Positions 1 through 64,000 of a stretch of 64,000 nt of DNA are shown here, piece by piece. Every line of letters starts with the position of its first letter. Positions within the stretch are counted from its first letter, which is position 1. The notes below the pieces were generated by a model. It was not told where the DNA came from and ran no database searches. It saw only the letters and a program-made list of their open reading frames with translations. Source of the stretch: Clostridiaceae bacterium (GTDB lineage: Bacteria > Bacillota > Clostridia > Saccharofermentanales > Saccharofermentanaceae); the NCBI GenBank assembly GCA_012729635.1, contig JAAYCT010000008.1:62001-126000 (forward strand). The letters are read 5' to 3'. The position numbers were made by a program, and so were the translations under genes.

Positions 1-153
1 GCGCAATAATCAACAAAAAAGGGCGGTCCTGGTGAAAGACTAATTTATGTGATGCTCGTGTAATAATCCAAATGCAAGGAGGTGTCGGGAGGTACATTTA
101 AACATTCACTCAAAGGAACAGCCAAAGGCAAATCGAAGAAAGGTGGATCTAAC

Positions 154-657
154 ATGAAAAAGGTAGTATCACTCGTTTTAGTGTTTTTAATGATGTCAAC
201 TGTTGTTATAGGAACGAATTCATCAGTAAGTGCAACGCCGGAGAGTGTCATCCAATACTACAGAACAAAAATCATCACGTATGCTACAGGTGCAATAGGC
301 GCGGATTATGCAGAAGAAGGGGAAACGCGCTTTGGTCCGAATACATACGACTGTAGTGGATTGGCATACAAAGCATATATTGGCATAAACATACCAAGTA
401 GCACTGCTGCTGCTCAAGCATATTACCAAGTAGTCACAATGAAAAAATCTACACCATATGCAAATCGAAGATATGGGGACTTAATCTTCTATGACTTATA
501 CAAGAATAACAATAACAGATACCATGATATCGATCACGTTGCAATCTGCGCAGGCAACGGTTACATTATTGATGCGGGTAGCCCTGGAGTTACTAAACGC
601 TTGGATACACATTTTAATTCGTCGAGTGTTACTGAAACAGCCGTACCGCTATATTAG
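154..657 (+). CDS. Secreted NlpC/P60-family cysteine peptidase
   Basis: Predicted secreted cell-wall hydrolase of the NlpC/P60 family (cysteine endopeptidases that cut peptidoglycan stem peptides), 167 aa. Residues 1-27 form a signal peptide (MKK, hydrophobic stretch, likely cut after SVSA). The mature part is a single catalytic domain with the family hallmarks: DCSGL with the catalytic Cys67, GDLIFYD around 109-114, and DHVAIC with His128. There is no separate wall-binding domain, so it is a minimal enzyme. I chose ATG 154 rather than the in-frame GTG at 82 because AAAGGTGG lies just upstream of 154 and the signal peptide starts there. The gene is AT-rich compared with the region after 3.9 kb, like the two lipoprotein genes that follow. 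Family assignment is firm; the substrate is not known. Confidence 0.85.
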   Translation: MKKVVSLVLVFLMMSTVVIGTNSSVSATPESVIQYYRTKIITYATGAIGADYAEEGETRFGPNTYDCSGLAYKAYIGINIPSSTAAAQAYYQVVTMKKSTPYANRRYGDLIFYDLYKNNNNRYHDIDHVAICAGNGYIIDAGSPGVTKRLDTHFNSSSVTETAVPLY

Positions 658-707
658 ACAAAAACGCATTTATTTTTTCGTTTTCTTTCCATGGAGGATT
701 ATTACAC

Positions 708-3044
708 GTGCATCACCAATATACACCGGGAGGGTTTACTCATAGCTTCCGAATCGTTTGGATTTCGCTTTTCCTTGTTTTTGCATTGGGAATTACACTC
801 CTGATCGGGTGCGAATCAGAAACAATAGTAGTCACCCAACCAACGGAAACTGCGCAACAATCGGGCTCGACACAGCCATTGATATCCGCCCCCTTTTTTA
901 CGGTTTATGAATTTGATGTTGATGAGGGCGAAAGCAAAACGATATTAGGAGATGATTTCTGCTGCGCATTAAGCATTTCCTTTTCAGAGGAATACTTGGC
1001 AGGACTCAAGCGATTTGAAGAAAGCAGCGATCAGCTTTATGTTTCGGATGGATCAGGGAATCCGATCTATCCTGACTATATGCTTACTATATACAATTAT
1101 ACCGGCGAATTACTGACAAAAATTTATTTAAGCGATTCGACATCCTCTGCTTTTCGACCACTTCTTGCTTTAGCCGGAAATGGAGATATTTCTGTGCTTA
1201 GCACATGTATCGATTGGGAAAAAGGCAACGTACTGGGCACGATATCTGTTTATGACACGAATGGAGATCGAAAGTCTTACATTGCCAATCTTCCCCTTGA
1301 ACAGCAGATGGCTTTTCTAACCGATTTTTGCGTTGATAATGCCGGTAATTATTATATAGCGGGAGAAAACATGGATGGCAAACGATTGGTTGCGATCATG
1401 TCATCATCCGGGAATTTGCTCGAAATGTATCCGGTGGGTGATGTTGATCCGGAAATCATACTCCCCTCATCCGATGGTTTATATGTCGTTTCCAGATCGT
1501 ACAGCGATGGCGACTTCACAAGCTTGATTACTCCTTTCTCTTCCAATCATTCCGGCTTTGGCGAAGAGATTGTTTTACCGGATTTTTTTGATGACTGTAA
1601 CAACATTTTTATAAAAGGCGAATATGTATATGGATCGAACACGATTTCCCTGAAAGCTTTTTCGCTAAAGACCCGGACGATGGAGACTGTGCTTGAGTGG
1701 AATCAAGTCGGTATGTCTTTTTTCCCTGCGTCAGTATTTATAAACAGTAGCGGAGCTGTCGTCGCAACGGGTGCTGAATATGGTACCTCAGAAATTCTGG
1801 TAGCCGTATTGAGTCCTTCTATGACAGATCCGCACGAAGCGATTTCGGAAATTATTGTTGGTGTATACGATGCAGCCTTCGATGACAAATTGATGAACGC
1901 AGTCAAAGTATTTAATCAAAACCACAGCAATTGTCGAATTGTATTGAGGGACTATGCAGAAGAATACCCGTTTAATTCCGATGACTATAAAAAAGATGTT
2001 GTTGAACTCAACCAACAAATGTTTTTTGAATATGCAAGCGGCAACCCACCGGACATTTTTATTGATGTGAACGGCAGTATGGGATTAACTGCTTTGGAAA
2101 CGGACTCCTACCTAATTGACCTATACCCATACATCAAAAACGATCCGGATATAAAACTTGACAATTATTATCAAAACGCACTGTTTAGTTACGCGACAAA
2201 CGGCAAACTATATATGTTTCCTTGCGGTTTTTTTACTCGGTGTTTTTATGGAAATCCCGAGGTTGTCGGCAAAAGCTTTTCTTGGACATTCTCTGATTAT
2301 TATGAGTTAGAAAAGAAACTTGGGTCCGAGATCAAGATTCTCACAAACATTCCGAAGATGGATCTTCTGGAGTGGACACTTGTTATGTCGATGAAAAACT
2401 TTTCAGACTTGAATACCGGCCGCGTTTCCTTTGACTCAGAAGATTTTGCCGATTTGCTGAATTGGGTAGACACATATGGATCGGATGTGGATACCTACGA
2501 AGTCGCTCCTTGGGAGGTAGAAGCAGGAAAACTGGCAATTGATTTGACATGGATTGATTCGCCATTTTTTTATTACATCAATTATTTCACTCAAGGATAT
2601 ATTCCAACTTATATGGGGTATCCCAACAGCACTTCGGATGGACTCCCACTCTTTCCAAACTATGTTTGTGCAATTACAACGGGCTGTGAAAACCCGGATT
2701 TGGCTTGGGACTTCGTTAGCCTTTTCTTGCAAGATGACGTCCAAAGCCGTGTTTCAGAGGGTTTTATCCCGGTCAGTAAAGAAGCCTCGGCAAAGCAAGT
2801 TGAGAATTTTTTATTGGAAAATCAGGAAGACGGATTTGATGTGTCCGTCTTAGACATGGATTTTTGGAATTCGTATTATGATATTCTCGAGAGGGTCGAT
2901 ACACCTCCCAGTGCTGATTATATGATTATCCGTATCGTTATGGAAGAAAGTGCATCTTTTTTTGCCGGACAAAAAACAGTTGCGGAAGTCGTGCCCATTA
3001 TTCAGAACCGGGTTCGGGTATATGTCGATGAGCGCATGAAATAG
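708..3044 (+). CDS. Large lipoprotein with C-terminal extracellular solute-binding domain
   Basis: 778-aa lipoprotein. GTG start with GGAGG at 693-697. Residues 15-34 are hydrophobic and end in a lipobox (LLIGC, lipidated Cys35), followed by a Thr/Gln/Ser-rich linker. Residues about 55-375 contain repeated strand-rich segments of the type seen in beta-propellers (for example DFCVDNAGNYYIAGENMDG). From about residue 380 the protein turns into a family-1-like solute-binding protein: VFNQNHSNCRI, then NPPDIFIDVNG, a Tyr/Trp-rich ligand-cleft region, and a C-terminal CENPDLAWDFVSLFL segment typical of sugar-binding proteins of ABC importers. No permease or ATPase gene is nearby, so it may work as a sensor or with a distant transporter. 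The fused N-terminal domain is inferred from pattern only. Confidence 0.7.
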   Translation: MHHQYTPGGFTHSFRIVWISLFLVFALGITLLIGCESETIVVTQPTETAQQSGSTQPLISAPFFTVYEFDVDEGESKTILGDDFCCALSISFSEEYLAGLKRFEESSDQLYVSDGSGNPIYPDYMLTIYNYTGELLTKIYLSDSTSSAFRPLLALAGNGDISVLSTCIDWEKGNVLGTISVYDTNGDRKSYIANLPLEQQMAFLTDFCVDNAGNYYIAGENMDGKRLVAIMSSSGNLLEMYPVGDVDPEIILPSSDGLYVVSRSYSDGDFTSLITPFSSNHSGFGEEIVLPDFFDDCNNIFIKGEYVYGSNTISLKAFSLKTRTMETVLEWNQVGMSFFPASVFINSSGAVVATGAEYGTSEILVAVLSPSMTDPHEAISEIIVGVYDAAFDDKLMNAVKVFNQNHSNCRIVLRDYAEEYPFNSDDYKKDVVELNQQMFFEYASGNPPDIFIDVNGSMGLTALETDSYLIDLYPYIKNDPDIKLDNYYQNALFSYATNGKLYMFPCGFFTRCFYGNPEVVGKSFSWTFSDYYELEKKLGSEIKILTNIPKMDLLEWTLVMSMKNFSDLNTGRVSFDSEDFADLLNWVDTYGSDVDTYEVAPWEVEAGKLAIDLTWIDSPFFYYINYFTQGYIPTYMGYPNSTSDGLPLFPNYVCAITTGCENPDLAWDFVSLFLQDDVQSRVSEGFIPVSKEASAKQVENFLLENQEDGFDVSVLDMDFWNSYYDILERVDTPPSADYMIIRIVMEESASFFAGQKTVAEVVPIIQNRVRVYVDERMK

Positions 3045-3053
3045 GAGATCATT

Positions 3054-3710
3054 ATGAAAAACAAGCGTTTATGTATATTATTGTGTGCGATCACGTTAGC
3101 GGGATTCTGTATTTCATGCTCAAATACGACGGAAACTTCTGTTTCCGGAGAGTCGGAAACAAGCAACTCCATGGTTACGCAGACGGATAATCAAATGACA
3201 TCCATATCGCAAGACAGCACTTTAGTGACTACAGTAGCTTCAATCGAGACAGACATTCATATTATTATTACACCACCCGCCGAGCGGGTTTATCCGATCC
3301 GCAATCAGGATGCTGTGGATATTTTTATTGCCATGGGACTAATCATTAAAGATATAACACCAACGGATGAATTCGCGGAAACCTTTACCGCTGCGTTTGA
3401 TTCGGATTATAAGTACTATTATCGGTATCAGTCTTTCACTGTCGAGGAAAAAGCGATGGAGGAGTTTGAGGCAATTCATACATCAATTTTAGAGGGAGAG
3501 ACGGATGAACCGTTCGAGGGAACATGCGAAATTACCGATAAAGGTGAATACAAAATATTGGTCAGTAGCGGAAACTATGGTGGGCAATCTCCAACATATT
3601 GGGTTGCGATACTCGCAGACAAAGCGTTAGTCAGCGGATGGGTTTTCAGCACGGATGAATTGGACAAACAAATGATTAATAATTACTTTGTCGGACTGGG
3701 ATATATGTAG
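3054..3710 (+). CDS. Putative lipoprotein of unknown function
   Basis: 218 aa, starting 9 nt after the solute-binding lipoprotein and probably co-transcribed with it. The N-terminus (MKNKR, then a hydrophobic run to CISC, Cys22) looks like a lipoprotein signal, although Cys at the -3 position of the lipobox is unusual. Residues about 25-75 are a Ser/Thr-rich linker of the sort that tethers a domain to the membrane. The remainder (about 80-218) is a compact acidic domain with aromatic clusters such as YKYYYRYQSF and ends in a hydrophobic YFVGLGYM. I do not recognise the family. Its pairing suggests a partner role with the upstream lipoprotein. Confidence 0.6.
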   Translation: MKNKRLCILLCAITLAGFCISCSNTTETSVSGESETSNSMVTQTDNQMTSISQDSTLVTTVASIETDIHIIITPPAERVYPIRNQDAVDIFIAMGLIIKDITPTDEFAETFTAAFDSDYKYYYRYQSFTVEEKAMEEFEAIHTSILEGETDEPFEGTCEITDKGEYKILVSSGNYGGQSPTYWVAILADKALVSGWVFSTDELDKQMINNYFVGLGYM

Positions 3711-3910
3711 AAAGTTGTGTTGTGCAATCCGCTTTCGGAGTCGGTAGTATGAGGATCACGATCGAAAAGCACCGCCGGCGACTGCATCGTTTCGATTCGA
3801 CGCCCGAAAAGCTTCTTGCATCCGACCGGCTTTTGTCAAGACATTTCCGACCGTTCCCGGGCATTTTTTTGATATTCGGGGCTTTTCGGGAAAACATGAA
3901 AGTTTTTTGT

Positions 3911-4324
3911 CTATTCTTCGTTAATCTTGGCAATCGAGAGAATCAGGGTGTTCGGTATCGGCTCCTGTCCTTGTGCAAGCAAGTCATACCGCAGGACGGC
4001 TTGACCCAAACCGTCTTCGGGAATGCTCAGCACATGCGTGAAGATCTCGATCTCAAAATGTCCCTCCGGAGTCCGCAGTTCCCCGCGTGTCTTGACCCCC
4101 GAACAAAAGGTCATCTGCGAAATATGATCGCAAAAGCGCTCCACCTCCAAAATGCCCGTCTGCGTGTCATATACCAAAGAATACTTGGCTCCGATCGACT
4201 CGTCCTCACCGGCCGGCTGAATCCAGGAAATCAAACGCTTCCCGTTTTCAAACGCGTACTCTCCGATTCCGCTCCCACTCGGACCCTCGGAAAAGTCACT
4301 GGCGATCCGAACACTGATTTTCAT
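3911..4324 (-). CDS. DUF1934 (YwiB-like) beta-barrel protein
   Basis: 137 aa with the pattern of the DUF1934/YwiB family, small calycin-like proteins of Bacillota whose role is not established. Supporting features are an early KYSLVYD strand after a Gly-rich turn, a central segment on MTFCSGVKTRGELRTPEGHFEI, and a C-terminal LRYDLLAQGQEPIPNTLILSI strand pair. The start codon overlaps the stop of murI by 4 nt (ATGA at 4321-4324), so translation is probably coupled to murI. The 200 bp between this stop and the convergent lipoprotein gene hold no gene; I found no clean terminator there. Confidence 0.65.
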   Translation of the reverse strand: MKISVRIASDFSEGPSGSGIGEYAFENGKRLISWIQPAGEDESIGAKYSLVYDTQTGILEVERFCDHISQMTFCSGVKTRGELRTPEGHFEIEIFTHVLSIPEDGLGQAVLRYDLLAQGQEPIPNTLILSIAKINEE

Positions 4325-5223
4325 GGCTTCACCCCTTCCGAAAAAGACTCCGCCGAAACAAATCTCGTACCGGAAGGCTTTCCGCCTCCGAGAAACGGCC
4401 CGGCCCGGTGTTCAAACATTTCCGGATCGTCGCTGGTAAAAAACTGATAGCTTATCGTGCCGGTCTCCGATCGGCTCAACCCCGTTTCGAAAAGCGTCTG
4501 CCTCACTTTTTGTGCCACACTCGCACCGGAATCCACCAGGATTGTCTCCGGCCCCATCACTTCTCCGATTATTTTTCCGAGAAGCGGATAATGCGTACAG
4601 CCGAGAACCAAAACGTCCGCTCCCGCTTCGCGGATGTCCGACAGATATTCTTCCGCGATCATTTTTGTGGCGGGATGATTCCAGTACCCCTCCTCCGCAA
4701 GCGAGACAAACAACGGGCAGGCAACCGGCAGGACCGAAAGATTACGCAATGCCTCCCGATTTTCCCCAACGGCAATCATTCGATCGGCCGCCTCGCGGAT
4801 GGCCGACTCATAAAGGCCGCTGGTTACGGTCGCGCGCGTCGCGCTGATTCCGATGATCCCGTTTCTCGTCAACGCGGCCGCCTGTTCTGCGCCGGGGGAA
4901 ATCACTTCGATGACCGGAACGCCCGCCTGACGGCGCACCTCGTCTCCGGCGTGCGCACTGGCGGAGTTGCAGGCAATGACGATCATCTTCACATTCCGGC
5001 TCAAAAGAAATCGCATGTTTTGAAGCGAAAACTGAACGATGTTATCGTGAGATTTCGTTCCGTAGGGATAACGGCCGCTGTCACCGAAATACACGGTCGA
5101 TTCATTCGGAAGTGCCTTCCATATTTCACGCAGGACGGTCAGTCCGCCGATCCCCGAATCGAAAATACCGATCGGTCGGTTTCGCGGATCCGACTCGGCA
5201 GAGAAATTTTGATTCCCGGACAT
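4321..5223 (-). CDS. murI: Glutamate racemase
   Basis: Interconverts L- and D-glutamate to supply D-Glu for peptidoglycan precursors in the cytoplasm. The family signature RPIGIFDSGIGGLTV is at 16-30, with the acidic catalytic-site Asp22. The two catalytic cysteines are in VIACNSASA (Cys85) and VLGCTHYPLL (Cys209, followed by His211). The common form of the first motif is ACNTAS; here it is ACNSAS. The 300-aa length from ATG 5223 is only slightly longer than usual. That start is supported by AAGGAG at 5231-5236, seven bases upstream, whereas an upstream in-frame ATG at 5295 would add 24 atypical residues. It is the first gene of a two-gene operon with the DUF1934 gene. Confidence 0.95.
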   Translation of the reverse strand: MSGNQNFSAESDPRNRPIGIFDSGIGGLTVLREIWKALPNESTVYFGDSGRYPYGTKSHDNIVQFSLQNMRFLLSRNVKMIVIACNSASAHAGDEVRRQAGVPVIEVISPGAEQAAALTRNGIIGISATRATVTSGLYESAIREAADRMIAVGENREALRNLSVLPVACPLFVSLAEEGYWNHPATKMIAEEYLSDIREAGADVLVLGCTHYPLLGKIIGEVMGPETILVDSGASVAQKVRQTLFETGLSRSETGTISYQFFTSDDPEMFEHRAGPFLGGGKPSGTRFVSAESFSEGVKP

Positions 5224-5258
5224 TCCGATACTCCTTGAAAAGAAAATTCTACTTGTAC

Positions 5259-5267
5259 ATTTTACCA
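5259..5267 (-). promoter_or_regulatory. Candidate extended -10 promoter of murI
   Basis: On the minus strand this reads TGGTAAAAT, an extended -10 (TGn plus a 5/6 match to TATAAT), about 35 bases before the murI start. I see no good -35 at 17 bases, which is common for extended -10 promoters. Confidence 0.4.
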
Positions 5268-5478
5268 GTTTTACGTCTCCATAGAAACAATTCATAAAAC
5301 AGGCTTTTCCCCTGTCTTGCGGGCGGCGCGGATACCGGCAAAACCGGCGAAGAGCCGAAACATCGCGGCGCGCTTTATTTACGATAATCGCCTTTGTCTT
5401 TTTTTCCGCCGCCGGATTTGGTAGTATAAGCCTGCGCCGATGGCCCGGTGACGGGCAGGCGAGACGGAGGATCCGATC

Positions 5479-6456
5479 ATGAGAAGTTTCATCGTTCCGC
5501 CCGATTCCCCGGGGAAAAAATTAGTTCGCACCGCGCTTGCGGCTTTTCCCGCATTAAAGGCACCCGATCTCTATCGCGCTTTGAGAGCTCGTGACATCAA
5601 GGTGAACGGAAAACGAGTGTCGGCCGATGTCGCTTTGTCTCCGGGCGATGTCGTGGATCTGTGGCTCCCGGATTCCAGTTTTTCGGATCCGGCTCCGACG
5701 GTATCGAAGGTCTATGACGATTACCGCGTCGTTTTCGAGACCGATCACCTTCTTCTGATCAACAAACGACCGGGACTGGCGGTTCATCCCGGCAAAGGAG
5801 AGACCGGAAATACCCTGATCGACATCATCCGAAAGGACAAGCGCAACGACCGGATCGACCTGTGTCATCGGATCGATATGAACACCGGCGGTCTGGTTCT
5901 TCTTTCCAAAAGCAAGGATGCCCTGGAACACGCGCTGCGTCTTTTTAAGGAGGATCGGCTGATCAAGCGGTATCGTTGCCTGGTCCGCGGTGTCCCGGAC
6001 GGGGGAACGCCCTGCGTCTGTAAGGACGACACCCTGATGACCGAGCTTCGGGCTTTTTTGGAAAAGCCCGCGCGCGGTAATGTTTTTATTCATGACGAAC
6101 CCGGTCCGGATGATCTTCCGATCATCACCCGTTACCGCGTTCTGAACCGGTACGCGGGCATGGGTCCCGAAGGTGAGGATGTATCCGAGCTGGAGGTCGA
6201 GTTGGTCACCGGCCGGACCCATCAGATCCGGGCTCATATGGCACATATCGGGCATCCGATCCTCGGAGACGGCAATTACGGGCGGAACGTTTACAACCGT
6301 TTTTTTCGGACGGCCGGCGGCGGCTATTTGCGAAGACAGCAGCTTTATGCCTCTTCGCTGATCTTTTCCAGAATCCCTCCCGATAACATGCACCGCTGTC
6401 TTTCCGGTCGGACCTTTTCGATCGAACCGATGTACGACATAAGTATTGAGGAATAA
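5479..6456 (+). CDS. RluA-family pseudouridine synthase
   Basis: Predicted to isomerise uridine to pseudouridine in rRNA or tRNA. 325 aa with the usual order: an N-terminal S4 RNA-binding domain (about 14-60, containing DIKVNGKRVSADVALSPGD) and then the catalytic domain. The catalytic motif is HRIDMNTGGLVLLSKS with the nucleophilic Asp133. The later motif TGRTHQIRAHMAHIGHPILGD is also intact. ATG 5479 is preceded by GGAGG at 5466-5470. The exact target uridine cannot be told from sequence. It is transcribed away from murI, and the 187 bp downstream carry a TATAAT (6544-6549) that may serve the next gene. Confidence 0.9.
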   Translation: MRSFIVPPDSPGKKLVRTALAAFPALKAPDLYRALRARDIKVNGKRVSADVALSPGDVVDLWLPDSSFSDPAPTVSKVYDDYRVVFETDHLLLINKRPGLAVHPGKGETGNTLIDIIRKDKRNDRIDLCHRIDMNTGGLVLLSKSKDALEHALRLFKEDRLIKRYRCLVRGVPDGGTPCVCKDDTLMTELRAFLEKPARGNVFIHDEPGPDDLPIITRYRVLNRYAGMGPEGEDVSELEVELVTGRTHQIRAHMAHIGHPILGDGNYGRNVYNRFFRTAGGGYLRRQQLYASSLIFSRIPPDNMHRCLSGRTFSIEPMYDISIEE

Positions 6457-6643
6457 TCGACCGCAAAAAGGATTCGACTCATGTCCCGACCGGAAATGAA
6501 TCGTTTTACCCGATAAATCCTTTTCGAAATCCGTCTTTTCCGATATAATTGCCGTATGTAATACGCCGCGAACCGGAGCAACGATCCGTTCGCGACCCGA
6601 CTCCGCGTTTGCGGGTCTGAAGGTTTAATGAAGGTCGGTCCGA

Positions 6644-7594
6644 ATGAATGACATTACCTTTGAAATTGTAACGAATACCCCCCTGGTGGAAACCTGCGAT
6701 CATTTTTTCGCGGGCGTCATGAACGGACTTTTGGTCACGGTCGAGCATATCCCCTCCCGCAGTCTTCTGGAAATTCGTTTCGGTGCGACTCGTCTTACGG
6801 ACGATGATCTTACGGATATCTGTCAGGCCTTCAAGGAATATATTGACAGTCGAAAATCCCATTTACAGATTGATGAGAATTCAATCTGCATATTACTTCA
6901 GATAGAAGCAAACTGGCGCTTCCGTTTCTCGCGAATCCTTGAAACGATCGAACGAATCGGCATGGATATGAACATCGAAAGCGGATGCTATCTGTGCGGG
7001 GAAACCCAGGACGATATTCGCCCGTATGAGATCGAATCGCTTCGCGCGTACCTCTGTCCGGCCTGCGCGAAAAGAACGACGGATGATCTTTGCGAGTCCC
7101 TCAAGGAGAAAACGGAAGACAACCGCTTTACGCGTTACGCTTCCTCGGATATCAGCGAAAAGGAACTGTTTTTGCCCGGATCAATCGCCGCTCTGGTCGG
7201 CGCACTCGTGGGAATGATGATTCTATTCCTGCTCGGAATGGTCCCGTTCGGTCTTTTCCCGGCCGGAATCATTCTTTCCTTCTTGATCTTCTTCGCGTAC
7301 CGGAAATTTGCGGGCATCATCAAGGTTCGGGGGCTTCTGATCTGTCTCGGAATGCTGGCCGTTTTTCTGTTTTTCGGACTCTCCATCGTATCCACGCCGC
7401 AGATTGTTTCTTCGATCAACCGCGCATTGGGCCCGGGATCGGTTTCCGTCGGATCCGTTCTGCTGGGCTATATCGGATATCTGAATCACCCGAACGTACC
7501 TTCGCAGGTTTCCACGGATTTTGCGCTCGCCTGCGTGAGTGCGGGTATCACCGCAATCGTTTTTGTTTTTGCATCGACAAGGAAGAACGGTTAG
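6644..7594 (+). CDS. Unknown membrane protein with a zinc-ribbon-like Cys motif
   Basis: 316 aa, family not recognised. Residues 1-105 form a soluble mixed alpha/beta region. Residues about 109-135 carry two CxxC pairs (CYLCGE and LCPAC) about 20 residues apart, which looks like a small zinc ribbon. After an acidic linker (about 140-175) come three or four hydrophobic spans between about 180 and 312. The C-terminus is short and basic. The soluble-ribbon-membrane layout suggests a regulatory or sensory membrane protein, but this is inference. A TATAAT at 6544-6549 could be the -10 of its promoter, with a weak -35. Its stop overlaps the stop of proS tail-to-tail by 4 bp. The ribosome binding site is weak. 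Confidence 0.6.
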
Positions 7595-9294
7595 ATTCTC
7601 CCGATTTCCCGAAGCACTTCGGCAACGGCCTCTTCCGGGGTCTTTTCAACGACGTTTCCGTCCGAACGAAGCTTATATTCGACGATTCCCTCCGGAGCCT
7701 TGCGGCCGACCGTAATCCGAATCGGAATGCCGATCAGATCCGCATCCTTGAATTTAACGCCCGGGCGCTCATCGCGGTCGTCGAGCAGAACCTCGATTCC
7801 GGCTTCCGTCAGTCGGTCATGAAGCTCGGAAGCCGTCGCGTTGATCGTCTCGTCCGTCGAATTGGTCGGCACGATGATCACCGAGTACGGCGCGACCGCC
7901 ATCGGCCAGATGATCCCGTCCTTGTCATAGTGCTGTTCGACGATTGCGGCGAGCGTACGCCCGACCCCGATCCCGTAACAGCCCATAATCATCGGCTTCT
8001 CCTCGCCGTCGCTGTTTAAAAAATTGCATCCGAGCGCTTCGGAATACTTGGTTCCGAGTTTAAAGATATGGCCGACCTCAATTCCTCTGCACATCGAAAG
8101 AGGTTTTCCGCAGGAAGGACACGGGTCACCTTCGACGGCGCACCGGATATCCGCAATACGCGTCGGCGTGAAATCCCGCCCGACGTTTATATTTAAGAAA
8201 TGGTAATCGGTCTCATTGGCACCGATGACAAAGTTTCCCATGCCCGCAATCTCGCTGTCCGCGACGACGGGAATCGGCTCGGCCAGACCGACGGGTCCGG
8301 CGAACCCCACCGCTGCGCCCGTCACGCGCTCAACATCGGCAGACCCCGCCAGAACTGCCTCATTGGCGTCAAAAAGATTCTTGAGCTTGATTTCGTTGAC
8401 CTCCCGGTCTCCGCGAAGCATTACGGCGACGATCTTTCCGTCGATATCGTATAGGAGCGTCTTTGCAAATGCCGTGGGCGGCAAGCCGAGAAAAGCCATC
8501 AGCTCCTCAATCGTTCGGAAGTTCGGGGTATGCACCTTTTCGACCGTCCCGGCCTCGCCGTCAAATCCCCGGACCGCCGGACAGGGTGCCTTTTCCTCGT
8601 TCGCGGCGTATCCGCAGGCGGGACAATACGCAATCGCGTCCTCCCCGACGTCGGACTTCACCATAAACTCCTGAGAGCCCGATCCGCCCATCGCGCCGGA
8701 ATCGGCGTGGACCAGAATATAATCTAATCCGCAACGATCGAAAATCCGGCAGTACGCCTGATACATCGCCTGATAGGATTGATCCAGACCCTTTTCATCC
8801 GCGTCGAAGCTGTAGGCATCCTTCATTACAAACTCGCGGGCGCGCATCACACCGAAGCGCGGTCGCTTCTCGTCCCGGTATTTGTGTTGGATCTGATAAA
8901 GGGTGACCGGAAGCTGACGATACGAACGCACGTTATCGCGCACCGTTTCGGTAAAGGGCTCCTCATGCGTCGGTCCCAGACAAAAACTGCGACCGCTCCG
9001 ATCCTGAAGACGAAACATATCCGGGCCGAATTTTTCCCAGCGTCCGGACGCCATATAAACCTCCGCGGGCAGTACCGCGGGCATAATCAATTCCTGAGCG
9101 CCCGCGCGGTCCATCTCCTCACGGACGATATTTTCCACTTTTCGAAAAGCGCGGTACCCCATCGGCAGGAATGAATAGAAACCCGATGCTACTTTTCGCA
9201 TCAGTCCGGCCCGAAGCATCAGCTGATGAGAAATGATCTCGGCATCGGCGGGAACCTCCCTCTGGGTAGGCATAAATAAAGATGAAACGCGCAT
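7591..9294 (-). CDS. proS: Prolyl-tRNA synthetase (bacterial type with editing insert)
   Basis: Charges tRNA-Pro with proline. 567 aa, the length of the bacterial form with an insertion (INS) editing domain between class II motifs 2 and 3. The N-terminus [18 protein letters not shown] is typical. Motif 2 is in [20 protein letters not shown] and [20 protein letters not shown]. The INS region (about 225-400) contains a [16 protein letters not shown] segment. Motif 3 is [15 protein letters not shown], followed by an anticodon-binding domain. I chose ATG 9294 over the in-frame GTG at 9303 because AAGGAA at 9304-9309 is 9 nt from the ATG but touches the GTG. No T-box leader is visible: the upstream region is short and lacks the AGGGTGGNACCGCG motif. 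Confidence 0.95.
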
Positions 9295-9332
9295 TTCCGG
9301 CACTTCCTTTTCCGTTGATTTTGAATATTGAA

Positions 9333-9361
9333 AGTATACGTTTTCACTTCTTTGATGTCAA
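9333..9361 (-). promoter_or_regulatory. Strong sigma-A promoter of proS
   Basis: Minus-strand -35 TTGACA (9361-9356, perfect), 17-nt spacer, -10 TATACT (9338-9333, 5/6). It lies about 40 bases before the proS start, leaving a short leader. Confidence 0.75.
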
Positions 9362-9496
9362 CGAAAGTGCCTTTCATAAAGCCGCAAACAACCCGTCCCT
9401 AAGACACATGCGACAGGATATTTTTTCGGGGATGCCGGATAGCATGTCTGCTCACGAATATGATAAACTAAGGAGAGCAAACGATCGAGGTGAACA

Positions 9497-10141
9497 ATGG
9501 AACTCTCTAAACTGATCGATTCCGGTTACAAATCCACCAAAATAACCATGTCTTTTCTGAAGGCCAATACCGTTTCGCTCATCTATCCGATTCCGATTGT
9601 CGTTCTTTACATCGCAATCGCTTTTTTCTTCCATGTACAGCGTCCCGACACCGTGACTTCAAATTTCGTTTCGATTCGTCTCGAATCGATTCTCTGGTCG
9701 CTCGGACTATATCTGGTCGGAATGATTGTTTTGATCGTACTGCACGAGTTTCTGCACGCCCTGTTTTTCCTCAAGGGCTGCGAGAACGGCTGGAAAAGCA
9801 TCAAATTCGGCGTCAAGTACCTGACTCCGTATTGTCATTGCAAAGAGGCTACCACCGTTTCTATCGCACGTCAGAGCTGTTTGGCGCCATTGTGGGCGGT
9901 ATGCCTGCCGCTCGGCGTCGTCGCCGTCGCGACCGACCTCTATTTCCTGCATTTATTGACGGTCGTCATGATTTTCGGATCCGGAGCCGATCTTTGGGTC
10001 GTTTGGAAACTCCGGCCTTATAACGGGAAAACCTGTTACGCGCTCGATATGGAGGACGAGATCGGTATGACGGTCTTTGAGCCGACCCAAGAGACCGGGC
10101 ATGAAGTCTTAACCCCGGATACGAAGGAGACTGACGGATGA
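9497..10141 (+). CDS. DUF3267 putative zincin membrane peptidase
   Basis: 214 aa. Hydrophobic spans lie at about 26-46 and 68-90, and others follow at about 115-150. The second span holds HEFLH (His83, Glu84, His87), the HExxH zinc-binding motif of the DUF3267 group of predicted intramembrane or membrane-associated metallopeptidases. Two further Cys/His (YCHCKEA near 112-118) could sit near the metal. The substrate is unknown. ATG 9497 follows GAGG at 9487-9490. The 3' end overlaps the LCP gene by 4 nt (ATGA), which couples the two genes and hints at a role at the cell envelope. Confidence 0.75.
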   Translation: MELSKLIDSGYKSTKITMSFLKANTVSLIYPIPIVVLYIAIAFFFHVQRPDTVTSNFVSIRLESILWSLGLYLVGMIVLIVLHEFLHALFFLKGCENGWKSIKFGVKYLTPYCHCKEATTVSIARQSCLAPLWAVCLPLGVVAVATDLYFLHLLTVVMIFGSGADLWVVWKLRPYNGKTCYALDMEDEIGMTVFEPTQETGHEVLTPDTKETDG

Positions 10142-11328
10142 AAAAGCATTCCGATGCTCCCCGCCGGCCCGAAGAATCAAAACGTATTGCCCGGGAAGGA
10201 CCGTCACGGTTCGCGGAACCGCCGGAAGGTATCGCGCGGGTCGAAAATCGCTCCCATTCCAAAAATCGGACGAAACGTCACTCGGGCAAGAGATTCTTCT
10301 GGCTTCTCGTTCTGATTCCGCTTGCCCTGATCATTGCGGCGGGTGTGATTTATTTACAGTTCCGTGACCGATACAAGCGAAATGTATACGTGGAACAAAG
10401 CTATGTCGATTCGTGGGACCGGATTACCGATTCCGATTTTGAGCCGGAGACCGATCCCTCGGGCAATATCGTTACACCGGATCCGTCGGCCTCGCAGCCT
10501 CCGACGCCGACGGGTATTCCCCTGGAGCCGCCGAAACTCAGAGACGTTGATATTCGAAACGACCCGATCATCGAAAAGGAAAGAATCGATCCCGACATCG
10601 AAAATGTTCTCGTGATCGGGATCGACGGCAACGATATCGACAATGAAGGTCATCGTTCGGACACGATGCTGGTCGTCAGCATCAATACCAAGACCGAGCA
10701 GGTCAAGTTGGTTTCGATCATGCGGGATATCTGGACGTATTTTCCGAACCGGAATTCATGGAACAAGATTAACGCCTCTTATGCGTTCGGAGGGCCCGGC
10801 CAGACGGTGAATATCATCAACGAAAGCTTCGGGCTGGATATCCGGGAATATATGGTGATGGATTTTTCCGGTTTTAAGGAGATCATAGATATCCTCGGAG
10901 GCGTGACGGTCAAGATCAGCGATGATGAGGCTAAAAAAATCCCGGGGATCTCCGGTGCGGGGACCTATCAACTGACCGGAGAACAAGCGCTCGCATATTC
11001 ACGGATCCGGAAGATCGATTCGGATTTCGTCCGGGTACAAAGACAACGCAACGTTCTGCTGGCCTTGTTCTCGGGGATGCGCAAGCAGGACCCGATCACT
11101 CAATATCAACTGGCGATCGATTCTCTGGAGCACCTGCGTTCAAACATTCCCGGAGAAGATATCACCTCCCGTTTCCTCGAAATCGCGCTCAAAATCGACT
11201 CCTCGATGGATCAGATGACCATTCCCGGCACCGGCATGTATAAGGTGCACAGCGAGGGAACATGGTATATGTCCTTGAAATGGGAAGCTCAAAACGAGGT
11301 GCTTCATGATTTTTTATACGGCGAATGA
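10138..11328 (+). CDS. LytR-CpsA-Psr (LCP) family glycopolymer ligase
   Basis: LCP enzymes transfer undecaprenyl-linked glycopolymers (teichoic acids, capsule) onto peptidoglycan on the outer face of the membrane. 396 aa: a basic cytoplasmic tail (1-52), one membrane span (about 53-74), a linker with a Pro/Thr-rich stretch (about 105-130), then the LCP domain (about 155-310). Diagnostic pieces are VLVIGIDGN, GHRSDTMLVVSIN, VSIMRDIW, NKINASYAFGG, and YSRIRKIDSDFVRVQRQRNVL with the conserved Arg residues that bind the pyrophosphate. The start overlaps the DUF3267 stop by 4 nt. Given the large polysaccharide region a few kb away, this protein is a natural candidate to attach that polymer to the wall; this is inference. 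Confidence 0.9.
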   Translation: MKKHSDAPRRPEESKRIAREGPSRFAEPPEGIARVENRSHSKNRTKRHSGKRFFWLLVLIPLALIIAAGVIYLQFRDRYKRNVYVEQSYVDSWDRITDSDFEPETDPSGNIVTPDPSASQPPTPTGIPLEPPKLRDVDIRNDPIIEKERIDPDIENVLVIGIDGNDIDNEGHRSDTMLVVSINTKTEQVKLVSIMRDIWTYFPNRNSWNKINASYAFGGPGQTVNIINESFGLDIREYMVMDFSGFKEIIDILGGVTVKISDDEAKKIPGISGAGTYQLTGEQALAYSRIRKIDSDFVRVQRQRNVLLALFSGMRKQDPITQYQLAIDSLEHLRSNIPGEDITSRFLEIALKIDSSMDQMTIPGTGMYKVHSEGTWYMSLKWEAQNEVLHDFLYGE

Positions 11329-11394
11329 CCCCGGGACGTTTTGCTTTTCAAAATCGTGTATCCGGGACATTTTGTATTCGGAGGACATAGGCTG

Positions 11395-12855
11395 ATGGTG
11401 GATGTCGCGATCATCGGTGGAGGCGTGATCGGCGCCTCCGTTGCGTACGCATTGTGCCGTTACGATCTTTCCGTCATCTTGCTCGAAAAGGAGAATGATG
11501 TCGCTTTGGGGGCCACGAGAGCCAACAGCGGCATCGTTCACGCCGGATACGATCCGCCGCCCGGATCGCTGATGGCCCGACTCAATGTGGACGGCAATGC
11601 AAAAATGCCGGCGCTTTGCCGGGATCTCGATGTTCTTTTCGAGCCGTGCGGATCTCTTGTCGTCGCGTTCGGACCGAAGGAAGACGCGGTAATCCGGACC
11701 CTTTATGAGCGCGGCGTAAAAAACGGAGTCCCCGGTCTTTCGGTCGTCGACCGGCCCGGGGTGCTTTCGATGGAACCGAATCTTTCGCCGGAGGTGACCG
11801 GCGCGCTTTGGGCTCCGTCCGCCGGCATCGTCAATCCCTGGGATCTTTGTATCGCGATGTGTGAGGTCTTTATACGAAACGGCGGAGAGGTTCGCATTTC
11901 ATCCGAAGTCACGCAAACGGAATCGTCGGATGACGGCTGGATCCTCCACCTCCCGAACGGTCGGGTACGGGCTCGATATGTCGTCAATACCGCCGGTCTT
12001 TATTCCGACGAGGTACATGCGCAGGTGTCCCCTCCGGATTTTCGAATCCTTCCGGCACGCGGCCAATACTTCCTTCTGGACAAAAGGGAAGGAGAACGGG
12101 TACATCGCGTCCTGTTCAGTTGTCCTTCCGAGGATACCAAGGGCGTGCTGATTACGCGGACCGCACACGGTAACCTTATAGTCGGACCGACCAAAGAATC
12201 GGTTCCGGATAAGGAAGACACCGCCACAACGGCGGAAGGGCTCGCCGAAATTCGGAAAAAAGCCCTGCGAATGGTTGATTCGATCCGTTTTCGCGATAAC
12301 ATCGCCAATTTTTCCGGAATTCGTGCCAATACCGACCGGGACGATTTTATCATCCGGGCGGTACCCGGTGTGAATCACTACGTCGAGGCTGCGGGAATCA
12401 AGTCGCCCGGACTGGCGAGCGCACCCGCCATCGGGGAATACGTGGTTGATCGATTGAGAGAAATCGGTCTGTCCACCGTTCAAAAACAAAGCGTTACGGA
12501 TCATCCCGACGCGTTGACCCGTCGTGTCGTCCGGTTCAACCGGATGACGGATGAGCAGAGAGCCGCACTGGTTGTATCCGATCCGGCTTACGGGCGGGTC
12601 GTATGTCGTTGCGAAACCGTCACCGAAGGCGAGGTGCTCGACGCGATTCGATCTCCTCTGCCCGCCCGAACGCTGGATGCGATCAAGCGTCGGACCGCCG
12701 CCGGGCTCGGACGTTGTCAAGGCGGTTTTTGCGGACCGCGCATCGCGGCGCTGTTGGCCGAAGAGTTGCGCATCCCGCCGACCGAAATGATCAAGGATCG
12801 ACCCGGATCCTATATTTTCACAGGCCCGACCAAGGGAGGCCCCGATGAAATCTGA
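11395..12855 (+). CDS. FAD-dependent oxidoreductase with BFD-like [2Fe-2S] domain (GlpA-like)
   Basis: 486 aa. N-terminal Rossmann fold with AIIGGGVIG (about 5-13) for FAD, a DAO-type oxidoreductase body (about 1-380), and a C-terminal BFD-like domain holding four cysteines (Cys404, Cys406, Cys441, Cys446; pattern CxC...CxxxxC). This layout is that of anaerobic glycerol-3-phosphate dehydrogenase subunit A and related 2-hydroxyacid dehydrogenases. ATG 11395 follows GGAGG at 11380-11384; the upstream in-frame TTG at 11341 is unlikely. It overlaps the next gene by 11 nt. In many Clostridia such a gene sits with a GlpB-like oxidoreductase and DUF1667, exactly as here. No glycerol kinase or facilitator is present, so glycerol-3-phosphate is a guess. 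Confidence 0.8.
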   Translation: MVDVAIIGGGVIGASVAYALCRYDLSVILLEKENDVALGATRANSGIVHAGYDPPPGSLMARLNVDGNAKMPALCRDLDVLFEPCGSLVVAFGPKEDAVIRTLYERGVKNGVPGLSVVDRPGVLSMEPNLSPEVTGALWAPSAGIVNPWDLCIAMCEVFIRNGGEVRISSEVTQTESSDDGWILHLPNGRVRARYVVNTAGLYSDEVHAQVSPPDFRILPARGQYFLLDKREGERVHRVLFSCPSEDTKGVLITRTAHGNLIVGPTKESVPDKEDTATTAEGLAEIRKKALRMVDSIRFRDNIANFSGIRANTDRDDFIIRAVPGVNHYVEAAGIKSPGLASAPAIGEYVVDRLREIGLSTVQKQSVTDHPDALTRRVVRFNRMTDEQRAALVVSDPAYGRVVCRCETVTEGEVLDAIRSPLPARTLDAIKRRTAAGLGRCQGGFCGPRIAALLAEELRIPPTEMIKDRPGSYIFTGPTKGGPDEI

Positions 12856-14176
12856 CCTCGTCATTATCGGCGCGGGGCCGGCCGGTCTGGCCGCCGCCGC
12901 CCAAGCTTACAAAGAAGGTGTCCGCGATATCCTCCTCCTGGAGCGCGACAATGAGCCGGGCGGGATATTGAATCAATGCATTCACAACGGATTCGGGCTT
13001 CATATTTACAAGGAGGAACTGACGGGACCGGAATATGCGGAACGCGCCTTCAGAGAACTCGACGAAACCTCGGTTCGCTTCATGCCCGATACGATGGTCT
13101 TATCCGTAAGCCCCGATCGCCGGATTAGCGCGGTCAGCCGTACCGAAGGATTGATCCGGATCGAAGCGGGTTCGGTTATCCTGGCGATGGGCTGTCGGGA
13201 GCGCACGCGCGGCGCGATTTCGATTCCCGGCGACCGTCCATCCGGCATACTGACCGCGGGAGCCGCACAGCGCTATGTCAATATTGAGGGCTGTATGGTC
13301 GGTCGAAGGGTCGTTCTCCTGGGCTCCGGCGACATCGGTCTCATCATGGCCCGCAGAATGACCCTGGAAGGCGCCCGGGTGCTGGCCTGTGTCGAGTTGA
13401 TGCCTTTTTCGGGCGGATTGACGCGAAACATCGTTCAGTGCCTTCAGGACTACGACATCCCGCTTTTACTCTCCCACACGATTACCGGCATTCGCGGCCG
13501 CAAGCGTCTGGAGGCGGTTACGGTTTCAAAAGTCGATGAATCCCTGCGCCCGATTCCCGGAACGGAAACGGAGCTTGATTGCGACACGCTTCTTCTTTCG
13601 GTCGGACTCATACCCGAAAACGAACTTTCCCGCGGAGCCGGAGTGGAGCTCGATCCGAGAACCGGCGGCCCGACGGTCACCGATGACACACAAACCTCCG
13701 TCCCCGGAATCTTTGCCTGCGGGAATGTTCTTCACGTGCACGACCTCGTCGACAACGTGACTCTTGAGGCCCGAAAGGCCGGACGGGCAGCGGCGCGATT
13801 CCTCTTTTCCGCGACCCGTGAAGATATTGCGGAAACGAAGGACGTGCGATCGTCAAAGAAATCTCCGGACCCATCCGCGCGGCCGGTTCTTCGCCTGACT
13901 TCGGACGAAAACATCCTCTACACCGTTCCGCAGGCGTTTTCCTCCGAGCTTTCGGATCAAACCGTCGATATTTACTTTCGTGTAAAAAAAATACTCCGCG
14001 ACTGCGATATTCTTCTCGTCGATCCGGACGGGACGGTCCTGCGCCGGGTATACCGCGAATATATGACGCCCGGAGAGATGGAAAAGCTTACGCTTTCATC
14101 GTCGATGCTCACCGCACGGTCCGCACGGTCACTGACACTTACGATCCGTCCGGGAGAGGAGACCTCCCATGATTGA
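12845..14176 (+). CDS. FAD/NAD(P)-dependent oxidoreductase (GlpB-like partner)
   Basis: 443 aa of the pyridine nucleotide-disulfide oxidoreductase fold. FAD site VIIGAGPAGLAAAA (6-19), then NQCIHNGFG with a conserved Cys near 40, an NAD(P)-binding VLLGSGDIGLIMARR (about 156-170), and the FAD-binding C-terminal GIFACGNVLHVHDLVDNVT. A last part (about 345-443) is a small strand-rich extension. ATG 12845 has GGGAGG just upstream and overlaps the preceding gene by 11 nt and the next by 8 nt, so the three gene products are probably made together as one complex. It would pass electrons from the GlpA-like subunit to an acceptor. Confidence 0.8.
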   Translation: MKSDLVIIGAGPAGLAAAAQAYKEGVRDILLLERDNEPGGILNQCIHNGFGLHIYKEELTGPEYAERAFRELDETSVRFMPDTMVLSVSPDRRISAVSRTEGLIRIEAGSVILAMGCRERTRGAISIPGDRPSGILTAGAAQRYVNIEGCMVGRRVVLLGSGDIGLIMARRMTLEGARVLACVELMPFSGGLTRNIVQCLQDYDIPLLLSHTITGIRGRKRLEAVTVSKVDESLRPIPGTETELDCDTLLLSVGLIPENELSRGAGVELDPRTGGPTVTDDTQTSVPGIFACGNVLHVHDLVDNVTLEARKAGRAAARFLFSATREDIAETKDVRSSKKSPDPSARPVLRLTSDENILYTVPQAFSSELSDQTVDIYFRVKKILRDCDILLVDPDGTVLRRVYREYMTPGEMEKLTLSSSMLTARSARSLTLTIRPGEETSHD

Positions 14177-14663
14177 ATTAACCTGCATCCTCTGCCCGAA
14201 AGGCTGTCGTCTTCGCGTGGACGATAAGAGCGGCTACCGGGTGACCGGCAACACATGCCCGCGCGGCGCCGCATACGGACGCGAGGAGGCGCTTCATCCG
14301 ACACGCACGGTCACCTCGACCGTACGGATTCTTTTCGAAAAGAACTCCGAAACCGCGACCGCGAAGACGTGTGCATCCGAGGGATCCCGTCACGATTTGC
14401 TTGCGCCCCCGATGCCTCTGGTCTCGTATTTTTATCCGGACCGCCCGAAAATCGAAGCGCGCCTGCCGGTCAAAACAAGCGCGCCGATTGCGAAGGATAA
14501 GATTTTCGAGGTGATGGAGGCAATCAATCGGATAACGGTCCGGGGGCCGGTACAACTCGGAGATCTCATTCTTAGCGGGGTCGCCGGAACCGATGTCGAT
14601 ATTCTGGCAACCCGTACGATGAACGCTCCGGATCATTCGGCCCAGACCACGGCCTTAAAATAG
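14169..14663 (+). CDS. DUF1667 Cys-rich redox accessory protein
   Basis: 164 aa. The N-terminus carries Cys6, Cys9, Cys13 (CILCPKGC) and Cys30 (NTCPRG), a likely iron-sulfur or metal site, as in DUF1667 proteins encoded after GlpA/GlpB-like oxidoreductases. The body contains a TVRI strand, RLPVKTSAPIAK and the C-terminal LILSGVAGTDVDILATR. Family members as I know them run to about 120 aa; here an extra stretch of roughly 25 residues (about 58-82) sits between TVRI and PLVSYFYPDRP. The stop overlaps the 3' end of the convergent wzz gene by 31 bp. Likely third subunit or electron-transfer protein of the trio. Confidence 0.8.
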   Translation: MIELTCILCPKGCRLRVDDKSGYRVTGNTCPRGAAYGREEALHPTRTVTSTVRILFEKNSETATAKTCASEGSRHDLLAPPMPLVSYFYPDRPKIEARLPVKTSAPIAKDKIFEVMEAINRITVRGPVQLGDLILSGVAGTDVDILATRTMNAPDHSAQTTALK

Positions 14664-15874
14664 AGGATTCCGAGTGAAAGAACGATCCCGAGAAATCCCG
14701 AAATCAAAAGATTCCGGAGCACATTCGGACGGACCGGCTGATTATCGACGGTCGCGTCCGATACCGTTCGAATGATGGTCTGTCCCGGAACGCCCGAAAC
14801 GTAATCGCGAAGCTCCGAGCGTCTCTGTTGATATGCTTTTACCTGATCGGTTTTCATGGTGTAATCGGCCAACAATTCGTCATACGTGTCGCCGAATTCA
14901 TCGATGATTTCGGTCAGTTCTTCAATACGATCCCGAGAGCGCTCCCATTCTTCCTCGAGCACCGCTTTATCGGCAATTGCGGCAATCAGCCGCAGTTCCG
15001 AAGCGGTAAAATCGGCGATCAGCAGGGCTTCACGAATACTCTCTCCGGTTGTCTCGAAGCTGGGCCGTATGCCCCCGTGAGAGGAGCCGATATTCGTATT
15101 AATCGTATAGATAATCTGATCCCAGGATATACTTTCCGTGCTCTCCATAACGACACGAAGTCCCTCAAGAAAAGCGGTGCCCTTCAAAATATCAATCTCC
15201 GTCTGCTTGATTTGATTTTCCTGATTGATCACCGATATCTCCAACCGTTCCAATTCCGCCCGCATTTCGGGAATGTCCATTTCGTCGGTAAACGTCTCAA
15301 GTTGTGCCTTAAGATCCGAAGCCTCGACCATCGCGTTTTCGATAATATTCCGTGTCGAGTCGAGGGCTTCCTCCCATTCCGCCCTGTGCTCCTCGGCAAT
15401 GATCTCCCGGGAATATTCACAAACCGCCCGGGCGATGTTTTGGGCATCTTCGGGATCGGAGCGGGTCACCGTAATATCAATCAACGCGCTTCCCGGGACA
15501 TCGCGAAGCATGATCGCGGAGCGAAGGCTCGCCGGACTGTCGTTCAAACCGAGCTCGTCGTTGATTTTTTTGAGTAGTTCTTCGGAAAGCAGTCCGCTCA
15601 TATAATCCGCTTTTGTTTTTGTCGCAATCCAGTTGAACGGATCATCGATCGAGACATTTCTTCCCAACGCGGACGGCGTCGGTTTCTGGGGTGAAACGGA
15701 TATCGTCGCGGTCGCCCGGTACTCTTTCGGAAGTATAAACAGGCTCAATACTCCGCTTATGAGAAGTGCCGCGATCGTCAGCACGATGATCAGTATCCGA
15801 CCCTTCCAGAATATTTTCAGAAAATCCCGGATACCGAGTTCTCCCTCCCGTTTCGGTATTTCAGTACTGCTCAT
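14633..15874 (-). CDS. Wzz-type polysaccharide chain-length determinant
   Basis: Membrane protein that sets polymer length or forms the export co-polymerase in Wzy-dependent pathways. 413 aa: cytoplasmic start, first span at about 27-47 followed by LPKEYRATATISVSPQKP (the Wzz domain), a long helical, probably coiled-coil, extracytoplasmic part (about 150-350, rich in Glu/Lys/Leu), and a last span at about 388-408. There is no C-terminal kinase domain. It is the last gene of the rhamnose operon, 152 bp after rfbD. It is the second Wzz-like protein in the window besides CpsC at 52.5 kb, and is much longer in its coiled-coil part. Confidence 0.8.
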   Translation of the reverse strand: MSSTEIPKREGELGIRDFLKIFWKGRILIIVLTIAALLISGVLSLFILPKEYRATATISVSPQKPTPSALGRNVSIDDPFNWIATKTKADYMSGLLSEELLKKINDELGLNDSPASLRSAIMLRDVPGSALIDITVTRSDPEDAQNIARAVCEYSREIIAEEHRAEWEEALDSTRNIIENAMVEASDLKAQLETFTDEMDIPEMRAELERLEISVINQENQIKQTEIDILKGTAFLEGLRVVMESTESISWDQIIYTINTNIGSSHGGIRPSFETTGESIREALLIADFTASELRLIAAIADKAVLEEEWERSRDRIEELTEIIDEFGDTYDELLADYTMKTDQVKAYQQRRSELRDYVSGVPGQTIIRTVSDATVDNQPVRPNVLRNLLISGFLGIVLSLGILYFKAVVWAE

Positions 15875-15896
15875 ATTTACCTCCGATTATTGCTTG

Positions 15897-15939
15897 ATGC
15901 CTTCGGGAAGGCATTCCCATCGCTTCCCGTTTGATTATA
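15897..15939 (-). promoter_or_regulatory. Candidate -10 and leader hairpin of wzz
   Basis: On the minus strand a perfect TATAAT (15939-15934) is followed by a leader containing the inverted repeat ATGCCTT/AAGGCAT with a 4-nt loop (15914-15897), just before the GGAGG site of wzz. No good -35 is seen. It may allow wzz to be expressed apart from the rfb genes. Confidence 0.4.
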
Positions 15940-16026
15940 CTCAATTATCGCGACTAAAAAAATCAAACCCCTCGATCTTTTCGGGTCCGGAATCATCTTC
16001 GGATTTTTTCATAAATCCGCCGGCCG

Positions 16027-16935
16027 TCATCCGTCCGTCCGAAGCTCTTTGAGGTACCGCTCCAATGCGTCCTCCCAGTGCGGAAGAAGCGAAAAACCGT
16101 TCCCGGTCAAAGATTTCTTCGACAGCCGCGAATTCTTCGGCCTGCGTGCTTTTACCGGGTACTCGGCGCTGGAAATCGCTTTTACGACACACGCGAGCCC
16201 TGCCTTTTCCATAATCGCGCGCGCAAACCCGGCCCAGGAACACACCCCCTCGTTGGTTGCGTGATAGATTCCGTACCGATCGGAAAGTGCCATTTCACAA
16301 AGCAAAACGGAAAGATCTCTCGTATAGGTCGGAGAACCGAATTGGTCGCCGACGACGGATATTTCCGGCCGCTCATTTCCGAGACGGAGCATCGTTCGGA
16401 CGAAATTGGCGCCGTTTTTCCCGAAAACCCACGAAATCCGAACGATGAAGCTTCGGTCCAAAATCTTTAGCACCGCCTCTTCTCCCATTCTCTTCGTGCG
16501 CCCGTAAACATTTTGCGGGCCCGTCGGGTCGTCCGTCTCATAAAACGACTCCCCTTCTCCGGGAAAAACGTAATCCGTGCTGATATAGATCATCGACGCG
16601 TTGACCGCACGACAAGCCCGTGCGACATTCTCCGTCCCGGTGACATTAATGAGCGCACAAAGTTCCGGCTCATCTTCGGCCCGATCGACCGCCGTGTACG
16701 CAGCGCAGTGAATCACCGTCGTCGGAGCGCATTTTCCGATAAAAGAAATCGCGGCGTCGGCATCCGTAATATCGAATTCCGTAATATCCGCACCGATCCC
16801 GTCGATTCCGCGCTCACGAAGGGCCGAAAGGACATCGGAGCCGAGCTGGCCGGCCGCACCGGTTACCAGCACACGCGCCGGCATCTTTCGCTTCGGAGCA
16901 TCGACTCCCTTATCGCTTTCCGTACATTTTTTCAT
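16027..16935 (-). CDS. rfbD: dTDP-4-dehydrorhamnose reductase
   Basis: Last step of dTDP-L-rhamnose synthesis, reducing the 4-keto sugar. 302 aa extended SDR: TGAAGQLGSDV nucleotide-binding motif at about 25-35, VIHCAAYTAVDRAEDEPE, STDYVFPG, and the catalytic YGRTKRMGEE (Tyr-x3-Lys). The C-terminal half has the usual FGSPTYTRDL and YHATNEG. ATG 16935 lies inside the end of rfbB (26-bp overlap) and has AGGGAA upstream; a second Met (16884, MPARVLVTG) would give a more typical N-terminus, so the start is uncertain. Confidence 0.93.
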   Translation of the reverse strand: MKKCTESDKGVDAPKRKMPARVLVTGAAGQLGSDVLSALRERGIDGIGADITEFDITDADAAISFIGKCAPTTVIHCAAYTAVDRAEDEPELCALINVTGTENVARACRAVNASMIYISTDYVFPGEGESFYETDDPTGPQNVYGRTKRMGEEAVLKILDRSFIVRISWVFGKNGANFVRTMLRLGNERPEISVVGDQFGSPTYTRDLSVLLCEMALSDRYGIYHATNEGVCSWAGFARAIMEKAGLACVVKAISSAEYPVKARRPKNSRLSKKSLTGNGFSLLPHWEDALERYLKELRTDG

Positions 16936-17929
16936 AGTATTCCCTGTACTCTCCGTTGATGATCCGCTCCCACCAATTTCTGTTCTCCAGGTACCATTGT
17001 ATGGTCAGATCAATCCCCTGCTCAAACCTCGTCGTCGGCTCCCAGCCGAGGCTCTCGGATATTTTGGTCGGATCGATCGCATAGCGGCGGTCATGTCCCG
17101 GCCGGTCGGTCACAAACGTTATCAGGTCCGTACTCTTGCCGAGGCGTTCCACGATGGTGCGTACCACCTGAAGATTCGTACGTTCGTTGTGTCCGCCGAC
17201 ATTATAGACCTCTCCCGGAGATCCCGCGCGAAGAATGCGGTCAATCGCGCGGCAGTGATCGATTACATAGAGCCAGTCGCGGACATTTTCGCCGGTCCCG
17301 TACACGGGAAGCGGAATGTCGCGAAGGGCGTTGGTAATCATCAGCGGAATCAGCTTTTCGGGAAAGTGGTACGGCCCGTAATTGTTACTGCACCGGGAAA
17401 CGGTTACGGGCAGGCCGTAGGTTCGAAAATACGAAAGCGCGAGCAGGTCGGCGGCCGCTTTGGAGGCCGAATAGGGGCTGGAGGTGTGAAGCGGCGTTTG
17501 CTCGGTAAAAAACAGATCCGGCCGATCGAGCGGCAGGTCACCGTAAACCTCGTCGGTCGAAACCTGGTGAAACCGCTTCACCTTGAATTGAAGCGATGCG
17601 TCCATCAGGACGCCGGTTCCGATCACGTTGGTCTTCAGGAAGATGCCCGGGTTCTCGATGGATCGGTCCACATGGCTTTCCGCGGCAAAATGGACGACCG
17701 CATCGGGTTGCTCCTGTTCGAAAAGCGGGAACACACTTTCCCGGTCGGCGATATCCGCCCGTACAAATCGAAAATTCGGATGATCCGCAACCGGGGCAAG
17801 TGTTTCCATATTTCCGGCATAAGTCAGTTGATCCAGGCATACGATCCGGTCCTCCGGATGCTCCGAAAGCATATAATGAACAAAATTCCCGCCGATAAAT
17901 CCGGCACCGCCCGTAACGATGATTTTCAT
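16910..17929 (-). CDS. rfbB: dTDP-glucose 4,6-dehydratase
   Basis: Converts dTDP-glucose to dTDP-4-keto-6-deoxyglucose, the second step to dTDP-L-rhamnose. 339 aa extended SDR with VTGGAGFIGGNF at the start, AAESHVDRSI, the catalytic STDEVYGDL (Asp-Glu pair), SPYSASKAAAD (Tyr-x3-Lys) and SRCSNNYGPYHFPEKLIPL. All key residues are present. It overlaps rfbC by 4 nt (ATGA) and rfbD by 26 nt, so it is translated within the rfbA-rfbC-rfbB-rfbD chain. Confidence 0.96.
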   Translation of the reverse strand: MKIIVTGGAGFIGGNFVHYMLSEHPEDRIVCLDQLTYAGNMETLAPVADHPNFRFVRADIADRESVFPLFEQEQPDAVVHFAAESHVDRSIENPGIFLKTNVIGTGVLMDASLQFKVKRFHQVSTDEVYGDLPLDRPDLFFTEQTPLHTSSPYSASKAAADLLALSYFRTYGLPVTVSRCSNNYGPYHFPEKLIPLMITNALRDIPLPVYGTGENVRDWLYVIDHCRAIDRILRAGSPGEVYNVGGHNERTNLQVVRTIVERLGKSTDLITFVTDRPGHDRRYAIDPTKISESLGWEPTTRFEQGIDLTIQWYLENRNWWERIINGEYREYYEKMYGKR

Positions 17930-18507
17930 GTCGTCCTGTTCTCCTCTTTTGTCCCGGAATACACAAAACCAAAGTCGATATCCGCGACCCGTTTGCCCAA
18001 CGCATCCTTTTCATTGATGATCGGGTTCTTTTCACCCCATTGGATACCGATATCCGGATCGTTCCAGATCACGGTCGCCTCCGCGTCGCGACAATAGAAC
18101 CGGTCCGCTTTGTAGAGAAATTCGACGTCGTCGGTAAGCGTTACGAATCCGTGCAGAAAACCGCGCGGAATCATGAGCTGACGCTTATTCTCCGCGGAAA
18201 GTTCCGCCCCGACCCAGGAAAGATATGTCGGAGATCCTTTGCGCAGATCGACCGCGACATCAAAGACCGCACCCCGAACACAACGCACGAGCTTGGCCTG
18301 CGCCTGATCTCCTTTTTGAACGTGAAGTCCGCGCAAGGTTCCCTTCTTCGCGGAAAAGGAATGATTGTCCTGAACGAACCGGTAATATAGACCGTTACGC
18401 TCCATTTCCCGCTCGGACCACGATTCGGTGAACCATCCGCGCTCGTCTCCGAAAACGGCCGGTTCCAGTATAAATACATCGCACACTCGCGTCGGAATCA
18501 AATTCAT
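17926..18507 (-). CDS. rfbC: dTDP-4-dehydrorhamnose 3,5-epimerase
   Basis: Third step of dTDP-L-rhamnose synthesis. 193-aa cupin-like protein with the family marks FGDERGWFTESW, FVQDNHSFSAKKGTLRGLHVQKGDQAQ (catalytic His in RGLH), KLVRCVRGAVFDVAVDLRKGSPTY, IPRGFLHGFVTL and the C-terminal WNDPDIGIQW. It is slightly longer than the shortest family members, with a variable tail. Located 24 bp after rfbA and overlapping rfbB by 4 nt. Confidence 0.95.
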   Translation of the reverse strand: MNLIPTRVCDVFILEPAVFGDERGWFTESWSEREMERNGLYYRFVQDNHSFSAKKGTLRGLHVQKGDQAQAKLVRCVRGAVFDVAVDLRKGSPTYLSWVGAELSAENKRQLMIPRGFLHGFVTLTDDVEFLYKADRFYCRDAEATVIWNDPDIGIQWGEKNPIINEKDALGKRVADIDFGFVYSGTKEENRTT

Positions 18508-18531
18508 CGGTCAAAGTTCCTCCCGGTCATT

Positions 18532-19407
18532 TTATTCGAAAATACCCTGCGCGACCCGGCGCAAATGGTTGCCGTAATCGGAATTCCCGTATGCGGATGC
18601 GTTCTCCATCAGCTTGTCCTGGGAAATCCAACCCATCCGGAACGCAATCTCCTCCGGAGCGGAAATCTTTATCCCCTGGTGCTTTTCGAGAACGCGGACG
18701 AATTCGGATGCCTCGCTGAGCGCATCGACGGTCCCCATATCCATCCAGGTAAACCCGCGCCGCAGGCGGACGACCGTCAGGGAGCCGTCCTCCAGATAGA
18801 GGCGGTTCAGATCGGTGATCTCGAGTTCTCCGCGCGTCGAGGGTTTGACCTTTTTCGCAAATTCGCAGACGCGGTCGTCATAAAAATACAGCCCCGTCAC
18901 ACAATAATTCGACTTCGGGTGCTCGGGCTTCTCCTCGATCGAGATTGCGTTGCCCTTCTCGTCAAACGATACGATTCCGAACCGCTTCGGATCGTTTACG
19001 TAATAACCGAAAATCGTCGCCCCGACCTTTTTCTCCGCGGCCGCCTGAAGAATCGCGGATATTCCGTTTCCGTAAAAAATGTTATCGCCCAGAATCAGCG
19101 CGCAGGAATCGCCGTCGATGAACTTCTCGCCGATCATAAACGCCTGCGCCAATCCGTCCGGACTCGGCTGTTCGGCATAGCATAATCGAACGCCGAATTC
19201 CGCTCCGTCGCCGAGAAGGCTTCTGAAATTCGGCAAATCCCGCGGCGTGGAAATGATCAGAATCTCACGGATGCCCGCCAACATCAAAATCGAAAGCGGA
19301 TAATAGATCATCGGTTTATCGTAAACCGGAAGCAGTTGCTTGGAAGTAACCATCGTCAGCGGAAAAAGCCGGGTTCCCGACCCTCCGGCCAAAATGATAC
19401 CTTTCAT
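18532..19407 (-). CDS. rfbA: Glucose-1-phosphate thymidylyltransferase
   Basis: First step of the rhamnose pathway: dTTP plus glucose-1-phosphate gives dTDP-glucose. 291 aa with the nucleotidyltransferase signature [18 protein letters not shown] at the N-terminus, [28 protein letters not shown] (metal-binding Asp) and [15 protein letters not shown] 19407 is preceded by GAGAGGGA; in-frame start codons further upstream would add residues absent from the family. First gene of the rfbA-C-B-D-wzz operon, with an extended -10 promoter about 80 bp upstream. Confidence 0.96.
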
Positions 19408-19484
19408 TGAATCCCTCTCGTCCGGCCGAAACCGGCCGTTAATTCGTGCAAAAATCTTTGACATAACGCGTTTTTGCCGCACTA

Positions 19485-19493
19485 ATTGTATCA
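19485..19493 (-). promoter_or_regulatory. Extended -10 promoter of the rfb operon
   Basis: Minus strand TGATACAAT: TGn followed by TACAAT (5/6 match). It sits in the 110-bp gap between the flippase gene and rfbA. No -35 of note. Confidence 0.5.
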
Positions 19494-19516
19494 CAGAACG
19501 CTGGGATTCGCGACCG

Positions 19517-20908
19517 TCACGCCGGGCTTGTCGGCGACACCCGATATTGCTTCACGAAAATTGTAATCAGCGCAACCGCCATCAGCGAATACACCGCAAT
19601 GCCGGTGTATGCCGAGCCCATTGCCCCGAAGCGCGGGATCACCATAATATTCACGCCGATCTGAAGGATCACTCCGACGAGTGAAACGACAATGTTATAA
19701 ACGATGCGATTCATCGATGACAACAGATGCGCGGTCATGAACCGTAACCCGCTGTTGATAAAGGCTCCGATCAGAAGCACGCGCATCACGGGAACCACGG
19801 TCAGATAATCCGATCCGTAAAGCAGACGAATGACCGGCTCGGCCGCAACGAAAAGAATCAGTGCCGCCGATCCGATACCGACCGCGGTCGCGAGGACCGC
19901 CCGTTTGTAGTTCTTCCAGACCCATCGACGATCCTTCTCGTGGCGGACGAAATACGGTCCGACAAAGATTCCGATCGCCGCGCTGATGATGGACAGATTG
20001 GCGGGAAGGACGTATGCGACCTTGTATTCCGCGACAATAATCTCATCACCGAGCAGTTGTCCGAGAAGAAAGATGTCGTTGAGCATGATGATGGCCCAGA
20101 TGCTGTTGGTCAGCATATATTGAAGCGAATAACGACTCGCTTCCCTTTTGGCTTCCCGCTCCAGCGTGTCGGGAACGACGTTTCGGAAGAACGCACCGCG
20201 GACATCCCCGGAAGTTGCGAAAGCGACGACCGCATTGGCGGCGACCGCGGCGACCGCGACGCCGAAAAGTCCCCCGAACTCGCCCCCGATACAACGGGCG
20301 GCGATCACAAAAACCGCAGACAGCAACGCGGCGATTGCGTAGCGCAGATTCGAAAAGTGAGACCGATACGTATTCAGATTGTGTTCCAGGAGGTTCTGAA
20401 AAGGCACGGCCAACAGCAAAAGCGGCAGCAGCCAGTGTGCGTCGGAAAATTTATCCGGATGCGGATAGATCATTCCGCCGATCGCGATGATTGCGACCAG
20501 TCCGATGTTGATGATCGAGCTTTTTCGGACCGCGTACCGGTAATAGGCATATTTTTCGGCGGGCGTATTGCCCAGGACGATATACCGAAGCAACGAATAC
20601 ATCATGCCGAAACCGGCAAACAGGTACGCATAGGAGTAAATGTTTTCGGAATACGCAAGAATTCCGTACGTCGGTTTGGACAGAATGCGTATCAGAAAGA
20701 TCGATCCGAAAAAAGATGCGAAGCGCGAAAGAAAATTGCCGGCAAAAATATAGACCGCTCCCTTTTGGCCGAGATAGCGGATCGCTTCGCTGATTTTATC
20801 CGTTTTTCCGTGGTCTGCCGACACTTCCCCTACTCCGTTTCCCAAAGTCCGATTCCGGGGTTTCCCCGTTCGTTCGACGGTTCTTTTCCGTTCCGGATTA
20901 TACCCCAT
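19517..20908 (-). CDS. Polysaccharide flippase (Wzx-like), GC-rich cluster
   Basis: Predicted to flip undecaprenyl-linked repeat units across the membrane. About 463 aa and 12 or more hydrophobic spans after a basic, non-hydrophobic N-terminal part of about 45 residues. The first transmembrane region reads [36 protein letters not shown], the typical start of oligosaccharide flippases (Polysacc_synt type). The chosen ATG 20908 overlaps the end of the upstream glycosyltransferase by 11 nt; its ribosome binding site is weak, and an internal GTG could also be used. It is the first of two flippases in the window (the other is at 40.1-41.4 kb). Confidence 0.85.
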
Positions 20909-22055
20909 CGATTCGCTTTTGGCGAATATCCGTCGCTTCCGAAACCACCATGGAAAGGCGGCTCTCCCAGGAAAGATGCTCCGAGGCATATTCCCGCATC
21001 TTTTTTGCCGTCCGGGCTCCGTCCTCAACGTCGCGAAGGTTTTGAAAGAACTGCACAACAGAAGTGATATCGATCGGACTCTCGTCCGCGGGACAATTCA
21101 GACAGTACGGAAATTCGGAAGGCGGAAAGCTTTGGTCGTCGTACGCTTTGATAAAGGGGATTCCGCGGGCGCAGTATTCCCGGGCTTTTAATGTACTGAC
21201 CGAGGCAAGATCGATCCGATGAATGCCCAGACTCGCGACGGCGATGTCTGCCCGCTCAAAAGCTTCGTCCAGTTCCTGCCCGAACAGATTTCCGGAAAAA
21301 ACAATGTTTTCTCCGAGCGAAAGCTTCGCGGAAAGAGTCCGGTATTCGTTCCCGGACGGCCCGTCACCGACCATTTGAAGCATGACCTCGGGATCGTTCG
21401 GACCCCGTTTTCGACAATAATCGGAAAGCCCGCGGATCAGTCGGTCCAGGCCGTGCCACTTCGAGAAAACGGCAACCGCCAGAATATGAACGCGTCCGGG
21501 CTCCGCCGCGAAATTCCGCTTAATCGGGGTCCGCTCCACGTCGATTCCGTTTTGTGTGCGCACGGTCGGTATCCCCCAGATTTCTTCGTGCGCGGAAAAA
21601 GTAACGATGCGGTCGACATCGTTTCGAAGCCGGACCCGGTGGATCCGTTCCTTGATCAGAAGCGGAAAAAGAGCCGGCGTCATCAGTTCCGAATCATAAG
21701 GATAGGTCGGCACCTCGAAAAGGATCGTCAGTTCGGGATTCCTTTCCCGCAGTTTTTTAAGAAACCGGAGAAACCAGCGGTCGACGGAGCCTTTTCGGAT
21801 ATATACAAAATCGCAGTCCGCAAAATCATCCTCGATATTCCAAACGGACGTCATCGGAAAAAAAGGCAGGCGACTCGCGATTTTTCTTGCGATTCCGTTA
21901 TGTTTCGGAGGCCGGGGCATCCAGAGCCGCATGCGGATACCCAGTCGCTCGAACGCGCGGATCTGCATTTTGACCTTTCGGATGATCCCGTTGGACTCCC
22001 GTTCGACCGGAAGTTCCGGGTCGATGATGCCGTCGTAAATATAAACCGCTTTCAT
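20898..22055 (-). CDS. Glycosyltransferase, GT-B fold, family 4-like
   Basis: 385 aa. N-terminal domain begins MKAVYIYDGIIDPELPVERE with a donor-free Rossmann half, and the C-terminal half has the GT4 pattern VHILAVAVFSKWHGLDRLIRGL, MLQMVGDGPSGNEY, GENIVFSGNLFGQELDEAFERADIAVASLG and a LKAREYCARGIPFIKAYDD segment in place of the usual EExxxG loop. It most likely adds one sugar to the lipid-linked repeat unit on the cytoplasmic face. Donor and linkage cannot be read from sequence. It is 55 bp downstream of the polymerase gene and overlaps the flippase gene by 11 nt. Confidence 0.8.
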   Translation of the reverse strand: MKAVYIYDGIIDPELPVERESNGIIRKVKMQIRAFERLGIRMRLWMPRPPKHNGIARKIASRLPFFPMTSVWNIEDDFADCDFVYIRKGSVDRWFLRFLKKLRERNPELTILFEVPTYPYDSELMTPALFPLLIKERIHRVRLRNDVDRIVTFSAHEEIWGIPTVRTQNGIDVERTPIKRNFAAEPGRVHILAVAVFSKWHGLDRLIRGLSDYCRKRGPNDPEVMLQMVGDGPSGNEYRTLSAKLSLGENIVFSGNLFGQELDEAFERADIAVASLGIHRIDLASVSTLKAREYCARGIPFIKAYDDQSFPPSEFPYCLNCPADESPIDITSVVQFFQNLRDVEDGARTAKKMREYASEHLSWESRLSMVVSEATDIRQKRIDGV

Positions 22056-22110
22056 TGCATTTTTTACCCGAACCCGGCACCCGGAGCGTCTCCGATGGGG
22101 CCGGTCCGGA

Positions 22111-23520
22111 TCAATTCTCCTTTGTTTTTTTTATTCGTTCCGAAATGATCGCGAGCAGACGCTTGAGCGCCGGACTCAGCACCGGCTTCACGCAGTCGCG
22201 TGTAAGGACGACGGCGAGAAAAACCCAAACGATCAGCGAATAATTGATGATCACCGAGATGGCCCCCTGAGAGCCGCCGCGCGCCATCAGGACAATGCTC
22301 AGGGCGATATAGACCGCCCAGTATCGGAGCGAGCGGACGGAGGATAAAAAACGAATGACCAGAGCGACCATCCACCCGATGAATAACCCGTGTATCCAGT
22401 AAAACCAGCTTCCGTACAGCAGGATTCCCTCTCCGAGAAGCGACGGAAGGAGAACATAGAAATAGCGCGTTCCGTAAAGGTTTCCGGTTCGAAGCTCCGA
22501 GAACCGGTAATTGATGTTGACCGCATCCGCCGAAGAAGAAGTGAATTTCGGAATCGGCAGTGTCGCAATCCATTTCAAGTAGCGGGTCGCCGAAAAATTC
22601 TCCGCCTGCTCTGCATCGACCGCATACTCCTCACAATACGAGTAATGAAGCGGAAACCCGGTTTCCACGTGAATCAGCTTCTGAATCGATTCCTCGTCAC
22701 TCATCGTCGATGTTCCTCCGGACCGATATGCGGCGAAATCCTGAAGAAGCGGCATGCCGAGAATCAGACCCACCGCCGTGACCAGGATCAGCCGGCGGAT
22801 TCCCTTCCACATTTTCCGATCCGCGGTATCGGTCCGGATGGTCTCTTTTTCCCGGACCCGTCCGACCGATCGGCCGGTCCGGTGGATGATCACACAGCCG
22901 ATGATGATAAACAGCTGGCTCAGAAGTCCCGACCGCCCGATATACCCCAACTGAACCACTTCCAGATACAAAGTCGCGGCAAGGATGATGACGATCTTCA
23001 CGGTCGAGCGGATCCGGCTGATATACACATAGACCAACGGCAACAGGATCAGTTTAAGCGTATACAGCGCATACGTGATGATGTCGGCCTTATACGCGGT
23101 CCGTCGCTCGAATATGTTTCTTATGTTGATGACCACCCGCACCAGGTCGGACAGACGGTTCACCGGATACACCAAGGGAAGAAGCATCACGATAAAGTAC
23201 AGAATCGTTCCGACCTTTGCGATCCGCGTCAGCTCCGTTCCCAGCGATTGAATAACCGGCGATTCCTCTTTTTTCCGTAAAAGAAACAGTCCGAAACGAA
23301 GGCCGGCGACCAGGCAGATCATGAAAACGGTGTAGTGAATAAGATATATATCATCGGTCTTCGGCCTCGCGATCCCGATTCCGGAATAAAAGGTGTGCGC
23401 GATAATAAAAAGATACACGCAGGTTTTTTCGATCGCGTTGCGGAGCGCGCCGTTGACCGCAAGGATGGCGAGCGCGCCGATCGTTACGACAAACACAATG
23501 ACCGGAATATCAAAACTCAA
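22111..23520 (-). CDS. O-antigen/capsule polymerase-like membrane protein (Wzy-like), GC-rich cluster
   Basis: 469 aa with about 10-12 hydrophobic spans and a large external loop (about 255-330) between late spans, the general plan of Wzy polymerases and EpsG-like proteins. The sequence is poorly conserved in such families, so the call rests on topology and on the setting between glycosyltransferases and a flippase. Conserved-looking loop pieces are IARPKTDDIYLIHY near 50-64 and YRFSELRTGNLYGTRYF near 325-341. It overlaps the upstream GT2 gene by 4 nt (ATGA). Confidence 0.7.
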   Translation of the reverse strand: MSFDIPVIVFVVTIGALAILAVNGALRNAIEKTCVYLFIIAHTFYSGIGIARPKTDDIYLIHYTVFMICLVAGLRFGLFLLRKKEESPVIQSLGTELTRIAKVGTILYFIVMLLPLVYPVNRLSDLVRVVINIRNIFERRTAYKADIITYALYTLKLILLPLVYVYISRIRSTVKIVIILAATLYLEVVQLGYIGRSGLLSQLFIIIGCVIIHRTGRSVGRVREKETIRTDTADRKMWKGIRRLILVTAVGLILGMPLLQDFAAYRSGGTSTMSDEESIQKLIHVETGFPLHYSYCEEYAVDAEQAENFSATRYLKWIATLPIPKFTSSSADAVNINYRFSELRTGNLYGTRYFYVLLPSLLGEGILLYGSWFYWIHGLFIGWMVALVIRFLSSVRSLRYWAVYIALSIVLMARGGSQGAISVIINYSLIVWVFLAVVLTRDCVKPVLSPALKRLLAIISERIKKTKEN

Positions 23521-24377
23521 GCCGTATCTCCTTTCGATGCCCCGGAAGCCCGCCGGTCCGTCCGGTGTGCAAATAAAAGCGTCCGCACAAACGCAGGGCT
23601 TTTATACTCAACCGTCAGTCGAATCGTTCTCCGAAGAAGGATTCGCATGCCGATCCACGGTCGGTGTTCCCAGAACACACGCGCATCCCGCACGAAAATC
23701 GCAAACCTTCGCGCCGCGGATTCCTTCGGCGGATGCTCATGGGAAGAGATCGAATGACCGCCGCCCCCCTCGAAAATCCGGATCCGTGCTCCCCTCCGGT
23801 TCATCTCGCGAAAAAACGAATGATCGACGAAATCCAGAAACAACCGCTCGTCATAGCGAAAATCGCGAAAGACCCGAAGCCGTGCCGCCATCTTGCTGTT
23901 CACGGCGGTCAGCGAAACACCGCGGTATCCGAGCATCTCTTCTTTCGTACGAAAGAGCCGGCAACGCCCGTTGTTTTGCATAACGCACGGTGACAGCAAC
24001 CCGCCCCCTCCGGTTTGGATCGGCACGAAGACGTCCGCCTCCTTGTCCGATTGAATCACACGTTCGAGTTCGGAGAAATACGCGGAAGAAATTTTTGCGT
24101 CGTCATCCAGAAAACACACCGTGCCGTCGGGATCGCTCGTGAGGCAAGCCGCCACGCTTTCATTATACGCCTTGCTCAGACCGAGATTTCCCTTTCCGCC
24201 CAGAAAAATCCAGTTGTTTTTTTCACACCATTGCCGGTTCCCGTAATCACGATCCCCGTTATCGAAAACGATCGGCGTAACCGGGGCTTTCACCGCAAGC
24301 AAGTCCCGGCAGGCGGATGAATCCGCGCAGGATCGGTTATATACGACCACAACGGCAAAGACCGCCGACGCGCTCAT
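23517..24377 (-). CDS. Glycosyltransferase family 2 (rhamnosyltransferase-like)
   Basis: 286-aa GT-A fold enzyme: VFAVVVVYNRS at the N-terminus, FDNGDRDYGN, GGKGNLGLSKAYNESV, then CFLDDDAKISSAYF holding the DxD metal site. KMAARLRVFRDFRYDERLFLDFVDHSFFREMNRRGARI and the YRGVSLTA region resemble rhamnosyltransferases of O-antigen and capsule clusters, which fits the rfb genes nearby, but the donor is an inference. It overlaps both neighbours by 4 nt. Confidence 0.8.
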   Translation of the reverse strand: MSASAVFAVVVVYNRSCADSSACRDLLAVKAPVTPIVFDNGDRDYGNRQWCEKNNWIFLGGKGNLGLSKAYNESVAACLTSDPDGTVCFLDDDAKISSAYFSELERVIQSDKEADVFVPIQTGGGGLLSPCVMQNNGRCRLFRTKEEMLGYRGVSLTAVNSKMAARLRVFRDFRYDERLFLDFVDHSFFREMNRRGARIRIFEGGGGHSISSHEHPPKESAARRFAIFVRDARVFWEHRPWIGMRILLRRTIRLTVEYKSPAFVRTLLFAHRTDRRASGASKGDTA

Positions 24378-25102
24378 TTCGACCTCTTTCCCGGCCGCCG
24401 TTTCATCAGCGCCCGGAAAAGATGCAGTCGGGCGCCGATGATACGCGGGATCGGACGTACGTTCTTCGGCGTGGCGTTATCGCCATGCAGGCGATGAAGA
24501 ATCAGCTTTTCCGGCAGAAAGAAAATCTCGCGGCGCAGTTCGCCGATCAGCCCGATCCACGCATCATACGCATCGATGTTCTCCGGAAACGGAAGAAACG
24601 CTTGCGTAAACGATTTTCGAAAAGCCATGCAACATCCGGTATACCGGGGCATCAGCAGTTTCAGGAAAAACGGCTTATGAACGCGATATCTCGTGAAAAG
24701 GTCTTCGCCCACGATATTCAGCGCCTCATCGGTATGGTATCCGTTATGAAAGACCAACCCGACCCGGGGATTCGAAAAAGCGGAAAGCACCGCTTTTACC
24801 TTGCCCGCGATCCATCGGTCGTCCTGGTCGGACAAAAAAATAACGGAGCCCGTACAGTTTCGGATCGCGTTTTCAAAGTTTCCGGCGATTCCGGGCTTTT
24901 CGTTCATGACGACCCGTACGCGCGGATCGCGGCTCGCGTATTGCCTGATGCGTTCGAGCGTGTCGTCCTCCGAAGGATCATAGGAAATAACGAGCTCATC
25001 GCCCGGCTCCAGCTCGCACAGAATCGAATCGACCTGCTCATTGAGGTACGCTCCGGCGTTAAATACCGGCATCGCGACGGAGACGGATCTCTTATCGGTC
25101 AT
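24374..25102 (-). CDS. Glycosyltransferase family 2
   Basis: 242 aa. VSVAMPVFNAGAYLNEQVDSIL is the classic GT2 opening, followed by ELVISYDPSEDDT, VIFLSDQDDRW with the DxD metal site and FHNGYHTDEALNIVGED. Catalytic segment near YDAWIGLIGEL. ATG 25102 has GGAGG eight bases upstream and overlaps the previous gene by 11 nt; in-frame codons further upstream lie inside that gene and encode an atypical basic stretch. Probably adds a further sugar of the repeat unit made by the GC-rich cluster. Confidence 0.82.
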   Translation of the reverse strand: MTDKRSVSVAMPVFNAGAYLNEQVDSILCELEPGDELVISYDPSEDDTLERIRQYASRDPRVRVVMNEKPGIAGNFENAIRNCTGSVIFLSDQDDRWIAGKVKAVLSAFSNPRVGLVFHNGYHTDEALNIVGEDLFTRYRVHKPFFLKLLMPRYTGCCMAFRKSFTQAFLPFPENIDAYDAWIGLIGELRREIFFLPEKLILHRLHGDNATPKNVRPIPRIIGARLHLFRALMKRRPGKRSK

Positions 25103-26132
25103 AATAACGGCCTCCGACCTTACAAAGGATATCCAGCACCCATTCACGGAGCGAGTAGCTTTCGAAGGTTTCCCTGTCAAGGGGCGTAAAAGGGGTCGAA
25201 AAGAAATCCGGAGCGATCGAGATTTTCTCGCGGTCGATGATTGCGATGTTTTCCGGGCGGTAAAAATCGTAGTGAACGATATCCGCATTGGTCGTGATCA
25301 GCTTCTTTTCCATGCCGAGCATCTCGATCGTACGCATCGTCAAGCCGGTCTGACGGGGATGCTGAACATCCAAAACGGCCCGGGACCGTCGGACCGCCTC
25401 CGCGACCTGCCCGCTTTCGAGCTTTTTAAAGGTAAAGTCGCTTTTTTCGGCGCCGCGGAACGAACGATTGAACACTTTATAGAAATAATACGCGTAGCGG
25501 CTCGGAAGATAACAAAAGGAGCGGAACGAGAGATTGTTCCGGGCGCAGTAGGCCTTCATCCTCAACAGGACGGACAGTCGATCGGAATGAATCGTACCCA
25601 GAAAAAACACGTCGTCGCGGTTCTTCCCGTCCGTCCCTGATTTTTCGTCCGTATTCCGGAATTCGTCGGAAAAAAACAACGGCCGGAACTTCATGCCCTC
25701 ATAGCGAAGCGTATCCTTACGGTCAAAGGAAAGAATCCGGTCGAAATACTTGAATTTGCGCCGGATCCCGGGAACATTTCGTACGGAATCATAAAGATAC
25801 AGGCAAAAAACCGCTTCGGGGTACAGCGTATGAAGTCTCCGCAGGGTCGCCGAGGGGATCATCTCGCCTTTAACGATGAAAATGTAATCGTATTTTTGAT
25901 CCTTGATTCGATCGACGATGCGGCGGTAATAACCGGAGGATTGGATCAGAAAGATCCACGGAGCGATCTTGAGCGCCGCTTTCTCATAGGATCGACGAAC
26001 GGATCGCTCGTCGAAAAAGTCCACGTCCGCCCCGAGACGCTCCATCACATCGACCATCTTCTTTTCGTAACCGAAAAACTGCGGGGCGAAAAACAGCACG
26101 CGTTTTCCCGCGATCGAACGTTCATCCGTCAT
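25092..26132 (-). CDS. Putative glycosyltransferase, GT-B type (CgeB-like)
   Basis: 346 aa. The N-terminal part reads KRVLFFAPQFFGYEKKMVDVMERLGADVDFFDER, then DYIFIVKGEMIPS, FCLYLYDSVRNVPGIRRKFKYFDRILSFDRKD, a pattern found in CgeB-like and capsule-associated glycosyltransferases that lack obvious GT4 signatures. The C-terminal part (VLDVQHPRQTGLTMRTIEMLGMEKKLITTNADI) resembles the nucleotide-sugar-binding half of GT-B enzymes. Function as a transferase is likely but not certain. It overlaps both neighbours by 4-11 nt inside the operon. Confidence 0.65.
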   Translation of the reverse strand: MTDERSIAGKRVLFFAPQFFGYEKKMVDVMERLGADVDFFDERSVRRSYEKAALKIAPWIFLIQSSGYYRRIVDRIKDQKYDYIFIVKGEMIPSATLRRLHTLYPEAVFCLYLYDSVRNVPGIRRKFKYFDRILSFDRKDTLRYEGMKFRPLFFSDEFRNTDEKSGTDGKNRDDVFFLGTIHSDRLSVLLRMKAYCARNNLSFRSFCYLPSRYAYYFYKVFNRSFRGAEKSDFTFKKLESGQVAEAVRRSRAVLDVQHPRQTGLTMRTIEMLGMEKKLITTNADIVHYDFYRPENIAIIDREKISIAPDFFSTPFTPLDRETFESYSLREWVLDILCKVGGRYYDR

Positions 26133-27265
26133 TTTTTAAATAATCCCCTGTTCTCCATTTCCCGGATGGATGCTTCGTAGCGATCCGGCTCGGTCTCCTG
26201 TCCTTCGACCCAATCAATGAAACGGGATATGCCCTCTTCAAAGCCGATCCTCGGCTCGTAGCCGAGTGTTTCCCGGATGGCCCGAAGATCGGCCAGATTG
26301 TGGCGGATGTCCCCGATCCGGTAATCGCCCGTGACGGTCACCTTCGAAGAGGAACGGTACTTTTGAATCAGAAGCCCGGCGATGCGCAGGACGTCCGTGC
26401 ATTCCCCGGATCCGACGTTCAGTGCCCGGAAATCCGCTTCCGGCCTGGAAAGTCCGAGGAGGATCGCGTCGGTCACATCATCGATATAAACAAAATCGCG
26501 GGTCTCGCGGCCGTCCTCAAACACGTTGATGTCGTTTCCGTTTTTGATCCGGGTCGAAAAAATGGAAAGGATCCCCGTATAGGGATTCTTAAGAGACTGT
26601 CCCGGACCGTAGACGTTCTGGAAGCGAAATGCGACGGTCGGAATCCCCAGGGACCGGCCGACGATCATGCTGAGCTGCTCCTGAGACTGCTTGGTGTGTC
26701 CGTACACCGAGGTGGGACCGAGGACCGATTCCTCGTCCGTCGGCAACATCTTTACGTTCGCGCCGCATGCCGGGCATTTGACCTCAAAATCCCCCGATGC
26801 CATATCGGCGTTTCTCCGGGAAGTCGGATAGACGATCCCGTGGGTCCCGCACCGGTATTTCCCCTCGCCGTACACGGCCCGGGAAGAAGCGACGATGAGT
26901 TTTTTTACATTGTGCGGCTCGTTCGCCAACAAATCCAGAAGCCGTGCCGTTCCCCCGATATTGGTATCGACGTATTTTTCGATCGCATACATGGATTGTC
27001 CGGTTCCGGTTTCGGCCGCCAGATGAACGACCGCGTCCGCGCCTTCGAGCGCCTTTCTCCAGTCGTTACTGTCACGCACGTCCCCCCGGATCAGTTCGAC
27101 CCGATCCCGGATCATCCGGCAGGTATAGGAGCGGTCCGGATCTTCTCCGTGAATCTGCGCGCTCAGGCAATCCAATACCGTGACCTCATATCCGGCATCC
27201 GATAATTTCACCGCCAAATTGCTTCCGATAAATCCGGCGCCGCCGCTGATGAGAACTCTGGTCAT
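26129..27265 (-). CDS. NDP-sugar epimerase, probably dTDP-L-rhamnose 4-epimerase type
   Basis: 378-aa extended SDR. Start VLISGGAGFIGSNLA, DAVVHLAAETGTGQSMYAIEKYVDTNIGGT, SSRAVYGEG, and the catalytic SVYGHTKQSQEQL (Tyr-x3-Lys). Between the strands after residue 138 it carries an insert of about 40 residues with CGTH (Cys139, His142) and CPAC (Cys164, Cys167), a CxxH...CxxC set that could bind zinc. As I recall, such inserts mark the subfamily that includes dTDP-L-rhamnose 4-epimerases making dTDP-6-deoxy-L-talose, which would fit the rfb genes in the same region. It overlaps both neighbours by 4 nt (ATGA). Confidence 0.7.
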   Translation of the reverse strand: MTRVLISGGAGFIGSNLAVKLSDAGYEVTVLDCLSAQIHGEDPDRSYTCRMIRDRVELIRGDVRDSNDWRKALEGADAVVHLAAETGTGQSMYAIEKYVDTNIGGTARLLDLLANEPHNVKKLIVASSRAVYGEGKYRCGTHGIVYPTSRRNADMASGDFEVKCPACGANVKMLPTDEESVLGPTSVYGHTKQSQEQLSMIVGRSLGIPTVAFRFQNVYGPGQSLKNPYTGILSIFSTRIKNGNDINVFEDGRETRDFVYIDDVTDAILLGLSRPEADFRALNVGSGECTDVLRIAGLLIQKYRSSSKVTVTGDYRIGDIRHNLADLRAIRETLGYEPRIGFEEGISRFIDWVEGQETEPDRYEASIREMENRGLFKK

Positions 27266-28140
27266 TCTTTCTGCTCCGTCTCTTTCCTCTCGAAATATCG
27301 CTCGGAAATCTCAATGCTCTGTCCGAACGCACACGTCCGGTAATCCCCGCCCGGCGAAGCCGAAAGGCTCGCGTCATAGACCAGGTTTCCGAACAATTTA
27401 CGTACCGGTCGAATCCGGACGAGAAAAATCAGGGGGTTGAAAATCCGCGTCAAACGGATCGACTTGCCGTGTGCTTTCGCGATCCTCAGCGCCAGGTCCG
27501 AGGTTTCGACCGGTTTTTCGTTTTGCGGGAAAAAGCACCCGCCCGCGTTCGCGTCGATCAGATGCCGGATAAACTCACACAAATGATCAATATAGACCAT
27601 GCTCCGCTCGTTTCGGATCAGAGGAAATACGGGAAGCCTTCTGATCAGTCGGGAGAGCCTCGGGTAATTTCCCTTGCATCCGGGGCCGTATACCATCGGC
27701 GGCCGAAGAACGGCTACTTTGAATCCCGGACCGGCAAACCGGCCGATTCGCTCCTCGGCCTCGAGCTTGGATTTCCCGTATGCCGTTTTGGGGGAAGGAA
27801 GCGTTCGTTCGGAGATGATTCCCTCCTCGACGCCGTACACGCTCATCGAGCTCAGAAATACAAACAGTCCGACCCCGGATTCCGCGGCCTTCCGCGCGAC
27901 GGCTTCCGGAAGATCCCGGTTCACCCGAAAATACAAGGCCCGGTTCTTTGCCGTTTCACGGATATGCGCGATCCCGGCGACATGGACGATTGCGTCATAG
28001 GAAGAGAAATCCGCGGTCTCCCACTCGTTTCCGAGGGTATCCGCCGTCTCGACGATATAGGAATCGGGCCGGCGCGAAAGCCACGCTTCCAGCGAGCTTC
28101 CGATATAACTTCCGGCACCGGTAATTAAAACTCTTTTCAT
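27262..28140 (-). CDS. NAD-dependent epimerase/4-ketoreductase (SDR), possible QuiNAc reductase
   Basis: 292 aa. RVLITGAGSYIGSSLEAWL start, YDAIVHVAGIAHIRETAKN, FVFLSSMSVYG, the catalytic KTAYGKSKLEAEERI (Tyr-x3-Lys), and PPMVYGPGCKGNYPRLSRLI. This resembles the reductases (WbpV/WreQ type) that turn UDP-4-keto-6-deoxy-GlcNAc into UDP-D-QuiNAc and that are encoded beside CapD-type dehydratases and the priming transferase, both of which are close upstream. A 4-epimerase role is the main alternative. ATG 28140 is preceded by GGAG sites; a strong promoter lies 40 bp upstream, making it the first gene of an operon running to the flippase. Confidence 0.65.
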   Translation of the reverse strand: MKRVLITGAGSYIGSSLEAWLSRRPDSYIVETADTLGNEWETADFSSYDAIVHVAGIAHIRETAKNRALYFRVNRDLPEAVARKAAESGVGLFVFLSSMSVYGVEEGIISERTLPSPKTAYGKSKLEAEERIGRFAGPGFKVAVLRPPMVYGPGCKGNYPRLSRLIRRLPVFPLIRNERSMVYIDHLCEFIRHLIDANAGGCFFPQNEKPVETSDLALRIAKAHGKSIRLTRIFNPLIFLVRIRPVRKLFGNLVYDASLSASPGGDYRTCAFGQSIEISERYFERKETEQKE

Positions 28141-28179
28141 CTGCTCCGTCTCCGCGAAAGAGTACATCATAGAACCCTT

Positions 28180-28207
28180 ATTATACCGCGACCGGCGCGG
28201 TTTTCAA
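28180..28207 (-). promoter_or_regulatory. Promoter of the GC-rich glycosyltransferase operon
   Basis: Minus strand -35 TTGAAA (28207-28202), 16-nt spacer, -10 TATAAT (28185-28180, perfect). It lies about 40 bp before the SDR gene and within the 117-bp gap after wecC, so the genes from 28.1 kb down to 19.5 kb can be transcribed on their own. Confidence 0.65.
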
Positions 28208-28257
28208 AATCCTGCGTCCGACAAAGCGCCGATCGAACGCTTCTCTTCCGCCCGGTC

Positions 28258-29481
28258 TTACAGAAAGTACGTTCCGGGAAGATCGCAGATCTTTCGGGTA
28301 TCGAAAACCACTTTCCCCGAAAGACGATGCATATTCTCACGAATATGGCTGTGTCCGACCATAATGACGACCATATCGACGTCCTCCAAAAACGCATCAA
28401 AATCGTGATACTGGCCGTCGACAATATCGCGGCTGACCCACGGATCGAAAATCTTCAGCGGCTGTCCGCAGAGATTCCGGTCCCTTACATGATTGATCTG
28501 AAGCGTCGGGCTCTCGCGCACGTCGTCGACATTCTCCTTATACGTAAGCCCGTAGAATCCGACCCTCGATACATCGGTAATCCCTTCTTCTCTCATGATT
28601 TCACGCGTCCGGGAAAGAACGAATTCCGGCATACTGTCATTGATGTTTCGAGCGGTGAGGATGATATTCGCCAAACCCGGATAATCACCCACAAGAAACC
28701 ACGGATCCACCGAGATGCAATGTCCGCCGACACCCGGACCCGGTTGAAGGATGCGGACGCGGGGATGCTTGTTTGCGATCCGGATAATCTCGTAGACATC
28801 CATCGAATCACTCCGGCAGATCTTGGCGAGCTCGTTGGCAAACGCGATATTGATGTCGCGGAACGTATTCTCGACGACCTTGGTCATTTCTGCGGTCCGA
28901 ATATCCGTCACCACGATTTCGCCTTGGCAGAACGCCTCGTACAGCGTCCGGATCCTTTGGCCGACCGACGCGTCGTCCGCGCCGACGGTCCGTGCGTTAT
29001 GAAGCAGCTCGTACACCATATTGCCGGGAATGATTCGCTCCGGTGCGTGAACGAGGTGGACGTCGACGCCCTCTTTTAGGCCCTTTTCCCGTACGATCGG
29101 CCGGACGAACCGATCGATCGTACCCGGCGAAACCGTCGACTCGATAACGATCACCGCGCCCTTCGGACAGACCTCCAGGACACGGGCGACCGCGGCCGTT
29201 ACAAAGCACGGATCGATCTTTTTGCTCTCCGTATCATACGGAGTCGGCACCGCGATGATATAGGTATCCGTCTCCCGGTATTCGGTGGAAAACTCGATTC
29301 CTCCCCGGATTGCGGATTCCAGAAGCGCACTCATTCCCTCTTCCTCAAAGGTGATGCGTCCCTCCCGAAGTTCCGCGACCAGCATCTCGTTGATATCCGT
29401 TCCGACGACCTGCACGCCGTGGGACGCAAACATCAGTGCCGTCGGCAATCCGATATACCCGAGACCGATAATGTTAATCAT
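28258..29481 (-). CDS. wecC: UDP-N-acetyl-mannosamine/glucosamine 6-dehydrogenase (WecC-like)
   Basis: 407-aa UDP-sugar 6-dehydrogenase, oxidising C6 of a UDP-HexNAc to a uronic acid with two NAD+. N-terminal IGLGYIGLPTALMFA, central VIESTVSPGTIDRFV and HAPERIIPG, catalytic Cys in GVGGHCISVDPWFLV, and a C-terminal domain with YKENVDDVRESPT. The GGHCISVDPWF form matches the WecC/UDP-ManNAc group rather than UDP-glucose dehydrogenases, but WbpA-type UDP-GlcNAc dehydrogenase is possible. The UDP-ManNAc supply is not obvious, because the only 2-epimerase nearby appears to belong to the FucNAc pathway. Overlaps the sugar transferase gene by 4 nt. Confidence 0.8.
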   Translation of the reverse strand: MINIIGLGYIGLPTALMFASHGVQVVGTDINEMLVAELREGRITFEEEGMSALLESAIRGGIEFSTEYRETDTYIIAVPTPYDTESKKIDPCFVTAAVARVLEVCPKGAVIVIESTVSPGTIDRFVRPIVREKGLKEGVDVHLVHAPERIIPGNMVYELLHNARTVGADDASVGQRIRTLYEAFCQGEIVVTDIRTAEMTKVVENTFRDINIAFANELAKICRSDSMDVYEIIRIANKHPRVRILQPGPGVGGHCISVDPWFLVGDYPGLANIILTARNINDSMPEFVLSRTREIMREEGITDVSRVGFYGLTYKENVDDVRESPTLQINHVRDRNLCGQPLKIFDPWVSRDIVDGQYHDFDAFLEDVDMVVIMVGHSHIRENMHRLSGKVVFDTRKICDLPGTYFL

Positions 29482-30191
29482 ACCTTTTCCTCCGGATTCT
29501 TATTATTCGCGGCCGTGTTTGCGTTGCGCCGCTTTTTTGAATCGTTTGAACCGCCCGACGGATGGTCGACCGCCGGATTTTCCGGGTCGCCCGAACGGCC
29601 GGTACCGCCCTCCTTGACGCCCTTCGCGCGAAAAACCGCAAGAAACGTCCCGAAAAAGCATCGAATATCCATCCGGAGACCGAACCGGCGGACATACTCT
29701 CCGTCCAGCCGCGCCTTTTCCGGGATGGGAAGCTCGTCGCGTCCGTTGATCTGCGCCCACCCGGTCAGCCCGACCGGCACCTCGTTCGCCCCGTACTGAT
29801 CGCGCTCCTCGATCAGATCATACTGATTCCACAGCGCCGGGCGCGGTCCGACCAGGCTCATATCCCCGATCAGAATATTGAAAATCTGCGGGAGCTCGTC
29901 GAGCGATGATTTGCGCAAAAAGCGGCCGACCCGCGTGATCCAGCTCTCCGGATTTTCCAGAAGATGCGTCGGGCGGTCGGCGGGCGTATCCACGCGCATC
30001 GTCCGGAACTTCAAAATATTAAAATACGTTTTACGCATCCCGAATCGTTTCTGACGAAAAAAAATCGGTCCCGGCGAATCCGCCCGGATGGCCAGAAACA
30101 GGATCAGAAACAGGGGAGAAAGTACAATTGTCGCAATCAGTGCAAGCAAAAAATCCGCAACGCGTTTGATGATCCGATATCCTCTGCGCAT
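29478..30191 (-). CDS. Undecaprenyl-phosphate sugar phosphotransferase (priming enzyme)
   Basis: Starts repeat-unit assembly by moving sugar-1-phosphate onto undecaprenyl phosphate. 237 aa, a monotopic phosphoglycosyl transferase: one membrane helix (about 10-33), then [55 protein letters not shown] with the catalytic Asp-Glu pair, and [16 protein letters not shown]. The last about 35 residues form a polar, Gly/Asn-rich tail that is longer than usual. It is the only enzyme of this type I found, although two flippase/polymerase sets are present. Neighbouring CapD and SDR genes suggest the first sugar is a 6-deoxy-HexNAc such as QuiNAc. Confidence 0.93.
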
Positions 30192-30289
30192 ATTTCTCGG
30201 CCTCCGTTTCCGGGCAGTTCTTTCTCATCCGATTCCGCGATCTTTCAAAAAAAGCCAACTCCGGCGCATATCCGAAATCGGAAAAGAAA

Positions 30290-32302
30290 TCATCCTTCTG
30301 TCCCGGTTTCTTTATCCTTATTTTCGGGGTGATAGGTCTTAATCAGAGCGGTAAAACAGGTGCGGACGTCCTCGCCGCTCTCGACCTGCTCCCGAAGCCA
30401 ATCCAGATTCTTACGGGTCGTTTCCGGCGGAGGGCTTTGAACCTTGCCGACATAGATTCCGGGGAAGCCGGACTCGTCCGGTTTCTCCTCATCCAGGAAC
30501 AGCTCCTCGTACAGCTTCTCGCCCGGCCGTAACCCCGAATACTCGATCTTGATATCGATGTCCGGACGGAAGCCGGAAAGACGGATTAAGGTCCGCGCGA
30601 CATCATCGACGCGAACCGGATCGCCCATGTCCAGAATAAAGATTTCCCCGCCCTTGGCGAAGGCACCCGCCTGCAAAACCAGCTTGGCGGCCTCCGGGAT
30701 CGTCATAAAGAATCGGGTAATCTCCTTATCGGTGACGGTTACGGGCCCGCCGGATTCGATCTGTTTCTGAAACAAAGGAATCACGCTCCCGTTCGATCCG
30801 AGCACGTTGCCGAAGCGGACCGCGGCAAATCGCGTTTTCCCGAAGGAGTTCATGTACTGGATGACATTTTCGGCCATTCTTTTCGACGCGCCCATCACGC
30901 TGGTCGGATTGACCGCCTTATCCGTTGAAATCAGGATAAACCGCTTGGCTCCGTGATCCATCGCCGCGCGGGCGGTATTGAGCGTACCGAACACGTTATT
31001 TTTGACCGCCTCGGCCGGGTTGTTCTCCATGAGCGGCACATGCTTGTGCGCGGCCGCGTGAAAAACCACATCGGGCCGGTATTGTCCGAACAGCTCATCC
31101 AGGCGCTTCGTATCGCGAATGGTTCCGATTTCAACCACGTTTTCGACATCCGGGTATTTCCGCCTCAGCTCCTGCGACAGATCGTACGCTCCGTTTTCGT
31201 ACATGTCGAAAATGACCAGCATGGCAGGGTCAAATCGTACAATCTGACGGCACAGCTCGGATCCGATCGATCCGCCGCCGCCGGTCACCAGGACCGTTCG
31301 ACCCAAAATATATTCCCGTATTCCGGTCTCGTCGTATTCACGTTCCGGCCGCGAAAGAAGATCGGCAACATCGATATTCCGCATGCTGCCCGGTTCCTTG
31401 CGATCCATCAGCTCCTGAAGGCTCGGCATCGTTTTGATCGCGCAGGTCGTCTCCGAGCAAAGTCGGATGATTTCCCTCCGGTCCTTCTCATCGACACGCG
31501 GCAGACACAGCACGATGACGTCGATTTTATATTTTTCGGCCAACGTCGGAATATCCTTGCGCGAGCCCCGAATCGGAACGCCGCGAACCAGTCGCCGATG
31601 CTTATTCTTGTCGTCGTCGACCGCAACGATTGCGCGCATCCGAAGGACCGGCTGTTCGCTCATCTGTCGAATCGCCGCGGAGCCCATCTCGCCCGCGCCG
31701 ACAATCATCGCCCGGAGCCACTGCTCCGAACCCATCATGCCGCCCTGAATCCTTCTCCAGAAGCGATAGGCGACGCGCGAGAAGCCCGTGAGCATGATGA
31801 CCAGTACACAGCCGAAGAAGGAGGCGGTACCGCCCAGGGACGGCAATCCGCTGTAGTTCTGGATTGCCTCGGAAAGCAAAAAACCGAAAACCGCCGCAAG
31901 GACGGACGCGGTGCCGACCCGGGCGAGCTCATCGATCCCGGCCGTTTTCCAAAGCGTCCGGTACAGCGAGAAAAGAATGAAAAACAAAAAATACACCGCG
32001 ACCTGGATGCATATCGTTCGGAGGTACGCCGGGAACAGATCGGCATCGTACCGCAGGCCGAGGCGATTCAACAATGTAAACAGGTGCGCCAGAAAAAAGC
32101 TTGCGATATCCAGAATCACCTGAAGCGCAATGACAAAGCCGCTCCGGAAGAAACCGGTCTTCTTTCCCCCGTTCAACGCCCCGGAGCCATTCGAAGATAA
32201 TTGATCATCCCTCACGCTCAAAAAAGAATCCTCATTTCCACACAACCATTCCTTCCGGCTGATCGGGGGTATCCGGCGACACCCGCTGTCCGCAAATTTC
32301 AA
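30290..32302 (-). CDS. CapD/WbpM-like membrane UDP-GlcNAc 4,6-dehydratase
   Basis: 670 aa: four membrane spans (about 50-175), a nucleotide-binding domain with VGAGEMGSAAIR near 195, and a C-terminal SDR with LVTGGGGSIGSELCRQI (about 312-328). The catalytic region is ISTDKAVNPTSVMGASKRMAE; the usual Tyr is Met, the Ser/Thr-Met-Lys triad known for WbpM and CapD-type dehydratases. It makes UDP-4-keto-6-deoxy-GlcNAc, probably passed to the downstream SDR. The start is a TTG (32302) with AAAAGGA five bases upstream, better than any later candidate. The 258 bp before it are AT-rich with TATTAT/TATGAT -10-like boxes and no clear -35. First gene of an operon with the priming transferase and wecC. 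Confidence 0.9.
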   Translation of the reverse strand: MKFADSGCRRIPPISRKEWLCGNEDSFLSVRDDQLSSNGSGALNGGKKTGFFRSGFVIALQVILDIASFFLAHLFTLLNRLGLRYDADLFPAYLRTICIQVAVYFLFFILFSLYRTLWKTAGIDELARVGTASVLAAVFGFLLSEAIQNYSGLPSLGGTASFFGCVLVIMLTGFSRVAYRFWRRIQGGMMGSEQWLRAMIVGAGEMGSAAIRQMSEQPVLRMRAIVAVDDDKNKHRRLVRGVPIRGSRKDIPTLAEKYKIDVIVLCLPRVDEKDRREIIRLCSETTCAIKTMPSLQELMDRKEPGSMRNIDVADLLSRPEREYDETGIREYILGRTVLVTGGGGSIGSELCRQIVRFDPAMLVIFDMYENGAYDLSQELRRKYPDVENVVEIGTIRDTKRLDELFGQYRPDVVFHAAAHKHVPLMENNPAEAVKNNVFGTLNTARAAMDHGAKRFILISTDKAVNPTSVMGASKRMAENVIQYMNSFGKTRFAAVRFGNVLGSNGSVIPLFQKQIESGGPVTVTDKEITRFFMTIPEAAKLVLQAGAFAKGGEIFILDMGDPVRVDDVARTLIRLSGFRPDIDIKIEYSGLRPGEKLYEELFLDEEKPDESGFPGIYVGKVQSPPPETTRKNLDWLREQVESGEDVRTCFTALIKTYHPENKDKETGTEG

Positions 32303-32560
32303 CGTATTCCTTTTTGTGCGAAAACAGACAGCCTTACCCTAAATCATACTATAATACGAAAATTTTTATAACAAGTGTGCAGAACGTACAGAAGCGTGAC
32401 AGAACGGTTAAGAAATCATAACGAATTTGACGAGAGACCGATCCGAACATAAGCACATCCGTCCAAAGGACAGGAATAATTTGTGCCGAATCGAACGTCT
32501 GTCATTCGTTAAAATATGCTTAGCAGGAACGATGAATCCGGGCAACCTCGCACCTTCGGA

Positions 32561-33706
32561 TCAGTTTCCCTTCTTCCACACGACCCGATCCACGATTCCG
32601 GTATAACTTTGGATAATCCGGACCACCTTACCGCTGACATTCTCATCGAGGTAATCGGGAACGGGGACGCCGTGGTCTCCGCTCGCGTTCATTCGGACCG
32701 CGACATCCACCGCCGTTAAAATCTGCTCCGTCGTGATTCCCGCCAGCACGAAATTCCCCTTATCCAGAGCTTCGGGCCGCTCGGTCGACGTCCGGATGCA
32801 GACTGCCGGAAACGGCGAATGGACCGACAGGAAGAAACTGCTCTCCTCCGGCAATGTCCCGGAATCCGAGACGACCGCGAAGGCATTCATCTGTAAGTTA
32901 TTGTAATCATGGAATCCGAGCGGCTTATTTTGAATCACGCGCCGGTCAAACCGGAACCCGCGCTTCTCGATCATTTTCGCGCTTCTCGGATGACACGAGT
33001 AGAGGATCGGCATGTCATACTTCTCTGCCAAAGCGTTTACAGCATTCATCAGGCTCAGGAAATTCTCCTCCGAGTCGACATTTTCTTCCCGATGTGCGGA
33101 AAGGAGGATATACTTGCCCTTACTCAGGCCGAGCTCGTCCACCACCGCACTTTCGCGGATATTTTTAAGATTCGCGCTCAACACTTCCGCCATCGGGGAC
33201 CCCGTCACGAACGTACGCTCCCGGGCGGTTCCCTCAAAATTCAAATACCGCCGCGCATGCTCACTGTAACAGAGGTTCACGTCGGCAATATGATCGACGA
33301 TCCTTCGGTTGGTCTCCTCCGGCAGGCACTCGTCAAAACAACGATTCCCCGCCTCCATGTGAAAGATCGGGATATGCAGGCGCTTTGCCGAATACGCGGA
33401 CAGACAGGAGTTCGTGTCCCCCAGCACCAGCACGGCATCAGGCTTCCGCTCCACCATCAGCGCGTAGGACTTGGCGATCACATTGCCGACCGTCTCCCCC
33501 AGATCCTTCCCGACGACGTCGAGATAATGATCCGGTGCCCGAAGACCCAATTCCTCGAAAAACACCTGATTCAGCTCATAATCGTAATTTTGACCCGTGT
33601 GGACCAATATTTGATCAAAATAAACGTCGCACTTCCGGATCACGGCGGAAAGCCGTATGATTTCCGGCCGGGTTCCGACAATCGTCATCAGTTTGATTTT
33701 TTTCAT
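32561..33706 (-). CDS. capG: UDP-2-acetamido-2,6-dideoxy-hexose 2-epimerase (CapG/FnlC type)
   Basis: 381 aa of the non-hydrolysing UDP-GlcNAc 2-epimerase family: TIVGTRPEIIRLSAVI, VHTGQNYDYELNQVFF, LGDTNSCLSAYSAKRLHIPIFHMEAGNRCFDECLPEETNRRIVDH, LSAHREENVDSEENF, VSDSGTLPEESSFF. On its own it could be WecB. Its place one base after capF and in the order capE-capF-capG, together with the NRCFDECLPEETNR variant of the catalytic motif, points to the last step of UDP-L-FucNAc synthesis. WecB-like activity to feed wecC cannot be excluded. Confidence 0.85.
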   Translation of the reverse strand: MKKIKLMTIVGTRPEIIRLSAVIRKCDVYFDQILVHTGQNYDYELNQVFFEELGLRAPDHYLDVVGKDLGETVGNVIAKSYALMVERKPDAVLVLGDTNSCLSAYSAKRLHIPIFHMEAGNRCFDECLPEETNRRIVDHIADVNLCYSEHARRYLNFEGTARERTFVTGSPMAEVLSANLKNIRESAVVDELGLSKGKYILLSAHREENVDSEENFLSLMNAVNALAEKYDMPILYSCHPRSAKMIEKRGFRFDRRVIQNKPLGFHDYNNLQMNAFAVVSDSGTLPEESSFFLSVHSPFPAVCIRTSTERPEALDKGNFVLAGITTEQILTAVDVAVRMNASGDHGVPVPDYLDENVSGKVVRIIQSYTGIVDRVVWKKGN

Positions 33707-33707
33707 A

Positions 33708-34853
33708 TCACACCTCTTCGTAGAATGTATCCGGATGATCGGGATCGAAGCATTCGCTCGCCCACATGACCGTAATCATGTCCGTGTCGCCGGTATTGGT
33801 GATATTGTGCGTATAGCCGGTCGGAATATCGACCGCCCGGATCTCGTCGCCGCTGACCGGATACTCAATCACCTCGGTTTCGCCGATCTTCCGGAAACGG
33901 ATCACACCCCGGCCGGAAACGACGATGAATTTCTCGTTCTTCGTATGGTGCCAATGGTTGCCCTTCGTGATCCCGGGCTTACTGATGTTGACCGAGATCT
34001 GTCCGCGCTCGGGCGTCCGGATCATCTCGGTAAAACTTCCTCTTTGATCACAGTTCATCTTTAGTGGATACGCGAACTCCACTTTCGGCAAATAGGAAAG
34101 ATACGTCGCATAGAGCTTTGCCGTGAATGCGTCGGACATCAGCGGGACCGCCCGTTCCTCACGACTTGCGCGGAAGGAATACAATAGTTCGACGATTCCG
34201 CCGAGCTCGATCCGGTGTACAACCGACACCGCACAGAACGGATCCGCACGGTTCTCCTCGCCCTTCAGCGCTCGGATCAGCTCCGCGACGACATCATCGA
34301 TATACACGAGCGTCATCATCACCTTGGGGTCATTCACGGTGATCGGTAAACCCCGCGCGATATTATGGCAGAAGGTCGCGACCGCGGAATTATAATTCGG
34401 CCGGCACCACTTCCCGAACACATTCGGAAACCGGTAAACCAGAACACGCGCCCCGCTCTCCTTTTCGTACTCGAAAAACAAATCCTCCCCGGCCTTCTTG
34501 GATAAGCCGTAGGGATTCTCCCGTTCCGCCTGCGTCGAGGAGGAGAGCATCACCGGGCAACGATTCCCGTGCCGCTTCAGTGTATCCAGAAGCCTCGAGA
34601 CAAAGCCGAAATTGCTCTCGGTAAACTCGGACTCCTCCTTCGGCCGGTTCACGCCCGCCAAATTGAAAACGAAATCCGCCTTTTTACAATACTCATCCAG
34701 AAGGGCCGGATCCGCATCAATGTCATACTCGAAAATATTAAGATCCGCTCCCAAACCCGTTGTTTTATCTTTTTCGTCACGAATGTTTTTCAGGCTCTCG
34801 CATAAATTTTTCCCGACAAAGCCCTTCGCGCCGGTCACCAGAATGTTCATCAT
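33708..34853 (-). CDS. capF: Bifunctional SDR-cupin enzyme CapF (UDP-L-FucNAc pathway)
   Basis: 381 aa with two domains. Residues 1-245 are an SDR reductase (ILVTGAKGFVGKNLCESL, FVFNLAGVNRPKEESEF, NPYGLSKKAGEDLFF). Residues about 250-381 are a cupin that binds zinc in CapF enzymes, with NHWHHTKNEKFIVVSGRGVIRF and IPTGYTHNITNTGDTDMITV. This fusion is diagnostic of CapF/FnlB/WbjC, which epimerises and then reduces the 4-keto-6-deoxy sugar made by CapE. It overlaps capE by 4 nt. Confidence 0.93.
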   Translation of the reverse strand: MMNILVTGAKGFVGKNLCESLKNIRDEKDKTTGLGADLNIFEYDIDADPALLDEYCKKADFVFNLAGVNRPKEESEFTESNFGFVSRLLDTLKRHGNRCPVMLSSSTQAERENPYGLSKKAGEDLFFEYEKESGARVLVYRFPNVFGKWCRPNYNSAVATFCHNIARGLPITVNDPKVMMTLVYIDDVVAELIRALKGEENRADPFCAVSVVHRIELGGIVELLYSFRASREERAVPLMSDAFTAKLYATYLSYLPKVEFAYPLKMNCDQRGSFTEMIRTPERGQISVNISKPGITKGNHWHHTKNEKFIVVSGRGVIRFRKIGETEVIEYPVSGDEIRAVDIPTGYTHNITNTGDTDMITVMWASECFDPDHPDTFYEEV

Positions 34854-35896
34854 CCGCGCTCCGTTTTTTTAAGTTCATCCCGGATATACCGGAGTACCAG
34901 AAGTTTCTCCTTCACCTGTTCGACATCCAGAAGTTCGGTATTGTTCGAGTTAAATTCCCGGAGCATATTACGACCGGGCTGCCCCTGCGTATAGTAGTTA
35001 TCGTAGTTCAAATCGCGCTTATCCGCCGGGACCCGATAGAAATCGCCCATATCGATCGCATTCCCGCATTCCTCATTCGTCAGAAGCGTCTCATAGACCT
35101 TCTCGCCGTGCCGGATCCCGATCGTCTTAATCTCTGTTTTCCCCTCCGGGTCAAACAATTCGCAGACCGCCTTGGCCAGGACCTCAATCGTACACGCCGG
35201 CGCCTTCTGAACCAGAATATCGCCCGCCGCGCCATGCTCGAACGCAAACAAGACCAGATCGACCGCCTCGTCGAGCGACATAATAAACCGCGTCATCGAC
35301 GGATCCGTAACGGTGATCGACTGCCCCTCGCGGATCTGCTGAATCCAAAGCGGAATGACCGAACCCCGGGAGCACATCACATTCCCGTATCGCGTACAGC
35401 AGATCTTCGTCCGCCCTGGATCGACCGTTCTCGACTTCGCGACGATCACCTTCTCCATCATCGCCTTACTGGTACCCATCGCGTTCACCGGATAAGCGGC
35501 CTTATCGGTCGAAAGGCAGATCACCGCCTTCACGCCCGCCCCGATCGCCGCCGTCAGCACATTCTCGGTGCCCAGCACATTGGTCTTCACCGCCTCCAGC
35601 GGAAAAAACTCACATGACGGCACCTGCTTTAAGGCCGCCGCGTGAAAAATATAATCGACCCCGTAGAGCGCATTCTTCACCGACGCGATATCCCGCACAT
35701 CGCCGACATAGAACCTGATCTTATCGGACACCTCCGGCATCCTCGCCTGAAAGTCGTGCCGCATGTCATCCTGCTTCTTCTCGTCTCTCGAAAAGATCCG
35801 GATCTCCTTGATGTCAGTCTTCAGAAAACGGTTCAACACGGCGTTCCCGAAAGAACCCGTACCGCCGGTGATGAGAAGTGATTTTCCGGTAAACAT
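34850..35896 (-). CDS. capE: UDP-GlcNAc 4,6-dehydratase/5-epimerase (CapE/FnlA)
   Basis: 348 aa soluble SDR making UDP-2-acetamido-2,6-dideoxy-L-arabino-hexulose, first step to UDP-L-FucNAc. LLITGGTGSFGNAVLNRFL, FSRDEKKQDDMRHDFQ, HAAALKQVPSCEFFPLEAVKTN, LSTDKAAYPVNAMGTSKAMME (the Ser-Met-Lys triad of this subfamily), RYGNVMCSRGSVIPLW and GIRHGEKVYETLLTNEE. No membrane part, unlike the CapD-type protein at 30-32 kb. GGAG lies 10 bases before the ATG and an extended -10 promoter about 55 bp upstream. A broken piece of a close homologue lies at 37164-37225. Confidence 0.93.
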   Translation of the reverse strand: MFTGKSLLITGGTGSFGNAVLNRFLKTDIKEIRIFSRDEKKQDDMRHDFQARMPEVSDKIRFYVGDVRDIASVKNALYGVDYIFHAAALKQVPSCEFFPLEAVKTNVLGTENVLTAAIGAGVKAVICLSTDKAAYPVNAMGTSKAMMEKVIVAKSRTVDPGRTKICCTRYGNVMCSRGSVIPLWIQQIREGQSITVTDPSMTRFIMSLDEAVDLVLFAFEHGAAGDILVQKAPACTIEVLAKAVCELFDPEGKTEIKTIGIRHGEKVYETLLTNEECGNAIDMGDFYRVPADKRDLNYDNYYTQGQPGRNMLREFNSNNTELLDVEQVKEKLLVLRYIRDELKKTERG

Positions 35897-35951
35897 ATCA
35901 GTATTCTCCTAATTGATAAAAATATATGGCATCATTTTGCTAATGTCTAAC

Positions 35952-35960
35952 ATTATACCA
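35952..35960 (-). promoter_or_regulatory. Extended -10 promoter of capEFG
   Basis: Minus strand TGGTATAAT: TGn plus a perfect TATAAT, in the 87-bp gap between the lipoprotein gene and capE. Confidence 0.6.
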
Positions 35961-35983
35961 TTGGAGATATCGAATTTTCCGAA

Positions 35984-37114
35984 TCACTTTACCTGGATTT
36001 CGTCCTCAAGAAGAATCGATCCGTCCGCCAAAAGGATCTTCACGTAATACGTTCCTTTGGTTAGTTCTTCCGGAATATTGGTATTGATAAGGATCGAATT
36101 TAATTCTTGTCGATCCGTGAAAATCTTTTTTCCGGATATAATGCTCTCGGTTGGATCATCCATAAAAAATTCATACTCAAATACAACTCCGACATGCTCT
36201 TCATTGAAAGTGATAAAATAGACGAGTTTCTTTGAGCCCGCTTTGTAATTTTTCGCCACGTCCATCGTTTCAAAATCAAACCATTCATTCGCGATAATAT
36301 CTTTTTGAAGCGAATCGACCGACTCTTCGACTTGTTCCCCGTATAGTAAATAAATAATCTCATAAATATTCGGAGGCATGATCTCTTCGGATAACCATCG
36401 ACTGGCTACTGCCAGAAAGTTACGCTTTATCTCTTCCTCCGATAAACGCGAAAACGGATCAATGTTTGCCGTACAACGCCTGCAAACGGTAAAAACCTCC
36501 GGAAATTGAGTTAATATCCATGTGTTGTGCTCCGTATTATACGTTAACTCAACGGTGCCACCGGCAGTAATCTCCTTTGAATTCTTTTCGAGTTCATCGA
36601 TCAAATATTCGGATATCGCATCGGCAAAATCCAATAGTGCCTTATCTTTATTTGCCTGGTCCGGGTCGAGGCACCCCAACAACAGAATTCCGGCCACGTA
36701 CAGACGCTGTTCCTCATTGCTGATAATCGCTTCTCCGGCGGCCAGTGGATCCTTATAGGTCATTTCAACATCAATCGAAAACGTTGAATCCGAAACCAAT
36801 TTTCCCTCTCCGAATTTCCATATCATGGAACCATAAATCGCTTCATATAGTTCTTTGCTTCTTGACCATTCCTCATCCAGAAAGTTCTCGCTTGAATACT
36901 TTCCTGCGCTGAGTGTTGAAATCGAATCAAAGTCTGCTTCTTTTAATGCCGTCATCACGGACTCGGCGACGCCTTCGGCAAGCACCCGTCGTTCATCGGT
37001 CGTCTCCGTACTGTCGGCATTCTCCCCGACCTTTGGCGTACAGGAAACCAGAAGCATCATCAAAACAATGATTACAGCCAACGTACGGCAAAAGTTACCG
37101 GAAATCTTACTCAT
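35984..37114 (-). CDS. Lipoprotein of unknown function within the polysaccharide region
   Basis: 376 aa. Signal ends in a clear lipobox LLVSC (Cys25). Two possible ATGs (37120 and 37114) follow GGGAGG; I prefer 37114 with 9-nt spacing. The mature protein is acidic, begins with a short linker, and then alternates helical and strand segments: a first module about 40-230 (EEQRLYVAGILLLGC, VELTYNTEHNTWILTQFPEVFTV), and a last module about 270-376 ending TKGTYYVKILLADGSILLEDEI, which looks like a small beta-sandwich. I do not recognise the family. It sits alone between the FucNAc genes and the AT-rich island, next to gene debris, which suggests an insertion. Confidence 0.65.
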   Translation of the reverse strand: MSKISGNFCRTLAVIIVLMMLLVSCTPKVGENADSTETTDERRVLAEGVAESVMTALKEADFDSISTLSAGKYSSENFLDEEWSRSKELYEAIYGSMIWKFGEGKLVSDSTFSIDVEMTYKDPLAAGEAIISNEEQRLYVAGILLLGCLDPDQANKDKALLDFADAISEYLIDELEKNSKEITAGGTVELTYNTEHNTWILTQFPEVFTVCRRCTANIDPFSRLSEEEIKRNFLAVASRWLSEEIMPPNIYEIIYLLYGEQVEESVDSLQKDIIANEWFDFETMDVAKNYKAGSKKLVYFITFNEEHVGVVFEYEFFMDDPTESIISGKKIFTDRQELNSILINTNIPEELTKGTYYVKILLADGSILLEDEIQVK

Positions 37115-37163
37115 AATCATTTTCCTCCCCATATTTCTGGTTTCCCGTTGTTAAAAAGTATCT

Positions 37164-37321
37164 CTTCACTGACGCGATATCCCGCACGTCCCCGACATAG
37201 AACCGGATTTGTCGGACACCTCCGGCGCTTAGACGATGCCGGACAGCTCCCGTCTAATCTCGGTCAGTCAATTAATGGTAATACTCTCGCCGCTCCCCAG
37301 GTTATATACTCCGGTTTCAAG
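37164..37321 (-). pseudogene. Mosaic relic of two SDR (NDP-sugar epimerase) genes
   Basis: Minus strand 37321-37271 reads in frame as LETGVYNLGSGESITIN, the C-terminal-domain motif of epimerases, then TGA (37270-37268), then LTEIRRELSGIV and another stop (37231-37229). Continuing down, 37225-37164 is nearly identical at DNA level to capE 35737-35674 (codons for PEVSDK...FYVGDVRDIAS) but carries a one-base deletion that shifts frame. Two different epimerase fragments are thus joined and inactivated. No intact gene can be made here; the remaining bases to 37406 show nothing else. Confidence 0.7.
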
Positions 37322-37406
37322 AGCGTGAGTTTGCATAATCGGCACCCGTCCTTACTTGATTTAATTGTCTCCATTGAACACTTGTTCAAAACACCCCAAG
37401 CTCGAC

Positions 37407-38381
37407 TCATAGATTCTCCACATACCATTCTATCGTTTCCTTCAGACCTCGTGAAAAATCATATTCGGGATTGTACCCTAGGAAGTTAACCGCATTAAGG
37501 ATACTTGCATTTGAGTGCTTAATATCTCCTTTTCTATCCGGATCAAAAAGAGGTTCAATTTCCTTATTCAACGCTCTCGCGATGCAATTGTATACATCTA
37601 TGAGGGTTTCTCGACCGCCAAAAGCAATATTGTAGACTTTTCCGGAAGCTTCGGGAGAAGCCAAACAAGCCTTTAGATTGGCTTCGATCACATTTTCGAT
37701 ATACGTGAAGTCTCTGGACTGCTTTCCGTCACCATATATCGTTGGTCGTTCATTATTCAGTAATTGCTTGATAAATTTTGGAATTACGGCTGCGTATGCG
37801 CCTTCGGGATTTTGTCTGCGTCCGAATACATTGAAATAGCGCAATCCTAATGTGTCCAATCCATAGTGCATGGTATATTGTTTTGCCCATTCCTCAACGC
37901 ATCGCTTGGTTAATGCATACGGTGACAACAAATTACCCTCACGGCCTTCTGTTTTGGGCAGATTGGGCTCGTCTCCATAGACGGAGGAACTTGAAGCAAA
38001 AACATATTTCTTCACGCCATTCTGACGGCTAGATTCCATCATATTCAAAGGTCCCTGGATGTTATTTGAACAGTAGAAAAGGGGCATCTCAATGGATCTT
38101 GGAACACTTCCCCATGCTGCCTGATCCAAAACAAAATCTATGTCCTTAGTGGCTTTCATACATAGTTCAAGGTCTCTAATGTCCCCTTTAATAAATGTAT
38201 AGTTTGAATGATCGAGAAAAATGTCGACATTTTCTTTCTTCCCCGTCGATAGATTATCAACGCAACGCACTCTATAACCAAGATTAAGAATCGCTTCGCA
38301 TAAATTGGATCCGATAAAACCGGCCCCACCCGTCACGAGAAATATAGAGTCTTTCGGAAAAATAATGTGATCGTAACCCAT
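37407..38381 (-). CDS. wbpP: UDP-N-acetylglucosamine 4-epimerase (WbpP/TviC-like)
   Basis: Interconverts UDP-GlcNAc and UDP-GalNAc (or their uronic acids). 324-aa extended SDR: FLVTGGAGFIGSNLCEAIL, VDNLSTGKKENVD, LDQAAWGSVPRSIEMPLFYCSNNIQGPLN (the VPRS pattern of WbpP), SSSSVYGDEP, catalytic SPYALTKRCVEEW, RYFNVFGRRQNPEGAYAAVIPKF and DGKQSRDFTYIENVI. ATG 38381 has GGAG ten bases upstream; an in-frame TTG at 38396 lies inside tviB and is less likely. Two bases after tviB, so the pair is one unit. More AT-rich than the rfb genes. Confidence 0.82.
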   Translation of the reverse strand: MGYDHIIFPKDSIFLVTGGAGFIGSNLCEAILNLGYRVRCVDNLSTGKKENVDIFLDHSNYTFIKGDIRDLELCMKATKDIDFVLDQAAWGSVPRSIEMPLFYCSNNIQGPLNMMESSRQNGVKKYVFASSSSVYGDEPNLPKTEGREGNLLSPYALTKRCVEEWAKQYTMHYGLDTLGLRYFNVFGRRQNPEGAYAAVIPKFIKQLLNNERPTIYGDGKQSRDFTYIENVIEANLKACLASPEASGKVYNIAFGGRETLIDVYNCIARALNKEIEPLFDPDRKGDIKHSNASILNAVNFLGYNPEYDFSRGLKETIEWYVENL

Positions 38382-38383
38382 AA

Positions 38384-39691
38384 TCAAAGTCTCCAATAAA
38401 TGTAATCGGCATATTCATATGTTTCTCTATCCAGAATGCCTTTAACATCAACGAGCACTCTTTTTCCGTTCCCGAAAAACGCATCTATGTCGCTCTTATC
38501 ATACTCAGCAAATACGTTATGTGCGACCGCAATAACCACCACATCCATATCTCTTATCTGGCTGATGTCAGTAAAGTCAACTCCATATATATGTTTTGCC
38601 TCGTTAACATCCGCAACCGGGTCAGCAATGATTGGATGTATTCCGTATTCGGATAATTCTTCGACGATGTCGAACACTTTACTGTTTCGGGTGTCCGGGC
38701 AGTTTTCTTTGAAAGTGAACCCAAGAATAGCAACCTTTGCGCTATTTACAGGCTTATCCGACTTTATTATTTGTTTTACAATCGCTTGTGCTATATATTT
38801 ACCCATATCATCATTGATGCGGCGCCCCGCCAGAATAACCTGACTATGGTATCCAAGCGTTTCTGCTTTATACGTTAGGTAGTACGGGTCTACGCCAATA
38901 CAGTGGCCGCCGACAAGTCCCGGATAGAATCTTAGAAAATTCCATTTTGTTGCCGCAGCATCTAAAACGGACTTTGTGTCAATCCCCATCTTATTGAAAA
39001 TAATCGACAACTCGTTCATAAACGCGATGTTAATATCACGCTGACTATTTTCGATTACTTTTGCCGCTTCAGCTACCTTGATTGAGGAAGCCCGATAAAC
39101 TCCCGCTTCTATGACCAGTTCGTAAACTTTTGCAATTACATCCAGCGTTTCATCGTCCATCCCGGAAACGATTTTTGTAATCGTTTCAAGACGATGAATC
39201 TTGTCACCGGGATTAATACGCTCGGGAGAATAACCAACTTTGAAGTCAACACCACATTTTAGGCCAGATTCTTTTTCGAGAATTGGAACACAAATATCTT
39301 CGGTAACTCCCGGGTATACTGTTGATTCGTAAACAACAATACTACCCTTTGCTAGGTTGCGTCCTAGAATCTTGGAGGCGCTTTCCACCGGCGATAAGTC
39401 AGGTGTGTGATCATTACTGACAGGAGTCGGGACTGCCACAATATGAAACAATGCTTCTCGAAGTTTTGATTCATCGGAGACAAATTCAACGGATGTGTTA
39501 CGTATTCCTTCATCTCCAACCTCTTTGGTCGGATCAAAACCAGACTTATATAAATCAACTTTGGATTTGTTGACATCAAAGCCAACTACGGGGAGTTTTT
39601 TTGCAAATGCCACCGCTATAGGTAAGCCGACATAGCCCAAACCGATTACTGATAATTTAAAACTCGGTTTTGATAAATCAAAATCTTTCAT
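38384..39691 (-). CDS. tviB: UDP-N-acetyl-galactosamine/glucosamine 6-dehydrogenase (WbpO/TviB-like)
   Basis: 435 aa UDP-sugar dehydrogenase. LSVIGLGYVGLPIAVAFAKK, VGFDVNKSKV, VYESTVYPGVTEDICVP, GYSPERINPGDKIHRLETITKIVSG (typical of the WbpO/TviB subgroup), the catalytic Cys in LVGGHCIGVDPYYLTYKAE, and FTFKENCPDTRNSKV. With the following epimerase it would give UDP-GalNAcA, as in Vi antigen and the O6 antigen of Pseudomonas. ATG 39691 follows GGAGG at 39703-39699 by 7 nt; the in-frame codon at 39709 has no such site. Confidence 0.85.
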   Translation of the reverse strand: MKDFDLSKPSFKLSVIGLGYVGLPIAVAFAKKLPVVGFDVNKSKVDLYKSGFDPTKEVGDEGIRNTSVEFVSDESKLREALFHIVAVPTPVSNDHTPDLSPVESASKILGRNLAKGSIVVYESTVYPGVTEDICVPILEKESGLKCGVDFKVGYSPERINPGDKIHRLETITKIVSGMDDETLDVIAKVYELVIEAGVYRASSIKVAEAAKVIENSQRDINIAFMNELSIIFNKMGIDTKSVLDAAATKWNFLRFYPGLVGGHCIGVDPYYLTYKAETLGYHSQVILAGRRINDDMGKYIAQAIVKQIIKSDKPVNSAKVAILGFTFKENCPDTRNSKVFDIVEELSEYGIHPIIADPVADVNEAKHIYGVDFTDISQIRDMDVVVIAVAHNVFAEYDKSDIDAFFGNGKRVLVDVKGILDRETYEYADYIYWRL

Positions 39692-40053
39692 TTGATGTCC
39701 TCCAAACAAATTTCGATAGCCTTTAAATTACTTATACATCAATCTTTTCAGTTTTCTATTCAGAAGATTTTTGAAATACTGGGTCAAAATGCTTTACAGC
39801 AAAATTATACACAATATTAGTCTTATGATCTCCATCGAATTTGCTTGTGCGCAATCATCTAAATGCATGCTGCCCATAGTGAACAATTACTCAATGTTAG
39901 TTATCTGATGCAATGAATCTCTACGAAAAACTATAACATGCTCAGAATTAATTGCCAGTCTTCAGTTTCTCTTAAGAGTAAAACACATATGATATTTTGT
40001 GTTGTACAGTCGGTACAGATTGTTGATTAACCATAGTCGAGTGTCTGAAGTGA
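39692..40053 (-). other. AT-rich 362-bp intergenic region before tviB
   Basis: No gene seen. On the minus strand a perfect TATAAT lies at 39809-39804, about 110 bp before tviB, with no clear -35; it is a plausible promoter of the tviB-wbpP pair. No repeats or IS sequence were recognised. Confidence 0.4.
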
Positions 40054-41436
40054 TTAACGTAGTGAATCATCAAATGTTATCATTTTTCTCGGTTTGTATT
40101 CTTTCCAGAGAAAAATTGTCTGCAAGATGCAATACGGAATAAATACAAATGAGTTAATGACTACCAGCACGATCCAATTCCACTTCAAATTGTACGCAAT
40201 AACAAAATATAAAACTTTCATCGCAAATCCCGTGGCATAACTAATGGTTTGAAGTTTCAACTTCCCCGTTCCGCACGCATGAGTCGAAACAACTATTTGA
40301 AAAATATCGACGCTTCCGAATAACGCAAATGCCAAGGCATATCCGATATTGATGTCTATTGCTTTTTCTCCGAGCCAAACATTAACGATAATCTGTAAAA
40401 ATGGAATAAGAAGAAACTCAAATATCGAAGCGATTATCGCGAGGAGATTTAGTCGTTTAAACCATTTTTGAAGCCATGAATAATCTTTTTCACTGGTTGC
40501 CTTCGTGACGGCGGACCACAACGGCATCAAAGCTAGTCTAAAAAAGGAGCCAACCAACAGAAACAATTTGGAATATATATTATATTCAACAACATAGTTT
40601 GAACCGTTTATTTGGGTAATGATAATTTCATTTGTTGCCATTATACCCATGAAAAGCATCTGGTTGATGAAAAAAAAACCGCCGAGTGAAACAAGACCTT
40701 TTGCCGAAACGCGGTCGAAAAAGCGAATACGGGGACGGCAATCGCGCAACCTGCCGGAAAAGACAATGACCGTCGCAACAACAGGGGGCAATGCCGAACT
40801 TATGATGAATACAGTTGACAGGTTTAGAAGATTTCTTTCAGCACCATAAGACGGCGCAAAGAGAACATAAAAAAGTTGAAGAAGACTAGATGTAATCGCG
40901 ATCAAATTCGTTAATGCGGATTTTTGAAGCGCATACATAATAGAAATAATGAGTCTCAAGACAAATTGGATAATTATACCGATGAATACAAATGTGACAG
41001 CCCGACGCAGCACCTCTGAACTGATCGTTGTTGAGGAAATATTAAAAACACGATTCCAGTTTACGAAAGAAAGAAGTACAGAACCAATAACTGAAAATAA
41101 CACACAGATAAATGAATATATTATGTAAGACGATGAAATAAGTTTTCTGGTTCTTTCCTTATCCTTCTTTACTAAGGCATCAACTAATTGATTTCTGAGA
41201 CCATTGCCAATGCCCATGTCGAAAGTGAAGATCCATGTCATAACAGACAAAATAGTAAACCATACTCCAAGGACCTTTTGATCGGGGAAATACCGCATAT
41301 AAGCAGGCAGGGTTATTAGCCCGATTAACATTGTCGCGCCTTTGATTATAAAAGATGCAATGATATTACCTACAACGGTACGATCCTTTTCACCAACCGA
41401 CTTCATTCTAAAAGTAGCTTTTTTGAATAAACTCAT
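40054..41436 (-). CDS. Polysaccharide flippase (Wzx-like), AT-rich island
   Basis: 460 aa with about 12-14 hydrophobic spans. The N-terminal region GNIIASFIIKGATMLIGLITLPAYMRYFPDQKVLGVWFTILSVM is typical of flippases of the polysaccharide-synthesis (MATE/MVF-like) clan. GIGNGLRNQLVDALVKKDK in the first cytoplasmic loop fits this group. AAGGAG is 10 bases before ATG. It is the second flippase in the window and differs from the one at 19.5 kb, so the two clusters probably export different repeat units. The 219 bp upstream hold no supported gene. Confidence 0.85.
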   Translation of the reverse strand: MSLFKKATFRMKSVGEKDRTVVGNIIASFIIKGATMLIGLITLPAYMRYFPDQKVLGVWFTILSVMTWIFTFDMGIGNGLRNQLVDALVKKDKERTRKLISSSYIIYSFICVLFSVIGSVLLSFVNWNRVFNISSTTISSEVLRRAVTFVFIGIIIQFVLRLIISIMYALQKSALTNLIAITSSLLQLFYVLFAPSYGAERNLLNLSTVFIISSALPPVVATVIVFSGRLRDCRPRIRFFDRVSAKGLVSLGGFFFINQMLFMGIMATNEIIITQINGSNYVVEYNIYSKLFLLVGSFFRLALMPLWSAVTKATSEKDYSWLQKWFKRLNLLAIIASIFEFLLIPFLQIIVNVWLGEKAIDINIGYALAFALFGSVDIFQIVVSTHACGTGKLKLQTISYATGFAMKVLYFVIAYNLKWNWIVLVVINSFVFIPYCILQTIFLWKEYKPRKMITFDDSLR

Positions 41437-41655
41437 TGCTCATTCGTCTCCTTAATAAATGTGTTTTATTTTAGCATGAGATAAAAAATTTGTTATTCAA
41501 AACGAGCATTCTGCCAAGCGAGAGCGGATTATGTCCTCTTTTTTTCAAAGTGTGCAATGTAGGATACGTTATCCCGTTTTCAACGGCTTTATAAGAACTA
41601 TTCAACATTATATTGCCCGTACTGCAAAAATTGTTTAATATTCTTAGTTGTTTGC

Positions 41656-42936
41656 TCAAAATTGTATCCCATTAACATCCATGTTTCTGTTAATTGGTTC
41701 AGTAATTTCGTCGGGCCCAGTTCTTAGAGAAAACGGCAAGAATAGAATCATGATCACAGACATGTTTCGAATATATTGTTCTGTTGAAATAGCCAATACA
41801 AGGGACAATATAACAAGATAGAAAATCAGTTTTGATTTACCGGCAAAGATTCTAGCCAATTTAAATACTAGGTACGTCATGCATATGCCAAAAAAAGCCC
41901 CGTAAACTGCGAACCAATTCATAATTGTATTAGTCGTCATTCGATGTCCCCTTGTTTGCATGGCATCTTTAAGATTATCATTTCCTACTCCCCATAATGG
42001 TGATGATAGAAATTCCCGGAACGGTATTATGATTGAGTCAAATCGAACGCTAGCAGAGGTAACCACTTCGCTCTCAGATATAAAATAGTTTGTTACTTTG
42101 CCCAAAATTGCATATTGCATCTCAGAAGATAGAAACGAGTAAATAACAAAAAACAAAGCCATGAAGGAAATAATTGATACTACGACATTAAGATGCTTAT
42201 TTTTTTTCTCATGATTGACATATAGCATTATGATAGATACTAGAATGAGCAGGTTAATTATGCCTGCTGTAGACCATGTTGTTACCAATGCGGCGAAAAA
42301 TATTACTATATTTATCTTCCTTTTTAGTTTGAAAACAAAAATCTCAAATAGTAATGCATAAACAATGAACGTCTGAAAGGCACCTGGTTCCCAAAAAAAA
42401 CTGAAATTGCGAATTGGATTAGAACGCAAATAAACATAAGCAATCCCAAGATTACGAACTGCAAGTCCGTTACTGTTATAAATGATCGGAAACCTCTCGA
42501 TCAGAGCTGGAAGTGAAACCGAACATGCATACACTACTAAAGAAATAGACGTTGTAATCAATAAAGATTTTGTATAAATGTCCGCAATTGAGTGAAAGCT
42601 TACTAAGGAAACGATCAAAAAAGAAAACAAAATCATCCCAATTTGAAAGATTGCAGTATCTAATGATTCACGAACTATTAAAGTAGTCACTATAGTGTTT
42701 GATGCAAGAAACAAGCATATTGCTATTCCTTGTTTATTTAGGTAAAGAGTAGTCTGAATGATGAAAACTGATATACAAATAATTGCCAATAATATAATTT
42801 GTACTGTAACTCTTAGCCCAACAAAGCCATTGCAAATATAAAGGATTGCTACAAATAAAAACCCTAATAGAATCTCCTGTGCCACTGAAATATTAGACTT
42901 TAGGCTATTATTGAATGTCATAAGTATTCCCATCAT
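41656..42936 (-). CDS. O-antigen/capsule polymerase-like protein (Wzy), AT-rich island
   Basis: 426 aa, about 11-12 membrane spans with a larger external part in the middle (about 150-200: IYNSNGLAVRNLGIAYVYLRSNPIRNFSFFWEPGAFQTF). The NFSFFWEPG.FQ stretch and the later SPLWGVGNDN loop recall O-antigen polymerases/ligases (Wzy_C or related). ATG 42936 has GAGGGA ten bases upstream; the in-frame TTG at 42954 is less likely. Strongly AT-rich. It pairs with the flippase just downstream. Confidence 0.78.
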   Translation of the reverse strand: MMGILMTFNNSLKSNISVAQEILLGFLFVAILYICNGFVGLRVTVQIILLAIICISVFIIQTTLYLNKQGIAICLFLASNTIVTTLIVRESLDTAIFQIGMILFSFLIVSLVSFHSIADIYTKSLLITTSISLVVYACSVSLPALIERFPIIYNSNGLAVRNLGIAYVYLRSNPIRNFSFFWEPGAFQTFIVYALLFEIFVFKLKRKINIVIFFAALVTTWSTAGIINLLILVSIIMLYVNHEKKNKHLNVVVSIISFMALFFVIYSFLSSEMQYAILGKVTNYFISESEVVTSASVRFDSIIIPFREFLSSPLWGVGNDNLKDAMQTRGHRMTTNTIMNWFAVYGAFFGICMTYLVFKLARIFAGKSKLIFYLVILSLVLAISTEQYIRNMSVIMILFLPFSLRTGPDEITEPINRNMDVNGIQF

Positions 42937-43069
42937 TATTGATTCATCCCTCAATGACTTTTGCGAGATATTAAGGTGTGTGAAAAAAGAACTCTTTGTA
43001 TAATCTACAGGATGAAAACTGTGAACTTACATGTACTCTATCACTGGATACATTTCAAGGCAAGAACAA

Positions 43070-43185
43070 GAAGCCAGACAAAAGATTTTGGCTTACATTG
43101 AGGGCTTCTTTTAAACAAGATGAATACAGAAACGTCTATATTACTTAAACCCCTGGCAATGGTTCAAAGTAATCTACATAGCATC
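43070..43185 (+). pseudogene. IS3-family transposase relic, copy A
   Basis: Plus strand translates as EARQKILAYIEGFF, stop, TR, stop, IQKRLYYLNPWQWFK: the C-terminal end of an IS3-type OrfB (the eYIEgFYNrkR...YLsP motif) with two in-frame stops. At DNA level it closely matches the relic at 49410-49763, which is on the opposite strand. No inverted-repeat ends were identified with confidence. The rest of the 42937-43203 gap shows no gene. Confidence 0.7.
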
Positions 43186-43203
43186 TAGTTAACCCAACAG
43201 CTT

Positions 43204-44487
43204 TCATCGCTTTTCCTTGTATAACATCCCTGGGACTTTCTTATCTCTGTCACCAACGATGATATTGGCCATCTGAATGGGCAGATTATTATAATAATTC
43301 TCCAACAAAAATTTTTCATCTATAGTTATGAAGTCTGTTCTTCTAAAAAATGCCGATATTTTTCCTATGTTGTCAGCTAACTTATTGTCATCTTCGAACA
43401 CTTGCAATGCATTAGGATAAGCATTGAGATAGGGCAACGAAGAGTCATCTTGAATGCGGTATAAATTAATTATTGGCTTCCTTGCCGATAGATATTCAAA
43501 TACTTTACATGATACCATGTTGGGATTAATGCAACCGAAATTCAACAAGAAATCTGCAGCATTCTGTACTTGAATGATTTGTTCATGCGACACTTGCCCA
43601 TGGTAAAAAACCAGACGATCCATAAGTCCTGTGGCCTTAATCTGCGCCAACAGAGTCTCTTCTATTGTTCCATAGATATGGAACTCTATCCCATCAATTT
43701 TCTGGAGGATTTTGAGAAAGTATAATGGGTTACCGGTGTACGAGCACATGTATCCCGTATATACTGCCTTCTTCAATTCTCCATGTATCGTATCTTTTTG
43801 AGCAGTATCTTGTACTCTATTCAAATCAAGCAATGGAATATCCATATATTTAATTTTTTCTTTTATATTGTCATAAAAGGTTTTTTGATAGTGCGCTTCA
43901 TGGGATGCCATGACGCATATCATGTCCGCAGCGTGAAATACCGTTCTTTCCCATTTTTGTAAAGACTTCTTGTGTACGCGCTCGAATCTTTTGCTCTTTT
44001 GCATCTGTCTGCCGGTTAACGCGTCCAGCGTATAAACGATCATCCGTACCTGTGGAAACTTTCGCTTAATTAGCGTGGCTGCAAATAGCTCATCCATTCC
44101 GTTATATACGCCTATTACCGTATCGAAGGGTTTCTGTCGATACAGCCTGCAAGCTTTACGGTAGTATCGAAAAGCTAACAGCGGATCAGTCAGCGGCCAG
44201 TATCTTGATCCAAGGACAGCCCAAACTAAATTTAGTAGCCTATACCATATTTGAAAAATGCTTTCCACAAATCGATTTTCCTTAGGGAAAGCCTGCAGGC
44301 ACCTACGTAGGCCATATACTTCTGTTCCATCCTGTATTTCAAAACGGGGTTGATCCCGACGGATCAACCTTGTTAATATCACCGCCTGATTATTTCGGCT
44401 GACATACTCCCTAACCACCTGTTTGGTACATAAGCCATTTGGTCCAGGTTTAATATTATAAAAATTTACAATAAATAAGCTATTCAT
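43204..44487 (-). CDS. Glycosyltransferase, GT4-like
   Basis: 427 aa GT-B protein. N-terminal half SLFIVNFYNIKPGPNGLCTKQVVREY with a GPNG loop, FDTVIGVYNGMDELFAATLIKRKFP; C-terminal half KKAVYTGYMCSYTGNPLYFLKILQKI, FHIYGTIEETLLAQIKATGLMDRLVFYHGQVSHEQIIQVQNAADFLLNFG and SCKVFEYLSARKPIINLY. These are the usual GT4 donor-site elements, with the EYLSARKP helix replacing the common E-x7-E loop. Likely adds a sugar of the AT-rich cluster's repeat unit. Adjacent to IS relic A. Confidence 0.8.
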   Translation of the reverse strand: MNSLFIVNFYNIKPGPNGLCTKQVVREYVSRNNQAVILTRLIRRDQPRFEIQDGTEVYGLRRCLQAFPKENRFVESIFQIWYRLLNLVWAVLGSRYWPLTDPLLAFRYYRKACRLYRQKPFDTVIGVYNGMDELFAATLIKRKFPQVRMIVYTLDALTGRQMQKSKRFERVHKKSLQKWERTVFHAADMICVMASHEAHYQKTFYDNIKEKIKYMDIPLLDLNRVQDTAQKDTIHGELKKAVYTGYMCSYTGNPLYFLKILQKIDGIEFHIYGTIEETLLAQIKATGLMDRLVFYHGQVSHEQIIQVQNAADFLLNFGCINPNMVSCKVFEYLSARKPIINLYRIQDDSSLPYLNAYPNALQVFEDDNKLADNIGKISAFFRRTDFITIDEKFLLENYYNNLPIQMANIIVGDRDKKVPGMLYKEKR

Positions 44488-44545
44488 ATTTCTTCTTCAA
44501 TTCCTCCTTTCTCTTCGCCCTCACGTCAATATTTATTCAATAAGA

Positions 44546-45730
44546 TCAACGATCGTTCCCCCCATGCTCCTCATACTGAATGGATCGTCTAGCGATCTGT
44601 TCATAGGAAAACTCCGGTATTCCTCTCTCTGTTGCAATCTTCTTCATCTTCCGATAAGAGTCGGTATCGCGGTAAAGCTCCAAGATTGTACGCTTGATTT
44701 CCTCCATCGAATTCTCATGCAGAAATCGGCAGTTCCCGCCCACGTCTACATGCGTCATTCCTGCCCAGTATTTAAATACACACGGGATACCGCAGGCACA
44801 TGCCTGTTCCCAGAGTACCGAATGAGTTCCCGGAAATACCGCTAAATCAGAGGCCAGGAACCAGTTATATGTTTCGTCGGAAGGAATCCAGCCAATATAA
44901 CGTATTGATGCATGGTTCGACAGAGTGTCGAAGACGATTTTCATATCGGCGGAAGGCTGTCCGAATACCAATAGTTTTATCTTAGGCTCATTGATCTTTG
45001 CAACTGCCTCCATTAACAAGTCAATTTGTTTTGCTTTGCCGATTTTTCCGCCCGTCACAATCAGGAAATCGTCTTGGGCAATATTGTGTTTCTCTCTTAA
45101 TCCTGCACGTATGTCTCTTTGATTGGCGAAATCTATTTTGTCATCATCTCCGCCCATGACTAAAAGCGCAGTCTTTTTTGCAGGAACACGATAAATATCC
45201 TGTAAGAAAGTTACCCGCAACGGAGTAACGCCCCATATCACCTCTGATATTTTTGCCGCTTCTCTAACCATGTGCCCCCATAGAAAACGGTGTAGAAATA
45301 TTCGCCTGCGAAACCTTGTTACATCGGTATTAATGTAATCGCCGTGTTGATCAGAAAAAATCTTTACCTGAGGATGCTTTTTCTTGTACTTCGTCAATTC
45401 TCCGATACTGAAAAATTGTGTTCCATGGCAGAATATAATATCGGGTTGTATATTTTGTAACATGTCATATAAGCCGTTATAGATCCGAAACATCCGAGCA
45501 AACTTGCCAAAACGCAGATCGTAGGGCATAACCGTTACTTGGATTTGATCAGTGTTTAAATAGCTGTCCACGGGTCTTTCATATTCGTTCATATTTTTAT
45601 CAAAGCAATACTGTGAAGCGATGATAGAAACCTCATAGCCCAGTTGCTTGTGTTTTCTTGGAAGGATATTCTCTTGATATTCATAACCTTCTATATAATG
45701 GTTGGCAAGGCATAAATGAACGATTCTCAT
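44546..45730 (-). CDS. Glycosyltransferase, GT4 family
   Basis: 394 aa. MRIVHLCLANHYIEGYEYQENILPRKHKQLGYEVSIIAS, DIIFCHGTQFFSIGELTKYKKKHPQVKIFSDQHGD (acceptor side), then DDFLIVTGGKIGKAKQIDLLMEAVAKI, IKLLVFGQPS, IRYIGWIPSDETYNWFLASDLAVFPGTHSVLWEQACACGIPCVF, where E-x7-like donor motif residues are present. AAGGAA precedes the ATG. Glycosyltransferase call is firm, donor unknown. Confidence 0.85.
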   Translation of the reverse strand: MRIVHLCLANHYIEGYEYQENILPRKHKQLGYEVSIIASQYCFDKNMNEYERPVDSYLNTDQIQVTVMPYDLRFGKFARMFRIYNGLYDMLQNIQPDIIFCHGTQFFSIGELTKYKKKHPQVKIFSDQHGDYINTDVTRFRRRIFLHRFLWGHMVREAAKISEVIWGVTPLRVTFLQDIYRVPAKKTALLVMGGDDDKIDFANQRDIRAGLREKHNIAQDDFLIVTGGKIGKAKQIDLLMEAVAKINEPKIKLLVFGQPSADMKIVFDTLSNHASIRYIGWIPSDETYNWFLASDLAVFPGTHSVLWEQACACGIPCVFKYWAGMTHVDVGGNCRFLHENSMEEIKRTILELYRDTDSYRKMKKIATERGIPEFSYEQIARRSIQYEEHGGNDR

Positions 45731-45804
45731 TATTTATTTCCTTTTTCAATTCATGTTTTCCAGACAAAATCAATGTTCTCAAGGCTATCGCCGTTCGTTT
45801 TGAG

Positions 45805-46410
45805 TCATTCCAGCGGATTGTCCCACCATTTAATCTGAAGCAGTCGATCGATCTGCTCTTGTGGAAAACGTTTCCAAATTTCCTTGGCGGGAACTCCCCC
45901 GACAATGGTATAAGGCGCAACATTTTTGTTGACTACAGCACCCGCCGCAACGATCGCGCCATCACCGATTGTAACACCGCCCAGAATGGTAACATTGCTT
46001 CCAATCCACACATCGTTACCGATAACGATAGAGTATAGATTCTTTGCATCAACGTAAGTAAACTCCTGGAATTTCTGATGTGTTACAAAACACGGCTTGT
46101 TATAATGCTTTGTTGAAAAAAAACCGGGATATGTAGAAACAAATCCGGAGGAGGGATGATTTCCCGCCGCAGTGGTCACTCCGTTGCCGATCGAGCAGTA
46201 TTTATTGATTTTTGTTTTCAATATGGAGCATCCTTCTCCAATATATGACCCGTAACCGATGTACCCATCAAAAATGGTGCCGCTGTATATTGTATTAGAG
46301 CCTTCAAAGACGGTGTTTATCCCAATTCTGCAAGGCTGATATATTTTCACATTATGGCACCTGCTTTGAAGCAATTTACATTTAATGTAACTTTTCAAAT
46401 AGTTCAGCAT
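45805..46410 (-). CDS. CatB-like hexapeptide-repeat O-acetyltransferase
   Basis: 201 aa left-handed beta-helix protein. Hexapeptide repeats run through about 35-75 and 125-175 (GSYIGEGCSIL, NDVWIGSNVTILGGVTIGDGAIVAAGAVV), with the catalytic His in AAGNHPSS near 80 and the C-terminal VAPYTIVGGVPAKEIWKRFP. This is the xenobiotic/polysaccharide acetyltransferase (CatB/XAT) group. Most likely O-acetylates a sugar of the repeat unit. AAGGTGAG precedes the ATG. Followed 12 bases upstream by another acetyltransferase gene. Confidence 0.87.
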   Translation of the reverse strand: MLNYLKSYIKCKLLQSRCHNVKIYQPCRIGINTVFEGSNTIYSGTIFDGYIGYGSYIGEGCSILKTKINKYCSIGNGVTTAAGNHPSSGFVSTYPGFFSTKHYNKPCFVTHQKFQEFTYVDAKNLYSIVIGNDVWIGSNVTILGGVTIGDGAIVAAGAVVNKNVAPYTIVGGVPAKEIWKRFPQEQIDRLLQIKWWDNPLE

Positions 46411-46421
46411 ATCTCACCTTC

Positions 46422-46958
46422 TCAATCCGTAATACCAAAGTGTTTCTTCAGCGCCTTGGCCTTTTCCTTTGCATCCAAATGTCCAAGATGTAGTGAGTTC
46501 GCCTTGGCATTTTCCAGATATTCGTCCACTGTCTTGATAACCCGTGCAGGAACTCCCGCTATGACGGAATTATCCGGATATTCACCTTTTAAAAGAGAAC
46601 AAGCGCCAACGATACAGCGATTCCCGATCGTTGTTCCCGCAAGAATTGTAGAATTATAACCGATAAAGACATCATTACCGATTGTAATCGGAGCTGTTAT
46701 TTCGAGATCAGGAACTTCTTTTCGCAAAATCAGCGTGCCTCCGTCATGCGTAATAAAAGTACAATTAGCAGTAATATAACAATCATTTCCGATACTTATT
46801 AACCAAGGTTCCGTACTGAACATGGATGGCTTCATTCCATAAAATCGCACATTGTTTCCAAGGCGAACGCCTAAATGTTTTGCATATCCGATGGGGCTCA
46901 GTTTTGACCAGATAAAACGAATTAAGTACTTGAACAACATCGTAACTTTTGCCATCAT
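46422..46958 (-). CDS. Hexapeptide-repeat acetyltransferase
   Basis: 178 aa with hexapeptide turns (GNNVRFYGMKPSMFS, IGNDCYITANCTFITHDGGTLIL, ITIGNDVFIGYNSTILAGTTIGNRCIVGACSLLKG) and a C-terminal NSVIAGVPARVIKT. The catalytic His is in THDGG near 79. Resembles acyltransferases of the WcaF/serine acetyltransferase type seen in capsule loci. The start overlaps the stop of the upstream glycosyltransferase (TAATG at 46956-46960). It may modify the same repeat unit as the neighbouring acetyltransferase, at a different hydroxyl or amino group. Confidence 0.85.
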   Translation of the reverse strand: MMAKVTMLFKYLIRFIWSKLSPIGYAKHLGVRLGNNVRFYGMKPSMFSTEPWLISIGNDCYITANCTFITHDGGTLILRKEVPDLEITAPITIGNDVFIGYNSTILAGTTIGNRCIVGACSLLKGEYPDNSVIAGVPARVIKTVDEYLENAKANSLHLGHLDAKEKAKALKKHFGITD

Positions 46959-48121
46959 TAACCCTCTTTGTTTTTTACTATCAATTCAGCAAGCGCACTT
47001 TGATAGAGTCGGTAATCAAAATACTTAACCGCAGATTGATGTGCTTCCTCACACATTGCTTTTCTCTCCTCAAAAGTCAACTTTTCTGCTCTTCTAAGTG
47101 ATTCCGCAAATGACTCCGCGGTACACTCTGAGACAATAATACCATTAATCTTGTCCTTGATATAATCACTCAGATCTGAGGTGAGATTGCAAATGACGGG
47201 GGTTCCGCTCGCAAGACTCTCGACCACTTTGGTGGGAAAACCGGCTTTTGCATATCTCTGAGTAGGTGAACGCAAAAGAACGGTAAAATCAGCGAACTCA
47301 AGAGCCTCAATGACCTTATCGCGAGATATTCTCCCCAAGAATTGAAGACTATCACCCAGACGATCTATGACCTGTTGATCTACTCCGCATATTTTGCAAA
47401 GTTGTTCCTTTGTAACTCCAGCCACTACTAATTTGATGTTAATTAATTCTTCGGATTCTAACAACGCAAGTCCTTCAATGACAATACTCAAATAATCTTT
47501 TTTCCCCGGAGAGCCTGCATAAAGAATTGTAATTTTTGAATCAAAAACTTTTTTATTTTTTGAAACACCTGTTACATCCATAATCACCGGGATTCGTGCG
47601 ACTACCATTTTTTTCTCTTTGAAGTAATCCTCCAAGTATTTACTTATTGCAATAATCTTAAAACCATTATCAATAAGATGCTTCATCCAAAACTCTTTTT
47701 TTCTGTATTCCAAGCTAATTCTTCCAAATCGGAATTGCTCATGAGAATACCATTCCACGCTGTCATGTAAAAGCATGATTCTTTTTTCTTTTGCAAAGCG
47801 TTTCACATAGATCAATGTTGAAGTAGGAATCGTCATCACTAATATTGCATCAAAAGGTCCGTTATCATTAATTACATGTTTTATATGTTTCGTGAACCAA
47901 ATGAAGTCAAACAGTTTATTCAATCGACCATTCCTAGAGCCTCTTAATGACAAATAACTTATTCCGTCATATTCTTTCATCTTAAATTCAGTACATTCAC
48001 CTCGAGCCACAATAATCACTTCATATCCATTGCGTTGAAATAATTTGGCTATATAGTGCATTCGAACCGTTTCGGCAAATCCGTCAGGATACTTATACAT
48101 CGATAAAATTAGCGCTTTCAT
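46958..48121 (-). CDS. Glycosyltransferase, GT4 family
   Basis: 387 aa. ALILSMYKYPDGFAETVRMHYIAKLFQRNGYEVIIVARG, FAKEKRIMLLHDSVEWYS on the acceptor side; KITILYAGSPGKKDYLSIVIEGLALL, LVVAGVTKEQL, LQFLGRISRDKVIEALEFADFTVLLRSPTQRYAKAGFPTKVVESLASGTPVICN with the E-x-type donor motif near 285-300. The GSPGKKDYL loop is the GT4 nucleotide-binding loop. GAGGGT lies before the ATG. TAATG overlap with the following acetyltransferase shows coupling. Confidence 0.87.
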   Translation of the reverse strand: MKALILSMYKYPDGFAETVRMHYIAKLFQRNGYEVIIVARGECTEFKMKEYDGISYLSLRGSRNGRLNKLFDFIWFTKHIKHVINDNGPFDAILVMTIPTSTLIYVKRFAKEKRIMLLHDSVEWYSHEQFRFGRISLEYRKKEFWMKHLIDNGFKIIAISKYLEDYFKEKKMVVARIPVIMDVTGVSKNKKVFDSKITILYAGSPGKKDYLSIVIEGLALLESEELINIKLVVAGVTKEQLCKICGVDQQVIDRLGDSLQFLGRISRDKVIEALEFADFTVLLRSPTQRYAKAGFPTKVVESLASGTPVICNLTSDLSDYIKDKINGIIVSECTAESFAESLRRAEKLTFEERKAMCEEAHQSAVKYFDYRLYQSALAELIVKNKEG

Positions 48122-48243
48122 TGATTACCCTCTCATCGTATGCAAGTTTCTATTTATCAAAATCCTTATATAGATTCAATCATAGACTAATAGGAAATTT
48201 CTTTCGTTTATCCGGCGATTATGCTTCTCATTACAAACTTCAA

Positions 48244-49365
48244 CTACTTCTCCCCTTCGGTTAATTGTTTCCACTCTCGCATATACTCCTGGAAAACAAG
48301 CTCTACACAATAATGTGTACGGATTTTTCTCATTGCGTTATTTCCCAAAAGCACTCTCCGGGCTTTATCGGCAATTAATCCTTCTAATGCATTCACTATA
48401 TCACTCGAATCCTCTTTATTAATGAGCACACCACAGTCATTTTCGAGCATATCGGGAATTGCACCCACTTTTGTGGCAATGATCGGCTTAGACAGCGTCA
48501 TAGCTTCAAGAATGACATTGGGGAAGCCCTCAGTGTAACTTGGAAGAATGAAGATTTCCGAAGAATTAAGTAAATTCATGGCCTCTTCATGGTTTTTTTC
48601 GCCTTCGAAATTCACGCCTTCAAAGGAGTATTTCTCCCTCAAATACGCAAGATATTTGGGCAGACAAGGACCAACCAGAAGCAGAGCCCAATCCGTATGT
48701 TTTTCGAAAACCTGCTTCCACGCAAGTAAAAGTTCTTCAATTCCCTTTTCTTTTATCAGCCATCCGAGAAACACGACTTTTTTACTTTTTTTGTCTGCGG
48801 GTTCCGGAAGCTTCGATATGTCCACAGGATTGGGAATATATACAACTTTTGTATCTGGTAGATATTTCCGAATTGATCGACAGGTTTCATTATCAATCGT
48901 CACCACTTCTGAGGCAAGCATGATTGCTTTTGATATGTGCCTCCATTCGCGAGTATTGTTGTCTGCGATTTGACTGATACGCCCAAATCGTATGTGATAA
49001 ACAGTCGGAATATGTTCTTTTTTTGCTTTTTTTAGAAGAGCAATATCCCTAAATATGGCGAGTTGTCCGCTTGTGGTTATATGAATCACGTCTGGACGAC
49101 TATTCTTGATGATGCCACTCAGAACTATTCTTTTTTTTATCATTGAAAATCCGCCATCAACGACCCTATTCCAAAGAGTTCTCCCTTCTGTCGCCCTGAG
49201 TTTTGATGCAGTGTTCAAAATTGCACACTCAACATCATCACGGTTTTCTGAAATGTAACTATTAATTAAGCGAGTCCAGTTTGCAATTCCGCCATAAGGA
49301 GGTGGAACAGGCGCAATGAGGCATAATCTCATTTTTGTATAATTCGAATTATACTCGTTTAGCAT
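48244..49365 (-). CDS. Glycosyltransferase, GT4 family
   Basis: 373 aa. Starts MLNEYNSNYTKMRLCLIAPVPPPYGGIANWTRLI with the acceptor-side PPPYGGIA loop, then KSKKVVFLGWLIKEKGIEELLLAWKQVF, LLVGPCLPKYLAYLREKYSFEGVNFEGEKNHEEAMNLLNSSEIFILPSYTEGFPNVILEAMTLSKPIIATKVGAIPDML: a full GT4 donor site with E-G-F-P-N-V-I-L-E (E-x7-E). ATG 49365 follows AAGGAG by 6 nt; the in-frame codon at 49410 lies in the IS relic and lacks a site. Last gene of the cassette between the two IS relics. Confidence 0.88.
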   Translation of the reverse strand: MLNEYNSNYTKMRLCLIAPVPPPYGGIANWTRLINSYISENRDDVECAILNTASKLRATEGRTLWNRVVDGGFSMIKKRIVLSGIIKNSRPDVIHITTSGQLAIFRDIALLKKAKKEHIPTVYHIRFGRISQIADNNTREWRHISKAIMLASEVVTIDNETCRSIRKYLPDTKVVYIPNPVDISKLPEPADKKSKKVVFLGWLIKEKGIEELLLAWKQVFEKHTDWALLLVGPCLPKYLAYLREKYSFEGVNFEGEKNHEEAMNLLNSSEIFILPSYTEGFPNVILEAMTLSKPIIATKVGAIPDMLENDCGVLINKEDSSDIVNALEGLIADKARRVLLGNNAMRKIRTHYCVELVFQEYMREWKQLTEGEK

Positions 49366-49409
49366 ATTTTTCTCCTTATACCTTGGCTGATTTTTATTCT
49401 GCACATTCA

Positions 49410-49763
49410 CTAGTATTGAAATGTACTATGGAACTCCAACACAATTTTGGACAGGTATTTAATCATCACATTTTTGAAGACTAAGATTCTACATTTGAGC
49501 CATTGCAATGGACTTAAGTAGTCGAGACGTTTCCGTATTCTTCTTTTGTTGTAGAATCCCTCAATGCAAGCAAACATCTTCTGTCTAGTTTTAACTCTTG
49601 TCTGGAAGCGCTTCCAGTGTACGGTTTCTTCCTTGAGATTGGCGAAGAAGTTTTCACTCCTGCTGTAATCTCCCGGAGTCCCTTTACGCAAACAACTCTG
49701 CCGCATCCCATACCGATTCTGAGTAATTCCCACGCTGTTCCATCTTAGCAAATTGTCTATCAT
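49410..49763 (-). pseudogene. IS3-family transposase relic, copy B
   Basis: Minus-strand frame of 117 codons whose middle reads as the end of an IS3 OrfB: SENFFANLKEETVHWKRFQTR (last Glu of the DDE set kept), then RQKMFACIEGFYNKRRIRKRLDYLSPLQW. The part before (about 1-40) is degraded: the usual MSRKGnxyDNA motif appears as CLRKGTPGDYSR. The first two catalytic Asp residues and the OrfA are missing, and upstream sequence to about 49.82 kb continues as broken homology. A TGTCCAAAATTGTG stretch near 49440-49455 may be an IS end. DNA-level homology with 43070-43185 in opposite orientation. Confidence 0.7.
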
Positions 49764-50147
49764 ATCAGCATGATCCCAATTATGTTTGCCCGAGTATTCT
49801 TGAGTACATTTGTCCCTTCAAAATACTTTGGGTGTTAATACTCCATCGATCGGATTGATGACGCAACCAATACTGTAACGATCCGCGTTTGAGCATTTTT
49901 TCCGATTCGAGTGCATATTTCGTCAAAAAAATCCCGATGCAAGAATATCGTCAATTAGCAATAATTACCACATGTGCCCTCGGGCAGATTTCATTGAGTT
50001 CTGTACATCACAGAGTTCTTTTGCAGGAAATGCGTCCCACATATAGGTTTGGTAAAAAACTTCAATCCTTTCATTTTTTCTTCTGATTTTCGAGCGTTTC
50101 CCGAACTGTTCTATCGGAGAGAAATCATAATGTTCAGCATGGTCTCC
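49764..50147. other. Gene-free AT-rich segment next to IS relic B
   Basis: 384 bp with no supported gene. The 49764-49820 part seems to extend the decayed transposase (minus-strand TQEYSGKHNW in place of the HSDRG motif region). Beyond that I see no recognisable feature. Confidence 0.4.
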
Positions 50148-51455
50148 TTATATCTCATCCAAAGTTTTCCGTAATAGACTGATGTATTTTTCGGTACATA
50201 TTTCAGTAGTATATTTTCTTTCAAAAAGTTGTCTGGCATTCTCACCCATGTTTTGTCGTTTCTCTTCATCACTTCTGAGTTCATCAATGCTACGAATCAA
50301 AGCCTCTACGTCCCCGATCTCGACAGAAAATCCTGCGTCGTGCTCAACTAATTCTCTGGACAGTTCGGCATCTCGATTCATGATTGAAATAACCGGTTTA
50401 CCTGCCATCAAATAACTGTATGTTTTGCTGGGCATTGCAAGATCCGAGAGCCCGCTATTGAGCGTAACGACGAACACATCACTATCATTAAGCGCCCGCA
50501 AATAATCATCGCCGTGAAGATAATCGGATATATAAACATTTTGCAAGGCATTTTGTTCAACCTGATTACGCAAGTGTGTAAATTTGTTACCATGTCCCGC
50601 AAACATAAATCCTACACTATCCGAATTCATCCTCTTGATGGCGCATATGAGTGTATCAACATCCTGAGCCGTCCCGATATTTCCAAAATATGAGACAATA
50701 AATCGGTTTTTCAATTCTTGGTGTTCGATGATTCGGGTTACACTCGTTTTTTGCATTCTATCCATCGTCACGTTTTGATACCAATTGTAAATAACACTTA
50801 CTTGCTCTTCTTTCAGTCCCTTACGGTTTGCAAGAAGAAAACGCTTCATATCTTCGGAAATAACCACCACATGATGAACAATCCGGAAAAGAGACTTGTT
50901 AATGCGAATCATTAATGAACTCAGAATACCGTTATTCTTTATTTTATTGGTCGCGATAGCAATTTCAGGATATGCATCAAAACACACAAAGATCACTTTG
51001 ATTCCGTACAGCTTATACGCAAGAGACGCCACCATCGGCAAGATGGGCGGATTGGAATACACGATCAGTGTTCTGTATTTTTTGAATCTTCGAATTCTCA
51101 ACAGTACTTCCAATGTGAAGGAAAAGAAGTTAATCAAACGACCCATCCGACTGCTTCTTTTCGTTTGAATGTACCGAAGTCTTCGTATGCCAATTTTTCT
51201 GTGTGTTTCTTCAATGGCAACTCTCTTGTTGCAGTACTCCTTCGGACAACCGCAAAGAACATCTACCGACAATCCGGCTTCTGCTAAAGCAACCGCTGTA
51301 TCATACGGGAGTGTTGCCGAAGACACATATTCAGGGTAAAAAAACTGACATAAAAACAGCACATCTTTCATTTTCGAATCTGAAGTACCCTCCTTCAAAC
51401 GAACATTCTGGAAAAATAAATCTCGATAAAAACTTGAAGCAATTGTATCTTTCAT
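50148..51455 (-). CDS. Glycosyltransferase, GT4 family (WcaI/WbuB-like)
   Basis: 435 aa. After a 28-residue polar start, VLFLCQFFYPEYVSSATLPYDTAVALAEAGLSVDVLCGCP and TLIVYSNPPILPMVASLAYKLYGIKVIFVCFDAYPE match the WcaI/WbuB group of GT4 enzymes, which often add L-FucNAc or fucose in O-antigen and colanic acid clusters. Donor half: FIVSYFGNIGTAQDVDTLICAIKRM, FMFAGHGNKF, YISDYLHGDDYLRALNDSDVFVVTLNSGLSDLAMPSKTYSYLMAGKPVIS. A WbuB-like FucNAc transferase would fit capEFG, but this is inference. ATG 51455 has AAGAGAG upstream; Met29 (51371) is an alternative. First transferase gene after cpsCD. Confidence 0.85.
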   Translation of the reverse strand: MKDTIASSFYRDLFFQNVRLKEGTSDSKMKDVLFLCQFFYPEYVSSATLPYDTAVALAEAGLSVDVLCGCPKEYCNKRVAIEETHRKIGIRRLRYIQTKRSSRMGRLINFFSFTLEVLLRIRRFKKYRTLIVYSNPPILPMVASLAYKLYGIKVIFVCFDAYPEIAIATNKIKNNGILSSLMIRINKSLFRIVHHVVVISEDMKRFLLANRKGLKEEQVSVIYNWYQNVTMDRMQKTSVTRIIEHQELKNRFIVSYFGNIGTAQDVDTLICAIKRMNSDSVGFMFAGHGNKFTHLRNQVEQNALQNVYISDYLHGDDYLRALNDSDVFVVTLNSGLSDLAMPSKTYSYLMAGKPVISIMNRDAELSRELVEHDAGFSVEIGDVEALIRSIDELRSDEEKRQNMGENARQLFERKYTTEICTEKYISLLRKTLDEI

Positions 51456-51577
51456 CTGATCTCTCTTTTCCCTTGTTCACACCGTTGCTCATTATCAAGT
51501 CAAAAAGCAAATTATCATTTCAAATAACTTGTGCAAATCAAAACCGTTGACTCGACGTTATGTCATCTTTTCAAAAC

Positions 51578-52411
51578 TTATCCCCCCGGTCTCATCGGAG
51601 GTCGGCGGATCGGGGCTTTGGGGGCAGGCTTGGGCGGGGGCGGCTCGGGATTCGGTTTGGCGGTGCTGTTCGCGGAGACAAGCTTCTCCGAAGCGGGCCG
51701 GGCGGGGCGGCCGGGCGGGCGTTTTGGGCTCTTGGTGTCGACTCCGTAGCCGTAGCCGTAACCGTAGACACCCTCCTTTTTGCCGGTGTGATTGAGAACC
51801 GCTCCGATGACATTCGCGTTCGCGCGAATGAGTGTCGTATAGGCTTCCTTAAGCGATTCGCGACGGGTCTTGGCGTTCCGGACGACCAGGATTACCCCGT
51901 CGACGAGGGACGCGATGATCTGCGTATCCGGAACCAGAAGGATCGGCGGTGTGTCCATTATGATGTAATCGAATTCCTTCCGAAGCTCCTCCAGAAGATT
52001 CCGGAATCGGTCCGAAGTGAGGAAACGACTGGGATTGCTCGGCTTGCGACCCGCCGTAATCAGGTATAAATTCGGCACTTTGGCCTTATAGACGAATTGG
52101 CGCCAGTCCGCATCCTGAGAAATAATATCGCTCAAACCGCGCGTATTCACGAGATTAAAGAGAAGGTGTGCGCTCGGATTGCGCATATCCGCGTCGATCA
52201 GAAGGGTTTTCTTGTCCGAAGCGGCCATCGCCGCCGCGGTATTGGCCGCGATCGTCGTTTTCCCCTCCGCGGGAAGTGCGGACGTAAAGATCAGTGTCCT
52301 TTGTCGGGCTTCGACGAACGAGAAATCGATATTCGCCTTCAATTTTCCGAAAATCGACGCGATCGCCAGATCCGGATTTCGTCCGGCTCCGATCCGTAAC
52401 TTTTCGTTCAT
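51578..52411 (-). CDS. cpsD: Capsule tyrosine kinase (CpsD/CapB-type BY-kinase)
   Basis: 277 aa cytoplasmic bacterial tyrosine kinase that controls polymerisation/export with CpsC. Walker A SALPAEGKTT (44-53), Walker A' LLIDADMR (70-77), Walker B YIIMDTPP (149-156). A Tyr cluster GVYGYGYGYG (Tyr216, 218, 220, 222) is the autophosphorylation tail. Unlike standard CpsD proteins, about 50 more residues follow (228-277), rich in Pro, Lys, Arg and Ala, with no Tyr. GGAGG precedes the ATG. 83 bp after cpsC; no CpsB-type phosphatase gene is present. Confidence 0.92.
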   Translation of the reverse strand: MNEKLRIGAGRNPDLAIASIFGKLKANIDFSFVEARQRTLIFTSALPAEGKTTIAANTAAAMAASDKKTLLIDADMRNPSAHLLFNLVNTRGLSDIISQDADWRQFVYKAKVPNLYLITAGRKPSNPSRFLTSDRFRNLLEELRKEFDYIIMDTPPILLVPDTQIIASLVDGVILVVRNAKTRRESLKEAYTTLIRANANVIGAVLNHTGKKEGVYGYGYGYGVDTKSPKRPPGRPARPASEKLVSANSTAKPNPEPPPPKPAPKAPIRRPPMRPGG

Positions 52412-52494
52412 GATGGTCGGCCTCCTTTTGAATCGAGCCGGACACGGTCTCGCGACCGGCTCATATGCGCTGCGCCGCTTTCCCGGCGCGGGGG

Positions 52495-53190
52495 TCAGTC
52501 TTCGATGATCCTCGGGATACTTCCGAGGACGGGAATGCCCAGTAATTCGGTGATCTGCTCCTCGCTCTTGATCGAGCGGTCGAGAATCTCTACGAGAAAA
52601 GCCAAACCGAAGCCGAAAACGAGTCCGACCGCGAAGCCCAAAGCGGCGTTGCGCGGTCGATTCGGGGAAACCGGCACAGCCGGAAGCCGGGCTTCATCGA
52701 TGATCTGGACGTTGTCCATCTTCATGAACTCGATCACTTCTTTCTGGAAAATGCGGGTCACCGAATTGGCGATCGCCTGCGCGAGAGCGGGATCTCCGTC
52801 CCGGACCGAGATATGGATGATCTCGGTATCCTTGGCGGACGAGACATTGATTTTCTCGGCGAGCCGTGCGGTCGTCATCGGCAGACGCTGCTCGGCGATC
52901 ACCTGCTCGAGCACCCGGTTGGTCTTGCAAAGAACACTGTAGGAGTTCACGAGTTTGACATTCAACGTGTAATCATTGTAGGTAAGCGGATCGGTGCCGG
53001 CTTCCGCGCTCTTGACACTGCTGACGATGATCGTCGACTTTGCCTCGTAGACATCGTCCTGAAAAAGATACGTGATCAGCGTTGCCCCGACCCCGATGAC
53101 GATCGTTACGATGAGCATCAGCCAGAATCGTTTGCGCAGCATGGTAATGATTTGTTCGATACCGATCTCCGTCGTCGTATCCGAGCTCAT
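52495..53190 (-). CDS. cpsC: Capsule polymerisation regulator/kinase activator (CpsC, Wzz domain)
   Basis: 231 aa, Wzz-domain membrane protein: span 1 at about 22-43, followed by VYEAKSTIIVSSVKSAEAG, a short external domain, and PNRPRNAALGFAVGLVFGFGLAFLVEILDRSIKSEEQITELLGIPVLGSIP at the end (span 2 at about 181-203 with the Pro-rich motif and the kinase-activating tail). It activates CpsD. GGAGGGG eight bases before the ATG. First gene of the whole minus-strand polysaccharide region, with a promoter about 40 bp upstream. Confidence 0.92.
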   Translation of the reverse strand: MSSDTTTEIGIEQIITMLRKRFWLMLIVTIVIGVGATLITYLFQDDVYEAKSTIIVSSVKSAEAGTDPLTYNDYTLNVKLVNSYSVLCKTNRVLEQVIAEQRLPMTTARLAEKINVSSAKDTEIIHISVRDGDPALAQAIANSVTRIFQKEVIEFMKMDNVQIIDEARLPAVPVSPNRPRNAALGFAVGLVFGFGLAFLVEILDRSIKSEEQITELLGIPVLGSIPRIIED

Positions 53191-53228
53191 TTCTTCCCCT
53201 CCGGTTCAATACTTCCGCTATTGTATTT

Positions 53229-53257
53229 ATGATAAACATCGGAGAAGCAATCAACAA
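53229..53257 (-). promoter_or_regulatory. Promoter of cpsC-cpsD
   Basis: Minus strand -35 TTGTTG (53257-53252), 17-nt spacer, -10 TATCAT (53234-53229). Leaves a leader of about 30 nt before cpsC. An 11-bp imperfect palindrome CATGTTACATG lies upstream (53302-53292) and could be a regulator site. Confidence 0.5.
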
Positions 53258-53325
53258 CCGATAATTCATATCGCAATACACTAGTTAGCATCATGTAACA
53301 TGACGGAAAAACAATCCGCCGCACC

Positions 53326-53354
53326 AAAAAAACCATTGGCGGACGCGAAGTCCG
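53326..53354 (-). terminator. Weak terminator candidate after the ECF gene
   Basis: Minus strand CGGAC/GTCCG stem with a 5-nt TTCGC loop (53354-53340), then CCAATGG, then seven T (53332-53326). The gap between stem and T-run is longer than ideal. Together with the cpsC promoter it fills the 302-bp gap 53191-53492. Confidence 0.3.
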
Positions 53355-53492
53355 TGCAATCCGATTCCAAGCGCAGTGAAAACCGCTCCTGTCACTAATC
53401 TAGCACAAAGAGTATCCCATTGACGGTACATTATCAATATTTTGCGGAATTTTTTCCGTTTATTGCAAAAAATCGCTCGTTCGCTTTGCCGG

Positions 53493-54089
53493 TCAGTCCT
53501 TCAGCAATCGGGTGTACGAACGAAATTTCCGGAGCGCGACGGTCAGAACGGACGCGACCGCAATCGCCGCGACCGCCTGGATCAGATTCGCGGGTACCTG
53601 CGCGGCGGCAACGGCAAACCCGTACATCAGTCCCTCAAAGAGAAAATATCCGCCGACCATGATCGTTTCCGCGACCGCGAACGCAAAGGCTTTTCGCTTG
53701 ACCGACGGCTCGCTTTTTCGAAGGATCAGTCCGGCGCACAGGCCGAGAAGTCCCTTGATCACAAACGTCGCCGGTATGTAAACGGTATAACCGAGTGCCA
53801 AATCACTGAGCGCGGAGCCGATGGCCGCCGGGAAAAAGACCCAAGGTCCGAACAGATACGCGCAAAGGAGGATCATCCCGTCCCCGAAGTTCATATAGCC
53901 GAGACCCGAAGGAATCATAAGCAGGGTCGCCGCGAAAATCAGTGCCGCCGCCAGGCCCAGAAACGTAATCGTAAAAACGGGCTTACGGCCGAACCGCCGG
54001 TCCGTGCCCCGCGGTCCGTTTGCGTCGTTGCGGTCACTTTCGGTATTCTCCGTCCGGATTTCCGGGTTCTTATCGTTTGGATGGTTCAT
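53493..54089 (-). CDS. ECF transporter S component (substrate-binding), probably vitamin B6-related
   Basis: 198 aa. A polar N-terminal tail of about 37 residues, then 5-6 hydrophobic spans: FTITFLGLAAALIFAATLLMIP, MNFGDGMILLCAYLFGPWVFFPAAIGSALSDLALGYTVYIPATFVIKGLLGLCAGLI, FAVAETIMVGGYFLFEGLMYG. The NFGD and G.SALSD.ALGY..Y.P.T...KG pattern is that of ECF S components (ECF-type riboflavin/folate/pyridoxine family). AAGGAGG precedes the ATG. It is divergent from a MocR/PdxR-type regulator, the arrangement seen for PdxU-type vitamin B6 transporters. The energising EcfAAT genes are not in the window, as usual for group II S components. Confidence 0.8.
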   Translation of the reverse strand: MNHPNDKNPEIRTENTESDRNDANGPRGTDRRFGRKPVFTITFLGLAAALIFAATLLMIPSGLGYMNFGDGMILLCAYLFGPWVFFPAAIGSALSDLALGYTVYIPATFVIKGLLGLCAGLILRKSEPSVKRKAFAFAVAETIMVGGYFLFEGLMYGFAVAAAQVPANLIQAVAAIAVASVLTVALRKFRSYTRLLKD

Positions 54090-54125
54090 GTTGTGCCTCC
54101 TTGGTTTGTCTTGCTATCATACCGC

Positions 54126-54179
54126 CGGTTTGATACCATTGAAAGGGTCAGTTTATAAGTTTTTGATGGTGCCAGTTTT
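54126..54179. promoter_or_regulatory. Candidate MocR/PdxR operator sites in the divergent region
   Basis: Three related motifs: TGGTATCAAACC on the minus strand (54138-54127), GGGTCAGTTT on the plus strand (54145-54154) and TGGTGCCAGTTT on the plus strand (54167-54178). A shared core is GGTnnCA(G/A)(T/A). TTTATAAG (54152-54159) lies between them. MocR proteins bind direct repeats between divergent genes, so this is a reasonable operator. The motif reading is mine and unsupported by alignment. Confidence 0.4.
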
Positions 54180-54253
54180 GCGCGAAAACCGCTTCTGTTC
54201 CGGATCCCTTCCGGCAAAGGGCAAATCGATCGCCGGCGCCGGAAAGGTTGATC

Positions 54254-55792
54254 ATGTATATCCCGATTCCCGCTTTGTCCGATGAGTCGCTTTATATTCG
54301 AATCTACCGGTCGATCCGGGAGGATTGTCTCTCGGGCTTACTGCGCCCCGGCGATCGTCTGCCCTCCCGAAGAAAGCTCGCCCGGGAGCTCGGCGTCGCC
54401 GTCAATACCGTGGACGGCGCATATCAACAGCTGGTCTCCGAGGGCTATGTCGAATCCGTCCCGCGAAGCGGCTTCGTCGTGCGTCCGTTATTCAAAGAAG
54501 ACGCACAAGGCGGAAAGCTCGGTTTTTTGCGGGAAAGCAAAGGCGCGGGGCGCGGATCTTTCACCGACGAAGGGCGCAATCAAGGCGCCGACCGGGGGTC
54601 CGGAAACACGGAGTCCGAAGGGGAAAATACGGAGGATGAACTCATCGATTTTTCGCCGAACGGCGTCGACTTGTCCGCCCTTCCGATCCATGATCTCCGA
54701 AAGCTGATTCGTGAAGTTTTCTCGTCGGATCCGAAAGTGGTCTTCGGCGGATGCGATCCGAAGGGTCATCCGGCTCTTCGCGCCGCACTCTGCCGGTACC
54801 TGGCCGTCGTGCGCGGGATCGGCTGTTCGCCCGACCGGATTGTCATCGGGGCGGGTACGGATTATGTTCTGCAGTACCTGATCCGGCTGTTGCGGCTTGC
54901 GGTGAATATGCGGGCGATCGCGACCGAGAATCCGGTATATAACAAGGCCATTCAAATCTTTACGAGTCTGGGCGAGACGGTCGTACCCCTTCCGCTTGAT
55001 GATCAGGGGCTGATTCCCGAAGCCCTGCGCGCCTGTCCGGCGAATATCGCCTATGTGACGCCGTCGCATCAGTTTCCGCTCGGCATCGTCATGCCGGCGG
55101 GACGACGTGCCGACCTGCTTTCGTGGGCATCGGACAGCGCCGACCGGTACATCATCGAGGATGATTACGACAGCGAGTTCCGCTACTCCGGTCGTCCGGT
55201 CCCGCCGCTTTTCGCGATGGCCAAAGCGGATAAGGTCATCTATTTGGGCACATTCTCCAAGTCCGTCGCTCCCTCCCTGCGGATCAGTTATCTCGTTTTG
55301 CCCGAAGTGCTTTCCGGGATCAGCCGGAACCGCATGGCTTTCTTTAACACAACCGTGTCCGTGCCCGACCAGCTCGTTCTCGCCCGCTTTCTGGAGACGG
55401 GGCTTTTCGAGCGACACATCAACCGGATGCGGACGCTCTACCGGCGCAAGAAGGATGTGCTCGTCCGGGAGTTGTCGTCTTTTCAGACACCGCCGGAAAT
55501 CACCGGAACCGATGCGGGGATGCACCTGATCTGCTCGTTTCGGGACGGGCCGGGAGAAACGGAACTGGTTGAGCGTGCGGCACATAAGGGTGTCCGGGTC
55601 TACGGCATCTCGGCTTATTTTTCGATCCGCGGGATACGGGACCCCTCCGCGGTCCTGCGGATTCCCGAATCGACCGTGCTTCTGGGCTACGGCGCTCCGG
55701 ACGCGGATACGATCGTACGGGGTTGTCGCCTGCTTCGGGAAGCGTGGAATCGACAGGGAAAACACAGGATTGCGAATATACAATTCCGATAA
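54254..55792 (+). CDS. MocR/PdxR-family PLP-dependent transcriptional regulator
   Basis: 512 aa. N-terminal GntR-type winged helix (about 5-78: LYIRIYRSIREDCLSGLLRPGDRLPSRRKLARELGVAVNTVDGAYQQLVSEGYVESVPRSG), an acidic/Gly-rich linker of about 55 residues (85-140), then a fold-type I aminotransferase domain (about 150-500) with PSHQFPLG, EDDYDSEFRYSGRP and the PLP-binding lysine in YLGTFSKSVAPSLRISYL (Lys336). Such regulators sense pyridoxal phosphate and often control B6 synthesis or uptake. ATG 54254 follows GGAAAGG; the in-frame TTG at 54248 is unlikely. Divergent from the ECF gene it probably regulates. Confidence 0.9.
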   Translation: MYIPIPALSDESLYIRIYRSIREDCLSGLLRPGDRLPSRRKLARELGVAVNTVDGAYQQLVSEGYVESVPRSGFVVRPLFKEDAQGGKLGFLRESKGAGRGSFTDEGRNQGADRGSGNTESEGENTEDELIDFSPNGVDLSALPIHDLRKLIREVFSSDPKVVFGGCDPKGHPALRAALCRYLAVVRGIGCSPDRIVIGAGTDYVLQYLIRLLRLAVNMRAIATENPVYNKAIQIFTSLGETVVPLPLDDQGLIPEALRACPANIAYVTPSHQFPLGIVMPAGRRADLLSWASDSADRYIIEDDYDSEFRYSGRPVPPLFAMAKADKVIYLGTFSKSVAPSLRISYLVLPEVLSGISRNRMAFFNTTVSVPDQLVLARFLETGLFERHINRMRTLYRRKKDVLVRELSSFQTPPEITGTDAGMHLICSFRDGPGETELVERAAHKGVRVYGISAYFSIRGIRDPSAVLRIPESTVLLGYGAPDADTIVRGCRLLREAWNRQGKHRIANIQFR

Positions 55793-55837
55793 AAAGAGAC
55801 TGTCTCATTTGACTTGGTTACAAGTCTTTGGAGACAG
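55791..55837 (-). terminator. Intrinsic terminator after ackA (repeat element, copy 1)
   Basis: Minus strand: outer stem CTGTCTC (55837-55831) with GAGACAG (55806-55800), inner stem GACTT (55826-55822) with AAGTC (55815-55811), then a run of five T (55795-55791). It lies between convergent mocR and ackA. Its loop sequence recurs almost unchanged at 61987-62032. Confidence 0.7.
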
Positions 55838-55880
55838 CCCCTGCGTTTATATATACAAGTGTCTTCCGCGTTCTTGCGAT

Positions 55881-57098
55881 TCAGCCCTCGGGATTTGCGG
55901 CAACCGATACGATTTTCTGTGTCTCGCGCGCGATCGCCAGTTCCTCGTTGGTCGGAATGATCAACACTTTCGCGGTCGACCCGGGTGCGGACAGATCCAT
56001 CGCGACACCCCGCAGTCCGTCATTCGCCGAATCGTCGATCGCAAGCCCGAGGAATTCGAGTCCCCGGATGCTGTCGCGACGAACGTTAGAATTGTTCTCG
56101 CCGATGCCCGCGGTAAAAACGACCGCATCGACTCCGCCCATCGCGGCGGCGTAGGCGCCGATATATTTTCTGCACTGATAACAAAAAATGTCCATCGCCA
56201 GACGGGCGCGGTCATTTCCGTGCGCGGCGGCGTCCTCCAGATCCCGAAAATCGGATGAGACGCCGGAGACACCGAGCACGCCGGACTTTTTATTCATCAA
56301 CGCATCGATTCCCTTCATGTCCAAACCCTCTTTTTCCATCAGAAAGGTAACGATCGCCGGATCGATGTCACCGCAACGGGTCCCCATGCAGATGCCCGCC
56401 AACGGCGTGAGCCCCATTGACGTATCCATGCATTTCCCGTTCTTGACCGCCGCGATCGACGAGCCGTTGCCGAGATGACAGGTGACGATCTTCAGCTCCT
56501 CGAGCGGACGACCGAGCATTTCGGCGGCGCGTTCGGCGACATAACGGTGTGAGGTCCCGTGAAATCCGTATCGACGGATGCGGAATTCCTCATAGAGCGC
56601 GTACGGTAACGCGTACATGTATGCTTTGGGCTTCATTGTCTGGTGAAAAGCGGTGTCAAAAACCGCGACCTGCGGGACGCCGGGCATCGCCGCCTCGCAC
56701 GCTTCGATCCCGGTCAGATTCGGCGGGTTGTGAAGCGGCGCCAGCGGGATGCAAACGCGAATCGCCGCCTTAACGGAAGGCGTGATCAACGCCGATCCGG
56801 AGAATTTTTCGCCGCCGTGAACGACGCGGTGCCCGACCGCGTCAATTTCCATCATCGAATGGATGACACCGTGCTCGGGGTCGGTAAGCATTGCCAGAAC
56901 CTGCTCCATTGCCTCCTTGTGATCCGGAAGATCGACGTCAATCGATATTTTTTCTTCGCCGAGCCGCGTATGCGTAATCGTCGAATCATCCAGTGCGATC
57001 CGCTCGGCCCCGCCCTTTGCGAGAACCTCGCCGGTATCCGATTCAAAAAACTGATACTTCAGGGAAGAACTTCCCGCATTAATAACCAATACTTTCAT
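55881..57098 (-). CDS. ackA: Acetate kinase
   Basis: Converts acetyl phosphate and ADP to acetate and ATP, giving substrate-level ATP in fermentation. 405 aa of the ASKHA fold: [16 protein letters not shown] with the catalytic Asn, [11 protein letters not shown] (Arg), [12 protein letters not shown] (catalytic Asp), [25 protein letters not shown] and [13 protein letters not shown] near the C-terminus. AGGAGAG precedes the ATG. It follows pta by 17 bp in one operon and ends in a strong hairpin terminator. Confidence 0.97.
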
Positions 57099-57115
57099 CG
57101 ATACTCTCCTGTCTC

Positions 57116-58117
57116 TTAATCGATTGCCTGAACGGCGGTGATGGCCGCGACACCGACGATATCATCCGCGGAACAGCCGCGCGACAAATCGTTTACCGGT
57201 TTCGCGATTCCCTGCGTAATCGGTCCGTACGCCTCGGCTTTCGCCAGCCGCTGGACGAGCTTATACGCAATATTGCCGCAGTTGAGATCCGGGAAAATCA
57301 GAACGTTGGCCTTGCCCGCAACCGGACTGCCCGCGGCCTTTTTCGCGCCGATATGCGGGACCAGCGCGGCATCGACCTGAAGCTCGCCGTCCAGGTTGAG
57401 CTCCGGCGCTTTTTCCTTTGCGATTCGGGTCGCTTCGATGACCTTCTCCGTCAGTTCGGAACTCGCCGATCCGTAGGTCGAATAGGAAAGCATCGCGATG
57501 ACCGGTTCCTTTCCGGTCAATTGACGAAAGGTTTTCGCCGAGGAGATCGCAATCTCGGAAAGTTGATCCGCGTCCGGGTTTTCGACCAGTCCGGAATCCG
57601 CAAAAAGAAAGGTGCCGTCCGCACCGTATTCGCATTCGGGAACAATCATCATAAAGAGACCGGAGACCAGCTTGGTGCCCGGCGCGGTTCTGAGAATCTG
57701 TAATGAGGGACGAAGGGTGTCCGATGTGCTGTGGATCGCGCCGGCGACCATTCCGTCGGCGACACCCATCTTGACGAGCATCACACCCAGATACATTTCG
57801 TCGCGCATCCGGCGAAGACCTTCCGCACGCGCCTCATCCATGCTCGAAAATTTCGCCCGCCGCAGCTGAGCAAACATCTCCGCGTACTCGATGTATTCGG
57901 GATAATTCATCGGATCAATAAAAACGGCGCCGGAAATATCCCATTTCCCCGCGCCGGCCATCAGCTTTTCTTTGTTCCCCAAAAGAATGACCTTTACGAT
58001 GTCATCCGCCATCAGCTTGGATGCGGCCTCCAACGTTCTCGGGTCCTCTCCCTCGGGAAGAACGATGGTTTTTCCGGCCGACTTCGCCCTTTCGATGATC
58101 GATTCGATAAACGTCAT
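57116..58117 (-). CDS. pta: Phosphate acetyltransferase
   Basis: Makes acetyl phosphate from acetyl-CoA and phosphate. 333 aa, the short form of Pta without an N-terminal regulatory domain, as in many Gram-positive anaerobes. Typical segments: [38 protein letters not shown]-like [63 protein letters not shown] and [19 protein letters not shown]. The CSADDIV end is complete. First gene of the pta-ackA operon. Confidence 0.97.
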
Positions 58118-58179
58118 GAACCTCGCCTTCTTTCGTTCCTTTATTCACACGCTTTGAAGCGCGCGTTGTGTCCGCAGAC

Positions 58180-58208
58180 AGTATATAGAAAAAAGTATCC
58201 CGCGACAA
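58180..58208 (-). promoter_or_regulatory. Promoter of pta-ackA
   Basis: Minus strand -35 TTGTCG (58208-58203), 17-nt spacer, -10 TATACT (58185-58180). It leaves a leader of about 60 nt, which contains the inverted repeat GCGCGC/GAAGCG-like stem and a GAGG site next to the pta start. Confidence 0.6.
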
Positions 58209-58280
58209 TGCAAAAAAAGGGAAAAACGTTCTTTTTCTCTGTTTTTCGTCCGGTGCCCGTTATCGGCTCCGCAATTCCCG

Positions 58281-59630
58281 CTACCCGTCTCCGGTCATCG
58301 CCAGGAGCACCGTCAGATTATCCGTCGCGGTCGTCATGTTCCGGTAGTCGCCGACTTTTCGAAAAATCATGTATCGGGCGGGGCTGGTCTCCAGAGTCGC
58401 CATGCTCCGGCTCAAGCGATCGAGCGTTCGGGCGTACAGATTAGTATCCCCTTCCGAAATCGCGATCAGAAGGATCAGTCCGTAGGCCTCGGTCGCCTCC
58501 GTCGGGGACGCGGCCGCCCCCGTGATAATGTCATATTCGGTGTAAATAAACCCGGAGTTGTAGATCTGCTCCCGGATCCACGCGAGCGATTGGACCGGAA
58601 GTGCTCCGACCTCGGAAAGTCGAAGCATCGTCTTGATCGAAGAAATCGCGTCCACCTTCGCATCGCCGCCCGCGGTATATATATAATCTTCATTATCTGT
58701 CGAATACGCGAGCGCAAACAGGGGCAGTCGGTCGGAAATGTATCCCCCGCGAAGAATCTCCAATGCGTCGTTGTACAGCGGCTCATATTGCGCGTCCGTC
58801 TGCGCAAGAAGAAGAAACGCGCGCAGATCCGGCGCACACAGCTTCATCGCGCGGTACATTTCAACGGGTTCGTCCCGTTCCTCAAGATACGTATCCAGAT
58901 TGATGATGGCGACCGGCCATTCCGAAGTATCGGTCGGAACAAATGCGTAATCCTGAAGAAGCGTTCCGTCCTCCGACTGAACGGAAAGGGCCGCGTTCCG
59001 GATTCGCTCCCAGTCCTCCGCTTTGCCCCAGCGCGTATGGTATTCCAGCAAAGCGCGCAGGTACGCACACTCGGCTTCCAGAGAAGTCCCCGGGTTCCGG
59101 TCGGTCGGTTCGTGTTCCGCCGCGATGTCCGCCGTCGGAGCTTTCCCGGACAGCCGATCGATCTGATCGATGCGACGGGCTCCGAAAAAGCCGCCGTTTC
59201 CGTCGTCGAAATCCTGCGCAATCGCCGCAGACAGCTTGGCCGCGGACGAACGGTCTTTACGGGCAACGTACAGTCGCATCAGCAATGCCTGATCGGTCAG
59301 ATCGATATACGCGGATTGCGCAGGCGTCATACTCAGCAACTGACCGGGCAAAAGATACCAGGAAAGCACGTACGGGCCCGTCTGCGAATCATCGATCAGG
59401 AGTGCATTGAGCCGCATGCGCAAAAGATCGGGGCGATAGCCCTGTTCGGACGCCGCCTCCAGCATCTCGCGCGTCGGGGCGTACGAATTCGCCGCCGGCT
59501 TGGGACCGGAATAGAAAATACGGTCTCGAAAAATAAGAAGCATCCCACCCGCGACCGCAATCAGAATAATAAACCCGATCAGGATGATTCGCCATGCTTT
59601 CTTTGAAGACTCTCCGAATCTTACCGACAT
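58281..59630 (-). CDS. Membrane-anchored extracellular protein, possible glycosidase-like helical domain
   Basis: 449 aa with one N-terminal span (about 13-34) and a large external part. The rest is helical with repeated aromatic motifs, such as SWYLLPGQLLSMTPAQSAYIDLTDQALLMRLYVA and AIAQDFDDGNGGFF, reminiscent of the (alpha/alpha)6 barrels of six-hairpin glycosidases (GH8 and relatives), but without a convincing catalytic pair that I can name. ATG 59630 follows AAAGGA by 6 nt; the in-frame codon at 59675 is upstream of that site. Divergent from tmcAL. It could act on the exported polysaccharide; this is a guess. Confidence 0.5.
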   Translation of the reverse strand: MSVRFGESSKKAWRIILIGFIILIAVAGGMLLIFRDRIFYSGPKPAANSYAPTREMLEAASEQGYRPDLLRMRLNALLIDDSQTGPYVLSWYLLPGQLLSMTPAQSAYIDLTDQALLMRLYVARKDRSSAAKLSAAIAQDFDDGNGGFFGARRIDQIDRLSGKAPTADIAAEHEPTDRNPGTSLEAECAYLRALLEYHTRWGKAEDWERIRNAALSVQSEDGTLLQDYAFVPTDTSEWPVAIINLDTYLEERDEPVEMYRAMKLCAPDLRAFLLLAQTDAQYEPLYNDALEILRGGYISDRLPLFALAYSTDNEDYIYTAGGDAKVDAISSIKTMLRLSEVGALPVQSLAWIREQIYNSGFIYTEYDIITGAAASPTEATEAYGLILLIAISEGDTNLYARTLDRLSRSMATLETSPARYMIFRKVGDYRNMTTATDNLTVLLAMTGDG

Positions 59631-59752
59631 TTCCGTCCTTTCGAGCCTACCCATCCGCGCTCGGTTTGTGTACAATAATGGGTAAATCCACGGTCGTATA
59701 TTAAAGTATTATTTTACCACAATCCGGGGCCGGGAAAGGAATCATTCGCCCG

Positions 59753-61093
59753 ATGAACGTTGTCGGAATCGTCGCGGAATACAACCCGTTTCATAACGGA
59801 CACGCTTACCAGCTCGCAAGGGCGCGCGATCGCTTCGGAGATCAAACCCCGATCGTCGCCGTGATGAGCGGCCCGTTCGTTCAGCGCGGCGAGCCCGCAA
59901 TCGCGAGCAAATGGCTGAGAACCGAAGCCGCGCTTCTTTCCGGAGTAGACCTAGTCATTGAGATTCCGTTTACCTTCGCCTGCGCGTCGGCGGAGCGTTT
60001 CGCCCAAGGCGCGATCCGACTTTTATCCGATACCGGGATCGTCACCGATTTGTATTTCGGCTCCGAGTGTGATGATCTTTCTCTTCTGTGCTGCGTCGCC
60101 GAGGAGTATGACGAGGAGAATCCGGAATATATCTCCCTGTTGCGGGAGAAGCTGCGTGAGGGAAAATCCTACGCCAAAGCACGTGAAATGGCGGTCGGCG
60201 AGTATTTTCGCAGGAGCGGCAGAACGGAACTCGCCGAGGCATCCGCACGGATCATGAGCATGCCGAACAGCATCCTGGCGCTCGAGTACCTGATCGCGAT
60301 CCGAAAGACCGGATCGAAGATCCGGCCGGCCGCCTTATTGCGGGAAGGGGCGGGCTACAACGACTGCTCGACCGAATCCGCGCTGATGAGCGCAACCGGA
60401 ATTCGAAATCTCGTGGACCGTCGGATCGATGACGGGAAATACCGGGTGACGGATATCGCATCGGACCTGATCGGCCGACTTCCCATAATCTCTTTGTCCC
60501 TCCTTCTGTCCGAATGGCAGAAGGGCGTCTGCCCGCTTACGCCGCGCGCCCTGATCGGAGAGCAGATTATAAGAATCCGGTCCGAATCCATAGAAACGCT
60601 CGAAAAATTCGCGTACATGGGTGACCGACTCCCCGGGCGTCTGAAAAACGCGGTCGGACGGCTGCGTGATACGGATCCCGAACACCTCCTGGAGGCTTTT
60701 CGGGAGGAAGCCGATACCCGAAGATTTGCTCCGACGCGCATCTTTCGGGCAATGACCTCCATGTTGGTCGGTCAGCTTGAAAAAGACCTGTCCGACTTAG
60801 TCACACCCGAGTATATTCGCGTCCTCGGATTTTCGGACCGGGGAAGAAATCTGTTGCGGATGATGCGCAAGACCTCTGCCCTCCCCGTAATGGACAAAGC
60901 GTCCGATTTTCTGTCCCACGGAGGAAATCCCGCCCTGACCCGAATGGCGGAGCTCGACCTGATCGCCTCGGACCTCTGGGCGTTGAAGGCCGGACTTCGC
61001 TACGGCGATGAATTTGAGCGGATCGTTATCCGGCTGACCGCCGCTCAAACCAAAAGAAGAGACGAGCGTGTATTCCCCGATTCATCAGCGTGA
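59753..61093 (+). CDS. tmcAL: tRNA(Met) cytidine acetate ligase (TmcAL)
   Basis: Forms N4-acetylcytidine at the wobble base of elongator tRNA-Met using acetate and ATP. 446 aa. The nucleotidyltransferase-like N-terminus has VGIVAEYNPFHNGHAYQLARA (HxGH motif), MSGPFVQRGEPAI and KWLRTEAALLSGVDLVIEIPFTFACASAERFAQGAI, all typical of TmcAL (old name YlbM). Helical C-terminal half with ILALEYLIAI and REGAGYNDC. Acetate made by AckA next door would be its substrate, although proximity may be chance. The stop is followed directly by the repeat-rich gene-free region. Confidence 0.92.
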   Translation: MNVVGIVAEYNPFHNGHAYQLARARDRFGDQTPIVAVMSGPFVQRGEPAIASKWLRTEAALLSGVDLVIEIPFTFACASAERFAQGAIRLLSDTGIVTDLYFGSECDDLSLLCCVAEEYDEENPEYISLLREKLREGKSYAKAREMAVGEYFRRSGRTELAEASARIMSMPNSILALEYLIAIRKTGSKIRPAALLREGAGYNDCSTESALMSATGIRNLVDRRIDDGKYRVTDIASDLIGRLPIISLSLLLSEWQKGVCPLTPRALIGEQIIRIRSESIETLEKFAYMGDRLPGRLKNAVGRLRDTDPEHLLEAFREEADTRRFAPTRIFRAMTSMLVGQLEKDLSDLVTPEYIRVLGFSDRGRNLLRMMRKTSALPVMDKASDFLSHGGNPALTRMAELDLIASDLWALKAGLRYGDEFERIVIRLTAAQTKRRDERVFPDSSA

Positions 61094-61095
61094 AC

Positions 61096-61157
61096 GATCC
61101 GTTCTTTCGTTCCGGTCGTTTCTTCGGCTCGGATCCGTTCTTTCGTTCCGGTCGTTT
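61096..61157. repeat. 26-bp direct repeat, two copies 36 bp apart
   Basis: Copies at 61096-61121 and 61132-61157 are identical and begin GATCCGTTCTTTCGTTCC. They start 3 bp after the tmcAL stop. An unbroken minus-strand frame across them is not convincing as a gene. Confidence 0.85.
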
Positions 61158-61264
61158 GGGCGACACGAGAAACAAAAAGTGGCGGTCTCAAAACAATGTA
61201 CGCCCGGATGTTGAACCGAAGCCCAATGAAAGGGTGCACAGTATAACTTGAATCCGGCCGGGGC

Positions 61265-61288
61265 CTACGGACCTTCGAAGGTCCGTAG
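61265..61288. repeat. Perfect 24-bp palindrome
   Basis: Half-site CTACGGACCTTC followed immediately by its reverse complement (GAAGGTCCGTAG), centre TTCGAA, no loop. No T-run on either side, so not a standard terminator. It lies 172 bp after tmcAL and 132 bp before the tandem array. Confidence 0.85.
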
Positions 61289-61419
61289 CGGCTTGAAATT
61301 GCCGACAAAATGCCGGAAACACTCGGATTTTTCGACATTATTCCATTATCGAGAGGGTCCGGAGCACTTTTCTCGAATTTGCCGGTATCCGCGCCGCTCG
61401 AAAAGCCGAACATACCGGC

Positions 61420-61778
61420 GCGGCCTCGTTTTTGATCAATGATTACCGACTAAACGAAGCACATCGGCGATTTTGTCGGTATCCGGGCGGCGCGCGGCCT
61501 CGTTTTTGATCAATGATTACCGACTAAACGAAGTATATCGGCGATTTAGTCGGTATCCGGGCGGCGCGCGGCCTCGTTTTTGATTAATGATTACCGACTA
61601 AACAAAGCATATCGGCGATTTAGTCGGTATTCGGGCGGCGCGCGATCGCATTTTTGATCAATGATTACCGACGAAACGAAGCACATCGGCGATTTAGTCG
61701 GTATCCGGGCGGCGCGCGGTCTCGTTTTTGATCAATGATTACCGACGAAACGAAGCACATCGGCGATTTAGTCGGTAT
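61420..61778. repeat. Tandem array of five 74-bp repeats, each with an inverted repeat
   Basis: Unit starts are 61420, 61494, 61568, 61642 and 61716, exactly 74 bp apart; the fifth unit loses homology after 61778. Each unit holds: a GC-rich block (GGGCGGCGCGCGGCC-like); the palindrome TTGATCAA (TTGATTAA in unit 3); and an inverted repeat TACCGACTAAA / TTTAGTCGGTA with a 16-nt spacer. Units 4-5 have GACGAAA in the left arm and unit 1 has TTTTGTCGG in the right arm. There are no unique spacers, and 74 is not a multiple of three, so it is neither a CRISPR array nor coding. A degenerate remnant (CGGTATCCGCGCCGC) precedes unit 1 at 61383. The DNA from 61779 to 61986 shows nothing recognised. Confidence 0.92.
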
Positions 61779-61986
61779 TTCCTCGCCGTCACGCAAGTGC
61801 AGTCTCCGTCCCCCATACATTCCTGTCGAATCCGGTTCTATAACATCTCAAAACGCTGCAAATAAACTACTACTGTATCAGAATGGATTCAGAGTAAGTT
61901 TCATGGGCTCTTTTTCAATCCAGTGGTGAGACGCTTGAACGTTTGCCGCATCGTATTGGGTTCAGACCCATGATCCATCTGCTTCG

Positions 61987-62035
61987 AAAAAAAGCTGCCT
62001 CATCCGACTTTGCTACAAGTCTTTTGAGACAGCCC
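61987..62035 (-). terminator. Intrinsic terminator after rpsT (repeat element, copy 2)
   Basis: Minus strand: CTGTCTC (62032-62026) pairs with GAGGCAG (62001-61995) with one G-U, inner GACTT (62021-62017) with AAGTC (62010-62006), then seven T (61993-61987). Same architecture and nearly the same sequence as the element after ackA at 55791-55837. Confidence 0.75.
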
Positions 62036-62079
62036 ATTCGTATTCATGATAAAACTCGGTCGAACAGGGATTCAATGAA

Positions 62080-62352
62080 TCATTCGGCACTCTTGGTAAC
62101 GGCATTCGCCATCTTGGCCAGACGCGATTTCTTGCGATCCGCGGTCTTCTTATGCATCAGACCCTTGGCCGCTGCCTGATCAATCGCCTTCTGTGCTTCG
62201 CGAATCGCGGTCGCACCCTGATCGTCCGTCGAGGCGACGGAGGCCTTCGCCTTCTTGATTACCGTGCGCAGTTCGCTCTTCTTCATCTTGTTTGCCGCGG
62301 TCTTCTTCGCGGTGACACTGACACGCTTGATCGCTGATTTGATATTCGGCAT
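62080..62352 (-). CDS. rpsT: 30S ribosomal protein S20
   Basis: Small-subunit protein that binds 16S rRNA. 90 aa, basic and helical, starting MPNIKSAIKRVSVTAKKTAANKMKKSELRT with the classic Ile-Lys-Ser-Ala-Lys/Ile-Lys-Arg opening, and VIKKAKASVASTDDQGATAIREAQKAIDQAAAKGLMHKKTADRKKSRLAKMAN at the C-terminal half. ATG 62352 has GGAGGTG at 62365-62359; the upstream in-frame ATG overlaps that site and is rejected. Single-gene transcript with its own promoter and terminator. Confidence 0.96.
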   Translation of the reverse strand: MPNIKSAIKRVSVTAKKTAANKMKKSELRTVIKKAKASVASTDDQGATAIREAQKAIDQAAAKGLMHKKTADRKKSRLAKMANAVTKSAE

Positions 62353-62389
62353 TCCCTTCACCTCCATCTTTTTTTCTACAGACTAGGAG

Positions 62390-62418
62390 ATTCTATCATG
62401 ATTTCAAAACCGATGCAA
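62390..62418 (-). promoter_or_regulatory. Promoter of rpsT
   Basis: Minus strand -35 TTGCAT (62418-62413), 17-nt spacer, -10 TAGAAT (62395-62390); about 35 bp before the start codon. Confidence 0.6.
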
Positions 62419-62446
62419 TACTTTGCGCGGATAAATCGTCTTATCA

Positions 62447-62488
62447 TTGACACCCGATAAACAAGCCCCGATAATCGAATTATCGGGG
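62447..62488 (+). promoter_or_regulatory. Promoter with overlapping palindromic operator, DUF4349 gene
   Basis: -35 TTGACA (62447-62452, perfect), 17-nt spacer, -10 GATAAT (62470-62475). The -10 is the inner part of the left arm of a perfect 10-bp inverted repeat: CCCCGATAAT (62466-62475), loop CGA, ATTATCGGGG (62479-62488). The ribosome binding site AAGGAGG starts 3 bp later (62491-62497). This layout fits a repressor operator over the -10 and start point. Alternatively the DNA could act as a hairpin before the SD if transcription began further upstream. Confidence 0.6.
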
Positions 62489-62505
62489 TTAAGGAGGATG
62501 AAATT

Positions 62506-63465
62506 ATGAAAAAGAAAGTATTCACCGTTATTCCATTGTTTGCGTTGATCCTGAGCCTGATGGCCGGATGTTCGGCATCGCGGGAAGCGCCCGGACTCCA
62601 AAAAGAGGGTGCGGATGCCAACGTCGCGTATGACGGCGAAGTTTCCGGGGCCGACGATCGATCCGGAAGCTTCACTCCGGAAATCGATGCCGGTGCGCCG
62701 CAAACCTCCGGAAAAAAGATCATCTATACCGCATTGATTTCCGTTGAGGTAAACGACGTAAAGGAAGCGATGGATGAGATCACCGCAAAGGTGACGGAAT
62801 TCGACGGATATATTTCCGGTTCGGATTATTATAATAAAGATCGCGTAGCAGGAACCGTCACCGCACGGATTCCTCCCGGGAAGCTGTCCGAGCTTACGGA
62901 GAAAATCGGAGGCCTCGGAAAGGTGCTCAGCACCAAGCTTTCCTCCGACGATGTCACTTTTCAATATGTGGATATCGAATCCCGTTTGAAAAGCGCCGAA
63001 GCCCAGGAAAAGCAGCTGCTCGAACTGATGGAAAAGGCGACGGAAATCGAGGGTATTCTGGCCGTGCGTTATGAACTCGCCCGGGTTCAGGAAGAAATCG
63101 AAGTGTATAAAGGTCAGCTTCGCTATTACGACAACATGGTCGATTTTTCGACCGTCACGATTCAGCTGACCGAGACATACGTTCCGAAATCACCCGAAGC
63201 CGACGAGAACGAGGGTCTGCTGGCCCGTTGGGGCTTTGACTATATCGGATCGAATATCGCCAAGGGCTTTAAAAACAGTATCACCTTCGTCACCAACGCG
63301 TTCGGATTCATCCTGATCGTGCTCAGTTACGCCCTGATCCCGCTTCTGATCATCGGCGCGTTTATTTTCGCGATCGTGTTTGTCACCCGAAAAATATCGA
63401 AAAGGAAAGCGAAAAAAAGTGTGCCGGCCGTTGCCGGACCGAAGGATCCGAACAAGAAGGCGTAA
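62506..63465 (+). CDS. DUF4349 membrane lipoprotein
   Basis: 319 aa. Lipoprotein signal with lipobox LMAGC (Cys22), a polar linker (about 25-70), then the DUF4349 domain (about 72-235): KIIYTALISVEVNDVKEAMDEITAKVTEFDGYISGSDYYN, GTVTARIPPGKLSELTEKIGGLGKVLSTKLSSDDVTFQYVDIESRLKSAEAQEKQLLELMEKA, and EIEVYKGQLRYYDNMVDFSTVTIQLTE with a helical coiled-coil in the middle. A membrane span (about 265-295) is followed by a basic tail. The role of the family is unknown. Strong AAGGAGG site. Transcribed from the palindrome-containing promoter. Confidence 0.88.
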   Translation: MKKKVFTVIPLFALILSLMAGCSASREAPGLQKEGADANVAYDGEVSGADDRSGSFTPEIDAGAPQTSGKKIIYTALISVEVNDVKEAMDEITAKVTEFDGYISGSDYYNKDRVAGTVTARIPPGKLSELTEKIGGLGKVLSTKLSSDDVTFQYVDIESRLKSAEAQEKQLLELMEKATEIEGILAVRYELARVQEEIEVYKGQLRYYDNMVDFSTVTIQLTETYVPKSPEADENEGLLARWGFDYIGSNIAKGFKNSITFVTNAFGFILIVLSYALIPLLIIGAFIFAIVFVTRKISKRKAKKSVPAVAGPKDPNKKA

Positions 63466-63527
63466 TCGGATCCGAATCCCGTCCGGGTGAACGGAAGAAA
63501 TCATCAACCGAACCGCTTGAACTTGAA

Positions 63528-64000
63528 TTATGCGGCGGTCCCCTCGGCTTTTCCCACGGCTTTTTGCCCGCGGATGAGCATTGAGAGCCGCCGCATTTCA
63601 AACGACAAAACCACCGCCGTCACCGCGATCGTGATCGCATCCGAGACCGGAGTGGCGTAAAACATGCCCTGCAATCCGAAAAAACGCGGAAGGATCAGAT
63701 ACAGCGGAAGCAGGATGATCGCCTGACGCATAAGTGTAAGGATCAAAGAAACGACCGACCTTCCGATGAACTGAAAATAATGCCCGCCCATAATCTGAAG
63801 ACCCAACAAAGGTAAGACCATCATCACGATCCGCATCGCCGGAGCCCCAAGCTCGATCACGTCCGGATCATCAAAAAGCGTCGCGATCTCAACGGATCGG
63901 GTCTGAATGACCACCGCCCCCGCAACCGTGAATATCGTCGCGAAAACAACCGAAGCAAATAACGCCCGGCGTACCCGCCGGTAGTTGCCGGCTCCGTAAT
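63528..64000 (-). CDS. MATE-family efflux transporter, C-terminal part (5' end outside window)
   Basis: The frame is open from the window edge to the stop at 63528; the start lies beyond 64000. Visible residues (about 157) hold NYGAGNYRRVRRALFASVVFATIFTVAGAVVIQT, DDPDVIELGAPAMRIVMMVLPLLGLQIMGGHYFQFIGRSVVSLILTLMRQAIILLPLYLILPRFFGLQGMFYATPVSDAITIAVTAVVLSFEMRRL. This is the last four or five spans of a MATE drug/sodium antiporter (FQ..GR....LL...R, then G..G...A.P..D motif). It ends with a polar tail and is convergent to the DUF4349 gene. Confidence 0.85.
   Translation of the reverse strand, partial: YGAGNYRRVRRALFASVVFATIFTVAGAVVIQTRSVEIATLFDDPDVIELGAPAMRIVMMVLPLLGLQIMGGHYFQFIGRSVVSLILTLMRQAIILLPLYLILPRFFGLQGMFYATPVSDAITIAVTAVVLSFEMRRLSMLIRGQKAVGKAEGTAA

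Follow-up and report, generated by a model that had tools for sequence, protein, structure and literature searches.

Protein-binding sites repeated along a single face of the DNA helix are known from iterons and from other plasmid arrays with helical spacing. In enterobacteria, REP and BIME sequences are short palindromes that are arrayed, intergenic, found at gene ends and dispersed in many copies. One account describes BIMEs and REPs as sites bound by several proteins (PMC2817692), and one end of a REP palindrome is marked by a conserved tag, GTAG or CGTC (PMC3733652). Curved DNA with phased A-tracts has A+T-rich stretches at the helical period, and at least one report links A-tract periodicity in prokaryotes to nucleoid proteins (PMC3940949).

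In this study, an array of five 74-bp units was analyzed in the window, that is, the whole 64-kb stretch of DNA from genome G000. The five repeats are members of a class of phased palindrome arrays that is widespread in one family of Clostridia and has apparently not been described before. The class resembles REP/BIME in form, with short arrayed palindromes that are intergenic, lie at gene ends and are dispersed in many copies, but it lacks their transposase and tag. The Y1 transposase (RAYT/TnpA-REP, PF01797) is absent from six draft genomes with arrays (G000, G001, G002, G008, G096 and G153); a single match was found in G010, and controls, including E. coli, were positive. Neither GTAG nor CGTC is common to the arm types TACCGACTAAA, TACCGTCCCAA, GTATAATTGTT, TTTGTTATTTT, AAAGTCACACT and others. 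Unlike REP/BIME, the arrays combine many unrelated arm sequences with a single geometry, and they step by whole turns of the helix. When the arm-blind scan described below was run on 350 kb of E. coli K-12, it gave BIME-like steps at 92 bp (8.7 turns) and 100 bp (9.5 turns) and one 57-bp pair, none of them whole turns.

Other known systems are matched in part. A+T-rich stretches recur at the helical period here as in phased A-tracts, with exceptions in G008 and G005, but the phasing is locked to conserved inverted half-sites in discrete arrays, whereas that of A-tracts is a diffuse genome-wide bias. In contrast to iterons, the arrays lie at many chromosomal loci, their half-sites are inverted rather than direct, and one genome holds many arm classes; no replication or partition gene was seen beside them. 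A palindromic repeat, a spacer-like variable part and a regular period recall CRISPR, but here the center of the repeat varies too and spacers recur between units in several arrays; no cas genes were found among the immediate flanking genes read. The window array is MITE-like in that the dispersed non-coding element around it has terminal inverted repeats of 13 bp; however, the arrays of G153 stand alone without such ends, and one end of the window element is the terminator hairpin of rpsT.

The window array and its dispersed element

TRF detected one array in the whole window (61418-61778; period 74, 4.9 copies, 93% matches, 0% indels, score 624), and a repeat search found a 148-nt family in it with start-to-start distances of 74, 74 and 74. 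Both confirm the five exact-period repeats that a preliminary description had placed between tmcAL (59753-61093, + strand) and rpsT, the gene of ribosomal protein S20 (62080-62367, - strand); these genes, identified by ORF and gene calls, are convergent. All five dyads consist of 11-bp arms around a 16-nt center. The arms are perfect in dyads 2 (61518-61555, TACCGACTAAA-16-TTTAGTCGGTA) and 3 (61592-61629). As the preliminary description had it, the remaining dyads each show one arm change without a compensating partner: dyad 1 (61444-61481) reads TACCGACTAAA-16-TTTTGTCGGTA, and dyads 4 (61666-61703) and 5 (61740-61777) both read TACCGACGAAA-16-TTTAGTCGGTA. The palindrome ascribed to every unit, TTGATCAA, is present in four of the five; unit 3 carries TTGATTAA instead. 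The period, which had been taken as a clue, is indeed exact, but at this locus alone it is a weak one because the five units are only ~7% diverged from one another; the real signal lies in the relatives. A relaxed dyad pattern matched eight places in G000 and the reversed-pattern control none; therefore, the dyad is not a product of chance.

The array is carried by a larger dispersed non-coding element (about 61181-62038, with ends GGCGGTCTCAAAA ... TTTTGAGACAGCC), which was delimited by second copies and by a 13-bp terminal inverted repeat (92%; 61181-62034) that is a property of the larger element only. A second copy in G000 (C6:9930-10488) matches both flanks at 85-95% identity, and a truncated copy (C19:18608-18930) retains the right part; each holds one unit, compared with five in the window. 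A VNTR had also been among the suggested roles, which is right for the window copy. By eye, neither the window copy nor the C6 copy showed an evident target-site duplication. The terminator-like hairpin of rpsT (61989-62035, - strand; GGCTGTCTCA...TGAGGCAGC followed by a T run on that strand) is also the right end of this element. Hairpins of ~50 bp (GGCTGTCTC...GAGACAGCC) occur as terminator-like dispersed repeats at 55791-55846 and 61989-62035 of the window, in C2, C3, C29 and C37 of G000, and in G006. A parent transposon was considered and rejected: the matches to the right end elsewhere were these hairpins, and the two that were examined had no adjoining transposase.

A second dispersed non-coding element with the unit occurs in G000 (C10 and C30) and in G001, G006 and G010 (L004, L007, L002, L022 and L021). 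It is alike in two genera, and this similarity of sequence suggests transfer. Several of its copies adjoin a TACGGACGAAA dyad. The sister species G001 has an array at the same site beside rpsT, and its flanks differ. Two other repeats were seen near the window array: a perfect loopless 24-bp palindrome, CTACGGACCTTCGAAGGTCCGTAG, in the left portion of the window's dispersed element (61265-61288), and a 26-bp direct repeat, GATCCGTTCTTTCGTTCCGGTCGTTT, whose two copies lie 36 bp apart directly 3' of the tmcAL stop codon (61096-61157).

Whole-turn steps and A+T phasing in related genomes

Of the 188 genomes of the order, 7 contain the exact dyad TACCGACTAAA-N13-20-TTTAGTCGGTA, and all 7 are from one family; the reversed control never matched. 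The family genomes used are drafts, at least mostly assembled from metagenomes. Among 84,980 species genomes, the same dyad was found almost only in these Clostridia, the others being one Fibrobacter-labelled and one Campylobacteraceae-labelled contig. The latter match (L131) is a single long perfect hairpin and was judged coincidental. The former (L124, Fibrobacter sp. MAG JAKSIL010000050.1) has the same arm type together with a CACCTACTAAA type at 2522-2895, with steps of 95, 93, 95 and 53 bp, and represents either a cross-phylum transfer or a misbinned contig. IMG/VR viral contigs contained no exact dyad match, and the top literature match to the exact sequence (PMC6467988) was a PCR primer.

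The preliminary description had proposed a search of related genomes and had named a lack of conservation of the inverted repeat there as evidence against it; the inverted repeat proved to be conserved. In G153, which belongs to a different genus, 36 dyads match the relaxed pattern, and neighboring blocks show the arm classes TACCGACTAAA, TACCTACTAAA, TACCCACTAAA and TACCGTCCCAA. Between neighboring units of this genome, the arms differ by 7%, the ~16-bp centers by 52% and the 36-bp spacers by 66%, and the step stays 74 bp. Constant length despite such high divergence suggests, from sequence comparison, that length is under selection.

Steps were then collected with an arm-blind scan for neighboring inverted repeats with similar arms, applied to 800 kb of G153 and to smaller samples of G096, G078 and G005. 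It revealed more arrays with unrelated arms in these four genomes, and a single genome can hold several dispersed arm families. Same-arm steps cluster at 52/53, 62-66, 74/75, 85, 95 and 105 bp, which are whole multiples of ~10.55 bp, and the whole-turn rule holds with unrelated arms in the four genomes. The clustering appeared with two versions of the inverted-repeat finder that differ in their thresholds. The Rayleigh R at 10.55 bp was 0.83 per locus (n=51) and 0.78 per genome, arm type and step (n=36); without the steps of 73-76 bp it was 0.71 (p about 2e-6 to 4e-6). A jitter test gave p at most 5e-4, which is the floor of the test, as permutation p-values are bounded by the number of permutations. 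When the period was left free, the best fit was 10.85 bp with R nearly unchanged. Because the units within an array share descent by duplication, the independent sample consists of loci and arm types, which are fewer than the units.

Since the whole-turn hypothesis was chosen after the first steps had been seen, steps outside the fit and an orthologous pair are cleaner tests. A later search with one arm type yielded six clear unfitted steps (64 bp in G007; 64, 74 and 73 bp in G139; 63 and 74 bp in G153:C6), each ~1 bp or less from a multiple of 10.55 bp. Two dyads at an orthologous intergenic site are separated by 180 bp in G153 and by 191 bp in G096, a difference of 11 bp or one turn; in the alignment, two large gaps between the dyads sum to this difference. 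All four half-sites of this pair have switched together between CTACT and CGACT (T/G). The same-arm steps that do not fit measure 50 bp (three G096 pairs), 55 bp and 58.5 bp. Where the two dyads differ in arm type, the step often departs from whole turns (39-40, 91.5 and 102.5 bp). Between-class steps such as those in L156 (7545-7845), L155 (7816-7856) and L118 (102-194) are ~0.7 turn off and mutually consistent.

The A+T content of the arrays follows the same period. At variable positions only, the top period in a 5-25 bp scan was 10.6 bp (p about 5e-4, the test floor). An A+T peak at 10.5-10.7 bp is present in the spectra of 10 of 11 G153 arrays, all five G002 arrays and the window array, in which the peak over the first three dyads is at 10.6 bp. 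Median spectral power was 23 in the G153 arrays and 2.9 in other intergenic DNA (p=1e-7). With the arms masked, the A+T maxima coincide with the dyad centers, and the coherent A+T amplitude was 0.10 in the G153 arrays compared with 0.012 for single inverted repeats. AAAA or TTTT occurs in the centers of 20 of 24 G153 units. The G008 arrays, with steps of 64-65 bp, showed no 10.5-bp A+T peak (top at 9.2-9.3), and the A+T of the G005 dyads is out of phase.

Gene-end location and possible function

None of the 11 array loci in contiguous G153 DNA overlaps a called gene. Four are located between convergent genes and one between divergent genes, compared with 30 and 66, respectively, of 270 background intergenic regions; with five more G153 loci, the convergent share is 7/16 (p=0.0017 against 30/270). 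Genes were called for these counts with a simple home-made caller. Several arrays start 7-30 bp 3' of a stop codon, and some are sited beyond apparent terminators. The flanking genes are mostly unrelated housekeeping genes. A shared neighbor as partner gene was rejected: TetR lies near two arrays, and XRE-cupin and AraC near one each, which is inconsistent.

Whole-turn spacing of palindromes 3' of genes suggests DNA that is bent or wrapped around a protein rather than action as RNA. The arrays are probably phased curved DNA in intergenic regions, whose dyads would be sites for a putative architectural protein with a topological role. Each dyad presents two inverted 11-bp half-sites ~2.5 turns apart around an AT-rich center, and same-arm dyads recur every 5, 6, 7, 8 or 9 turns, 7 turns being the 74 bp of the window. 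The A+T-rich stretches come once per turn; therefore, an array should form one continuously curved, single-faced stretch of DNA. The dyads are probably occupied on one face by a putative dimeric protein that binds DNA sequence-specifically, or by a small number of such proteins that differ in arm specificity, and the DNA would thereby be wrapped or bent. The predicted site of action is 3' of genes, with a preference for the space between convergent genes, in which the supercoils driven by transcription meet. We infer that the role is likely architectural or topological: an array could block readthrough or serve as a pinned bend, a plectoneme tip or a topological boundary. Arrays of the window species also travel within the larger dispersed elements, and the observed difference in copy number probably reflects expansion to five units.

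A bolder proposal, which we put forward tentatively and regard as rather less than an even bet, is that the arrays represent a new class of chromosomal architectural element. Such arrays of modular inverted half-sites could change arm class, while selection would keep their geometry (whole turns, AT-rich center and per-turn A+T), and they would form curved segments, wrapped around protein, by which supercoils between convergent genes are managed.

The features that favor bent DNA also bear on the alternatives. Palindromic repeats could be selfish, that is, small mobile units, or pieces of mobile elements, that spread and multiply without a host function and are tolerated in the intergenic DNA 3' of genes. 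This would agree with the presence of the unit in larger dispersed elements of G000, G001, G006 and G010, with copy numbers of one and five, with the patchy distribution of the TACCGACTAAA type, and with the dispersal of several arm families in one genome. However, mobility leaves unexplained why integer-turn steps are kept across strongly diverged spacers, and it accounts neither for the one-turn length change at the orthologous site nor for the A+T phasing. The missing Y1/RAYT transposase also argues against a selfish origin, which we regard as unlikely. Operator arrays, or decoys, for one or more transcription factors controlling nearby promoters would fit half-sites whose sequence is conserved and which fall into several specificity classes. 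Such arrays are highly improbable given the preference for gene ends, the single divergent locus and the housekeeping neighbors; likewise, the partition, replication or decoy-operator roles suggested in the preliminary description found no support.

RNA hairpins in 3'-UTRs would be transcribed dyads with an 11-bp stem and a 16-nt loop that protect mRNA ends or terminate transcription. The short distance of many arrays from a stop codon, arm types that are complementary in both arms of the dyad, and a window array that folds better than its shuffles (z=-3.1) are consistent with such hairpins. Nevertheless, single-stranded RNA spacers give no cause for quantization at 10.55 bp, and most arm changes would break the stem: within classes, 30 positions deviate on one side and 6 on both sides in G153, and 13 and 1, respectively, in G000. 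With one-sided changes, each half-site behaves as expected if it is read as DNA sequence. Pairing within the 16-nt center is not beyond expectation, no Rfam family matched at gathering thresholds, and the arrays beyond terminators are likewise unfavorable to hairpins, so that this explanation is very unlikely. The earlier preference for a DNA-binding array over a structured RNA is thus supported by the one-sided arm changes, the whole-turn steps and the 10.6-bp A+T phasing.

Selection on DNA geometry has a direct signature in whole-turn spacing that is kept while the intervening sequence drifts. If protein-bound curved DNA is confirmed, the arrays would provide a natural dispersed system in which to study DNA bending and wrapping at bacterial gene ends, and their sequence would help to track down the protein involved in this little-studied clostridial family. 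It would also follow that an extragenic palindrome is not necessarily a transposase-driven REP or an RNA hairpin.

Two further sequences were noted in these genomes. In G000, contig C3 contains a lipoprotein-like ORF that includes a long low-complexity stretch of DDEDDE type (L086, 4736-5365). In G153, a GTCAGGC family consists of nested inverted repeats (AAAAGTCAGGC/CAGGCAAAAGT) at C2:276204, C3:26178 and C3:30760; its steps of 56.5 and 37.5 bp lie outside the whole-turn rule.
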